Assembly: GCA_007694095.1 (NCBI GenBank)
Contig: RECI01000275.1
Location: 1 to 44,772 of the forward strand
DNA from: Balneolaceae bacterium
GTDB taxonomy: Bacteria; Bacteroidota; Rhodothermia; Balneolales; Balneolaceae
Length of the DNA stretch: 44,772 nt
Reading direction: 5' to 3'
Shown here in pieces: positions 1 to 44,772 of this stretch (its first letter is position 1; the number at the start of each line of letters is the position of its first letter). The position numbers were made by a program, and so were the translations under genes. Under the pieces are notes generated by a model that searched no databases, was not told the DNA's origin, and worked only from the letters and a program-made list of their open reading frames with translations.

Positions 1-2589
1 ATCGGCAAAGTAAAAACAACATTGATCATCGAAGCCTCCAGGGCAATTTCTGAAATGAGAGAGAATCTTGTAATAAATTCTTCAGCAGTTACTTATGATG
101 ATCTGTTAAGAAATGTTAGAAACTCTTTGAAGGATCCTTCTTTAGGGCCAAAACTTTCCAATACCCTGCAGCGCAAGTACCCCTATGCCCTGGTAGACGA
201 ATTCCAGGATACAGATCCGGTGCAATATGATATTTTTGACAGTATCTACCCGGAAGAGGGGGGTGAGTGTGGCTTGTTTATGATCGGGGATCCTAAGCAG
301 GCGATTTACAGGTTCCGGGGTGCGGATATTTATACCTACTTCAAGGCAAGGAAAGCCGTACACGGCCAGGTGTACACACTTGAGAAAAATTTCCGCAGTT
401 CTCCAAGGCTTGTTGAGGCCGTGAATGCGGTTTTTGGCGGAGAACGGAACGCCTTTATTGAGCCGGAGATTGGTTTTTTCAACTCCAGTCCGGGCAATCC
501 GAAAGGGGGGGATGAGTTTCTTGTGGACGGGAAACCAGCTGATCATTTCAGGATTACAGCAAAAACCGGCACGGAGAGCAACAAAGACTCTTGCAGGGCT
601 TTTACGTTTCAGCAAACCGTCTCTGAGATTGCTAACCTGTTGGACATGTCGGGCCGGGGGCGAGTGACAATAGAAGGGAGAAAACTTCTGGCAGGTGATG
701 TGGCACTGCTGGTATCAGGCCACAAGGATGCTGAGATGATCAAAAAAATTCTGAAATCTGTTGGCATTGATTCGGTGACATACTCGCGTCAGCAGGTTTT
801 CGCGACATTTGAAGCTCACCGCCTCGCGCTGCTGATGGCGGCAGTACTGGAGCCTTTAAACCATACTGCACTGAATAATCTGCTGGTTAGTGGATTTTTT
901 GGGCTTGATCTCCGATCGCTCTACGAGAACGTGGAGGATGAGGTGAAAAGGCAGGCACTTTCAGCGGAACTGCTGGAATTAAATGAGATCTGGTACAATC
1001 ATGGTTTTTATCCAATGTTCAGGTCAATGCTTTTTTATGAAGGAAGGCTTTCGCGGCTGGCCAGGCTTGCCGGCTCGGAAAGGGTGCTTACAAACCTTTT
1101 CCAGCTGGCGGATATATGCACAAAAGCAGAAAAAGAAGGCGGACTGGATCCCCGGGCGCTCTATACATGGTTTTTGCGGGAAAAAAAGGATCCGGGCAGC
1201 GATGAGGAACGTACTCTCTTGCTGGAAAGTGATCAGAACCTTATAAAGATCAGTACCATCCATAACAGCAAGGGTCTTCAGTTTCCTGTGGTTTTTTGCC
1301 CCACGCTATGGGAGTCGAAAAACAACACCGGCAAATTGATTGAGTATCACCCTGAGGGCTCGGATGAACTTGTGATCCATGCGGGACAACTGGCGGATTC
1401 AGAACGGGCTGCAGCTGAGAGAAAAAACATCCAGGAATCTGTCGCTGAAGAAGTGAGGAAAGCCTACGTTGCCGTAACACGGGCAAAATATCTTTGCCAT
1501 GTATTGTGGGCAAATCACAAGGATTCCCGGTATTCAGGATTTGGGGCACAGGCGATTGGAGAAAAACTATTCAAAGAACCTGAAAGTGATATCTCATTTG
1601 AGGAAGTATTTGAAAACATGGCGAAATCGCACCCGGATACCATACAGTTCAAACTTCTTGATGAACCAGCCATCCGGGCATTTCCCGTTTCGAAGGGGAT
1701 AGCAGAGGCTGAAGAGATGGTCATTAAGTCCTATAATGGCAGAAAAGAGCTCACAGTTCAGAGAAAGCTTGAGAGTTTTTCTTCATTGATGAGACCGCAT
1801 TCCAGGGACTCATACCAACCGGATTATGACCAGGTGATGGAGGCATATGTCAGCGCTTTTGACCGTGGTGAACCATTGGCAAAAGAACTGACACTGTTTG
1901 ATTTTCCACGGGGAGCGGCAGCCGGAACAGCTATCCATAAACTTTTTGAGAGGGATGAGCTTGACTTTACAACTGCTGCAACTGCCGATCATTCAGCCTG
2001 GATTGGAGAAGTACTGAGCCAGCATCACATGGATGCGAAATGGACACCGGTAATACAAAAAATGCTGAAAGATGTGACAGGGGCAGCACTGCCGGGTTTG
2101 GAACTTTCCGCAGTTAAAAGCTCTGAGAGGCTGCGCGAAATGGAATTCCATTTTAAATCAGCCGATGCAGAACCTGAACGATTATTCAGGATCATACGGA
2201 AACAATCAGGTAATGAGCCGGGAAGTGTGAGGGCATCGGGTTTTATGACCGGTTTTATTGATCTCATTATCCGTCAAAACGGCCGGTATTACATCCTTGA
2301 TTACAAATCGAATTACCTCGGAGATGATCTTACAAATTATGACGTAAGCCATCTTCAGCAAGAAATTCTCACAAACGGCTATGATCTGCAGTACCATTTA
2401 TACACACTGGCCCTGGTTCAATACCTGCAAAAACGGATCCCCGATTTTCATTATGAGACTCATTTTGGAGGTGTAGCCTACCTTTTCGTGCGGGGGATGA
2501 GGGCAGGATCTCCAAACGGTGTTTGGTTCCACAAACCGGACCAATCTGTTATCAGCCAACTTGGAAAAGAGCTTGGGGTGGAAATATGA
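1..2589 (+). CDS. recB: RecB, exodeoxyribonuclease V beta subunit (5' truncated by window edge)
   Basis: The frame is open from base 1, so the gene starts outside the window; 862 codons are visible. UvrD/Rep superfamily helicase motifs appear in order: motif II VDEFQDTD (visible residue about 65), motif III GDPKQAIYRFRGAD (about 96), motif IV with NFRSS, motif V STIHNSKGLQFPVVF (about 416) and motif VI YVAVTRAK (about 490). Walker A must lie upstream. The C-terminus carries the RecB-family nuclease domain, introduced by LFDFPRGAAAGTAIHKLFE, with the catalytic GFIDLI and LDYKSN elements near visible residues 750-772. In this family the protein is the 3'-5' helicase and nuclease of RecBCD, which processes double-strand breaks. 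recD follows, which supports RecB over AddA; recC is probably upstream and out of view. The internal TTG/ATG codons near the start are not true starts. Confidence 0.95.
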   Translation: MGKVKTTLIIEASRAISEMRENLVINSSAVTYDDLLRNVRNSLKDPSLGPKLSNTLQRKYPYALVDEFQDTDPVQYDIFDSIYPEEGGECGLFMIGDPKQAIYRFRGADIYTYFKARKAVHGQVYTLEKNFRSSPRLVEAVNAVFGGERNAFIEPEIGFFNSSPGNPKGGDEFLVDGKPADHFRITAKTGTESNKDSCRAFTFQQTVSEIANLLDMSGRGRVTIEGRKLLAGDVALLVSGHKDAEMIKKILKSVGIDSVTYSRQQVFATFEAHRLALLMAAVLEPLNHTALNNLLVSGFFGLDLRSLYENVEDEVKRQALSAELLELNEIWYNHGFYPMFRSMLFYEGRLSRLARLAGSERVLTNLFQLADICTKAEKEGGLDPRALYTWFLREKKDPGSDEERTLLLESDQNLIKISTIHNSKGLQFPVVFCPTLWESKNNTGKLIEYHPEGSDELVIHAGQLADSERAAAERKNIQESVAEEVRKAYVAVTRAKYLCHVLWANHKDSRYSGFGAQAIGEKLFKEPESDISFEEVFENMAKSHPDTIQFKLLDEPAIRAFPVSKGIAEAEEMVIKSYNGRKELTVQRKLESFSSLMRPHSRDSYQPDYDQVMEAYVSAFDRGEPLAKELTLFDFPRGAAAGTAIHKLFERDELDFTTAATADHSAWIGEVLSQHHMDAKWTPVIQKMLKDVTGAALPGLELSAVKSSERLREMEFHFKSADAEPERLFRIIRKQSGNEPGSVRASGFMTGFIDLIIRQNGRYYILDYKSNYLGDDLTNYDVSHLQQEILTNGYDLQYHLYTLALVQYLQKRIPDFHYETHFGGVAYLFVRGMRAGSPNGVWFHKPDQSVISQLGKELGVEI

Positions 2590-2603
2590 TCGTTTAAAAC
2601 AAC

Positions 2604-2629
2604 CTGTCAGCACCTACCGGATCTGACAG
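2604..2629 (+). terminator. weak hairpin after recB
   Basis: Seven-base arms CTGTCAG (2604-2610) and CTGACAG (2623-2629) flank a 12-base loop just after the recB stop. No T-run follows, so a terminator role is only a guess; it may simply be a small dyad. Confidence 0.25.
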
Positions 2630-2636
2630 CGTTGTT

Positions 2637-2722
2637 GGGTCAAGATACTGAATACTGAATACTGAATGCTGTATAAACCCGTGCAGTGAACATCCAGTAT
2701 CCAGCATCCAGTATCTTGACCC
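2637..2722. repeat. inverted repeat built of 7-base tandem units
   Basis: An 86-base element lies between recB and recD. Its ends are exact 14-base inverted repeats (2637-2650, beginning GGGTCAAG, and 2709-2722). The left arm contains the heptamer TACTGAA three times in tandem from 2646 to 2666, followed by a degenerate copy. The right arm contains CCAGTAT/CCAGCAT/CCAGTAT from 2694 to 2714, roughly the reverse complement of the left array. The whole could fold as one long hairpin. It separates two genes that are often tightly coupled. Function is unknown. Confidence 0.8.
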
Positions 2723-2832
2723 ATAAGCCAGAACACTGTATCCACACAAAAAAATATAGCCACAATTTTTTATAGGTTAGGAAAAATGCCATATTTGTTG
2801 AGCAGAAGAGAAAGGCTACAGGAGGCAAGCCA

Positions 2833-4650
2833 ATGAAGAATGAATCAAATTACACATGGTGGGAGGCAGGCATCCGGTCCGGCTGGATTGAGGTCTATGA
2901 ACGTGAGATGATCCGTTTTATGGAGGATGAGTTTGGACCGTTGGATGATGATGTCCAGTGTGCCGCAGTATTTGCATCACTCTTTTTGAAAGATGGCCAT
3001 ACAGCCCTGCCACTTTCATTATCGCCGCGGGAATGGGCACACATTCTGGGATTGGATCAGGATCAGGCGGTACTGCTTCCTGATGAAAAACCGGACATTG
3101 TGAAGATCAGTCAGAGCGCAGTTGTGTCAGAATCTTTTCACTTAAAGCCATTAGCGCTGCATGGGGATATGCTATCATTCCGTAAATATGTATCGTATGA
3201 AGATAATCTGCTGCAATGGATTAAAGAAAAGAATAAAAATAATTATAAATCTGATATAAATACTTATATCAGCCAGATTTTCCCTGATAAGGAAAGGGAT
3301 GAACCCGATTGGCAAAAGATAGCGGCCATCCTTTCGCTGATCAAACCGTTTCTGATTATTTCGGGCGGCCCGGGAACCGGGAAAACAACAACTGTAGCCA
3401 GGATCCTGGTCCTGCACCGGATGGCGGCTGGAAAGCCAATCCGTGTGGCACTGGCTGCACCCACTGGTAAAGCTGCCGGCCGTATGGGTGAAGCACTGAC
3501 CCGTGAGCTTAAACGAATGAATTTGCCGGGAGAAATCTTTAAGGATTTTCCAAAAGAAGCGAAGACCGTTCACCGTCTGCTTTCGGGTACAGAAGAACAT
3601 GGCCTGCTTCCACCGGTGGAAAAAAAGGAACTCCGGTACGACCTGGTAATCGTAGACGAAGCCTCCATGATTGACCTAAGCCTGATGCACCGGCTAACCA
3701 CTCACCTTGCTGAAAAAACCCGGCTCATATTGCTGGGCGATAAAGACCAGCTTGCATCGGTTGAAGCTGGCGCCGTATTTGCAGACCTTTGCCGAAAAAA
3801 AAGCAATGGCTTTGACCGGGATACCCTGGCATTGTTAAAAAAATCAGGTATTGATGCCGAACTTCCAGAAACGGAACAAGCCGGGCTTGACGATTCCATT
3901 GTTTATCTTACCAAAAGCTACCGTTTCGGTCTGCATAGCGGAATTGGCCGCCTGGCGGCATTTGTACAAGCCGGTGCAGGAGAAAGTGCAGAACTTAGTA
4001 ATATTTTTCAGAAGTTCAGCAGCGAATTGCACCAGGAAGAATTCAGTTTTCAAAAAGAGGAAATGGTTGGTTTGATCAGGAAACTTTTGAAAAAAGTTGA
4101 AGGGAGTCAAACCATACATGATCCGGAGAAGATGCTGGAGTACTGGAAGAGTTCGGTTTGGCTCGCTGTACTGCGGCGTGGCTTGACCGGAACCGAACGG
4201 CTTAACCGGCTTGTGGAACAGCAGGTCGCAGCAGAAAGGATCGTTCCAATGGAAAACGGATGGTACCACGGCAGGCCTGTTATTATCACCCAAAATGATT
4301 ACAATCTCGGTGTATTTAACGGTGATGCCGGCGTTTGTATCCGGGAGAAAGATGATGAATTGTGGGTATATATTGAATCGGGAACCGGTTTCCGGCGTAT
4401 CAAACCTCAGCGGCTGACCCGCTTCGAACCCGGATGGTTTTTAACGGTACACAAAAGTCAGGGCTCGGAGTTCGATTCGGTGAATCTGTTGCTGCCAAAA
4501 ACCTGGAATCCCCTCATTACCAGGGAGCTGCTATATACAGCTGTAACACGTGCAAGGAACCGGTTCAGCCTGTTCGGGTCAACGGAATTTTTTCTTAAGG
4601 GAATACAGAACGAAACGGTGAGATTTACCGGATTGAAACACAAAATTTAA
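2833..4650 (+). CDS. recD: RecD, exodeoxyribonuclease V alpha subunit
   Basis: 605 residues, usual for RecD. An N-terminal helical region precedes Walker A GGPGTGKTTT (residues 178-187). Walker B follows as LVIVDEASMID near 270-280, then LGDKDQLASVEAGAVFADL (superfamily 1B motif III), and the C-terminal motifs GWFLTVHKSQGSEFD and LLYTAVTRAR. This is the 5'-3' helicase of the RecBCD complex, partner of the preceding RecB. The start is well supported: a strong AGGAGG (2820-2825) sits 7 bases before the ATG. The 243-base gap to recB holds a repeat element, so the gene may have its own promoter. The length and the RecB neighbour argue against the longer RecD2. Confidence 0.95.
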   Translation: MKNESNYTWWEAGIRSGWIEVYEREMIRFMEDEFGPLDDDVQCAAVFASLFLKDGHTALPLSLSPREWAHILGLDQDQAVLLPDEKPDIVKISQSAVVSESFHLKPLALHGDMLSFRKYVSYEDNLLQWIKEKNKNNYKSDINTYISQIFPDKERDEPDWQKIAAILSLIKPFLIISGGPGTGKTTTVARILVLHRMAAGKPIRVALAAPTGKAAGRMGEALTRELKRMNLPGEIFKDFPKEAKTVHRLLSGTEEHGLLPPVEKKELRYDLVIVDEASMIDLSLMHRLTTHLAEKTRLILLGDKDQLASVEAGAVFADLCRKKSNGFDRDTLALLKKSGIDAELPETEQAGLDDSIVYLTKSYRFGLHSGIGRLAAFVQAGAGESAELSNIFQKFSSELHQEEFSFQKEEMVGLIRKLLKKVEGSQTIHDPEKMLEYWKSSVWLAVLRRGLTGTERLNRLVEQQVAAERIVPMENGWYHGRPVIITQNDYNLGVFNGDAGVCIREKDDELWVYIESGTGFRRIKPQRLTRFEPGWFLTVHKSQGSEFDSVNLLLPKTWNPLITRELLYTAVTRARNRFSLFGSTEFFLKGIQNETVRFTGLKHKI

Positions 4651-4695
4651 AATTGTACCAGTAAATACGATACAAATGTAACTTTTTTAACACGG

Positions 4696-4815
4696 ATTAA
4701 GCGATAGACTACCGAAGTCTTTCGGAGTTGTGAAAGAAACCCTTACATATTAAAAAATCGAGGTTTTAATAAAATGAAGAGAGACTTCGGAAGTCTTTTT
4801 CGTCTATTGCTTAAT
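4696..4815. repeat. MITE-like nested inverted repeat
   Basis: The outer arms ATTAAGCGATAGAC (4696-4709) and GTCTATTGCTTAAT (4802-4815) match at 13 of 14 positions. A second pair, CCGAAGTCT (4712-4720) and AGACTTCGG (4782-4790), is exact, so the element can fold as a long interrupted stem around an AT-rich loop of about 60 bases. It fills most of the spacer between recD and the AlkC-type gene. I see no open frame and no clear target-site duplication. Confidence 0.6.
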
Positions 4816-4838
4816 GTGGGTTTAAACAAGATCAAAAG

Positions 4839-5942
4839 ATGCCCGAACCTCTGAAAAATCTCTACTCACAGCAATTTTTTGAACAGCTTTCTTCAGTACT
4901 GGATGATGTGATTCCCGGATTTGATACAACACAATTCGTAGAAAAAATATTTGATTCCGATTGGGAACAGCGTGAACTGAAAGAAAGAATGAAGCACATT
5001 GCAAATGTTCTGCATGATTTTATGCCGAACGATTACATTCTGGCCGTATCCATACTTAGCGAGATAGCAGATGCCACGAAGCAGACTCCGCTTGAGAAAA
5101 TGAGCCTGGAATTTATGTTTCTGCCCCAGTACATCGAAACGTTCGGGCTTGATCATTTTGATGATTCTGTTTGGGCTATGGAGCAAATCACACCGTTTGC
5201 AAGCTGTGAATTTGCAGTCCGGCCTTTTATTGTCAGGTACCCCGAGAAGATGATGAAACAGATGCTTTATTGGTCAGGCCATGAAAATCACCATTTGCGG
5301 CGGTTTGCAAGTGAAGGCTGCCGGCCGAGACTGCCCTGGGCAATGGCTCTACCGGAATTCAAAAAAAATCCTGAGCCGGTTTTGCCCATTTTGGAAAAGC
5401 TGAAGGCTGATTCGTCTGAGTATGTGCGCCGAAGTGTGGCTAATAACCTCAATGATATTGCCAAAGATCATCCACAGTTGGTACTGGAACTATGCCGCCG
5501 ATGGAAGGGAAAATCAGGTGAAACCGATTGGATTGTAAAACATGCCTGCCGCACACTCCTCAAAAAAGCCCACCCCGGTGCGCTGGAGCTTTTTGGCTAT
5601 ACCGAACCAGATGAAATTTCAGTTACGGATTTCAAACTTCAAAGAAAAGTGAAGATTGGAGGTAAGCTTGAATTCGGTTTTTATGTTGAAAATAACGGAG
5701 ATAAACCGGTAACCCTACGTATTGAATATGCCATTGATTACATGAAATTAAATGGATCAAAAAGCAGGAAAATTTTCAAAATCACGGAAAATTATGCAGA
5801 AGCAAAATCCAGGCTGACGTACAACCGAACCCAATCATTCCGGAATATGACTACACGTAAACATTATCCCGGGAAACACAGACTCGCAATTATCGTAAAC
5901 GGAAGGCAGATGGTATCGGGTGATTTCAATGTTACAGCCTGA
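4839..5942 (+). CDS. AlkC-type DNA alkylation repair glycosylase with C-terminal Ig-like domain
   Basis: 367 residues. Residues about 60-250 read as helical HEAT-like repeats of the AlkC/AlkD superfamily, including the blocks MLYWSGHENHHLRRFASEG, RPRLPWAMALPEF and the repeat with SSEYVRRSVANNLNDIAKDHP, then DWIVKHACRTLLKKAHPGALELFGY. After residue about 260 it becomes beta-rich (DFKLQRKVKIGGKLEFGFYVENNGDKPVTLRIEY), matching the Ig-like domain found in one AlkC subgroup. Such enzymes remove alkylated bases, chiefly 3-methylcytosine and 3-methyladenine, without flipping the base. It stands alone after recD and before a REP pair. The family call is firm; the exact substrate is inferred. Confidence 0.85.
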   Translation: MPEPLKNLYSQQFFEQLSSVLDDVIPGFDTTQFVEKIFDSDWEQRELKERMKHIANVLHDFMPNDYILAVSILSEIADATKQTPLEKMSLEFMFLPQYIETFGLDHFDDSVWAMEQITPFASCEFAVRPFIVRYPEKMMKQMLYWSGHENHHLRRFASEGCRPRLPWAMALPEFKKNPEPVLPILEKLKADSSEYVRRSVANNLNDIAKDHPQLVLELCRRWKGKSGETDWIVKHACRTLLKKAHPGALELFGYTEPDEISVTDFKLQRKVKIGGKLEFGFYVENNGDKPVTLRIEYAIDYMKLNGSKSRKIFKITENYAEAKSRLTYNRTQSFRNMTTRKHYPGKHRLAIIVNGRQMVSGDFNVTA

Positions 5943-6005
5943 TATACGAATACAGATATCAGATGCACGATTTTCTGTCCATACCTAACTATTCAGTTAA
6001 CCCGA

Positions 6006-6155
6006 TGGCGCAAGCATCCTGCTTGTGCCACTTTGCTAAAAGACAGTCACAAGCCCCGCAGTTAAACGAGACGCCATCACGTTTAATAAAAAAGGCACAG
6101 ATTAGCTGTTGCACCACTATTCTTAAGGACTGGCACAAGCAGGATGCTTGCGCCA
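6006..6155. repeat. pair of exact 25-base REP-like palindromes in inverted orientation
   Basis: A 25-base imperfect palindrome at 6006-6030 (TGGCGCAAGCA, spacer TCC, TGCTTGTGCCA) recurs at 6131-6155 as its exact reverse complement. Each copy can form an 11-pair hairpin with one G-T pair; the two copies can also pair with each other. They lie in the 235-base gap between two convergent genes (the AlkC-type gene and the redoxin). The layout resembles a BIME or REP pair of the kind mobilised by REP-associated Y1 transposases, but no such transposase is in the window. It could also end transcription from both sides. Confidence 0.8.
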
Positions 6156-6177
6156 TAATGATGCTGTTAATGCGATA

Positions 6178-6801
6178 TTAGTTGTATTTCACCGTACATC
6201 CATATGGGGTATTGGTAGTAACTTCCACCGCTTCGCCGTTCATCAGGCTTGTCATGGCGGCAACTACGTAGTTATGAGCCCCTTCAAGGTCGCGGACTCG
6301 GGCAGTTGGTTTATCATCGATTGCGCCATTGTATTCAAGGATTCCATCCGGGTTAATAATATACATCTGTGGAGTCACACGGGCGTCATAAGCACGGCCC
6401 ATTGTTCCGTCTGAGTCGAGAAGAATGGCTGTTGGAGCAGCACCTTTTTCTTCGGCTGTTTTAAGGGTTTCTGCTGGCTCCATATAACCCTGTGTTCCGG
6501 GGGCGGATGAAACTACAGAAAGCCAGACTACACCTTTTTCGGTGTATTTCTTCTGAAGTTCCTGCATGTTATTTCCGTCATAATGCTTTCGGACAAATGG
6601 ACATCCGTGATTCAGCCATTCCAGGATTACCCACTGGCCTTCGTAATCCGATAAGCTATGCATATTTCCATGGGCATCAACAACTGAAAATTCCGGTGCC
6701 GATTCACCAACCACGGCACCGCTTCGGTCGGTATCATTTGCTGAATTAATCAGCAATAGTGATGTAAATATTAAGGTTAAAATGAGGGTTAACTTTTTCA
6801 T
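6178..6801 (-). CDS. periplasmic PRX-like redoxin (thioredoxin-fold peroxidase-like protein)
   Basis: 207 residues with an N-terminal signal peptide (MKKLTLILTLIFTSLLLINS). The AhpC/TSA-redoxin fold begins at GESAPEFSVVDAHG, has the nucleophile region WLNHGCPFVRKHY with a single Cys rather than CxxC, and the cis-Pro region VTPQMYIINPDG. A second Cys lies near the C-terminus (PYGCTVKYN). This pattern fits the PRX-like group of thiol peroxidase or redoxin proteins. It lies 33 bases downstream of dsbD on the same strand, so DsbD could supply its reducing equivalents in the periplasm. That coupling is inferred. The substrate is unknown. Confidence 0.85.
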   Translation of the reverse strand: MKKLTLILTLIFTSLLLINSANDTDRSGAVVGESAPEFSVVDAHGNMHSLSDYEGQWVILEWLNHGCPFVRKHYDGNNMQELQKKYTEKGVVWLSVVSSAPGTQGYMEPAETLKTAEEKGAAPTAILLDSDGTMGRAYDARVTPQMYIINPDGILEYNGAIDDKPTARVRDLEGAHNYVVAAMTSLMNGEAVEVTTNTPYGCTVKYN

Positions 6802-6834
6802 TGGTTTGTGTTGGTTTGGGTTATTGATTGATGT

Positions 6835-9000
6835 TCAAATATCTGCTTGTGTAATGTCTTGTGCGGGTATAAACTGATCCAGTGCATTCAATACAATTCC
6901 GGGTGTAAGAAGTTCCGGCAAAATCATCGGTTCATCCAGTTCACTGCTATAAATCACATAGAGAGGTACTCCGTTCCTGCCAAACGATGCAAGTGCCTGG
7001 GTGATTTCGGGGTTGCGGTTGGTCCAGTCGGCCTTTACCATTTCGAATCCTAGTTCTTCAAAGCGGTCTTTTACCCGGTTTGAACTGAACACAACACGCT
7101 CGTTGGCCTTGCAGGTAATACACCAATCTGCTGTAAAATCGATAAATACATTTTTGCCATCGGCCCTGTGCTGGTTTACCAGATCATTCGAAAAGTCCTG
7201 CCATTCAATGCCATAACTTACAGAGATTCCCGCTTCATTTTGAATCGTTACCGGTTGTGACGCGGCAGAAAACATAAAGCCGGCCAATATGAATAGTGTC
7301 ACGAATCCCCGGCTCACTATACGTGTGCCTGTAGAAATTTCGATTGCCTTCCACCGGTATAAAATCCAGATACCCATGGAGAGCAGCAGCAGGCCGATAA
7401 GCAGCCTTGTGAGGCCATTGACGCCGGTTTGTTGACCAAAAACCCATATCAGCCAGATTGCGGTGGCGAACAAAGGAAATGCAAGGATTTGTTTGAAAGT
7501 TTCCATCCATGCACCGGGTTTCGGCATATATTTCATCAGTACGGGGAAGGATGAAAGCAGTACATATGGAGCCGCCATCCCAAATCCCAGGAAGGCGAAA
7601 ATCAGGAGAGCCGTGGCCGCCGGCAGGGTGATGGCAACGCCGAGTGCCGTTCCCATAAACGGAGCAGTACAGGGAGTTGCAAGAACGGTGGCAAGTATTC
7701 CGCTGAAAAATGAACCGCGCATTCCGCTTCCGGTATTTGCTTTACCTGCAACATTAATGAGCGAATTTCCAATTTCAAAAACCCCCATCAGGCTTAATCC
7801 AAGGCCGAACATCAAAAAAGTCATAAAAGCGATGAATGCAGGGGTCTGGAGCTGGAAGCCCCAGCCAAGTTCCTGTCCGCCGGCCCGCAGCGCAAGTAGT
7901 AACCCTGCAAGTGCGAGGAAAGTGAGCAGAACCCCGAGTCCAAAAACCAGTCCGTGCAATTTCACCATGCGTGGCTGATGCCCGGCCATTTGCATAAAGT
8001 TCATCACTTTGATGGAGAGAATGGGAAAAACACACGGCATCAGGTTCAAAATCAAGCCGCCAATGAAGGCAAAGGCAAGAATCAAAAGGAAACCAGCGGA
8101 AAAAACCGGCATAGAGGAAATGTTGCCGGTAATTATCGATGCATCTCCCAAGCTAACATCCACAACCATCGATCTGATATTGCCGGAATCGTCCCAGCCC
8201 TCCGGTGAATAGATCAGGCCCCAAAGGCGATCGATATCGCCAGATTTATAAGTGGACTTGTGAAGCTGCATGGTAATGGTGTTTCCATCAACCGAAAACG
8301 GCTGAGGGGCGCCATTTTCAATCTCACCTTCTTTCTTTGCAAAGTATCGTATCTCAGAATATCCGGGAATATCAAATGCTTTGTTTGTGAGCGTCAATGT
8401 AGCAGTGTTGCCTTCAAATTCAGCGGTGGCTTCCCAGTAATCGAGTGTAACAGGGAGGTTTTCCCGGGTTTCGGCAAACAGTGGCAGCCACTCTTCGTTA
8501 TACTCCACATCACCGTCGGTAACCAATAACGTAAGTTCAAGATCAGCATATTCAGGAATGCAGACATCCTCGCAAATCAGCCAGTCGGCTTCGGCAAGTA
8601 GTGTGTACTCCTCACCTGGTGACAGGTGGGCCGGCGCAATCGCTTCCATGATATAGAGAATCTGCTCTTTATAGCCGTAGCTGGTCAGCCCGCCAGATAC
8701 ATCCATCCACTTTGGTGTGGGCCATTGTATTTCGCCAATGTTAACATCTTCTTCGTGCAGCCATTCTACCATCATCGGCATTCCGGAATCGCCCGGGTTG
8801 CGATAATAGACATACCAGTTTTCACGAATATCCATTTTAATGCCAATCCAGAAGGGCTGGCCGGGCTGGATGGTAATCTGTTCGGAGATGAGTTCTACAA
8901 CAGCGTTATCGGTTTGAACCGCCTGTGCAGAAATATGAATATTTCCGCTCATGCAGTAAAACAATAATCCCAAAAGTATATAACGAAATGCTGATATCAT
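6835..9000 (-). CDS. dsbD: DsbD-like protein-disulfide reductase (thiol:disulfide interchange)
   Basis: 721 residues. A signal peptide (residues 1-26) precedes a periplasmic beta domain with a Cys pair CEDVC (143-147). A polytopic membrane domain with about eight helices carries the two conserved proline-flanked cysteines, NLMPCVFP (about 317) and TPCTAPFMG. A C-terminal thioredoxin domain has WCITCK (about 630). All three redox pairs of the family are present, so the protein should carry electrons from cytoplasmic thioredoxin to periplasmic clients. The likely client is the redoxin encoded just downstream. Domain order matches DsbD/ScsB; the exact subfamily is not certain. The ATG start gives a good signal sequence. 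Confidence 0.93.
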   Translation of the reverse strand: MISAFRYILLGLLFYCMSGNIHISAQAVQTDNAVVELISEQITIQPGQPFWIGIKMDIRENWYVYYRNPGDSGMPMMVEWLHEEDVNIGEIQWPTPKWMDVSGGLTSYGYKEQILYIMEAIAPAHLSPGEEYTLLAEADWLICEDVCIPEYADLELTLLVTDGDVEYNEEWLPLFAETRENLPVTLDYWEATAEFEGNTATLTLTNKAFDIPGYSEIRYFAKKEGEIENGAPQPFSVDGNTITMQLHKSTYKSGDIDRLWGLIYSPEGWDDSGNIRSMVVDVSLGDASIITGNISSMPVFSAGFLLILAFAFIGGLILNLMPCVFPILSIKVMNFMQMAGHQPRMVKLHGLVFGLGVLLTFLALAGLLLALRAGGQELGWGFQLQTPAFIAFMTFLMFGLGLSLMGVFEIGNSLINVAGKANTGSGMRGSFFSGILATVLATPCTAPFMGTALGVAITLPAATALLIFAFLGFGMAAPYVLLSSFPVLMKYMPKPGAWMETFKQILAFPLFATAIWLIWVFGQQTGVNGLTRLLIGLLLLSMGIWILYRWKAIEISTGTRIVSRGFVTLFILAGFMFSAASQPVTIQNEAGISVSYGIEWQDFSNDLVNQHRADGKNVFIDFTADWCITCKANERVVFSSNRVKDRFEELGFEMVKADWTNRNPEITQALASFGRNGVPLYVIYSSELDEPMILPELLTPGIVLNALDQFIPAQDITQADI

Positions 9001-9528
9001 TTAAAATGGTTAGTAAACTTTGTTATGGATACTTTAACATCAAAAGAAGGTATTTTCGTGCATAGAGCAAAGAGAATGAACAACTTTTTACAATAGGCAG
9101 AGCAATGCTTCAACTTAATAAATATTTTAACTGTGATAATGCACGGTGATGGACTCCATTTTGAATGCCACTCCCCAGCCCCTCGACGAAATTCATCATT
9201 TTTCAACATTCCGCCGCTCGTGGCACGTGATGTGCGGCATCTCTGCCCCCGGGTTGCGCTGCGCTGCCATGCACTGCATGGACATGCTCCGCTCCACCCG
9301 GGGTTACAATATCGGATACCCCTGACGGGGCTATCGGATCCCGGGATATTGCATAAAACGGGATAGTATATCAAAATAATAGTCGTCAGACCTTTTTCCC
9401 ATTCGGGTCCCTAGAGGCACGTCGGGATCATTTTTTTAAAGACAATTTGGGATTAAATGAAAGTGATGCAAGCAATTAACCCGGATTTCTCACCAAGCTC
9501 ATCTTTTCCCCACGAAGTGAAATCCGGG
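9001..9528. other. 528-base gene-free region, repeat-rich
   Basis: This is the spacer between the dsbD start and the lnt stop. Bases 9001-9130 are AT-rich and probably hold the dsbD promoter, though no clear box is visible. Bases 9160-9410 are GC-rich and full of short dyads: a REP-like unit at 9247-9303, direct repeats of ATCGGAT around 9311 and 9332 flanking CCCCTGACGGGG, and a dyad at the lnt stop. Open frames here, such as 9133-9366 plus and 8997-9374 minus, overlap each other and the repeats and look spurious. Confidence 0.6.
9247..9303. repeat. GC-rich REP-like hairpin element
   Basis: The outer arms CCCCGGGT (9247-9254) and ACCCGGGG (9296-9303) enclose a GC-rich interior with a nested CCATGCA/TGCATGG palindrome. 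Composition differs sharply from the AT-rich surroundings. I infer a dispersed non-coding repeat; copies elsewhere in the genome cannot be checked here. Confidence 0.55.
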
Positions 9529-9532
9529 TTAA
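9476..9532 (-). terminator. long dyad overlapping the lnt stop codon
   Basis: The 14-base arms TTAACCCGGATTTC (9476-9489) and GAAATCCGGGTTAA (9519-9532) are perfectly complementary around a 29-base loop. The upstream arm in lnt orientation includes the lnt stop codon (9529-9531). It probably ends the minus-strand rsmI/lnt transcripts, but lacks a clear U-tract, so it may instead protect the 3' end. Confidence 0.5.
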
Positions 9533-11115
9533 GAGGAAATCCCTTCTCTATTCAGGTATCGGTGATGATAACCGGCAAACAGTATTCCAAATAATCCAAA
9601 AATCACACTAAAATACCCCAACCAGTTCCCGTATCGGCTGTAAAATGTTGGATGATCGTTGGTGTAGATCGTAAAATTGAAGGCTGCTTCGTTCCAGTAT
9701 TCCGTTTCAACCTGAACCTTTCCGTCTGGTGATATTATGCCGGAAATGCCGTTGTTGGCCGAGCGGGCAATCCACATACGGTGTTCAATGGCACGCAGGC
9801 GGGCAAAGGCGAAATGTTGAATATGGCCGTGTGAATCGCCCCACCACCCATCGTTGGTGATGATAGTGAGAAAATTGGCCCCTTCCTTCACAAACCGGTT
9901 CACCCAACCGGAAAAGACCGAATCGTAGCAGATGAGCGCCGGTGTATAAGCGCCATTTATCTGAAAAAGATCAGCCGTGGTTCCAAGGCCGTACCCCACG
10001 TGGGAACCCCAGTCTACCCAGCCGAAACGGTCGATGCGATTGAAAAACTCCACAAACGGAAACCGTTCCACAATGGGGACAAGGCGGCCTTTTTTGTATA
10101 CCTGGTGATTGTCGCCGGGTTGTAAATTAACCGCTGCGTTGTAGACATTGTATGAAACCCCTGCCTGGGTTCTCCTTGTTACTGCCGGAGGAGACCCTCC
10201 GTCATAAAAATCGATAAGGCCGGCGCCTGTGACGAGCCGCGTATTCCACACATTCACTGAATCCCTCATCCGGTCGATATAGGGGCTGTTTATCGTGATT
10301 GATGAATCTATGGCGTTTTCAGGCCAGATGATGACATCGGTATTTTCGGTACGTGCTTTATTCGACATGTCCAGGAGTTTATCCAGAAGGGCATTAAGCG
10401 AGGGTAGGCCTCCGTACCTGATGTAGGAATCGGAGTTTGGCTGAACGATTACCACTTCTACAGGTTCACCCTGATACTGGTTGATGTTCATCATTGATAC
10501 AGCCGACCATAACGGGAAAAGCAAAAAAATGGTAATTCCCGTATTCAAAATTACAGGTTTTGGATTTTCGAGCCAGGAATAGAAGAGGGCTGCGGAGAAT
10601 ATCACCCAAAACGAAATTCCAAAAACTCCGGTGAAGGAGATGAACTGGATCACCCCGGTGAGGTTCGACCACCCGTTTCCAAGTGTAAGCCAAGGCCAGG
10701 AAAGATCCCAGTTGTGATGCAGAAATTCATATCCAACCCATACCGATGCGGCAAAGAGTGATGCCAGCAGAGGGTTGATCCCTGATTTGAAAAGATATCG
10801 TATCATAAGCAAGGGGATGAGCATAATTGCCGCATTGGCGAGAATGGCCGCCATTCCTCCGGCGATGGTGGCCATCATGAGCCAATAGGTGGAAAACAGG
10901 TTCCACAAAACAAAAGAGGGATATGAATAATAAACTACCTGGCGTTTAGTTTCGCAAAGCATTGCCACACGGAACAGGAAGATAAAGGCCGGGATTTGCA
11001 GGATCGATGCATTAAATGGGGGAAACGAAAGGGCAAGCAAAAAAGGCACTGTGAGTGCCAGGGCCCACTTGTGATCCCAAAAACGGAAATTATGAGAAGC
11101 AGAGTCTTGAGTCAT
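9529..11115 (-). CDS. lnt: Lnt, apolipoprotein N-acyltransferase
   Basis: 528 residues. The N-terminal half has multiple membrane helices. The periplasmic nitrilase-fold domain shows the catalytic triad: Glu266 in VIIWPENAID, Lys342 in YKKGRLVP and Cys396 in LICYDSVF. It also has TIITNDGWWGDSHGHIQHFAFARLRAIEHR, a family signature. The enzyme transfers an acyl chain from phospholipid to the N-terminal cysteine of lipoproteins in the inner membrane, the last step of lipoprotein maturation. This fits a Gram-negative envelope and the lipoprotein encoded at 41697-42173. rsmI lies 183 bases upstream on the same strand, with a repeat element between. Confidence 0.95.
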   Translation of the reverse strand: MTQDSASHNFRFWDHKWALALTVPFLLALSFPPFNASILQIPAFIFLFRVAMLCETKRQVVYYSYPSFVLWNLFSTYWLMMATIAGGMAAILANAAIMLIPLLMIRYLFKSGINPLLASLFAASVWVGYEFLHHNWDLSWPWLTLGNGWSNLTGVIQFISFTGVFGISFWVIFSAALFYSWLENPKPVILNTGITIFLLFPLWSAVSMMNINQYQGEPVEVVIVQPNSDSYIRYGGLPSLNALLDKLLDMSNKARTENTDVIIWPENAIDSSITINSPYIDRMRDSVNVWNTRLVTGAGLIDFYDGGSPPAVTRRTQAGVSYNVYNAAVNLQPGDNHQVYKKGRLVPIVERFPFVEFFNRIDRFGWVDWGSHVGYGLGTTADLFQINGAYTPALICYDSVFSGWVNRFVKEGANFLTIITNDGWWGDSHGHIQHFAFARLRAIEHRMWIARSANNGISGIISPDGKVQVETEYWNEAAFNFTIYTNDHPTFYSRYGNWLGYFSVIFGLFGILFAGYHHRYLNREGISS

Positions 11116-11240
11116 GGGTTGTGAGAGTTTTTAGATTCCGGATCCTCCGGGATAAGATTGCTAATCATTTAATCATTCGTTGTTTGTGCCTTTTCATGCC
11201 TGAGTTAATACCAAAGCTTTTCGCTTTTAAAATACATTCA

Positions 11241-11282
11241 ACTCTGCCAGGAGGCGGAAAAACACCGCCACTCTTGCAGGTT
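11241..11282 (+). repeat. arm-hairpin-arm element, copy 1 (between rsmI and lnt)
   Basis: A 13-base arm ACTCTGCCAGGAG (11241-11253) is followed by a short GCGG/CCGC hairpin (11254-11268) and a 14-base arm CACTCTTGCAGGTT (11269-11282). The two arms resemble each other as direct repeats (ACTCTGCCAGGA against ACTCTTGCAGGT). A second copy with identical arms and a different hairpin lies in the opposite orientation at 12134-12180, so the pair brackets rsmI. CAGGTTT is then repeated in tandem at 11277-11290, again with period 7. Confidence 0.75.
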
Positions 11283-11298
11283 TCAGGTTTCACTTTTT

Positions 11299-11982
11299 TC
11301 ATTCTTCATAATTTTTACCCGCGATTACCACCACAATTTCACCTTTGATGGCACTGCGTGATTTATAATCAGCTAAAATATCAGCGAGTTTTCCCCGGTT
11401 CAGTTCTTCAAACTTTTTGGTCAGTTCGCGCGCAACGCATATCAAACGTTCACCGTCGCTAAATTGGTGCAGGGATTCGAGAAAACGGACAAGTTTGTGC
11501 GGGCTTTCATAAACAACAGCTGTGAGATCAGAATCAGCAATGGCTTGTATACGTGTCTGTCGCCCCTTTTTAGGGGGAAGGAAGCCTTCGAATGTGAACC
11601 GGTCGCATGGAAGCCCGCTGGCAACGAGGGCGGTAGTAAGGGCATCCGGCCCGGGGATTACTTCAACGCGGTGACCTCTTTGATGAGCGGCACGTACAGC
11701 CAGGAATCCCGGATCGGAAATGCCAGGCATACCCGCATCGCTGATAATTGCGATATTCTGTCCGCTGGCAAGCAGATTCATAATATGTTCAACTTTATGA
11801 TGCTCATTATGTTGATGAAACGAAAACGTTGGCTTATTGATTTGATAGTGTTGAAGCAAAACAGATGAAGTACGTGTATCCTCACAGGCAATTTGGTCGG
11901 CTTGTTGAAGAACTTCAACGGCGCGATTGGAAAAGTCGCCAAGGTTCCCGATTGGGGTTGCAACGATGTAAAGTGCTGCCAA
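11299..11982 (-). CDS. rsmI: RsmI, 16S rRNA 2'-O-ribose methyltransferase (C1402)
   Basis: 227 residues of tetrapyrrole-methylase fold. Family signatures are LYIVATPIGNLGDFS at the N-terminus, ACEDTRTSSVLLQHY, then NIAIISDAGMPGISDPGFLAVRAA, VIPGPDALTTALVASGLP and the FEGFLPPKKGRQ block. The enzyme methylates the ribose of C1402 in 16S rRNA at the decoding centre using S-adenosylmethionine. It is somewhat shorter than the E. coli protein, which has a longer C-terminal tail, and ends soon after the core. The gene is bracketed by two copies of one repeat element in opposite orientation, which makes it a discrete block upstream of lnt. Confidence 0.95.
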   Translation of the reverse strand: MAALYIVATPIGNLGDFSNRAVEVLQQADQIACEDTRTSSVLLQHYQINKPTFSFHQHNEHHKVEHIMNLLASGQNIAIISDAGMPGISDPGFLAVRAAHQRGHRVEVIPGPDALTTALVASGLPCDRFTFEGFLPPKKGRQTRIQAIADSDLTAVVYESPHKLVRFLESLHQFSDGERLICVARELTKKFEELNRGKLADILADYKSRSAIKGEIVVVIAGKNYEE

Positions 11983-12043
11983 AAAGAATTATTGTTGATT
12001 AATGTTTCAATGATAATAACAAAACTTGTAGTTTCTTACAGTA

Positions 12044-12078
12044 GTGAAAAGTGAAAAGTGAAAAGTGAAAAGTGAAAA
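12044..12078. repeat. heptamer tandem array, GTGAAAA x5
   Basis: Five perfect tandem copies of GTGAAAA run from 12044 to 12078 with no interruptions. Period 7 would shift any reading frame, so it is not a coding repeat. It sits about 60 bases from the rsmI start. Confidence 0.9.
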
Positions 12079-12098
12079 GCTGGAGCGGTTAGCGAAAG

Positions 12099-12118
12099 TC
12101 CCGACATGCTTGTCGGGA
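12099..12118. repeat. 20-base palindrome
   Basis: The arms TCCCGACA and TGTCGGGA enclose a short TGCT loop. The core is the same as the hairpin in the element at 12134-12180 but lacks its outer arms, suggesting that the hairpin is a module that also occurs alone. Confidence 0.75.
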
Positions 12119-12133
12119 TGAAAAGATCAGGGT

Positions 12134-12180
12134 AACCTGCAAGAGTGCCCCGACATGCTTGTCGGGGCTCCTGGCAGAGT
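12134..12180 (-). repeat. arm-hairpin-arm element, copy 2 (upstream of rsmI)
   Basis: Read on the minus strand, the element is ACTCTGCCAGGAG, then a 20-base hairpin with arms CCCCGACA/TGTCGGGG, then CACTCTTGCAGGTT. Both outer arms are identical over 13 and 14 bases to those at 11241-11282, while the centre is unrelated and longer. Orientation is opposite to that copy, with rsmI between. Confidence 0.75.
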
Positions 12181-12243
12181 TAACCGGACAAATGAAAAGT
12201 CAGACTGTTAATAGAAAATTAAATGAAAAATAATATTTAAATT

Positions 12244-12285
12244 CTGCCAACTGCCAACTGCCAACTGCCAACTGCCAACTGCTAA
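12244..12285. repeat. heptamer tandem array, CTGCCAA x5 plus one variant
   Basis: Five perfect copies of CTGCCAA (12244-12278) are followed by CTGCTAA (12279-12285) and a partial copy. The array ends about 37 bases before the VOC gene, so it lies in its promoter or leader. Confidence 0.9.
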
Positions 12286-12322
12286 CTGCTTTTTCAATTA
12301 TTTAAACAAAATAATTTATCAA

Positions 12323-12706
12323 ATGAACTTCAAACCATCAGGAATTAATCATATTACGATCAGGGTAAACCGTATTGAGCGTTCGGAAGAATTTTATGGC
12401 AACATTTTGGGTTTTGAGCTTGTTAAGAAAATGGGCCAAAGTATGGCCGTATACCGAATAGGCGAACATGATACACTTGTAATCGTGGAAGCCGAAACCA
12501 GTTACGATCCCAACTCGCGTGATTTCAGGATAGATCATTTCGGTTTTTTTCTTAATTCTTCTGAAGAAGTAGATGAGATGGCAGCCTATTTGCGAGATAA
12601 GGAAGTGACCATACTTAGTGGTCCTGCCAACCGTAAAAAGGGCCGGTTTGTGTTTGCATCGGATCCTGATGGCAACCTGATTGAATTTTTTTATGAAAAT
12701 GAATGA
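12323..12706 (+). CDS. VOC-family (glyoxalase/bleomycin resistance fold) protein
   Basis: 127 residues forming two beta-alpha-beta-beta-beta modules. The first begins SGINHITIRV, SEEFYGNILGFELVKKMG; the second begins RIDHFGFFL and ends FASDPDGNLIEFFYE. Metal-ligand positions of the superfamily are occupied by His in NHIT, His in DHFGF and Glu in LIEFFYE. Members include glyoxalases, dioxygenases and antibiotic-binding proteins. Nothing here picks out the substrate, and the neighbours (rsmI, grpE) give no hint. A heptamer repeat array lies just upstream. Confidence 0.85.
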   Translation: MNFKPSGINHITIRVNRIERSEEFYGNILGFELVKKMGQSMAVYRIGEHDTLVIVEAETSYDPNSRDFRIDHFGFFLNSSEEVDEMAAYLRDKEVTILSGPANRKKGRFVFASDPDGNLIEFFYENE

Positions 12707-12778
12707 CGAAGGCAGCGCAATATTGTCACAAGTAATACCTTAACCGGTTTGTGGCATGTTATTTGCTCGAGAATTTGC

Positions 12779-12831
12779 TTGAAAACTTAAATCCGGAATT
12801 GATATACCTCTGAACATTAAATAGAGGTATA
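12779..12831 (+). promoter_or_regulatory. putative grpE-dnaJ promoter with overlapping operator-like dyad
   Basis: TTGAAA (12779-12784) and TATACC (12803-12808), 18 bases apart, resemble a sigma-70 type promoter. The second box is part of a perfect 9-base dyad, TATACCTCT (12803-12811) and AGAGGTATA (12823-12831), with an 11-base spacer. It ends 15 bases before the grpE start. It is not a CIRCE element. It could be an operator for a heat-shock repressor, or a hairpin in the leader RNA. Role inferred from position only. Confidence 0.45.
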
Positions 12832-12845
12832 GTATTTTAAAGAAA

Positions 12846-13457
12846 ATGAGTGTAAAACAGGATAATAAATCATCTGCAAAAAACGGTGAAAAAAACAGTA
12901 CACCGGGGAAAAAACAGAATAAACATTCCAAGTCCAATCAAGAACCTCAAACCACTGAATCAGCACAAATAAACGAGCTTGATGAGCTGATTGAAAAGCA
13001 GCAGGTTAGAATTCAGGAGCTGGAAGAAGAGCTTGCACAGTTGAAGGATACCCAGTTGCGTAAAGCTGCGGAAATGGAGAATACAAAAAGACGCCTTCAG
13101 CGCGAAAGGGATCAGATATTTCAGATTTCCCGCGAAAACGCTGTTCTCGATTTCCTACCGGTCAGCGATGATCTGCTGCGAACCCTTTATGCCATGAAAA
13201 ATGATGAGTCAGGTGCGGCATATCTCGATGGCATCAGAATGGTAGCACAAAAGTTTGATGATATATTAGAAAAGCACGGTGTTACAAGAATTAATGAAGC
13301 GGGTGTTCCATTTGATGTGGAGCTTCATGATGCATTGCTGAGCCAAAAAGCGGAAGATGAATCTATTGAAAGCGGCACCGTTCTGCAGGTAATCGAAAAC
13401 GGCTACCGCATGGGTGAGAAAACACTCCGTCATGCAAAAGTAATTGTAAGTCAGTAA
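12846..13457 (+). CDS. grpE: GrpE nucleotide exchange factor
   Basis: 203 residues. A charged, disordered N-terminus (about 55 residues) precedes a long coiled coil (INELDELIEKQQVRIQELEEELAQL) and the GrpE core with MENTKRRLQRERD and VSDDLLRTLYAM. The C-terminal beta region has the near-signature VLQVIENGYRMGEKTLRHAKVIVSQ. GrpE releases ADP from DnaK. dnaJ begins 9 bases downstream, so the two are co-transcribed; dnaK is not in this window. Confidence 0.96.
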   Translation: MSVKQDNKSSAKNGEKNSTPGKKQNKHSKSNQEPQTTESAQINELDELIEKQQVRIQELEEELAQLKDTQLRKAAEMENTKRRLQRERDQIFQISRENAVLDFLPVSDDLLRTLYAMKNDESGAAYLDGIRMVAQKFDDILEKHGVTRINEAGVPFDVELHDALLSQKAEDESIESGTVLQVIENGYRMGEKTLRHAKVIVSQ

Positions 13458-13466
13458 ACGGTTTTT

Positions 13467-14630
13467 ATGTCGAAACGAGATTATTACGAAGTTTTGGGAG
13501 TTACAAAAAGCGCGGATGAAACCGAACTTAAAAAGGCGTATCGCAAACTTGCGATGAAATATCACCCCGACCGTAACAAAGGGGATTCAACAGCCGAGAA
13601 AAAGTTCAAAGAAGCTTCTGAAGCGTATGATGTACTGCGCGACCCGCAAAAGAGGCAAAGGTATGATCAGTTTGGCCATTCCGGTGTGAATGGAGGAGGT
13701 TTTGGCGGTTCAGATTTTGGAAGTGCCAATTTCGAGGATATCTTCAGCCATTTCAGTGATATTTTTGGTGGCGACTTTTTTGGAGGGGATCCGTTTGGCG
13801 GCAGATCACAGAGCAGACGCAGAAGAGGAACGGGGCGACCCGGCGAAGATATGAAACTCCGTGTACCATTGAGCCTCGAGGAAATTTCTGAAGGTGTAGA
13901 AAAAACCCTGAAGGTTAAAAAACATGTGAAATGCGATTCCTGTAATGGGTCAGGGGCGGAAACAGATTCTGATTACGAAACATGTTCAACCTGTAACGGA
14001 ATGGGTGAAGTAAGGCAGGTATCGCGTACCATGTTTGGCCAGTTTGTGAATGTACAACCCTGCCACTCTTGCGGAGGTGAAGGGCGCATCATCCGGAACA
14101 GGTGTAAAACCTGCGGTGGAGAAGGAAGATTTCGAAGCGAAGAGAAAATCAAAGTAAATATTCCTTCGGGAGTTGCTACAGGAAATTATATCACCCTGAG
14201 AAGGCAGGGCAACGCGGGAATCAGAGGTGGTGAACCAGGCGACCTGATTGTACTTATTGAGGAAAAAGAGCATGAACTTTTCCAGCGTGAAGGTAATGAT
14301 ATCTACTACGACCTGATGATCAGTATTCCGGATGCAATTCTTGGAACAGAAGTGGAAATACCTACGCTGAAAGGAAAGGCAAAAGTTAAAATTGAACCGG
14401 GTACCCAGCCTGGTAAACTTTTGCGGATGAGAGAACGGGGAATCCGGGGGCTGAACAATTCCGGAATTGGAGATCAGTTCATTAAAATGAATGTCTATAT
14501 TCCTAAAGATCTTACGTCTGACGAGAGAAAGCATATAGAGGCGTTAAGGGGAGAAGAACATTTTGACCCGGAAAGTGCTAAAAAACGGGAGAAAAGCTTT
14601 TTCTCGAAAATAAAGGATGTGTTTAGTTAG
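13467..14630 (+). CDS. dnaJ: DnaJ chaperone
   Basis: 387 residues, full-length type I DnaJ. The J domain has the HPD motif (KYHPDRNKG, about residue 33), then a Gly/Phe-rich linker ([10 protein letters not shown] to FFGGDPFGG). The zinc-binding domain carries four CxxCxGxG-type repeats ([32 protein letters not shown]). The C-terminal substrate-binding domains have [18 protein letters not shown]. It acts with DnaK and GrpE, whose gene directly precedes it. A strong terminator follows 27 bases after the stop. Confidence 0.97.
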
Positions 14631-14657
14631 TTCCTGAATTAATTTAAAGGCTTTTGG

Positions 14658-14686
14658 AAAAGGGTGACAGAATCTGTCACCCTTTT
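14658..14686 (+). terminator. Rho-independent terminator of grpE-dnaJ
   Basis: A perfect 13-base stem (arms 14658-14670, containing GGGTGACAG, and 14674-14686) with a 3-base loop ends in a T-rich run. A GTG at 14664 inside the stem is in frame with rmuC but is not a credible start. Confidence 0.85.
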
Positions 14687-14720
14687 CTGTTATTTTGAGC
14701 CTGAACTAATAAATTATGTT

Positions 14721-16043
14721 ATGGAAATCAACACTATCGTTATTGCAGGGCTAGCATTTTTTATCGGCTATTTAATTGCATTTTTTGTGGGTAAATCGAG
14801 GGAATCGAGACTGGAAGAAAGAAATCAAAACCTCAGTGCTTCACTTCAGGACAATACGTCAAGACTTGAAACAGAAACAGTACGTGCAACCGAAGCTGAA
14901 AAAAAGCTGGCTACCCTGCATGTGGAGTATAGCCACCTGTCACAAAGACTTTCCGAACAAAAACTGGAACTTGAACAGCTTCAGAATCAATTTCGTGACG
15001 AGTTTAAAAATCTTGCAAATGAAATCCTTGAGGAGAAATCAAAGAAATTCACCGAACAAAATCGCGAAAACCTGGATCAGCTTCTGAAGCCGCTTGGTGA
15101 AAAAATTGTGGAATTCCGGAAAAGGGTAGAGGAAACCCACAGTGAAGATTTAAAGGGGCGCAGCGCCCTGGATCAGCACCTCAGAATGTTGCAGGAGATG
15201 AATCAAAAAATGAGCGAGGAAGCTAAAAACCTCACCAAAGCACTCAAAGGGGATTCCAAACAACAGGGAAATTGGGGAGAGGTAATCCTCCAGAGGATTC
15301 TTGAAAAATCGGGATTGCGCAAAGGGCTGGAGTATCATACCCAGGAAAGTACTACCACCGAGGACGGGCGAAGGCTGCAACCCGATGTGATTGTACAACT
15401 TCCTGACGAAAAAAAATTGGTGATTGATTCCAAGGTTTCCCTAACAGCTTATGAGAAATTTTCTTCATCTGATGATCCGGGGGACCAGGAAACAGCCTTA
15501 AAACAGCATATAGGTTCCATCCGTGGTCACGTGAAAAATCTCACCAAAAAAAATTATGAACAGATTCACGGGTTTAAAAGCCCTGATTTTGTACTGATGT
15601 TTATTCCGATTGAACCCGCTTTCGGAATTGCCATGCAGAACGATCCCGACCTTTATAATGAAGCGTTTGATAAAAACATCATCATTGTAAGTCCGACAAC
15701 GCTGCTTGCTACTCTTGCAACCATCGAAAATGTGTGGAAGCAGGAATACCAAAACAGGAATGCAATGGAAATTGCCAGAAGGGGCGGGTTTCTGTATGAT
15801 AAGTTTGTTGGTTTTGTAGATGATCTGAAAAAAGTGGGTGAACGAATCAGCCAAACCAGGAAAGAATATGATTCTGCGATGAATAAATTAACTGAAGGGT
15901 CCGGAAATTTGGTGGGCCAAGCGGAAAAATTGAGAGAACTTGGGGCTAACGCTTCAAAGAAAATTCCTGCAGATATTTCAGAAAAAGCAACTGAGAGTTT
16001 TTCAAAGCAGATCACATCAGGGATTGAGGGGGACAATCAATGA
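14721..16043 (+). CDS. rmuC: RmuC-family DNA recombination protein
   Basis: 440 residues from the ATG at 14721. This start is preferred over the in-frame GTG at 14664 because that codon lies in the dnaJ terminator. An N-terminal membrane anchor (INTIVIAGLAFFIGYLIAFF) precedes a coiled coil up to about residue 190. The RmuC nuclease-like domain follows, with NWGEVILQRILEKSGL, PDVIVQLPDEKKLVIDSKVSLTAYE and FVLMFIPIEPAF. In E. coli, RmuC limits inversion at short inverted repeats; the window is rich in such repeats. The 3' end overlaps the convergent gene at 16017 by 27 bases. Confidence 0.92.
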   Translation: MEINTIVIAGLAFFIGYLIAFFVGKSRESRLEERNQNLSASLQDNTSRLETETVRATEAEKKLATLHVEYSHLSQRLSEQKLELEQLQNQFRDEFKNLANEILEEKSKKFTEQNRENLDQLLKPLGEKIVEFRKRVEETHSEDLKGRSALDQHLRMLQEMNQKMSEEAKNLTKALKGDSKQQGNWGEVILQRILEKSGLRKGLEYHTQESTTTEDGRRLQPDVIVQLPDEKKLVIDSKVSLTAYEKFSSSDDPGDQETALKQHIGSIRGHVKNLTKKNYEQIHGFKSPDFVLMFIPIEPAFGIAMQNDPDLYNEAFDKNIIIVSPTTLLATLATIENVWKQEYQNRNAMEIARRGGFLYDKFVGFVDDLKKVGERISQTRKEYDSAMNKLTEGSGNLVGQAEKLRELGANASKKIPADISEKATESFSKQITSGIEGDNQ

Positions 16044-16916
16044 AGCCAAATCATACCCGTTGTGGTTAGATATGGCAGTATACCAGTTATTATCCCACAT
16101 CCACGAAACAACGTGATAATCTTCAATCTCGGCAACATAAAAATCATGAGAATGCACACAATTTTTAACAGCTTCAGCATGGCGCTTTAATTTCTTATGG
16201 TCCATGATATCATCCACATCAAACACAAAAATGTAAATTGTTTCTCCGATTTCAGTTTGCACATACTCCAAAAGGGGTATGTGATAATTATCAACAAACT
16301 CGGCCATAACGATTCCCGCAAATTGTGCGCCTGTGATTGGGGGAACGGTTAGGTTTATATCGAAATGTTCAGACAAGTAATTTTCTGCATCATTGCCTGA
16401 GTCAGCACGCCAGTGTGGTTCAATAAGCTGGCCTCCTGCAAGCTGGAAATGATTTGCGGCTATGTTTTCAATAATAAACATTTCGGCTATTGCCGTGTCA
16501 GCAGTTGTTTGATCGAGGAGTCTTATTACTGAAAATGTAATTAATAAAACAACTGCTGCAGCTGCAAGATAGCGGAAAGTAATGCCGGAATATTTTTTAA
16601 CATAACTGCCCGGGTTTTGTTTCAGGAAGCGTTGTTCCAGGCCGGCAGCAATTTTTTTTGGTTCACCAGACCTGCCTGTATTATCAATGGAAGAGAGATT
16701 TTTAAGGATGTTCTCTTTAAGGTGTTCGGGTGCCGGGTAGCGGGGTAATTTTTTTTTCAGTATCTCTTTTATCAGAATCGCACTTTCATATTCATCACGT
16801 ATTTCGGGATGATTTTTCATGAAATCAATAAAAGCCTCTTTTTCACTTTCGGTTGCTTCACCGTCAACAACAGCGGGCAACAATAGGAGGGCTTCCTGAT
16901 ATGTAAGTGGTTTCAT
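16017..16916 (-). CDS. anti-sigma-factor-like single-pass membrane protein
   Basis: 299 residues. The N-terminal cytoplasmic part (about 1-75: DGEATESEKEAFIDFMKNHPEIRDEYESAILIKEIL) resembles the helical sigma-binding region of anti-sigma factors, but has no His/Cys zinc cluster. A single membrane helix follows at residues 115-134. The remaining 165 residues should be periplasmic and match nothing I recognise; they end in VVSWMWDNNWYTAISNHNGYDL, with one Cys (KNCVHSHDF) near residue 247. No sigma gene is adjacent, so a partner cannot be named. The 3' end overlaps rmuC by 27 bases. The anti-sigma label is an inference from architecture. Confidence 0.55.
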   Translation of the reverse strand: MKPLTYQEALLLLPAVVDGEATESEKEAFIDFMKNHPEIRDEYESAILIKEILKKKLPRYPAPEHLKENILKNLSSIDNTGRSGEPKKIAAGLEQRFLKQNPGSYVKKYSGITFRYLAAAAVVLLITFSVIRLLDQTTADTAIAEMFIIENIAANHFQLAGGQLIEPHWRADSGNDAENYLSEHFDINLTVPPITGAQFAGIVMAEFVDNYHIPLLEYVQTEIGETIYIFVFDVDDIMDHKKLKRHAEAVKNCVHSHDFYVAEIEDYHVVSWMWDNNWYTAISNHNGYDLASLIVPLNP

Positions 16917-17028
16917 AATGAATTTTGATTATTGTAATACTGAAACAGCATTCATTAAAACAACATTCAAAATCATTTGATTGTAATATTACACAGGGAT
17001 ATCGTCTAAGATGTTGATAGGTGAACGA

Positions 17029-17724
17029 TTATTCCGGAATCACCTTCCCGAAATAATTCCAGGGTTGCACCTTTGGCGGATTTGCTAGCAATTTTATTTC
17101 TTTTTTGAGAGTGGGGTGTATAAATATGAAGCCGGCAGAGTGCAGGGCAATATTCCCCGGATAAGAACTTCCGTATTTATTGTCGCCCCAAACCGGATAC
17201 CCTTCGCTGGATAATTGTACACGGATTTGATGAGCCCTTCCTGTGATCAACGAAATCTGAAGAAGGTGCAGACCATTTGCTGATTCCAATTTTTTAAATG
17301 TAAGTTCAGCAAGTTTACCTTCACCGTGATTTTTATGTACTATTGAACTGATATTTCTATCCCTGTCTTTTACAAGATAATGGGAAAGGTATTGCTGCGC
17401 GGGGGGGCTTCCCTCAACAATGGCAAGGTAATTTTTTTTAATGGTTCGATCTCTAATCTGTTTACTTAGTCTTGATGCCGCTTTTGACGTTTTTGCAAAT
17501 AACATAACCCCGCTTACGGGTTTGTCTAACCGGTGCAGTAAACCAAGAAACACATTTCCCGGTTTATTGTATTCATCTTTCAAATACCCTTTGCACAGGT
17601 TCAGTAAATCGGGTTTCCCGGTGATATCTTCCTGTGAAAGCAATCCTGCAGGTTTATTTACGGCAAGCAGGTGATTGTCTTCATAAATAATCTCAATATC
17701 AGGAGTGGTACCGGTAGTTTTCAT
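17029..17724 (-). CDS. RluA-family RNA pseudouridine synthase
   Basis: 231 residues from the ATG at 17724; a longer frame to 17775 adds 17 residues without homologous features. The domain opens with IIYEDNHLLAVNKPAGLLSQ and has the catalytic Asp motif HRLDKPVSGVMLFAKT. The late motif LITGRAHQIRVQLSSEGYPVWGDNKYG follows. There is no N-terminal S4 domain, so it is a short member of the family rather than RluC or RluD. It isomerises uridine to pseudouridine in rRNA or tRNA; the site is not predictable here. It is divergent from uvrC, with a 225-base shared spacer. Confidence 0.9.
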   Translation of the reverse strand: MKTTGTTPDIEIIYEDNHLLAVNKPAGLLSQEDITGKPDLLNLCKGYLKDEYNKPGNVFLGLLHRLDKPVSGVMLFAKTSKAASRLSKQIRDRTIKKNYLAIVEGSPPAQQYLSHYLVKDRDRNISSIVHKNHGEGKLAELTFKKLESANGLHLLQISLITGRAHQIRVQLSSEGYPVWGDNKYGSSYPGNIALHSAGFIFIHPTLKKEIKLLANPPKVQPWNYFGKVIPE

Positions 17725-17949
17725 CGCAACGGGTAAAATCTTTGTGTATTTTTGATATAATTTTGGGTTCTGCAAGAAACGTTGTGGGCTCTTATTTGTG
17801 ATAAATGAAAAGATGTTGTTTTTTTGCTATCAGCCCCGAACTTTGTTGGAAATAAATCAAATAACCAACCAGGACAATTCTTCAACCATAATCTTTCTTG
17901 TAGAACCAAATTTCTATTGGAATCAGCCGGTTCAACTTACCATAAAATC

Positions 17950-19791
17950 ATGTCTATTTCATTAGAAGAAAAGATAGCCCACTTGCCGGCACGCCCGGGT
18001 GTTTATCAGTTTAAAGACAACAGAGGCAACTATCTTTATGTAGGTAAAGCAAAGCGACTCAGGAACCGTGTTCGTTCCTATTTTCTGGACTCTGCAAATC
18101 ACGACGGGCGTATCAGGGTTATGGTAAAAAAAATTGACGACGTTGAAGTAATCGTAACCGATTCGGAAGCGGAAGCCCTGATACTCGAAAATACACTGAT
18201 CAAACGCCATCAGCCTCGTTATAATATCATGTACCGTGATGATAAGTCGTACCCCTATGTTTGTGTAACACATGGTGCAAGGCCGAGGGTTTATCCAACG
18301 CGCACACTTGTTAAAGACGGCAGTACCTATTTTGGCCCATACGACCATGTTGGCCACCTTCGGAGGTTGCTGGAAACCATCCGGAAAACTTTTGATTTGT
18401 GTACTTGTGCGGTATCACCAAAAATGATAGATAAAACACGGGGTGTTCCGGGCTGGCACTCCTGTTTTGATGATTACCTTCAGAACTGTTCGGGTGACTG
18501 GGATGCAGAGAAATACCTTCCTGTGATCGAAAAGGTTGTAAAACTGCTATCGGGGAAAACAGAAGGTTTGATGAGGGAAATCAGGGAGGAGATGGAAATC
18601 GCGTCACAAGCCCTTGCATTTGAACAGGCGGCAAAATTGCGTGACAGTTTACTATCCATTCAAAAATACAATCAGAAAATGAAGATTGTAGACAGTAAAA
18701 AAAATAACCGGGATCTCTTTGCAATTGAGCCGGATTATGAACTGGGTGAAGCTTGCGGGGTACTCTTCAAAATAAGGGAGGGCAAACTGGTAGGCAAGTT
18801 TCATCGATTCCTGAAAAATATCGATGGGCTGGGTTTGGATGTTATGATGCAATCATTTTTAGAAGATTACTATACGGATTCGTTAACCGGCGGTTCAGGC
18901 ACCATTCCGGATGAGGTGTACATAAGCCATGAAATGGAAGATGAAGAGCCTCTCGGCCAGTATCTTTGGGAGCAGCATGGTAAAAAAGTGCCGATTCATG
19001 TTCCAAAAATTGGTGAAAAAAGGCAGCTGGTTCAAATGGCATTATCCAACGCACGGTTAAAACTTGGTGAACGAAGAATCGAAAAAGAAAAGGCTGATAA
19101 AGAAAGGATTCCAAAATCAATAAAAGATCTGAAAGAATATCTTTATTTAAATAGGCTGCCGCGCAGAATTGAGTGTTTTGACAATTCAAATATCCAGGGC
19201 AGCGACCCGGTGGCATCGATGGTAACGTTTGTGGATGGCAAGCCCAAAAAAAGCGGTTATAAAAAATTCAGGATTCAAACCGTATCTGGTCCCGATGATT
19301 TTGCATCGATGAAAGAAGTTATAAAACGGAGGTATTCCCGGCTAAAAGCAGAAAAAAGCCAGCCTCCGGATTTAATTCTGGTGGATGGGGGAAAGGGGCA
19401 GTTGAATGCGGCTTTGGCTGTATTGCGTGAGATAAACTACCTGGAAAATTGTGATGTTGCCGGCCTTGCCAAAAGGCTGGAAGAAGTGTTTTTGCCAGGG
19501 AAAAGCGATCCGGTAATGATCCCCAAAACTTCACCTGCATTAAAACTTCTGCAATTGGCCCGGGATGAAGCTCACAGGTTTGCCATCACTTATCACAGGA
19601 AAAAAAGAGGCCAGCGCACAATCAAAACGGAACTCACCAATATTGCCGGAATAGGTGATAAAAAGGCGCAAAAACTGCTGAAACATTTTGGGTCAGTTAA
19701 AAAAATTAAAGAGAGTAACCTCGAAACTCTTCAGGAGTTTTTGGGTAAAAAAACAGGAAAGGTGGTATATCAATCCCTGCACAGTGAATGA
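17950..19791 (+). CDS. uvrC: UvrC, excinuclease ABC subunit C
   Basis: 613 residues from the ATG at 17950, the family's usual start; the frame extends upstream to 17824 but those 42 residues look like leader. Domains in order: GIY-YIG nuclease (ARPGVYQFKDNRGNYLYVGKA), a Cys-containing region (DLCTCAVS), the UVR domain binding UvrB (SQALAFEQAAKLRDSLLSI, about 220), the RNase H-like 5'-incision nuclease (IECFDNSNIQGSDPVASMV and LILVDGGKGQL), and helix-hairpin-helix motifs at the end (LTNIAGIGDKKAQKLLKHFG). It makes both incisions in nucleotide excision repair. Confidence 0.96.
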   Translation: MSISLEEKIAHLPARPGVYQFKDNRGNYLYVGKAKRLRNRVRSYFLDSANHDGRIRVMVKKIDDVEVIVTDSEAEALILENTLIKRHQPRYNIMYRDDKSYPYVCVTHGARPRVYPTRTLVKDGSTYFGPYDHVGHLRRLLETIRKTFDLCTCAVSPKMIDKTRGVPGWHSCFDDYLQNCSGDWDAEKYLPVIEKVVKLLSGKTEGLMREIREEMEIASQALAFEQAAKLRDSLLSIQKYNQKMKIVDSKKNNRDLFAIEPDYELGEACGVLFKIREGKLVGKFHRFLKNIDGLGLDVMMQSFLEDYYTDSLTGGSGTIPDEVYISHEMEDEEPLGQYLWEQHGKKVPIHVPKIGEKRQLVQMALSNARLKLGERRIEKEKADKERIPKSIKDLKEYLYLNRLPRRIECFDNSNIQGSDPVASMVTFVDGKPKKSGYKKFRIQTVSGPDDFASMKEVIKRRYSRLKAEKSQPPDLILVDGGKGQLNAALAVLREINYLENCDVAGLAKRLEEVFLPGKSDPVMIPKTSPALKLLQLARDEAHRFAITYHRKKRGQRTIKTELTNIAGIGDKKAQKLLKHFGSVKKIKESNLETLQEFLGKKTGKVVYQSLHSE

Positions 19792-20030
19792 ACTGTGTTA
19801 CTGTTCAGGCAATCCTATTGCGATTCAAATAACATGAAAATGTGATAGAATTTATTACTGTTCAGAGATATTATGTATCAAAGGTGCAGATATACCTGAA
19901 AGAAAGGCAGTAATTTACCATTGGCATAAAATATGCTTAAATTTAAATAGAAGCGCTTTTTAAAGCCGAATGTTATTTTTTAAAATGATGTTAGAGTTTT
20001 TAAAAGCATTCAATTAATTTGACCTTAATT

Positions 20031-20666
20031 ATGAGACTCACTAACAACGACCATATCCCTCAAAACTACGAAAAGATGGAAGACCGTGAATTGGTACACC
20101 TGTTTCGTAAGAAGGATGATCAGCTCGCTTTTCGTGAGCTGATGAACCGCCATCAGGCGAAAGTATATTCTTATATCTTCAGTATGATTCAGAACAGGGA
20201 GATTGCCAATGATATATTTCAGGAGACTTTCACCAAGGTGATAACTAAGATGGATGATACTTACAATGAACAGGGAAAATGGATTGCATGGGTGATGAGA
20301 ATTGCTCATAATGCAACAATTGATCACATCAGAAAACAAAAACGTTTTGTCGACGTTACAAGCTCATATGATGATGAATCAAAAACGGACTTTTACGAAA
20401 GATTACCGGATGAAGATTCCATCGGGCAACATGAAAAACTTGAGCTTGATGAGTCTACTTCAAGTTTATTAAAGCATATTGGGAATTTACCGGAAGAGCA
20501 ACGAACTGTGGTGATGTTGCGCCACTATTACGAAATGCCTTTTAAGGAAATTGCCGAACTTACAAACGTGTCTATTAATACTGCACTTGGAAGAATGAGA
20601 TATGCTTTGATAAATCTTCGTAAAATGTTCGATGAAGAACATGAGAAGGAACAAAGCAATTTATGA
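20031..20666 (+). CDS. ECF-type RNA polymerase sigma factor
   Basis: 211 residues from the ATG at 20031; the TTG at 20019 is a weaker option. Region 2 is FRELMNRHQAKVYSYIFSMIQNREIANDIFQETFTKV, followed by WIAWVMRIAHNATIDHIRKQKR. Region 4 is LPEEQRTVVMLRHYYEMPFKEIAELTNVSINTALGRMRYALINLRK, a helix-turn-helix that reads the -35 box. There is no region 1.1 or 3, typical of group 4 sigma factors. The stop overlaps the start of the next gene (ATGA at 20663-20666), so the two are translationally coupled, as sigma/anti-sigma pairs usually are. Confidence 0.93.
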   Translation: MRLTNNDHIPQNYEKMEDRELVHLFRKKDDQLAFRELMNRHQAKVYSYIFSMIQNREIANDIFQETFTKVITKMDDTYNEQGKWIAWVMRIAHNATIDHIRKQKRFVDVTSSYDDESKTDFYERLPDEDSIGQHEKLELDESTSSLLKHIGNLPEEQRTVVMLRHYYEMPFKEIAELTNVSINTALGRMRYALINLRKMFDEEHEKEQSNL

Positions 20667-21301
20667 GTAAGAAAGAAAATCAAAGTATTACATACATCTA
20701 TGATGAAATGGATCCCTCGGAAAAGCTTGAGTTTGAGAGGGATCTAGAAAATGACAATAACCTTCTGATTGAGGTTGAGACTTTCAGAAAAATTTCAGAA
20801 AGGCTTTTTGAGCTCAAGGCAGTACAGCCGCCTGAAGAACTGTATGAAGCAGTATTGAATAAAGCTTTTATGATGCGGCAGAAACAAAAGCCGTATCAGT
20901 CCGGGCGTTACATGTTTGCTGCCGCGGCACTCGTTATCATTGGCCTCACATCAGGTCTTTTTCTGATGAATTCAAACGAAGCCGGTACAGAAAATGAAAC
21001 AGGCTCTGCAATGTTGGGTACACCGGAAATCGTTGTGAACTCCCCTGTTGCAGTTCCCGGTTTAATGGATTATGCCACAACAGTTTCGTCCGGAGCTCCT
21101 TTACATACCGAAACAAGCAGAATTGAACCCTGGGTTGACGAAAATGACGTAATAAATTTCTATGACAGGTTCCGGACAACAAACAATGCCTCTCTTGATT
21201 CTATGTTCCATCATAGTTTTCAAAAGCTCACACCCGTAACTGATCCTTCGCAATCAATATCGATCCAGAGACATTTGCACTTAACTGGCGGGCGCAGATA
21301 A
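20663..21301 (+). CDS. putative anti-sigma factor, single-pass membrane protein
   Basis: 212 residues. The N-terminal cytoplasmic part (YIYDEMDPSEKLEFERDLENDNNLLIEVETFRKIS) resembles the anti-sigma helical domain but lacks zinc ligands. One membrane helix spans residues 83-102 (YMFAAAALVIIGLTSGLFLM). A low-complexity periplasmic tail of about 110 residues follows. Its start overlaps the sigma factor stop by 4 bases, so the partner assignment is strong by position even though sequence similarity is weak. It probably holds the sigma factor at the membrane until a signal arrives. Confidence 0.7.
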   Translation: MSKKENQSITYIYDEMDPSEKLEFERDLENDNNLLIEVETFRKISERLFELKAVQPPEELYEAVLNKAFMMRQKQKPYQSGRYMFAAAALVIIGLTSGLFLMNSNEAGTENETGSAMLGTPEIVVNSPVAVPGLMDYATTVSSGAPLHTETSRIEPWVDENDVINFYDRFRTTNNASLDSMFHHSFQKLTPVTDPSQSISIQRHLHLTGGRR

Positions 21302-21410
21302 ATTAAGTGATTATCGGCCGCATTAAAATCTATATCATCAAATATTAATTTTTGATGAACTTATCTTCTGTCGTGTGCGAGTTTTCCACCAGTAGCTGTT
21401 AATAACTAAT

Positions 21411-21442
21411 TTTGGTTACGTTTTGTGCGAGGGTTATATTGG
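21411..21442 (+). promoter_or_regulatory. candidate parA promoter, Bacteroidota type
   Basis: TTTG (21411-21414) and TATATTGG (21435-21442) are 20 bases apart, resembling the -33 TTTG and -7 TAnnTTTG boxes of the Bacteroidota primary sigma factor, with one mismatch. The parA ATG follows 35 bases later. Confidence 0.4.
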
Positions 21443-21477
21443 TGAAACGTAATAAATCAATAACTCCTGATTTTTAA

Positions 21478-22275
21478 ATGGGAAAAATTATATCCATTGC
21501 AAACCAGAAAGGCGGTGTTGGGAAAACTACCACAGCCGTCAATCTTGCAGCAAGCATTGCTGTTATAGAACATCCAACTCTAGTCATAGATATTGATCCT
21601 CAAAGCAACTCTACAAGCGGTCTGGGTATTGAGCCAAAATCAGTTACAAATTCTATCTATGAAGTAATGGTGGGGGGAGTGGATATAAATGATACGATTC
21701 GTGAAACCGAACTTCCATTTTTAGATCTTATTCCATCGCATATCAATCTTGTGGGAGCAGAGATAGAAATGGTGGAAAGAAGTGAAAGGGAACGAATATT
21801 ATTCAAAGCTATTGATGGTTTAAGTAAAAAATACGATTTCATCATCATTGATTGCCCACCTTCGCTGGGTTTGTTAACAATTAATTCGCTTACGGCTTCC
21901 GATTCGGTATTAATTCCGGTTCAATGTGAATATTATGCACTTGAGGGGCTTGGACAATTGCTGAACACCATCAAAATTGTTCGTCAACACCTGAACAGGG
22001 AACTGGATATTGAAGGTGTTTTACTTACAATGTACGACACGCGTACACGCCTGTCGAATCAGGTTGCCGATGAAGTAAAAAGATATTTTGATGACCGGGT
22101 GTTTTCTACCATCATCGCAAGAAATATCCGTTTGGCTGAGGCACCCAGTTTTGGTAAACCGGCTATTTTATACGATGCAACATGCATTGGGGCTAAAAAT
22201 TATCTTTCGTTGGCGAGGGAAATTATCCAGAAAAATAAAAAGCTTTTTAAATCAAGCCCTGTTTTATCAAAATAA
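21478..22275 (+). CDS. parA: ParA/Soj chromosome-partitioning ATPase
   Basis: 265 residues, usual for chromosomal Soj. The deviant Walker A motif KGGVGKTT is at residues 11-18, Walker A' is [13 protein letters not shown], and Walker B is [18 protein letters not shown]. It lacks the N-terminal helix-turn-helix of plasmid ParA, so it is chromosomal type. It binds DNA non-specifically with ATP and moves ParB-parS complexes. parB follows 11 bases later; these form one operon. Confidence 0.96.
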
Positions 22276-22286
22276 ACTGAGCATTT

Positions 22287-23210
22287 ATGTCGAAAAAAGT
22301 ATTAGGCAGAGGACTTGGAGCTTTTTTCCCGGATTACAATCAGGATGATTCCGAAACGGACAGCCAAAAAACGATTGTAACAAGAACCGCTATTTCGATA
22401 GATCCGGCCGAAAGGGTAAATGTTGTTCTGAATATTCCTGTAACCGATATACGGCCAAATCCGCACCAGCCCAGAACTGATTTTAAGGAGGAAGCTTTAG
22501 ATCAGCTTGCATCATCCATACGTAAGCATGGATTGATTCAACCTGTAACAGTGAGGTACCTGGGGCAAAAACGGTTTGAACTCATAAGCGGAGAACGAAG
22601 GCTTCGGGCTACCAAACTGGCCGGAATTTCTGAAATCCCGGCATACATACGCGAGGCAAATGATGAGGAGATTATTTCATTTGCATTGATAGAAAATATT
22701 CAGAGGGAAGACTTGAATCCCCTTGAAATTGCAATTGGATACCAGCGTTTAATTGATGAGTGTAACTACACACAATCTGAAGTAGCCGAAAAAGTTGGAA
22801 AAAACAGATCAACCGTCACTAACATGATTCGGTTGCTCCAACTGCCTGATTTTATTCAGGCTTCACTTAGAGACGAGAGTATTTCAAGCGGACATGCACG
22901 TTGCTTGATAAATGTTAAGACAGAGAATGATCAGCGTAATATTTTAAAAATGATACTCTCAAAATCGTTATCAGTACGGCAAACCGAAGAACTGGTGAAG
23001 AGTTTTGAAAAAAAGAAAGATCAGCAACCTACTATGAAAAAAGCGCCTGAACGCGATCCGGTTTTGGAAGATATCTCCAGGAAACTTCGGGCAAGGCTCA
23101 GTACACGTGTAAATATTAAAACAAAAGCAAAAGGCGGAGAAATAAGAATCGAATACTATTCAGATGAGGATTTGGAACGCTTAATTCAATTATTTGATGA
23201 AGTGGGCTAA
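22287..23210 (+). CDS. parB: ParB/Spo0J chromosome-partitioning protein
   Basis: 307 residues. The N-terminus MSKKVLGRGLGAFFPD includes the ParA-stimulating basic stretch. The CTP-binding ParB domain runs DIRPNPHQPRTDFKEEAL, with ISGERRLRATKLAG and ENIQREDLNPLEIAIGY. The helix-turn-helix is TQSEVAEKVGKNRSTVTNMIRLLQLP, and the C-terminal dimer domain is short. It loads at parS sites as a sliding clamp. I found no clear parS 16-mer in the window. The stop overlaps the next gene by 14 bases. Confidence 0.95.
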   Translation: MSKKVLGRGLGAFFPDYNQDDSETDSQKTIVTRTAISIDPAERVNVVLNIPVTDIRPNPHQPRTDFKEEALDQLASSIRKHGLIQPVTVRYLGQKRFELISGERRLRATKLAGISEIPAYIREANDEEIISFALIENIQREDLNPLEIAIGYQRLIDECNYTQSEVAEKVGKNRSTVTNMIRLLQLPDFIQASLRDESISSGHARCLINVKTENDQRNILKMILSKSLSVRQTEELVKSFEKKKDQQPTMKKAPERDPVLEDISRKLRARLSTRVNIKTKAKGGEIRIEYYSDEDLERLIQLFDEVG

Positions 23211-23835
23211 TCTCATCATACTGGTTATTTTTTTCCTTTTTGATGATGTGGCAGCTCAACACAATTTCATTGAACCGGATTACACACTTTTACAGAATCG
23301 ATATTATCAGATGCTATCTTATGAAGTTTCACAGCAGCAGGAAGATGAGGAATCCGGAAATAGTGAATATCCAAGCCCCAGATCCGTAATGTTTAAGTCG
23401 ATGATGATACCCGGCTGGGGTCAGATCGAAAATCGCCAAATCTGGAAAGTTCCGATTGTTTACGGCCTGTTTGCCGGTGTAGGGGTATACACGGCCCATC
23501 TAAATTCCCAATATCAGGATTATCGCGCGGCATACTATAATGCAGTTCAGGGTGCAGATTCTGACTTAAGATTTGGCCCTACGCCTGACTATTTGCAAAA
23601 TGTAAATACCAACCAGCTGCAAGCTAACAGAAATACTCTGCGCAACCAGCGGGATTTTATGTTTGTAGTAATGGGTCTTGCTTATGGGTTAAACATTCTC
23701 GATGCTTATGTTTATGCACATATGCGCAGCTTTGATGTCTCTGATGACCTTTCAGCCCGCACAATAATAGAGCCGGGTATTCTTGAATATGGTTCTCCGG
23801 GTATTCGGGTTTCGTTAACGTTATTCACCAGGTAA
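23197..23835 (+). CDS. DUF5683-like membrane or secreted protein downstream of parB
   Basis: 212 residues from the ATG at 23197, which overlaps parB; a TTG one codon earlier is possible. An N-terminal signal sequence (MKWANLIILVIFFLFDDVAAQ) precedes RSVMFKSMMIPGWGQIENRQIWKVPIVYG, a block typical of DUF5683, in which small proteins carry this GWGQ motif and two or three membrane helices. Helices are visible at IVYGLFAGVGVYTA and FMFVVMGLAYGLNILDAYV. The position right after parA-parB is common in Bacteroidota. Function is unknown. Confidence 0.75.
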   Translation: MKWANLIILVIFFLFDDVAAQHNFIEPDYTLLQNRYYQMLSYEVSQQQEDEESGNSEYPSPRSVMFKSMMIPGWGQIENRQIWKVPIVYGLFAGVGVYTAHLNSQYQDYRAAYYNAVQGADSDLRFGPTPDYLQNVNTNQLQANRNTLRNQRDFMFVVMGLAYGLNILDAYVYAHMRSFDVSDDLSARTIIEPGILEYGSPGIRVSLTLFTR

Positions 23836-23855
23836 CCCTCATAAAACAACAGTTT

Positions 23856-24563
23856 ATGACCGCACCAAAATATTATTCAGAACAAAACAGGCCGGTTAAC
23901 CGGTTTGATGCCGACAGCAACCGTGATTTATGGAGCATCTTCAAAGTAATGGGAGAATTTGTAGATGGATATGATACTTTATTGAGAATTGGTCCCTGTA
24001 TTTCCATATTCGGTTCAGCACGTCTCAAACCGAATACCAAATATTATAATATGGCAGTAGATACGGCTGCGGCAATTGCAGAAAACGGGTTTGGAGTGAT
24101 AACCGGTGGTGGACCGGGAATCATGGAAGCCGGGAATAAAGGAGCTATACAACATGGAGGAAAATCTGTTGGCCTTGGAATTGATTTACCCCATGAACAG
24201 GGTATTAATCCTTATGTTTCACCAAAATATGTCATAAATTTTAAATATTTCTTTGTAAGAAAAGTGATGTTTGTGAAATATGCACAGGGTTTTATTGTAT
24301 TTCCCGGCGGTTTTGGTACCCTTGATGAGTTGTTTGAAACGTTAACCCTGATTCAGACTGAAAAAATTGACAGAATTCCGATTGTAATGGTTGGAACCGA
24401 ATACTGGGACGGGCTTTTAGATTGGATACAAGATAAACTTGTTAAGGATGGTTATATTAGCAAGACCGATACTGATTTGTTTTATTTAACCGACAGTACA
24501 GATGAAGCCGTAAGGTATGTATGTGAATTTTATAAAAATAGAAAACTGGAACCCAACTTTTAG
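23856..24563 (+). CDS. LOG-family (TIGR00730) Rossmann-fold protein
   Basis: 235 residues. The family motifs are present: VITGGGPGIMEAGNKGA (about residue 88) and PGGFGTLDELFETLTLIQT (about 151), with SIFGSARLKP near the start. Members with these motifs include cytokinin riboside 5'-monophosphate phosphoribohydrolases, which cleave the N-glycosidic bond of nucleotides, and were formerly labelled lysine decarboxylases. The PGGxGTxxE motif is intact, so activity is plausible. The bacterial role is unclear, perhaps nucleotide salvage. It follows the DUF5683 gene by 20 bases and may belong to the parAB transcript. Confidence 0.88.
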   Translation: MTAPKYYSEQNRPVNRFDADSNRDLWSIFKVMGEFVDGYDTLLRIGPCISIFGSARLKPNTKYYNMAVDTAAAIAENGFGVITGGGPGIMEAGNKGAIQHGGKSVGLGIDLPHEQGINPYVSPKYVINFKYFFVRKVMFVKYAQGFIVFPGGFGTLDELFETLTLIQTEKIDRIPIVMVGTEYWDGLLDWIQDKLVKDGYISKTDTDLFYLTDSTDEAVRYVCEFYKNRKLEPNF

Positions 24564-24687
24564 GGTCAGGAAACAATTTGTTTAATTAGGTGTACAAAAA
24601 AGTGTGAAAAGCCTGATGATTTTATATGTAAAATTTCATTAAGTTATCCACGTTTATTCCAAAAGAATCAAAATCAACCAGACAGCA

Positions 24688-25719
24688 ATGAAATCACTGA
24701 AATATACAATATCGACATGCCTGATTTTTTTCATGGTATTTGGTTTAGCAAAAACTACTGTTGCACAGGATGAGGCAAGAACTGAAGCGATACAGCTTTA
24801 TAATGATGCCCAGGAACTGGCAGGAGGCAATGAATTTACAGGTGCAATTGAGCTATACAGAGATGCGCTGCAAATTTCACGGGCGAACAATTTAACGGAT
24901 ATAACTGAACTCATTGTAGAAAGGCTTCCCAGGGTATATCAAACACGAGCATCTAATGCATACAGGGATTATCAGAGCCAGCGTACCATGCAATCACTGA
25001 ATCGTGCGTTAGACTATTTTAAAGCTTCCGAGCAGGCAGCAGGGGAATTCAATGACACCCAGGTTGCACAGCAGGCAGCCGGTGCAATTCCACAGCTCTA
25101 CTATATCAGGTCTATTCTCCATTTCAGACAGGACAATCTGACAAATGCCATGGAAGACCTTGATATTGCAATCGAAATGAATCCCAATTATGCCGTTGCC
25201 TACTACCAAAAAGGCATTGTGCAAAAACAGATGACACCAAACGATGTTGACGCGTTTATGCAGTGGTACGACAGGGCTATTGAAATAGCACAGAATACAA
25301 ATGATACCCGGACGTTGAACAACGCAAGAAACGGTGCACGGGATGAGTTGATTTTCAGAGCTGTGAATCTGGCTGATGAAAGACGTTTTGCAGATGCCGT
25401 TGCATTATTAAACAGAGTTGAAGAATATGATCCCAACTCCTACGAAGCCAAATTCAGGCTGGCTGAGATTGCAAACCTGAGAGGAAACTGGTCGAATGCT
25501 GAAACAAATGCAAGGCGGGCCCTTGATTTGCACACTGGCGGTGTTGCAGATAAAGCTAAAATCTATTTTGAACTTGGAACTGCATTGAAAGGTCAGGGTA
25601 ACTTTGAGGCAGCTTGTTCAGCATATGAAAATGCCAGGTTTGGTCCCTTTACTGGGCCTGCAAACCATGAACTCCAATTTGAGCTGAAATGTGAAGGCCA
25701 TACACAGTCCGGCAGGTAA
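24688..25719 (+). CDS. periplasmic TPR-repeat protein
   Basis: 343 residues. A signal peptide (MKSLKYTISTCLIFFMVFGLAKTTVAQ) is followed by tetratricopeptide repeats: EAIQLYNDAQELAGGNEFTGAIELYRDAL (about 32-60), SILHFRQDNLTNAMEDLDIAIEMNPNYAVAYYQKGIV (about 140-175), RRFADAVALLNRVEEYDPNSYEAKFRLAEIA (about 230-260), and one more before the end. TPR units act as protein-binding scaffolds. The partner is unknown. A long perfect hairpin terminator begins 4 bases after the stop. Confidence 0.8.
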   Translation: MKSLKYTISTCLIFFMVFGLAKTTVAQDEARTEAIQLYNDAQELAGGNEFTGAIELYRDALQISRANNLTDITELIVERLPRVYQTRASNAYRDYQSQRTMQSLNRALDYFKASEQAAGEFNDTQVAQQAAGAIPQLYYIRSILHFRQDNLTNAMEDLDIAIEMNPNYAVAYYQKGIVQKQMTPNDVDAFMQWYDRAIEIAQNTNDTRTLNNARNGARDELIFRAVNLADERRFADAVALLNRVEEYDPNSYEAKFRLAEIANLRGNWSNAETNARRALDLHTGGVADKAKIYFELGTALKGQGNFEAACSAYENARFGPFTGPANHELQFELKCEGHTQSGR

Positions 25720-25722
25720 ACA

Positions 25723-25792
25723 AAAAGAATGATTCCAAAAAAAAAGCCACCCTTTCAACAAAGGGTGGCTTTTTTTTTGGAATCATTCTTTT
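25723..25792. terminator. 33-bp perfect bidirectional terminator hairpin
   Basis: The arms 25723-25755 and 25760-25792 are perfectly complementary over 33 bases around a 4-base loop (CAAC). The inner GC-rich stem (GCCACCCTTT) is bordered by nine A on the left and nine T on the right, so either strand gives a hairpin plus U-tract. The outer 14 pairs beyond the A/T tracts are unusual for a terminator. Confidence 0.9.
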
Positions 25793-25819
25793 GCCTTGAG
25801 GTGAACTTGCCTATCTTTT
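25790..25819 (+). promoter_or_regulatory. candidate transketolase promoter
   Basis: TTTG (25790-25793) lies 18 bases before TATCTTTT (25812-25819), near the Bacteroidota TTTG/TAnnTTTG pattern. The -33 box overlaps the end of the terminator hairpin. The tkt start is about 40 bases downstream. Confidence 0.45.
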
Positions 25820-25859
25820 TTAATTGCATCAAATCTTATTAACCAAGAATTTTTTTTAA

Positions 25860-27863
25860 ATGAGCGATTATCAAACTGTTGCCAAGCAATGTGTTAATAC
25901 AATCAGAACCTTATCAATGGATGCTGTGCAGGCGGCCAATTCAGGCCATCCGGGAATGCCGATGGGTATGGCTGACGCAGCATACGTATTATGGACAAAG
26001 TTTCTGAAACACAATCCCCGGAATCCTAATTGGTATAATCGTGATCGTTTCATTCTATCAGCGGGCCATGGCTCAATGCTGCTTTATTCGTTGCTGCATC
26101 TTACAGGGTATGATGTTTCATTGGAGGAATTAAAAAATTTCAGGCAGTATGGCAGTATTACACCCGGCCATCCGGAATATGGTTTAACACCGGGGGTCGA
26201 AATTACCACCGGGCCATTAGGACAGGGTTTAGGTACAGGAGTCGGAATGGCTATTGCAGAAGAATTTATGGCAGCAACTTTTAATAAAAAAGATTTCAGT
26301 TTAACAGACCATTACGTATACGCTATCGTAAGTGATGGGGATCTGATGGAGGGTATATCACACGAATCAGCATCTCTTGCCGGGCATTTAAAGCTTGGAA
26401 AGCTAATTTACTTATATGACTCCAATAAGATATCTATTGACGGATCAACCGATTTATCCTTCTCTGATGATACAAAAAAAAGATTTGAAGCTTATGGTTG
26501 GGATGTTCAGGTGATTGACGGTCACAATCATACAGAAATTGAGAACGCGATCAGGCGTGCCCAAACAACGGACACACCCTCGTTGATAGAATGTAAAACC
26601 ATCATCGGATATGGCAGTCCGAATAAACAGGGTACAGCAGATTCGCACGGTGCACCTCTCGGTGATGATGAAATCAGGCTGACAAAAGAAAATCTTGGCG
26701 CCGAGCCTGACAAATCTTTTTATATACCTGAAACGGTAATGGAAGCCATGAGGGAAGCAATTCATACCGGTGAAAATCTCGAAAGTGAATGGAGCCAGAT
26801 TTTAGCTGATTATGAAAAGAAATATCCTGTTGATGCAGCAACTTTTCACAGATTTCTAAACCGTAAAATGCCTGAATCATGGGATGATATACTCCCGGTT
26901 TTTCCTGCAGACCCCAAAGGAATTGCTAGCAGGAAGTCATCCGGCGAAGTACTAAATCATATTTCTAAACACATTCATAATTTGATTGGTGGTTCAGCCG
27001 ATTTAACTGGAAGTAACAATACAGATTTAAAGGAAGAAAGTATTTTTAATGCTGGAAACAGGAAAGGGCGAAACTTTCATTACGGTGTCAGAGAGCATGC
27101 TATGGCAGCTGCACTGAATGGTATGGCTTTACATGGCGGTATTATTCCTTATGGTGGTACTTTTCTTGTATTCTCCGATTATAACAAACCCTCCATACGC
27201 ATTGCCGCAGTTTCAAAAATTCCTTCCATTTTTGTCTTTACGCACGATAGTATTGGTATCGGAGAAGACGGCCCTACACACCAGCCGGTAGAACATTTGG
27301 CTGCACTCAGAGCCACTCCTAATGTGTACGTTATGCGACCGGCAGACGCGAATGAAACTGCACAATGCTGGAAAATTGCAATTGAAAGAGATAGCGGGCC
27401 GTCACTGCTGATTCTGACCCGCCAGAATTTACCAACACTCGATCGAAGTATCTATGCTGATGCCAGAGGCGCTGAAAAAGGGGCATATATTATCAAAAAA
27501 GAAATCAAGGGGAAGCCAGACCTGATTTTAATGGCAACCGGTTCAGAAATCCATCCTGCGCTCTCGGCAGCTGAATTACTTGAAAAAGATGGTTATTCTG
27601 TTCGTGTAGTTAGTATGCCTTGTATAGAATTGTTTGACAATCAATCACGTGAATACAAGAATAGTGTATTGCCTGAAGGTGTAAAAAAACGGGTATCTGT
27701 TGAGGCGGGCTCAACTTTTGGATGGCACCGGTGGATTGGGGACAGTGGCCTGGCGATTGGGATCGACAAATTTGGCATATCGGCCCCATATCAACAAGCG
27801 TTTGAACATTTTGGTTTCACCGCTGAATTGATCAAAAAGAAATGTGAAGAGTTGCTCAGTTAA
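25860..27863 (+). CDS. tkt: transketolase
   Basis: 667 residues, full length. The ThDP-binding region includes [34 protein letters not shown] and [12 protein letters not shown]. The pyrimidine domain contains [22 protein letters not shown]. It transfers two-carbon units between ketoses and aldoses in the pentose phosphate pathway using thiamine diphosphate. The gene stands alone, with its own terminator-bounded upstream region. Its 3' end overlaps the convergent phosphatase gene by 8 bases. Confidence 0.97.
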
Positions 27864-29013
27864 GTTGTTTTGGCGGTTCTAATTTATGTACAGTGGTAAA
27901 GGTAATATCATCTTTCGGTACTTCATCGCCAATAAATTGCTCGATGGATGACTGAATTTTTTGGGTGATGGTTTTTGCGTGAAGTGATCCATAAATAGAT
28001 AATATACCTTCGAGTCTTTCAGCTCCGTACTCTTCGTTACTCCTGTTTCTCGCTTCAATCAATCCGTCGGTATATAGAAGCAAACTGTCACCCGGTTCAA
28101 ACTGGTATTTTTTCTCTTCAAGCTGTTTTTTGAGGGTTTTGGTCGTCGTCATGCCAAGGGCGAATCCGTCGGCATTTAGCTTGAATGTGGTGTCACGAGA
28201 CTTATTGTATATAAAAGGAATGTTATGCCCCGCTCTTGAGAAAATGAAATGGTTTTCGTTATGCGGGAAAAATGCAGCGCAGGCAGTTACAAAGGTTTTG
28301 TCTTTAATGTTCGATTTCACATAATTATTCAGTTCAAGGAATAGTTCTTTTGGGGTAGGTTCCAATTTTTTTATAAGAAGGTGCACGAGTGCCTGCATCC
28401 GCACCATATATAATGCGGCACTCATTCCCTTGCCTGATACATCTGCAATCACAATGTAGGTACCCTTTTCAGAAGTAATCACATCCACATAATCCCCGCC
28501 AACCTCCTGGGCGGTAGCTGCAAATGAATGCACTTCAAGCTGGTTCACCTTCATGCTGGAAGGTGGCAGGAGGCTTAACTGGATGTCTCGCGCAAAATCG
28601 AGTTCTTTTTGCACATCAGATTTTTCCAGAAGCTCAATCAATAATATGATTAAAATTCCTGCGAAAGAAACAGGAAGTAAAACAGGGTGAATAATAAAGC
28701 CCGTTAGTCCAATCAGGATAAAAAGGTAATGTGCAAAAAAACCGACCAGGGAAATACCAAATGCAAGGCGCCTTACTGGATTAAGCCTTTTGGTTAATGC
28801 TGATAAAACACTCAGCATTCGCTGGTATATCGGGATTTCTTCTGGGCTGGTATCAGGATTAATTTCTTTTACCGCATCAAAGTATAACTGTTTTAGCCGT
28901 TCCGAATCTGATTGAAACTCCTTTCCAAGCTGGCGCGAGTTCATCCCTGCTACATATTCCTCGTAAAACGCTTTCGTACCGTAAGCAGATTTTGTTTCGT
29001 TTTTTAATGCCAT
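27856..29013 (-). CDS. SpoIIE/RsbU-type PP2C phosphatase, membrane-anchored
   Basis: 385 residues. A soluble N-terminus (about 80 residues) is followed by two membrane helices (residues 84-126). The linker [15 protein letters not shown] typical of RsbU proteins precedes the PP2C domain, with metal-binding motifs EVGGDYVDV (171-178), [11 protein letters not shown] (191) and [12 protein letters not shown] (about 310). Such enzymes dephosphorylate anti-anti-sigma proteins in partner switching. No kinase or STAS partner is adjacent, so the target is unknown. There is no obvious sensor domain besides the membrane part. Confidence 0.85.
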
Positions 29014-29370
29014 TCTGTAATGATTAATTCAAATGTACTATACCTTTAATACGCATACGATGCAAAAAAGTTAGACCACATTTCACTTCGCAGGAATCAC
29101 TGCATTCTAAGCTTTTAGAGTAAAAAGTGGTTAAGCAGTATTTGGAACTTAATAGTCAATTTTCCCACCCCGGATAAACAGGCATATTTTTTATGTGTTT
29201 TAACGAATTTTCAATTTTCAATTGGCCTAAAGAATTGGCAGAAAACGTTTAAACCCAAAATTGTCATTGACCAATGACAATTTTGCCCGAAGGCCCGACT
29301 TTGAAACTCTCAGGAATTTTTACATTTCCGGTTAGTATATGCCATCTAGAGCAATGTTACCATCCAGGTT
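29014..29370. other. 357-base gene-free region
   Basis: AT-rich spacer between the phosphatase start and the PaaI stop. It holds two tandem AATTTTC heptamers (29206-29219) followed by a variant copy, and a 13-base perfect dyad at 29257-29284. No coding frame, tRNA or convincing RNA structure is visible. The phosphatase promoter should lie near 29014-29080. Confidence 0.6.
29257..29284. repeat. 13-base perfect dyad downstream of paaI-like gene
   Basis: The arms AAAATTGTCATTG (29257-29269) and CAATGACAATTTT (29272-29284) meet with only two bases between. It may end minus-strand transcription from the paa-like operon, but the U-tract is short (four). Confidence 0.5.
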
Positions 29371-29793
29371 TTAATTGATTTGCCCGGTTTTAAATATTGT
29401 GCCCTTCGAAGTGGCAATAAGTACCTGATTTGAATCATAGGTGTCCACCCGGATAGTCCCTGTTTTTTTCCCTATGTGTAAACAGGTTCCCTCGGCAGTA
29501 ATGATACTTCCTGCGTTGGATTTCCTTAAAAAAGAGATGGAATGTTCCAGCACAAGAGCCTTATTCCCGAAAGTGGCTGCTGTAAAAGCCAGTGTTGTAT
29601 CAGCCAGGGAAAAGATAACTCCGCCATGTGTAATCCCAAATCCATTCAACATATCTGATTTAACCTTCAGGCTGCATTTACAATATCCCTCGTTCGCATC
29701 AATTATTTTTATTCCCATGTTCATACTAAAGGGATCATTATCTAACAGTTCAGTTACGATTTTCCTGAATACGGTTTCCTTAAATTTATGCAT
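29371..29793 (-). CDS. paaI: PaaI-type hotdog-fold acyl-CoA thioesterase
   Basis: 140 residues of hotdog fold. DMLNGFGITHGGVIFSLADTTLAFTA carries the catalytic Asp of the PaaI family, with the NGxGxxHGGxxFxLAD pattern. In phenylacetate pathways PaaI hydrolyses aberrant or stalled aryl-CoA thioesters, releasing CoA. It is the third gene of a minus-strand series with PaaG- and PaaH-like genes. The 132-base gap upstream contains heptamer repeats. The true substrate is uncertain because the phenylacetyl-CoA oxygenase genes are absent here. Confidence 0.85.
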   Translation of the reverse strand: MHKFKETVFRKIVTELLDNDPFSMNMGIKIIDANEGYCKCSLKVKSDMLNGFGITHGGVIFSLADTTLAFTAATFGNKALVLEHSISFLRKSNAGSIITAEGTCLHIGKKTGTIRVDTYDSNQVLIATSKGTIFKTGQIN

Positions 29794-29850
29794 ATGTTGG
29801 CAGGTTAATAAGACAAGTTAGTTTAGTAACTGTTTCAAACATAAATTTAC

Positions 29851-29878
29851 ACTCAAAACTCAAAACTAAACACTCTAT
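29851..29878. repeat. heptamer tandem repeat, ACTCAAA x2 plus variants
   Basis: ACTCAAA is repeated at 29851-29857 and 29858-29864, followed by ACTAAAC and ACTCTAT on the same 7-base register. It lies in the spacer between the paaH-like and paaI-like genes. Confidence 0.6.
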
Positions 29879-29925
29879 ATCACATAAATCCAATATCATC
29901 CGAATCCAAAATAATTAAAGCAGAA

Positions 29926-31098
29926 CTAAAAAAACTTCTCTCCAGATGCTACTTTCCTCTTTAAGAGCGGATTCGGACGATAGCGGTATTCGCCATATTC
30001 ATTCTGCAGCTGCTCCAAGTGCGCAAGAATAATTTCCAAGCCAATCTCATTTGCCCACTCCAGCAGTCCCTTAGGGTAGTTTACACCATACTTCATAGCT
30101 AAATCTACTTCTTCTTTCGTAGCAATATGCATAAGGACAGCGTCTGCTGCTTCGTTTATCAGCATTGTCAATATTCGGTTGAATATTTTTTCTCCGAGAT
30201 TGCGATCTCTGTTTGGTTCAGGCATAACAGCACCTTTTCTGTAATCATAAAACCCGCGTCCTGTTTTTTTTCCGAGCCATCCTGCTTCAACCATTCTTTT
30301 TTGAACGAATGATGGTTTGAAACGCGGGTCAAAATAGAAATCGCGGAATACGGTTTCGGTTACTGTATAATTTACATCATTGCCTATCATGTCCATAAGT
30401 TCGAACGGACCCATCTTAAACCCCCCCATTTCTTTCATGGCCCAGTCGATTGTTGCGGCATCAGCAATCCCCTCTTCGTATATTCGCAAAGCTTCTCCAT
30501 AAAAAGGCCTGGCAACTCTGTTTACGATAAATCCCGGGGTATCTTTAGCCAATACTGGTATTTTTTGCCATGAGTCAAGAATCTTTTTTGCCCTTGAAAC
30601 AGTTTCGGGTGCAGTGGATACTGACGGTATTATCTCTACCAGTTTCATTACCGCAGCCGGGTTAAAAAAATGGATGCCTAAAAAGCGTCCCGGTTTTTTT
30701 AATGCCGATGAGAGGGAGCTGATGGAGAGAGAAGAGGTATTTGTTGCAAGAATACAATTCTTACTTACAATGCCTTCAATTCTCGATAATTGATCTTTTT
30801 TTGCTTTTACATCTTCCAGGATAGCCTCAAACACGATTTCACAGGTCGAAAAATCTTTGATGTGGGATACGAAATGGATTCGGTTCAGGATTCCATCCCT
30901 TTCATCCGGTGTGATTCTTCCTTTACTGATTTGGTGGCTGAGTATTTTCTCAATTGAATTGCGGGATTTGATGAATTGATCCGGGTAAGGATCATAAATG
31001 TAAACGGTATGCCGGAATGTGGAAGCAACCTGTGCGATGCCTGTTCCCATGGTTCCTGCGCCAACAATGCCGACATTTTCAAAGGTACCTTGCTTCAT
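29926..31098 (-). CDS. paaH: 3-hydroxyacyl-CoA dehydrogenase (PaaH-like)
   Basis: 390 residues. The Rossmann fold begins VGIVGAGTMGTGIAQVA, with catalytic region FLGIHFFNPAAVMKLVEIIP and TPGFIVNRVARPFYGEALRIYEEG. The C-terminal dimer domain has GGFKMGPFELMDMIGNDVNYTVTE, and a second partial domain follows from about residue 290. It oxidises 3-hydroxyacyl-CoA with NAD+. It lies 35 bases after the PaaG-like gene, so they share a transcript. The extended C-terminus (one and a half C-terminal domains) matches the PaaH type more than the short 3-hydroxybutyryl-CoA dehydrogenases. Confidence 0.85.
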   Translation of the reverse strand: MKQGTFENVGIVGAGTMGTGIAQVASTFRHTVYIYDPYPDQFIKSRNSIEKILSHQISKGRITPDERDGILNRIHFVSHIKDFSTCEIVFEAILEDVKAKKDQLSRIEGIVSKNCILATNTSSLSISSLSSALKKPGRFLGIHFFNPAAVMKLVEIIPSVSTAPETVSRAKKILDSWQKIPVLAKDTPGFIVNRVARPFYGEALRIYEEGIADAATIDWAMKEMGGFKMGPFELMDMIGNDVNYTVTETVFRDFYFDPRFKPSFVQKRMVEAGWLGKKTGRGFYDYRKGAVMPEPNRDRNLGEKIFNRILTMLINEAADAVLMHIATKEEVDLAMKYGVNYPKGLLEWANEIGLEIILAHLEQLQNEYGEYRYRPNPLLKRKVASGEKFF

Positions 31099-31133
31099 TA
31101 GTTTTTAATTTTGTTTTCATTAAGAATGGAATG

Positions 31134-31916
31134 TCAATAACCCCGATACGACGCTTTCCTTTTCTCTGTAAATGCAGACATTCCTTCATTAAAGTCGTTC
31201 GTGGTGCCGGCCAGGCTCTGCAACTCAGCTTCCAGTTTAAGTTGTTCTTGAAATGAGTTTGTGTACGAGCTATTCACAGCGTTCTTGTATAACGCAAAAC
31301 CTTTGGTAGGCATGTGAGCCAACTTATTTGCTAATTCTTCAGTTTTTTTATCGAGTTCTTCATGTTCTACTGCTTTGTATATTAAGCCTGTTTGAACAGC
31401 TTCATCTGCTGAAATTTTTTCATTCAGCATGTATAAGGCATTTGTACGGGCCAAACCAACCAATCTCGGTAAAAACCACGTTCCGCCGCAATCTGGAATT
31501 AAACCGATGTTGCTGAATGCCTGCACGAAATATGCTTCTTTCGATGCAACTACCAAATCGCAGGCAAAAGCAATATTTGCCCCGGCTCCGGCAGCCGTTC
31601 CCTGTACGGCACATATAACCGGTTTTTCAAGGTACCTGATTGCTGTAATGATGGGATTGTAACTTGTGTGAACTGTATCAGAAAGCAGGTATCCCGGAAG
31701 TTTTGATTTTTCCAAAACCTCAGGCAAATCCTGTCCTGCGCAAAATGCCTTGCCTTCTGCCCTTAAAATTACACACCGATAAGCCGGTTCACCAGCTTCC
31801 TCCAATGCTTGCTGTAATTCCAGTGCCATAGGTTCGGTTAAGCTGTTGTATTTATCAGGCCGGTTCAATGTAATCGTGAAGATTGCACCGGTATTTTTTC
31901 TTAATATGAGGCTCAT
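31134..31916 (-). CDS. paaG: enoyl-CoA hydratase/isomerase (PaaG-like)
   Basis: 260 residues of crotonase fold. The oxyanion-hole regions are EGKAFCAGQDLPE and VQGTAAGAGANIAFACDLVVAS. GLIPDCGGTWFLPRLVGLARTN has Asp rather than the usual second Glu, a PaaG trait. The C-terminus FNEGMSAFTEKRKASYRGY is typical. PaaG isomerises ring-epoxidised phenylacetyl-CoA to the oxepin form. It is the first gene of the paaG-paaH-paaI series. A general enoyl-CoA isomerase role is possible because no oxygenase genes are in view. Confidence 0.82.
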   Translation of the reverse strand: MSLILRKNTGAIFTITLNRPDKYNSLTEPMALELQQALEEAGEPAYRCVILRAEGKAFCAGQDLPEVLEKSKLPGYLLSDTVHTSYNPIITAIRYLEKPVICAVQGTAAGAGANIAFACDLVVASKEAYFVQAFSNIGLIPDCGGTWFLPRLVGLARTNALYMLNEKISADEAVQTGLIYKAVEHEELDKKTEELANKLAHMPTKGFALYKNAVNSSYTNSFQEQLKLEAELQSLAGTTNDFNEGMSAFTEKRKASYRGY

Positions 31917-32147
31917 AACGTTTCTGAAATATTAATTCAGGATTAACAGAGTATCAGGAATATCGTAAAAAGAATGGGAAAGCATAAATACTGTTGTACC
32001 ATATTGTGTAATAGTTCCAGGTCTCTAAAGGAAGATTATGTAACAAAAATCGGAGAATCCTGATATACTGCGAAGTAAGCCGTAATTATTATAACGCTTT
32101 TTACGATATTGGCATTAGAAAAATTAACCAATAATCGAAGGGTTTTT

Positions 32148-33515
32148 ATGAAAGAATTCATCAAAATTGCATCAGGACAGGGGTTTTGGGGAGACCTGCC
32201 AAATGCTCCTTTACACCAGGTTAAAAAAGGAAAAATCGATTACCTGGTTATGGATTACCTGGCAGAGGTTACCATGTCTATCATGCAAAAACAGAAAATG
32301 AGAAACGCCAACCTTGGTTATGCAAGGGATTTTGTTGAAGTGATAGAATCCATCATTCATCATATAAAAGATGACAAGGTTAAAGTTATATCCAATGCAG
32401 GTGGTGTAAACCCGGTGGCCTGCAAAGATGCTTTGGTTGAGGTGGCAAAAAATGCAGGTGTAAAAGGTTTAAAGATTGCTGTTGTTGACGGCGATGATAT
32501 TTTGGATCATCTAGATGATTTAATCCAAAACGGCCATGAGTTGAATAATATGGAAAGCGGGGAGCCGATTGCCACTGTACACGACCGTCTTTTAAGTGCC
32601 AATATTTATTTCGGCTGCAGGCCTGTAGTTGAAGCCCTTGAAAAAGGGGCCGACATTATTATCACCGGGCGCGTTACCGATACAGGGCTTACGCTTGCTC
32701 CTATGGTTTTTGAATTCGGGTGGGATATTGAGGATTTTGATTTAATGGCATCAGGCACCATTGCCGGCCACATAATTGAATGTGGAGGCCAGGTTTCAGG
32801 AGGAAATTTTACAGATTGGGAAACAGTAAACAATATTGAAGAGATTGGTTTCCCTATTATAGAAGCGTATCCGGATGGCACATTTTATGTAACAAAACAT
32901 GAAAAGACGGGTGGTCTAATTTCTGAAATGACTGTGAAAGAACAGTTATTGTACGAAATCGGGAATCCGAAAGAATATATTACCCCTGATTGCATTGCTG
33001 ACTTTACAACTATTCAATTAGCACAAGAGGGGAAAGACCGCGTAAAAATTTGGGGTATCAAAGGCGAGGCTGATACCTCAACGTATAAAATTTCGGCAAG
33101 TTACATAGATGGGTACAAACTCAATTCCACCCTGGTCTATTGTTGGCCAGATGCTTTAAAAAAAGCAAAAACTGCCGCCAATATTTTACTGAAAAGGGCA
33201 AAATTTTCTGGAATTGCTTTCAAAAATACCAATGTGGAATTTGTTGGGGTTAATGCATGCAATGAAGACAAAGATTTATTAAAAGAAGACCTTAAGGAAC
33301 TTAATGAAGTGCAAATGAGAATTTCGGTTCAGGGTGCTTCGAAGGATGAACTGGACAGGTTTGGCAAAGAAATTGCTCCTCTTATATTAACAGGGCCAAG
33401 CGGAGTTACCGGATTTGCCGGAGGCAGGCCCAGGGCAACTGAAGTGGTAGCGTATTGGCCTGCTTTGCTTGATAAGAGTGCAGCAAGACCAAGAGTTAGC
33501 ATTTATCAAATTTAG
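32148..33515 (+). CDS. AtuA/DUF1446-family protein
   Basis: 455 residues from the ATG at 32148; an in-frame TTG at 32109 would add 13 residues. The N-terminus IASGQGFWGDLPNAPLHQVKKGKIDYLVMDYLAEVTMSI is the DUF1446 signature, with VISNAGGVNPVACKDALVEVA and ADIIITGRVTDTGLTLAPMVFEFGW. AtuA proteins occur in acyclic terpene and related acyl-CoA degradation clusters, but the biochemical role is not established. It is divergent from the paaG-like gene (231-base spacer), which suggests a link to acyl-CoA breakdown. It lacks the extra C-terminal DUF domain of longer homologues. Confidence 0.85.
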   Translation: MKEFIKIASGQGFWGDLPNAPLHQVKKGKIDYLVMDYLAEVTMSIMQKQKMRNANLGYARDFVEVIESIIHHIKDDKVKVISNAGGVNPVACKDALVEVAKNAGVKGLKIAVVDGDDILDHLDDLIQNGHELNNMESGEPIATVHDRLLSANIYFGCRPVVEALEKGADIIITGRVTDTGLTLAPMVFEFGWDIEDFDLMASGTIAGHIIECGGQVSGGNFTDWETVNNIEEIGFPIIEAYPDGTFYVTKHEKTGGLISEMTVKEQLLYEIGNPKEYITPDCIADFTTIQLAQEGKDRVKIWGIKGEADTSTYKISASYIDGYKLNSTLVYCWPDALKKAKTAANILLKRAKFSGIAFKNTNVEFVGVNACNEDKDLLKEDLKELNEVQMRISVQGASKDELDRFGKEIAPLILTGPSGVTGFAGGRPRATEVVAYWPALLDKSAARPRVSIYQI

Positions 33516-33661
33516 AAGAGGTCAATTTTTGAATTGGTAATCAGAAAATTTGAAGTTTCGACAGCCAATTATTTAAAAAATTGAAGAAGGTGTGTGAATA
33601 GTTCGTTAACTTCAGCACGCAATTGTGAAACTACTATTTAAATAAGTTCAGCATAAGAATC

Positions 33662-34693
33662 ATGGTAATTGGCATTATCGGAGCAGGTATTTCCGGATTA
33701 ACGGCAGGCAGGCTGCTGGCAAGGGCAGGGCATGAGGTCACCATTTTTGAAAAAAGCAGGGGATATGGCGGCAGAATGGCCACCCGGTATGCAGGAGATG
33801 GGTCATTAGCAAAATTAGACCATGGCCTAAGCTATTTTACCGCAGAATTGCCGCATTTTAAACAATTTACATCCGAACTTCTTGAAAAAGGGCTGATACA
33901 GCAGTGGGGTAAACACTTTGCAGGGTTCGATGGTGAGAACTTTTTGGACAAAGACCCGAATATACCGGCTGTTAATTATTACACTTCTGTTGCCGGAATG
34001 AACAGAATCGGAAAATATCTGAGCCGTTGGGTTGATGTTCGAAACAGTACCTGTGTTGGCGGTATAACTCATATAGGTTCAAACCGTTCAAATAAGCGGT
34101 CTTGGATGATTAATCTTACTTCAAGTGAGGTGGTTGGGGTAGATGCGGTTATCATTGCTCTCCCGGCGCCCCAGGCGTATGGCATTCTGTCAACCACAAT
34201 TGATGAGATAAACACATTGAAAGTTGTGAGGCAAATTGACGAGGTTCACTATAAGGCAGCTTATTCGTTAATGGTAGGATATGGGAAAGTTGGGCTGCCC
34301 GAATGGGATGGTATTCTTTGCCGAAACAGTATACTTGATTACGTATCCAACGAAGCCTCAAAGCGAAAAGGACAGGAGTGTACATTTGTTCTTCAGGCAT
34401 CTGATCATTTTACTAAGGCTCAAAAAACAAGTGACGCAGAAATGGTAAAAAAGTTAATGTTAACCGAATTCGCGAAAGTAACGGGTGGATGGTCAACAAA
34501 TCCCGATTGGCACCAGCTTCATTTTTGGAGGTACAGCCGTCCAAAAAAAGTACTGGGTCAACCTTTCATTCTTCATGAAGACGAAGCTGCCCCACTAGCC
34601 CTCACAGGAGATTATTTTGAAGGAAACACCATTGAGCATGCCTATCAGTCAGGCTATTTACTGGCCAAACATTGGATTGAGAAATACTCATAA
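33662..34693 (+). CDS. renalase-like FAD/NAD(P)-binding oxidoreductase
   Basis: 343 residues. The N-terminal dinucleotide-binding motif is GIIGAGISGLTAGRLLARAGHEVTIFEKS, followed by GYGGRMATR and LDHGLSYFT, as in renalase and related small amine-oxidase flavoproteins. The C-terminus LALTGDYFEGNTIEHAYQSGYLLAKHW closes the FAD site. The substrate is unknown. The gene lies 146 bases after the AtuA gene. No partner is evident. Confidence 0.82.
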   Translation: MVIGIIGAGISGLTAGRLLARAGHEVTIFEKSRGYGGRMATRYAGDGSLAKLDHGLSYFTAELPHFKQFTSELLEKGLIQQWGKHFAGFDGENFLDKDPNIPAVNYYTSVAGMNRIGKYLSRWVDVRNSTCVGGITHIGSNRSNKRSWMINLTSSEVVGVDAVIIALPAPQAYGILSTTIDEINTLKVVRQIDEVHYKAAYSLMVGYGKVGLPEWDGILCRNSILDYVSNEASKRKGQECTFVLQASDHFTKAQKTSDAEMVKKLMLTEFAKVTGGWSTNPDWHQLHFWRYSRPKKVLGQPFILHEDEAAPLALTGDYFEGNTIEHAYQSGYLLAKHWIEKYS

Positions 34694-34746
34694 GTTCCAG
34701 GTTCAATACCATTGAAACAATTTATCTGGATCGATATTAAATCGGG

Positions 34747-34785
34747 TTGAATGAAAACCGGTTTATATCCGTTATTTTCATTCAA
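34747..34785. repeat. 11-base stem hairpin before the ABC gene
   Basis: The arms TTGAATGAAAA (34747-34757) and TTTTCATTCAA (34775-34785) are exact complements around a 17-base loop. There is no T-run on the plus strand, so it is a weak terminator candidate or a regulatory dyad. Confidence 0.4.
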
Positions 34786-34826
34786 GTAAATAACAGAATA
34801 AGCATCTGTCGAATAATGTAACCTCC

Positions 34827-36620
34827 TTGAAAAAACTTAATCAATATATATCAAGATATAAGGGGACAATTATATTAGGTGCGATATTTTTAACTGCATC
34901 TAATTTTTTCCTGATATGGATACCAGTGTTGATTCGCCAAACGATGGACGAGGTAGAAACACTGGGTGCAGAATATGGCACATCATACGATAGTGTGATT
35001 TCGGTACTTTTTTCAAGTGAGGCCGGAAAAATCTTGGCATACAATTCTCTTCTTTTGATAGGCACTGTTGCACTTTACGGATTGTTGCTCTTTGCTACGC
35101 GGCAAACACTGATTATCAGTTCCAGGAAAATTGAGTTTGATATTCGCAATCGAATAATGGACAAACTTATGGAACTGCCCCAGCGTTATTTTGCAAGTAA
35201 CAGCACCGGGGAAATATATATCAGAACTACGGAAGACGTAGCAAGAGTGAGGGAATATTTTGGCCCCGTTCTGATGTATACAATAAACACAATAACCCGT
35301 GCAGGGTTTATCATCACAATGATGATTATTGTAAATCCGGAACTCACATTTTGGGCACTGTTACCGTTACCATTCCTGTCAGCATTTGCCTACTGGGTTA
35401 GCAGTTATATTAACAAATACCAACTTGTTATACAGGAACAATATTCTAGAATTGCCGGAAAAGCCCAGGAAACATTTAGTAGCATCAGGCTTATAAAGGC
35501 ATTTAACAGAACTGATTATGAACAAAAACGGTTTGAGTCAGAGAGTGATGAATACCGGAAGAAAAAATTAAAACTTGACCTTGTTGAGTCACTATTTCAT
35601 CCCACATTAAATTTGTTGATTGGTGCATCTGTTTTAATAGTGATTTGGAAAGGTGGTATAATGGTTATAGATGGTCTGATTACAATTGGGAATATTGCGG
35701 AATTTGTGATTTATGTGGCATACCTTACCTGGCCGGTTGCCTCACTTGGCTATACTGTAAATACACTGCAAAAATCACTTGCGAGTTGGGAAAGAATAGA
35801 TAATATGCTCACAGAACATATCGATATCCTCGACACAGATACATCCAACATAGAAGTTAAGGAAAAAGTGAAGGGTGAAATTGAATTTCGCAATGTGAGT
35901 TTCAGGTACCCTGGCTCTGTTGAGTATGCTGTAAAAAATATAAACCTGAAAATAGATGCCGGTAGCAATGCTGCCATTGTCGGGAGAACAGGTGCCGGCA
36001 AAACAACCCTTGTAAACCTTATTCCCAGGTTATTTGATCCTACAGAAGGAGAAATTCTGATAGACGGTAAAAATATAAAGGATTGGAATCTCAGGTATTT
36101 AAGAAGGGTGATTGGATATGTTCCCCAGGAAACGTTTTTGTTTTCAACAAGCATAAAAGAAAATATCGCGTTTGGCATTGATAATGCTTCGATGCCAGAA
36201 ATTGAAAAAGCAGCAGAAATTGCGCAAGTTTTAGATAATATTTTGGATTTTGAGAAAAAATTTGAGACACTTGTAGGTGAAAGGGGTATTACACTTTCCG
36301 GAGGTCAAAAACAACGTACGGCAATTGCAAGAGCTGTAATAAAGAACCCTGAAATTATTATATTAGATGATTCACTAAGTGCTGTTGATACAAATACAGA
36401 GGATGCCATTTTGCATCACCTGCGCGAAAAACTAACCGGTAAAACCACAATAATGATATCGCACAGAATTTCAACAGTTAAAAATGCTGATACAATTTTT
36501 TATCTGCACGATGGTTCATTATTAGAGAAAGGAACTCACAACGAATTAATTAAACGAAATGGACGTTATGCGGACATGTACAGCAAACAATTAATCGAAC
36601 AAGAATTAGCTCAAATATAA
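34827..36620 (+). CDS. ABC exporter half-transporter, degenerate-Walker-B partner
   Basis: 597 residues with a type IV (ABC exporter) membrane domain of six helices (about residues 10-320) and a C-terminal ATPase. Walker A is GRTGAGKTT (about 386), the signature is LSGGQ (about 489), and Walker B reads IIILDDSLSAVD, with Asp where the catalytic Glu is expected (about 513). The switch His is present (MISHRIST). Asp at this place marks the degenerate half of heterodimeric exporters. The start appears to be TTG at 34827, with no visible ribosome binding site, but the residues match the family's N-terminus. The probable partner is at 37912. The substrate is not predictable. Confidence 0.9.
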   Translation: MKKLNQYISRYKGTIILGAIFLTASNFFLIWIPVLIRQTMDEVETLGAEYGTSYDSVISVLFSSEAGKILAYNSLLLIGTVALYGLLLFATRQTLIISSRKIEFDIRNRIMDKLMELPQRYFASNSTGEIYIRTTEDVARVREYFGPVLMYTINTITRAGFIITMMIIVNPELTFWALLPLPFLSAFAYWVSSYINKYQLVIQEQYSRIAGKAQETFSSIRLIKAFNRTDYEQKRFESESDEYRKKKLKLDLVESLFHPTLNLLIGASVLIVIWKGGIMVIDGLITIGNIAEFVIYVAYLTWPVASLGYTVNTLQKSLASWERIDNMLTEHIDILDTDTSNIEVKEKVKGEIEFRNVSFRYPGSVEYAVKNINLKIDAGSNAAIVGRTGAGKTTLVNLIPRLFDPTEGEILIDGKNIKDWNLRYLRRVIGYVPQETFLFSTSIKENIAFGIDNASMPEIEKAAEIAQVLDNILDFEKKFETLVGERGITLSGGQKQRTAIARAVIKNPEIIILDDSLSAVDTNTEDAILHHLREKLTGKTTIMISHRISTVKNADTIFYLHDGSLLEKGTHNELIKRNGRYADMYSKQLIEQELAQI

Positions 36621-36686
36621 AAAAACAGAAACGGGGGATCTTTTGTTTGAATGGCAAAAGCCCTTAAATCATAGCGGGAGAAAACA

Positions 36687-37886
36687 ATGATTATTGTACC
36701 CTTAGGAGTAGCATCAGCTACCCCAACAGCCGTCAGGCATCTGCCATCCGTAGCCCTTTGGAGAGAAGGTGATGTACATCTTTTCGATTGCGGGGAAAAT
36801 GCTCAAATGCGGATGCTGCAGGCAGGCTTAAAACGATCAAAAATCGAGAATATCTTTATTTCTCATTTTGATATGGACCACTATTCCGGACTACTTGGAC
36901 TGATCACTACACTGCAATTGCAGCGGCGTGAAAAAACACTCAAAATTGTCGGGCCTAAAGGAATCAGGGAATTTGTTGAATGGAATGTGAAGTTTGCCAA
37001 TATCGAACTCAATTTTGATATAGAATATGTCGAAGTTGATGAAGGTTTTGAATTGCAAAGGGTTGTTGATACAGATGAATACTATGTTGAAGCAAGGCCT
37101 TTGAATCATACATCGTTTTGTATGGGATTCAGATTCCAGGAAAAAGACAAACCGGGCAAGGTTGATGCCGAAAAGGCACACTCTTTGGGAATTACCGATG
37201 ATGAACAGTTCAAAACGCTGAAAGCAGGAGAAGACATTACACTTGAAGATGGTACTCTTGTAAAATCGTATGATATTGTAGGGCATCCGCGACCCGGCGA
37301 CAGCTTCGCCTATATCTCGGATACAAAGTATTGTCCGAACTCGGTGAAACTCGCGATGAATACCAATATCTTATATCACGAGGCTACATTTAGTGATTCA
37401 CTCGCTGATAAAGCCGCTGAAACTGGTCATTCTACATCAAGTGATGCAGCACGAGTTGCCAACGAAGCACAAACCAAATTGTTGGTAATCGGTCACTTTT
37501 CTGCCAGGTATACCAATCCGTTTGTATTACTAAGGGAAGCGAGAGCCAAGTTTTTCCCGGCGTGGCTGGCAACGGAGCTGAGGCCTATTTATACGAATCC
37601 ATCCCAGGAAAAAGGCATCGTGAAGCCAAAAATCCAGATAAAAGAGATGGATGAAAAACCGGGTTCGAAACCTCCAAAACGCAAAAAATTTGATAAAGGA
37701 GGCAGTAAGAGATTTCGCAGCCGGAAAAGTGGTTCTTCTGACAGAAGACCGCAGCGAGATGACTCCGGAGAACGTCGGAAGAGAAGGCCGGAACGCCAAA
37801 ACAACGATTACAACAATCAGGGAAGTTCCAGGCCTACCAAGCATATTACACCCAGAACTCCGTTTGATAATTTCGACCGTTTTTAA
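36687..37886 (+). CDS. RNase Z-family metallo-beta-lactamase protein with basic tail
   Basis: 399 residues. The first 312 residues are RNase Z-like: FDCGENAQMRML, ISHFDMDHYSGL (60-65), LNHTSFCMGFRFQEKDKPGK, YISDT, YHEATFSDSLADKAAETGHST and HFSARY. The canonical HxHxDH metal motif reads HFDMDH, with Asp62 where His is usual. Residues 313-399 form a disordered tail rich in Lys, Arg and Ser. RNase Z processes tRNA 3' ends. The altered ligand could still bind metal, since Asp is a good ligand, but activity is unproven. It lies between two ABC genes with short gaps (66 and 25 bases). Confidence 0.85.
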   Translation: MIIVPLGVASATPTAVRHLPSVALWREGDVHLFDCGENAQMRMLQAGLKRSKIENIFISHFDMDHYSGLLGLITTLQLQRREKTLKIVGPKGIREFVEWNVKFANIELNFDIEYVEVDEGFELQRVVDTDEYYVEARPLNHTSFCMGFRFQEKDKPGKVDAEKAHSLGITDDEQFKTLKAGEDITLEDGTLVKSYDIVGHPRPGDSFAYISDTKYCPNSVKLAMNTNILYHEATFSDSLADKAAETGHSTSSDAARVANEAQTKLLVIGHFSARYTNPFVLLREARAKFFPAWLATELRPIYTNPSQEKGIVKPKIQIKEMDEKPGSKPPKRKKFDKGGSKRFRSRKSGSSDRRPQRDDSGERRKRRPERQNNDYNNQGSSRPTKHITPRTPFDNFDRF

Positions 37887-37911
37887 TGGTTAAACGACAA
37901 CGTAGTATACT

Positions 37912-39699
37912 TTGAGTAAAAAAAACAATTCTGAAGCCGCCGATTCTGTATTGATTCGGCGGCTTTATTATTTTTTTGAACCCTATAAATGGTGGGCTGT
38001 TTTTGCCATCCTTCTCACATTGCTTGCTGCATTTTTAGGGACGGTACGCCCAAAACTTACTCAAATTGCGGTTGACGATTACATTGTTTTCAGTGATATC
38101 GAAGGTCTTCTTTGGATTGTTTTTTTGCTTGGCCTGGCTCTCATCGGTGAGTTTTTGGTTTTGATGCTTAATACATACATTACCAGGTGGTTTGGACAGG
38201 GTGTTTTATATAGCATCAGAAACAAAGTATTTGGAAAAATTCAGTCACTTCACGTCCAGTTTTTTGATAAAAATCCCATCGGACGACTTATTACCAGAAC
38301 CACCAGTGATATTGAAGCCCTTAGCGAACTGCTTTCAGATGGCATCGTAAATATGATTGGGGATCTATTCAGGATTTTCTTCATCCTTTATTTTATGCTG
38401 GTGATGAGTTGGGAGCTTACGATTATCTCAATACTTGTACTTCCCATCCTTTTTTATGCAACATTCTGGTTTAAAAGTAAGGTCCGGGTAGCTTTCCTGG
38501 ATGTGAGGGACCAGGTTGCCAGGCTAAACTCCTTTGCACAGGAACATATTAACGGCATGGCTATTGTTCAGCTTTTTAACCGTGAAGAAAAACAAAAAGA
38601 GAAATTCAAGAGCATTAATGCCGATCACAGGAATGCTCATGTAAAGACGATTTTTTACTTCTCAATTTTCTGGCCTTTGGTTGAAGTACTTGCCAGTTTT
38701 GCCATGGCGTTTGTTGTTTGGTATGGTGGTGCCCGCGCTTTAATGGATGGGATCACCTTCGGTGTGCTCTTAGCTTTTATTCAGTACGTACGGCAATTTT
38801 TTAACCCAATCAGAGGTTTGTCAGAGAAATATAATACACTTCAATCCGCATTGGCATCTTCAGAACGCATATTTAATGTACTGGACACCCATAACGAGGT
38901 AAGTGAAGCTCAAAATCCGGTAATTCTGACTCAGGTTAATGGTAAAATAGAATTCGAAAATGTATATTTTCGATATAATGAAGACGAAGAAGTGATCATA
39001 AATGATGTATCATTTCATGCGAATCCGGGAGAGCTGCTTGCAATAGTTGGAGCTACCGGTGCAGGTAAAACAACTATTGTAAATTTATTGATGCGGTTTT
39101 ATGATATTGATAAGGGACGGATATTACTGGATGGTGTGGATATTCGTGATTTGTCATTACAGACATTAAGAACATGTTTTGGGCTGGTTTTGCAGGATAA
39201 TGCACTCTTCTCCGGTACGGTTCATGAAAATATAACCTTGGGTAACAATAATATTTCTCGTAAACAGGTTATTAAGGCAGCCAAAGAAGTAGAGGCACAC
39301 CGGTTTATCAGCAAATTACCCGGAGGGTATGAGTTTAAATTGCGTGAACGCGGGGCTTCATTGTCGATGGGCCAGAGACAATTAATTTGTTTTGTAAGGG
39401 CTATGGTTTATGATCCAAAAATTTTAATTTTAGATGAGGCCACTTCAAGTGTGGATTCCGAAACCGAAGAGCTTGTTTCCAAAGCATGTGAACGAATGAT
39501 GAAAGGCCGAACCGCAATTGTTATTGCGCATAGGCTCTCAACCATACGTGGAGCAGACAGAATTCTTGTAATGCATAAAGGCAAAATAAGGGAAACAGGT
39601 TCACATCATGAACTCATAGGTAAAGAAGACGGAATTTATCGGAAATTATATGAGTTACAATATAAAGAGCAGGATATTGGCGCCACGCCTATAGCCTGA
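37912..39699 (+). CDS. ABC exporter half-transporter, degenerate-signature partner
   Basis: 595 residues with six membrane helices followed by an ATPase. Walker A is GATGAGKTT (about 380). The signature reads LSMGQ instead of LSGGQ (about 483). Walker B is canonical, ILILDEATSSVD (about 506), and the switch is VIAHRLST. Canonical Walker motifs plus an altered signature complement the protein at 34827, so the two should form a heterodimer with one active and one degenerate ATP site. The start codon appears to be TTG at 37912, only 25 bases after the RNase Z-like gene. Confidence 0.9.
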   Translation: MSKKNNSEAADSVLIRRLYYFFEPYKWWAVFAILLTLLAAFLGTVRPKLTQIAVDDYIVFSDIEGLLWIVFLLGLALIGEFLVLMLNTYITRWFGQGVLYSIRNKVFGKIQSLHVQFFDKNPIGRLITRTTSDIEALSELLSDGIVNMIGDLFRIFFILYFMLVMSWELTIISILVLPILFYATFWFKSKVRVAFLDVRDQVARLNSFAQEHINGMAIVQLFNREEKQKEKFKSINADHRNAHVKTIFYFSIFWPLVEVLASFAMAFVVWYGGARALMDGITFGVLLAFIQYVRQFFNPIRGLSEKYNTLQSALASSERIFNVLDTHNEVSEAQNPVILTQVNGKIEFENVYFRYNEDEEVIINDVSFHANPGELLAIVGATGAGKTTIVNLLMRFYDIDKGRILLDGVDIRDLSLQTLRTCFGLVLQDNALFSGTVHENITLGNNNISRKQVIKAAKEVEAHRFISKLPGGYEFKLRERGASLSMGQRQLICFVRAMVYDPKILILDEATSSVDSETEELVSKACERMMKGRTAIVIAHRLSTIRGADRILVMHKGKIRETGSHHELIGKEDGIYRKLYELQYKEQDIGATPIA

Positions 39700-39726
39700 A
39701 ATGTTAACAAATAAATGAGGATGAAA

Positions 39727-39978
39727 ATGGCAGACTTTAAAGAAAAAGAACAGGAAATTAGAGACACGTTTCTGAGAGAAAAAGAAGAATTAAAAAAAAC
39801 GTACAATGAAATAGTTGAAAAGCTCAAAAAGGAAGGTGATAAACTTCAGGGTGATATTCAAAAAGAGTATGATAACGCCCGTAAATATGTAAAGGAGCAT
39901 CCAGAAACAGGCCTTGGAATAGCACTTGCCGGTGGTCTGCTGATTGGATTTGCAATCGCAAAAATACTGAACAGATAA
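39727..39978 (+). CDS. small membrane-anchored coiled-coil protein (YtxH/DUF883-like)
   Basis: 83 residues from the ATG at 39727, with GAGGATG just upstream as a ribosome binding site; ATG codons at 39715 and 39721 are alternatives. A highly charged helix (about residues 3-55) is followed by a C-terminal membrane segment (TGLGIALAGGLLIGFAIAKIL) with a GGLLIGF motif. This layout resembles YqjD/ElaB/DUF883 proteins, which anchor to the inner membrane. It is a short-range match and the function is unknown. Confidence 0.6.
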   Translation: MADFKEKEQEIRDTFLREKEELKKTYNEIVEKLKKEGDKLQGDIQKEYDNARKYVKEHPETGLGIALAGGLLIGFAIAKILNR

Positions 39979-39985
39979 TTAACTG

Positions 39986-41111
39986 ATGAGTGTAATTCAA
40001 ACTGATAAACTAAAAAACCTCTTTGAGCGCCTTGATGCGCTCAGGAGGTATCTTTGACTACGACAGAAGAAAAGTACGTATCATAGAACTTCAGGAAAGA
40101 ACCCAGGATCCTGAATTTTGGAGTAACCCCGCTGAGGCGCAGAAAATTATGCGCCAGATCGATTTTGAAAAAGAGATTACGGGAAAATGGGATGAGCTCA
40201 ATAGCCTCAGGGAAAGTATCAATGTATACTGGCAGTTTCTTGAAGAGGGAGAGGCAGTTCAGGATGAACTTCAAAATGAAGTGGAACAATTTACCCGCAA
40301 TCTGAAAGACCTCGAGCTCCAAAACATGCTGAGCGATCCCGACGATTACCGGGATGCCATAGTTACATTTAATCCGGGCGCCGGAGGAACCGAAAGCCAG
40401 GATTGGGGTGTGATGCTTTTCCGTATGTATACACGATGGGCCGACAAGCGCGGTTTCAGCGTGTCGGTAATTGAGTACCAGGATGGCGATGTGGCAGGCC
40501 TGAAAAGTGCAACAATTGAGGTCTGCGGTACCAATGCCTACGGTTTTCTCAAATCTGAGAGCGGTGTTCACCGCCTGGTTCGCATTTCCCCGTTCGACAG
40601 CAATTCACGAAGACATACATCATTTTGTTCCGTATTTGTTTCACCCATTATTGATGATACCATCGAAATTAACCTCAACGATTCTGATATTGAATTGCAA
40701 CGGTTCCATGCAAGCGGTGCAGGCGGGCAAAATGTAAATAAAGTTGAAACCGGTGTACGGTTAATCTGGACTGGAACTTTGAGTGATGGCACGGAAGAGC
40801 GTGTGGTTGCTGAATGCCAACAAGAGCGATCACAGCTTCAAAACCGTGAAAAAGCCCTGGTTATGCTTAAATCCAAAGTATATGAACTTGAGAAAAATAT
40901 TAAGGAACGGGAAAAAATGAAGCTTGAGAAGAGCAAAAGCAGCAACGAATGGGGTTCTCAAATACGCTCTTATGTTTTTCACCCCTATAATATGGTAAAA
41001 GATCACCGTACCGAACATGAAACGGCCGATGTTCAGGGGGTAATGGATGGAAACCTTGATGATTTCATGAAAGCATTTTTAATGGTGAATTCGGCAGCGG
41101 TTTCATCATGA
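39986..41111 (+). CDS. prfB: peptide chain release factor 2 with programmed +1 frameshift
   Basis: The true start is the ATG at 39986. It encodes 23 residues (beginning MSVIQTDKLKNLFERLDALR) up to an in-frame TGA at 40055. A +1 shift at CTT-TGA-C skips T40055 and continues at GAC (40056) in the long frame, giving 374 residues. The joined N-terminus (LRRYL then DYDRRKVRIIEL) matches RF2. Downstream are the tripeptide anticodon ISPFDS and GAGGQNVNK with the catalytic GGQ. RF2 reads UGA and UAA; its own level controls the frameshift. The open frame beginning at 40023 is only the post-shift part. coaE overlaps the stop by 4 bases. Confidence 0.96.
40043..40058 (+). promoter_or_regulatory. RF2 programmed frameshift signal
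   Basis: AGGAGG (40043-40048), an internal Shine-Dalgarno-like sequence, is followed by TAT then CTT TGA C (40052-40058). The spacing, slippery CUU codon, UGA stop and following C match the classic prfB autoregulation site. Low RF2 favours the shift to the full product. Confidence 0.95.
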
Positions 41112-41713
41112 TAAAGGTGGGGATTACAGGTGCTATCGGTTCAGGTAAAACTACCGTTTGCAACATTTGGAAGCGGCTGGGAGCAGCAATTTTTTTTGCG
41201 GATGACGAGGCCAAAAAACTGATGGTAACCGATGAAAAGGTGCGGGGGATGTTAATAAATACATTCGGCTCCGAAACTTTTATCGATAACCACACTCTTA
41301 ACAAGCCGTATCTTATCCATGAAGCTTTTACAAAGGGAAGGGTAGCTGAACTGAACGCTATTGTGCATCCGGCTGTAGGCGCCGCTTTTGAATTATTTTG
41401 CAGGGATTCGGAAAACAAAGGGGTTGATGTTGCAGTAAAGGAAGCAGCACTTTTACTGAATAATGGCCGCCCACAAAACCTTGATTTTGTGGTTATTGTG
41501 GAATCTGTGAGGAAAATAAGACTGAACCGTGTTATGAATCGGGATAATATTGATGAAAAGAAATTCTTCGAACGCGATGAAAACCAGCCTCATTTTGAAT
41601 CATTACATCATCTCGCAGATGAAATCCTTATCAATAACGGCTCACTGGCGGAACTTGAAGTAAAATCAAAAAAATTGTTCCAAAAACTATTAAAAATCAA
41701 TCTGAAAAACTGA
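41108..41713 (+). CDS. coaE: dephospho-CoA kinase
   Basis: 201 residues. The P-loop is GITGAIGSGKTT (residues 5-16), followed by GAAIFFADDEAK, which holds the acceptor-site Asp residues, and NRVMNRDNIDEKKFFERDENQPH and LADEILINNGS. The enzyme phosphorylates dephospho-CoA at the 3'-OH, the last step of coenzyme A synthesis. The ATG overlaps the prfB stop, so translation is coupled. Its tail overlaps the convergent DUF192 gene by 17 bases. Confidence 0.94.
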   Translation: MIKVGITGAIGSGKTTVCNIWKRLGAAIFFADDEAKKLMVTDEKVRGMLINTFGSETFIDNHTLNKPYLIHEAFTKGRVAELNAIVHPAVGAAFELFCRDSENKGVDVAVKEAALLLNNGRPQNLDFVVIVESVRKIRLNRVMNRDNIDEKKFFERDENQPHFESLHHLADEILINNGSLAELEVKSKKLFQKLLKINLKN

Positions 41714-42173
41714 TTTTCATACCTTCTGTAATGTCATACCGCAGAGTATATCCCGCATTCACCTCCACTACATATTTGGCGGGTTCTTCCGACCGGAAAG
41801 TTTGATGTGAATAAGGGGCAGTGTTACGGTGAATGCGTACAATTTCGAAGTCTGAATTAGCGAAGATTATATCCAAAGGTATCGGCGTATTTGCCATCCA
41901 AAAACTGCGCGGTTCATCACCATCAAAAATAAAAAGCATACCAGCATCATCCGGAAGGTTGTGAACATCCATCAGGCCTGCGCTTCTGGTATGGTCATCA
42001 TCAGCGATGGCAGTCTGAACTGTTGATATAACCTGCCCTTCCTGCGAAATAAAAGAAACTTGTGAGGTAAAATTCAACACCCGGGTGGTAACCGGTTCCC
42101 TGGCTGTTTCGCGTTCACTTCCGGAACATGAGTTTAGTATTAAGGTCATCAAAATAATAAATAACCGAACCAT
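41697..42173 (-). CDS. DUF192-family lipoprotein
   Basis: 158 residues. A short signal (MVRLFIILMTLILNSC) ends in a lipobox-like LNSC, so it is probably a lipoprotein anchored in the envelope. The DUF192 core is DDDHTRSAGLMDVHNLPDDAGMLFIFDGDEPRSFWMANTPIPLDIIFAN, followed by KYVVEVNAGYT. DUF192 proteins are small beta domains with unknown activity. It is the only minus-strand gene in this translation cluster and is convergent with coaE. Confidence 0.85.
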   Translation of the reverse strand: MVRLFIILMTLILNSCSGSERETAREPVTTRVLNFTSQVSFISQEGQVISTVQTAIADDDHTRSAGLMDVHNLPDDAGMLFIFDGDEPRSFWMANTPIPLDIIFANSDFEIVRIHRNTAPYSHQTFRSEEPAKYVVEVNAGYTLRYDITEGMKISFSD

Positions 42174-42312
42174 GGTATAATTTTTATTGGTGGTATCGTT
42201 TATTCAGAATATACAAAGAGATTTTGATCATTACTGACTTCAGAGATGATGGCTATTAATCAAATCTCCACGGTTGTAATTTTAAGCATTTTGAGTTATT
42301 TTTAGTGTCTTG

Positions 42313-42345
42313 AAAGTGAGTGCCGGGAGGTTCTCACTTTTTTTT
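42313..42345 (+). terminator. terminator-like hairpin in rimP leader (possible attenuator)
   Basis: The arms AAAGTGAG (42313-42320) and CTCACTTT (42333-42340) flank a 12-base GC-rich loop and are followed by a T-run to 42345. It lies 23 bases before the rimP start, so it is upstream of the operon, not after a plus-strand gene. That suggests attenuation of rimP-nusA-infB, though a terminator for a short leader transcript is also possible. Confidence 0.6.
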
Positions 42346-42368
42346 GTATTTAGCGCCATGAATGTTCT

Positions 42369-42830
42369 ATGATTAACAAGGATTTAGATGCCATAAAACA
42401 GATTGCCGGGCCAATTGTAGAGGCTGCCGGGTTATTTTTGGTTGATGTCGAAATCAAACATCAAAAAATACCTGAACTATGGATTTTGGTTGATTCGGAG
42501 CATGAAGGGGTAAACCTGGATTCATGTTCAAAAATAAGTAATGAACTTGGAAATGAACTCGATGAAAATAGTTCATTCCAGGGGCGTTTCAGGTTGAATG
42601 TTTCTTCACCGGGGCTTTCAAGGCCTTTAAGTGATAATAGGCAGTATCCAAAAAATAAAGGTCGGCAGGCAAAAGTGAAATTTACCAAAGAAGATAATTA
42701 TCACTCCATAGAAGGAGTTATTAGTGATGTAACTAATACTCACATTTTCGTTCAAACACCAGATGGGAACATAACCGAAATTCCTTTCGGGTCATTGGTT
42801 GAAACGAAGATTATTCCTAAAATTTCGTAA
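42369..42830 (+). CDS. rimP: RimP, ribosome maturation factor
   Basis: 153 residues. The N-terminal domain has AGLFLVDVEIKHQKIPELWILVDSEHEGVNLDSCSKISNELGNELDE, then RFRLNVSSPGLSRPLSD, a family signature, and a C-terminal SH3-like domain (GVISDVTNTHIFVQT). RimP is needed for 30S subunit maturation. nusA starts 22 bases later, giving the common rimP-nusA-infB order. Confidence 0.94.
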   Translation: MINKDLDAIKQIAGPIVEAAGLFLVDVEIKHQKIPELWILVDSEHEGVNLDSCSKISNELGNELDENSSFQGRFRLNVSSPGLSRPLSDNRQYPKNKGRQAKVKFTKEDNYHSIEGVISDVTNTHIFVQTPDGNITEIPFGSLVETKIIPKIS

Positions 42831-42852
42831 AAACTTTTAACAGAAATTTCTG

Positions 42853-44112
42853 ATGCAAAACGATATTTCAAGACTCATTATTCAATCATTTGCCGAGATT
42901 GCAAAAGATAAAGGAATAGATAAATCGTTGCTTTTAACAATTCTTGAGGATGTTTTCCGTACAATGATCCGAAAGAAATATGAATCAGACGAAGCTTTTG
43001 AAGTAATTCTGAATGCTGACAGGGGAGAGATCCAGATTTTGCATATTCGTGAAGTGGTACCTGCTGACGAATTGACTGATCCGGTACAGGAAATTTCGCT
43101 CGAAGATGCACAAAAGCATGACCCTGACCTGGAGCTTTACGACGAATTCGCTCAGGAAATTTCTATCACAGATTTCGGAAGGCGCGCTGTAACCATGGCG
43201 AGGCAACAGCTTGCACAGCGAATACGGGAGATCGAAAAAGACAATATTTTTGAGGATTACACCGACCGTATCGGCGAAATTATACTTGGTGATGTATACC
43301 AGTTGCGCAGCAATAAAGATATTCTTGTGAACCATAACGGGGTAGAATTGTTGTTGCCAAAAAACGAACAGATTTATAAAGACAGGTATCGTAAAGGTGA
43401 TACCATCCGCGCAGTTGTTGTCGAAGTAAAAAGGCACGGTGGCAACCCTACTGTAATTATTTCAAGAACATCCCCGCTCTTTTTGGAACGGTTGTTTGAA
43501 AATGAAATACCAGAAGTATTTGATGGCATTATTGATCTGAAAAGAATTGCACGTGAACCGGGCGACCGTTCCAAGGTTGCTGTGGTTTCACATGATGAGA
43601 GGGTGGATCCTGTCGGAGCCTGTGTGGGTATGAAAGGTATCCGGATACACGCAGTTGTGCGGGAACTTCAGAACGAAAACATCGATGTGATCAATTACAG
43701 TGAAGACAAAGTTGAATTCATTAAACGTGCGCTGCAACCGGCAAAAGTTTTAAAAGTGGAACTGAACGAAGATGGCAGCAGGGCAAGTGTTTTGGTGCCG
43801 GCCGATGAGGTTTCCAAGGCGATCGGTAAAGGCGGTGTGAATATTCGGCTGGCCTCCAGGCTGGTTGGCTGTGAAATTGATGTATTCAGGGAAGTTGAAG
43901 AAGAAGATGATATTGAAATCTCTGAATTTGAGGTGGATTTTGGTGCTGAAACCATTTTTTTGTTAAAAGAAATTGGATGCGATAGCGCACGCGCTGTTCT
44001 TGATCTGGATGAAGATGAGATCGTCAGAAGAACAGAGGGGCGCATCACACGCGAAGAAGCCGAACGTATTATTGATATCATCGCATATGAATTTGAGGAC
44101 GAAGAAGATTGA
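42853..44112 (+). CDS. nusA: NusA transcription termination/antitermination factor
   Basis: 419 residues. The N-terminal RNA polymerase-binding domain (about 1-130) precedes an S1 domain (IGEIILGDVYQLRSNKDILVNHNGVELLLPKNEQ), a KH1 domain (VAVVSHDERVDPVGACVGMKGIRIHAVVRELQNENIDVINY) and a KH2 domain (LVPADEVSKAIGKGGVNIRLASRLVG). The C-terminus is a single short helical module, without the two acidic repeats of the E. coli protein. NusA modulates pausing, termination and antitermination. infB begins 60 bases downstream. Confidence 0.95.
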   Translation: MQNDISRLIIQSFAEIAKDKGIDKSLLLTILEDVFRTMIRKKYESDEAFEVILNADRGEIQILHIREVVPADELTDPVQEISLEDAQKHDPDLELYDEFAQEISITDFGRRAVTMARQQLAQRIREIEKDNIFEDYTDRIGEIILGDVYQLRSNKDILVNHNGVELLLPKNEQIYKDRYRKGDTIRAVVVEVKRHGGNPTVIISRTSPLFLERLFENEIPEVFDGIIDLKRIAREPGDRSKVAVVSHDERVDPVGACVGMKGIRIHAVVRELQNENIDVINYSEDKVEFIKRALQPAKVLKVELNEDGSRASVLVPADEVSKAIGKGGVNIRLASRLVGCEIDVFREVEEEDDIEISEFEVDFGAETIFLLKEIGCDSARAVLDLDEDEIVRRTEGRITREEAERIIDIIAYEFEDEED

Positions 44113-44172
44113 TTGTACCTTTAGACAATAAATCTGATTATTTTTTGATTTAATCGACGCAAAACACCATAT

Positions 44173-44772
44173 ATGACCAATCCGAAACAAAAAAAGCTTT
44201 TTAAAGTTGCATCTGAATTTAATGTTGCAACCCAGTCTATCGTAGATACATTGGGTGAACATGGATTTGATGTAGCCAACAGGCCTAATTCTAGCATTAC
44301 ACAGGAAATGTATGATGTACTGGATGGTGTGTATGGTGATGACAAAGAAAAAAGCAGGGAGCACGAAAAAAAGAGAGAAGAATACGAGAGCCGTCGCAGC
44401 CAAATAATCTCAAATAAAAATGAGACGGTCAACATTGACAGCTTTCTTGAACCTCTTGATGAGATGCCTTTGGAACCAGAGGAGGATATCATACCTGAGG
44501 CTTCACTCGAACCGATTGAAGAAGAACCTGAAGAGGTAAAGCCTGAAATTAAAGCTGAGTCAAAAGAAGAAACAGATAAAGAAACAGAGCCTGCAGTTGA
44601 AAAGGATATAGTTCAGGAAATGGAAGAACCTGAAGAAGTGGCGCCGGTGATAGATGAAGATGTTACTGAAGAAAAAACCGACAGTGATGAATTATTTGAA
44701 GATGATGATGATGATGATGAGGATGATGATGAGGTTGTAGATGTAGATGTAGATGAGGATGTAGATGTAGAT
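44173..44772 (+). CDS. infB: translation initiation factor IF-2, N-terminal part (3' truncated)
   Basis: The ATG at 44173 starts a frame that runs open to the window edge (200 codons). The first 60 residues match the bacterial IF-2 N-terminal fold (KLFKVASEFNVATQSIVDTLGEHGFDVANRPNSSIT). From about residue 95 the protein is dominated by Glu and Asp (EEEPEEVKPEIK, then a run of Asp near 178-186). The GTPase domain must be downstream and out of view. Position directly after nusA fits infB. The acidic linker is much richer in Asp than the common Lys/Glu-rich IF-2 linker. Confidence 0.9.
   Translation, partial: MTNPKQKKLFKVASEFNVATQSIVDTLGEHGFDVANRPNSSITQEMYDVLDGVYGDDKEKSREHEKKREEYESRRSQIISNKNETVNIDSFLEPLDEMPLEPEEDIIPEASLEPIEEEPEEVKPEIKAESKEETDKETEPAVEKDIVQEMEEPEEVAPVIDEDVTEEKTDSDELFEDDDDDDEDDDEVVDVDVDEDVDVD
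44695..44772 (+). repeat. GAT/GTAGAT simple repeat coding poly-Asp in infB
   Basis: From about 44695 the sequence is nearly all GAT and GAG codons, then repeated GTAGAT units to the window edge. It codes for Asp/Val-Asp repeats. Such runs change length easily by slippage in multiples of three. Confidence 0.8.

Follow-up and report, generated by a model that had tools for sequence, protein, structure and literature searches.

The canonical GTAG REPs of gammaproteobacteria, together with BIMEs and REPINs, are short, imperfect palindromes dispersed through their genomes and arranged in part as inverted doublets, and they are associated with a RAYT gene that is flanked by its own repeat (PMC2817692, PMC3116915, PMC3733652). 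CGTC-tagged REPs, which are likewise palindromic and carry no GTAG, have been reported in Bacteroidetes as well (PMC3733652). In E. coli, REPs are known to lie close to stop codons, within 15 nt, according to work cited in the relevant passages of PMC12306157. Effects on RNA stability or on ribosomes have been proposed for these E. coli repeats. The repeats that accompany the RAYTs of Bacteroidetes are reported, in the sections of PMC6006769 considered here, as atypical and as found by hand. Two groups from those sections, compared by description, come nearest to the repeats of interest: TnpA-REP subclass 2.6, mostly from Bacteroidetes, in which the RAYT is flanked by genome-recurrent hairpins lacking GT[AG]G and with a secondary structure that is called weaker, and subclass 2.4, in which the repeats bear GT[AG]G feet.

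The window analyzed here, that is, the whole stretch of 44,772 nucleotides from a Balneolaceae bacterium, contains two hairpins beside the gene rsmI. Judging from sequence comparison, both probably belong to a non-GTAG REP family that is mobilized in trans by a divergent RAYT, a reading to which we assign a probability of roughly 0.8.

Two hairpins beside rsmI

An earlier, sequence-only reading of this DNA had noticed elements at 11241–11282 and, inverted, at 12134–12180 that share identical arms. Coordinates and pairing are both borne out by a repeat finder, which pairs 11240–11253 with 12168–12181 and 11269–11282 with 12134–12147, over 14 nt each and with 100% complementarity (Table 1). In element orientation, the minus strand gives copy 1 as AACCTGCAAGAGT-GGCGGTGTTTTTCCGCCT-CCTGGCAGAGTT, and the plus strand gives copy 2 as AACCTGCAAGAGT-GCCCCGACATGCTTGTCGGGGCT-CCTGGCAGAGTT. 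The likeness of the two arms of one element as direct repeats, also pointed out then, is real and arises because both are ACCTGNCAGAGT-like; the two arms pair with each other too, and the whole element is therefore a single hairpin. Both copies fold into a foot of AAC/GTT, an unpaired A, a 7-bp stem that carries one A-G mismatch, an unpaired A on the opposite strand, and the tip, with folding z values of −3.5 to −5.3 in element orientation.

Table 1. Positions in the window of the two hairpins beside rsmI and of related features
Feature	Position	Strand	Remarks
Copy 1, 43-nt hairpin, unpaired-A family	11240..11282	-	Tip GGCGG-TGTTTTT-CCGCC
Copy 1, 3′ arm (CTCCTGGCAGAGT)	11241..11253	-	
Copy 1, 5′ arm (AACCTGCAAGAGTG)	11269..11282	-	
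Copy 2, 48-nt hairpin, unpaired-A family	12134..12181	+	Tip GCCCCGACATGCTTGTCGGGGC
Standalone palindrome TCCCGACATGCTTGTCGGGA	12099..12118	.	No arms; identical to copy 2 tip
rsmI (16S rRNA 2′-O-ribose methyltransferase)	11299..11982	-	ORF; host gene outside element
Second-family copy (unpaired C), CCTGTCAGCACCTACCGGATCTGACAGCGT	2603..2632	+	13 nt past stop of ORF ending 2589, sense

Copy 1 is sense to rsmI and starts approximately 18 nt past its stop codon; copy 2 sits between the divergent rsmI and a VOC-like gene, and is therefore not 3′ of any gene. The name rsmI is that of the earlier reading and agrees with conservation across the genus, relatives of the gene being present in 27 of 28 genomes. 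The repeat finder further returned an 18-nt hairpin at 12100–12117 and again at 12149–12166, so the hairpin of the second element does recur alone nearby, as had been claimed for 12099–12118. The window copy of the second family deviates slightly from the pattern used to search for that family. Period-7 arrays adjoin copy 2, namely AGTGAAA (5.3 units, 12043–12079) and CTGCCAA (6.6 units, 12244–12289), and AAAAGTG arrays are found directly 5′ of several other copies too (L005, L125, L127).

Hairpin anatomy and covariation

Written out, the element reads RA-CCTGNCAG-a-GT(tip)WCCTGN'CAG-a-GT-Y, an imperfect hairpin in which each strand carries a single unpaired A. Across 107 copies, N and N' are paired in 100 (C-G 58, G-C 23, A-T 15, T-A 4; shuffled mean 41.6), the foot pair −2/+1 is kept in 105 (shuffled 55.5), and the tip pairs c0/c-2 and c1/c-3 are found in 96 and 95 (shuffled 43.7 and 53.9, respectively). 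None of 2,000 shuffles, a procedure that ignores kinship among copies, matched the observed counts of N/N', foot, or tip pairs. Four pair types at N, together with alternating types at the tip and at the foot, where the pair next to the arm is A-T in 65 copies and G-C in 39, are hard to account for without compensatory change. The tip stem itself varies with compensatory changes; the centers of the two elements, which the sequence-only reading had called unrelated, are therefore the varying tip of one hairpin. They are highly varied between copies, as that reading implied.

Arm bases other than N are near-invariant, in part because the search patterns fix most of them, and recognition therefore probably rests on the stem, including the two unpaired bases, with the tip left free. 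CTGCAAG, seen in the 5′ arm of copy 1, recurs as a variant of CTGCCAG in 13 of the 107 copies. Base counts over 25 nt on each side (64 + 43 copies) reveal no GT[AG]G foot beside the hairpin, the only strong signals in the flanks being R-A before the arms and Y-G after them. One tip class in the genome of origin, exemplified by GCGAATGGAATGAGC, shows G-A/A-G mismatches in tandem whose positions are fixed (32 and 24 of the 92 long centers), which suggests sheared G-A pairs.

Copy number and distribution

Copies in the genome of origin (G000) were gathered through pattern searches and from stretches of sequence. An exact search with the complete two-arm pattern gives 3 matches there, a slightly relaxed version gives 37, and a version that leaves the middle base free gives 69 (28 plus, 41 minus), or approximately 64 without overlapping artefacts, as opposed to 0 for a reversed control pattern in the same genome search. 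A genome-wide search with the arms, which the sequence-only reading had called for, thus yields a family that is neither confined to two copies nor built on a single center: the 69 pattern matches have varied centers. Nearly all copies lie outside long ORFs, with one located within a transposase gene. Inverted doublets of the REPIN-like kind, a plus and a minus copy approximately 100–200 nt apart, occur on contigs C54, C82, C177, and others. At one locus (L010, G000:C50:19758-19849), two copies form a 60-bp tandem repeat, the units of which differ mainly in a four-base loop (GATA, GTCA).

Beyond this genome, the exact-pattern family is found in 12 of 28 genomes of the genus with a patchy distribution (41 copies in G005, 38 in G013, 14 in G020), and 0 matches in some close relatives such as G011. 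A narrower pattern searched in 58 relatives has no match outside the genus. Related repeats are nevertheless spread across Bacteroidota: a scan of named genomes, for which arithmetic leads one to expect roughly a dozen chance matches, has many Bacteroidales, Labilibaculum, Ancylomarina, and Balneolaceae records among the matches listed; single matches in other phyla are probably due to chance. Literature searches by sequence words returned unrelated papers only, and those by host and palindrome returned nothing relevant.

Divergent RAYT genes as candidate mobilizers

RAYT genes repeatedly stand beside the hairpin. On a Bacteroidales contig (L256), an ORF at 6205–6981 encoding 258 aa has repeats on both sides and within, in frame, and its only NCBIfam match is to the REP-associated tyrosine transposase (E 7.6e-13). 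A relative of this protein from the genus of the window (G013:C288) is encoded between repeats as well, as is a second such relative, with an in-frame stop (G020:C125). In the genome of origin, contig C115 ends in the start of a RAYT, approximately 100 nt downstream of a copy, and contig C54 opens with the end of a RAYT, which copies closely follow; the two pieces are probably one gene divided by assembly. The motifs N54 H55 x H57 (HxH) and Y144 I H x N P (YIHxNP), the latter with the catalytic-type Y, are invariant in 10 of 10 aligned RAYTs. Full-length members score 46.6–53.4 bits, below the cut-off of 80 for NCBIfam NF047646, although no other family matches, and are therefore divergent RAYTs; the only PDB match is a weak one to E. 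coli TnpA-REP (4ER8, E 0.006).

A RAYT match is present in 12 of 12 repeat-bearing genomes versus 7 of 16 without the repeat (p 0.003, a comparison confounded by incomplete genomes), and some genomes have RAYTs and none of these repeat copies. The proposed link between enzyme and repeat is one of gene neighborhood only. IS200-like transposases (PF01797) were considered as partners and set aside: none of the five in the genome of origin is linked to the repeat, with up to 2 substitutions allowed per arm, except for one that is interrupted by a copy, and PF01797 matches are weak in G007 and G002, where the repeat is present. IS200-like genes of the genome of origin (loci L037 and L036) are flanked by palindromes of their own, for example, GGGCTGAAGCCCATACC, that are separate from the unpaired-A family.

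The genome of origin contains another RAYT, intact-looking and located at C11:423-1058 (L289 coordinates), with flanking hairpins CCTGTCAGCATGCCGG...CCGGCTTCTGACAGCGT. These share the design of the first family, with an unpaired C replacing the A, and the family they define has 25 exact-pattern matches in the same genome. That a single genome contains an unpaired-A and an unpaired-C family, each with an adjacent RAYT of its own, offers a natural test of how these enzymes choose a hairpin.

Arms, tips, and their possible exchange

The modular insertion of palindromes between conserved arms, as envisaged by the sequence-only reading, survives in part. Copies are many, their arms are conserved, their centers are varied, and their tips may be shared or stand alone; insertion between arms as the primary event does not fit, given that the tip pairs covary and that an empty site lacks the whole hairpin. 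What may possibly occur, and can be entertained tentatively, is that arms and tips are separable, with tips swapping between REP families through recombination or template switching. Identical tip classes, namely, CCGGTGCTTTTCCGG, GCGAACGATAGTGAGC, short GC-loop-GC, and CCCGACA/TGTCGGG, are common to both arm families, and the 18-bp palindrome also exists on its own. At one site (L009), G000 and G018 have a common tip in different arms; upstream of rsmI, tips appear to differ between G000 and G011 in a diverged alignment. However, just these two sites are informative, the second through a diverged alignment, and with tips this short and palindromic the same pattern could have arisen by convergence or by repeated insertion at one site.

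The palindrome CCCGACANNCNTGTCGGG is found in 19 places in the genome of origin, mostly outside these arms. It stands alone at 12099–12118 and on contigs C27, C101, C127, and others. Beside rsmI its context is GCTGGAGCGGTTAGCGAAAGTCCCGACA, which recurs in G018 and possibly represents another repeat family.

Mobility and placement after stop codons

Comparison with relatives points to a mobile element. Following a gene on contig C7, a 43-nt hairpin of the genome of origin corresponds to no more than CC in G011, with both flanks aligning. Elsewhere, a copy present in one species is missing from another, and most sites tested are empty or have other content in the nearest relative. A further copy has been inserted in an IS200-like transposase gene (L038 ~1708-1770; G000:C132:4911-4954), the parallel gene in L036 being uninterrupted. 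Downstream of rsmI, the nearest relative has no matching element, its spacer being too different to demonstrate precise insertion, and G011 carries, apparently at the position of copy 2, an element that has diverged and whose tip is shorter.

Copies in the genome of origin mostly lie shortly past the 3′ end of a gene. Within 50 nt past a stop codon, 41 copies are sense and 3 antisense when all copies of the placement analysis are considered, with ORFs called mechanically. Taken separately, sense copies outnumber antisense ones by 32 to 2 in the genome of origin (p 7e-8) and by 12 to 1 in other genomes of the genus; the second family has 10 against 0, and a wider set 17 against 4. Copy 1 follows this trend, at 18 nt from the rsmI stop codon, whereas copy 2, which lies between divergent genes, departs from it. 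Such a strong orientation bias needs more than transposition by itself, and it opens a role at the 3′ ends of mRNAs to direct testing.

It is accordingly worth asking whether the hairpin is primarily a functional RNA, a 3′-UTR structure that is bound by protein or acts on mRNA ends and is selected after stops, with the RAYT responsible only for its spread. The 32-to-2 sense bias speaks in favor of this rather unlikely alternative, as do two copies at corresponding sites in G018 with tips that are changed yet still paired (L076/L314, L114/L328). The same is true of the non-standard pairs at six tip-stem positions of the sense strand, where G-T outnumbers A-C by 27 to 6, although this excess equally fits single-stranded DNA. 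Against it stand the many sites that are empty or different in the nearest relative, the absence of the exact pattern from close relatives such as G011, and the lack of a matching Rfam family, none being found at E 0.1 in nine loci and one chance match in the window.

Intrinsic transcription terminators, which would likewise place a sense hairpin just past stop codons, are very improbable: the 3′ flank is G-rich at positions 2–9, with no T-run after the hairpins, and the sequence conservation of the arms far exceeds what a terminator needs.

Integron attC sites are folded, have unpaired bases and a variable tip, and carry fixed GTTRRRY/RYYYAAC core sites. The present hairpins share the shape, but a relationship to attC, or a role as a site pair for inverting rsmI, is hardly credible: the alternation of A-T and G-C at foot pair −2/+1 means that there is no fixed GTT/AAC core, the copies are dispersed and not in a cassette array, and rsmI has an unchanged orientation in the relatives read. 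The inversion of the rsmI block that had been suggested earlier is thus not supported, the next and upstream genes keeping their relation to rsmI wherever the relatives' flanking sequence extends to them; inverted arms of only 14 bp, belonging to a repeat that is dispersed anyway, say little in favor of inversion.

A proposed mechanism

For mobilization in trans by a divergent RAYT, the favored reading, we envisage an HUH/Y1 enzyme, encoded by a gene flanked by the repeat, that would move the hairpins as single-stranded DNA. Its target would be the conserved stem together with the two unpaired bases (CTGNCAG-a-GT), which it would recognize, cut, and join, accepting nearly any tip. Copies would survive chiefly in positions immediately 3′ of genes, and as RNA they would there form a stable 3′-UTR hairpin that may be tolerated or even useful through effects on RNA stability or ribosomes. 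A bolder and quite speculative extension is a Bacteroidota-wide class of REPs in which the RAYT would read nothing but a fixed stem containing two unpaired bases in symmetric positions, tips would evolve or swap freely between families, and copies would be inserted or retained in sense orientation right after stops as mobile 3′-UTR modules.

Comparison with known systems

In the broad sense, the present repeats are very probably REPs: they are dispersed, extragenic, imperfect palindromes that form inverted doublets, and their RAYT is flanked by the repeat (a REPtron). With the canonical GTAG REPs, BIMEs, and REPINs they share all of these traits (PMC2817692, PMC3116915, PMC3733652); in contrast, they have no GTAG foot, are longer (approximately 43–60 nt), and combine a fixed stem and one unpaired base per strand with a freely varying tip. 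Unlike the CGTC-tagged REPs (PMC3733652), they show no CGTC tag in flank base counts and have a linked transposase. Proximity to the 3′ side of stop codons is common to the E. coli REPs, the orientation of which is not discussed in the relevant passages of PMC12306157, and to the repeats described here, where the sense bias is strong; no description of such a bias for REPs was found in the portions of the literature consulted.

Lacking GT[AG]G, the repeats differ from those of TnpA-REP subclass 2.4 and resemble those of subclass 2.6, a likeness of description and not of sequence, and one that is qualified by the strong secondary structure observed here. Orientation to stop codons and variation of the tip, both seen in the present family, are not described for subclass 2.6 in the passages of PMC6006769 covered. 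As far as these sources extend, this is very probably a known kind of system with a hairpin shape unusual for it, in which the anatomy and placement of the repeat were not found described. The comparison thereby supplies a precise, searchable anatomy for one atypical RAYT repeat of the Bacteroidetes.
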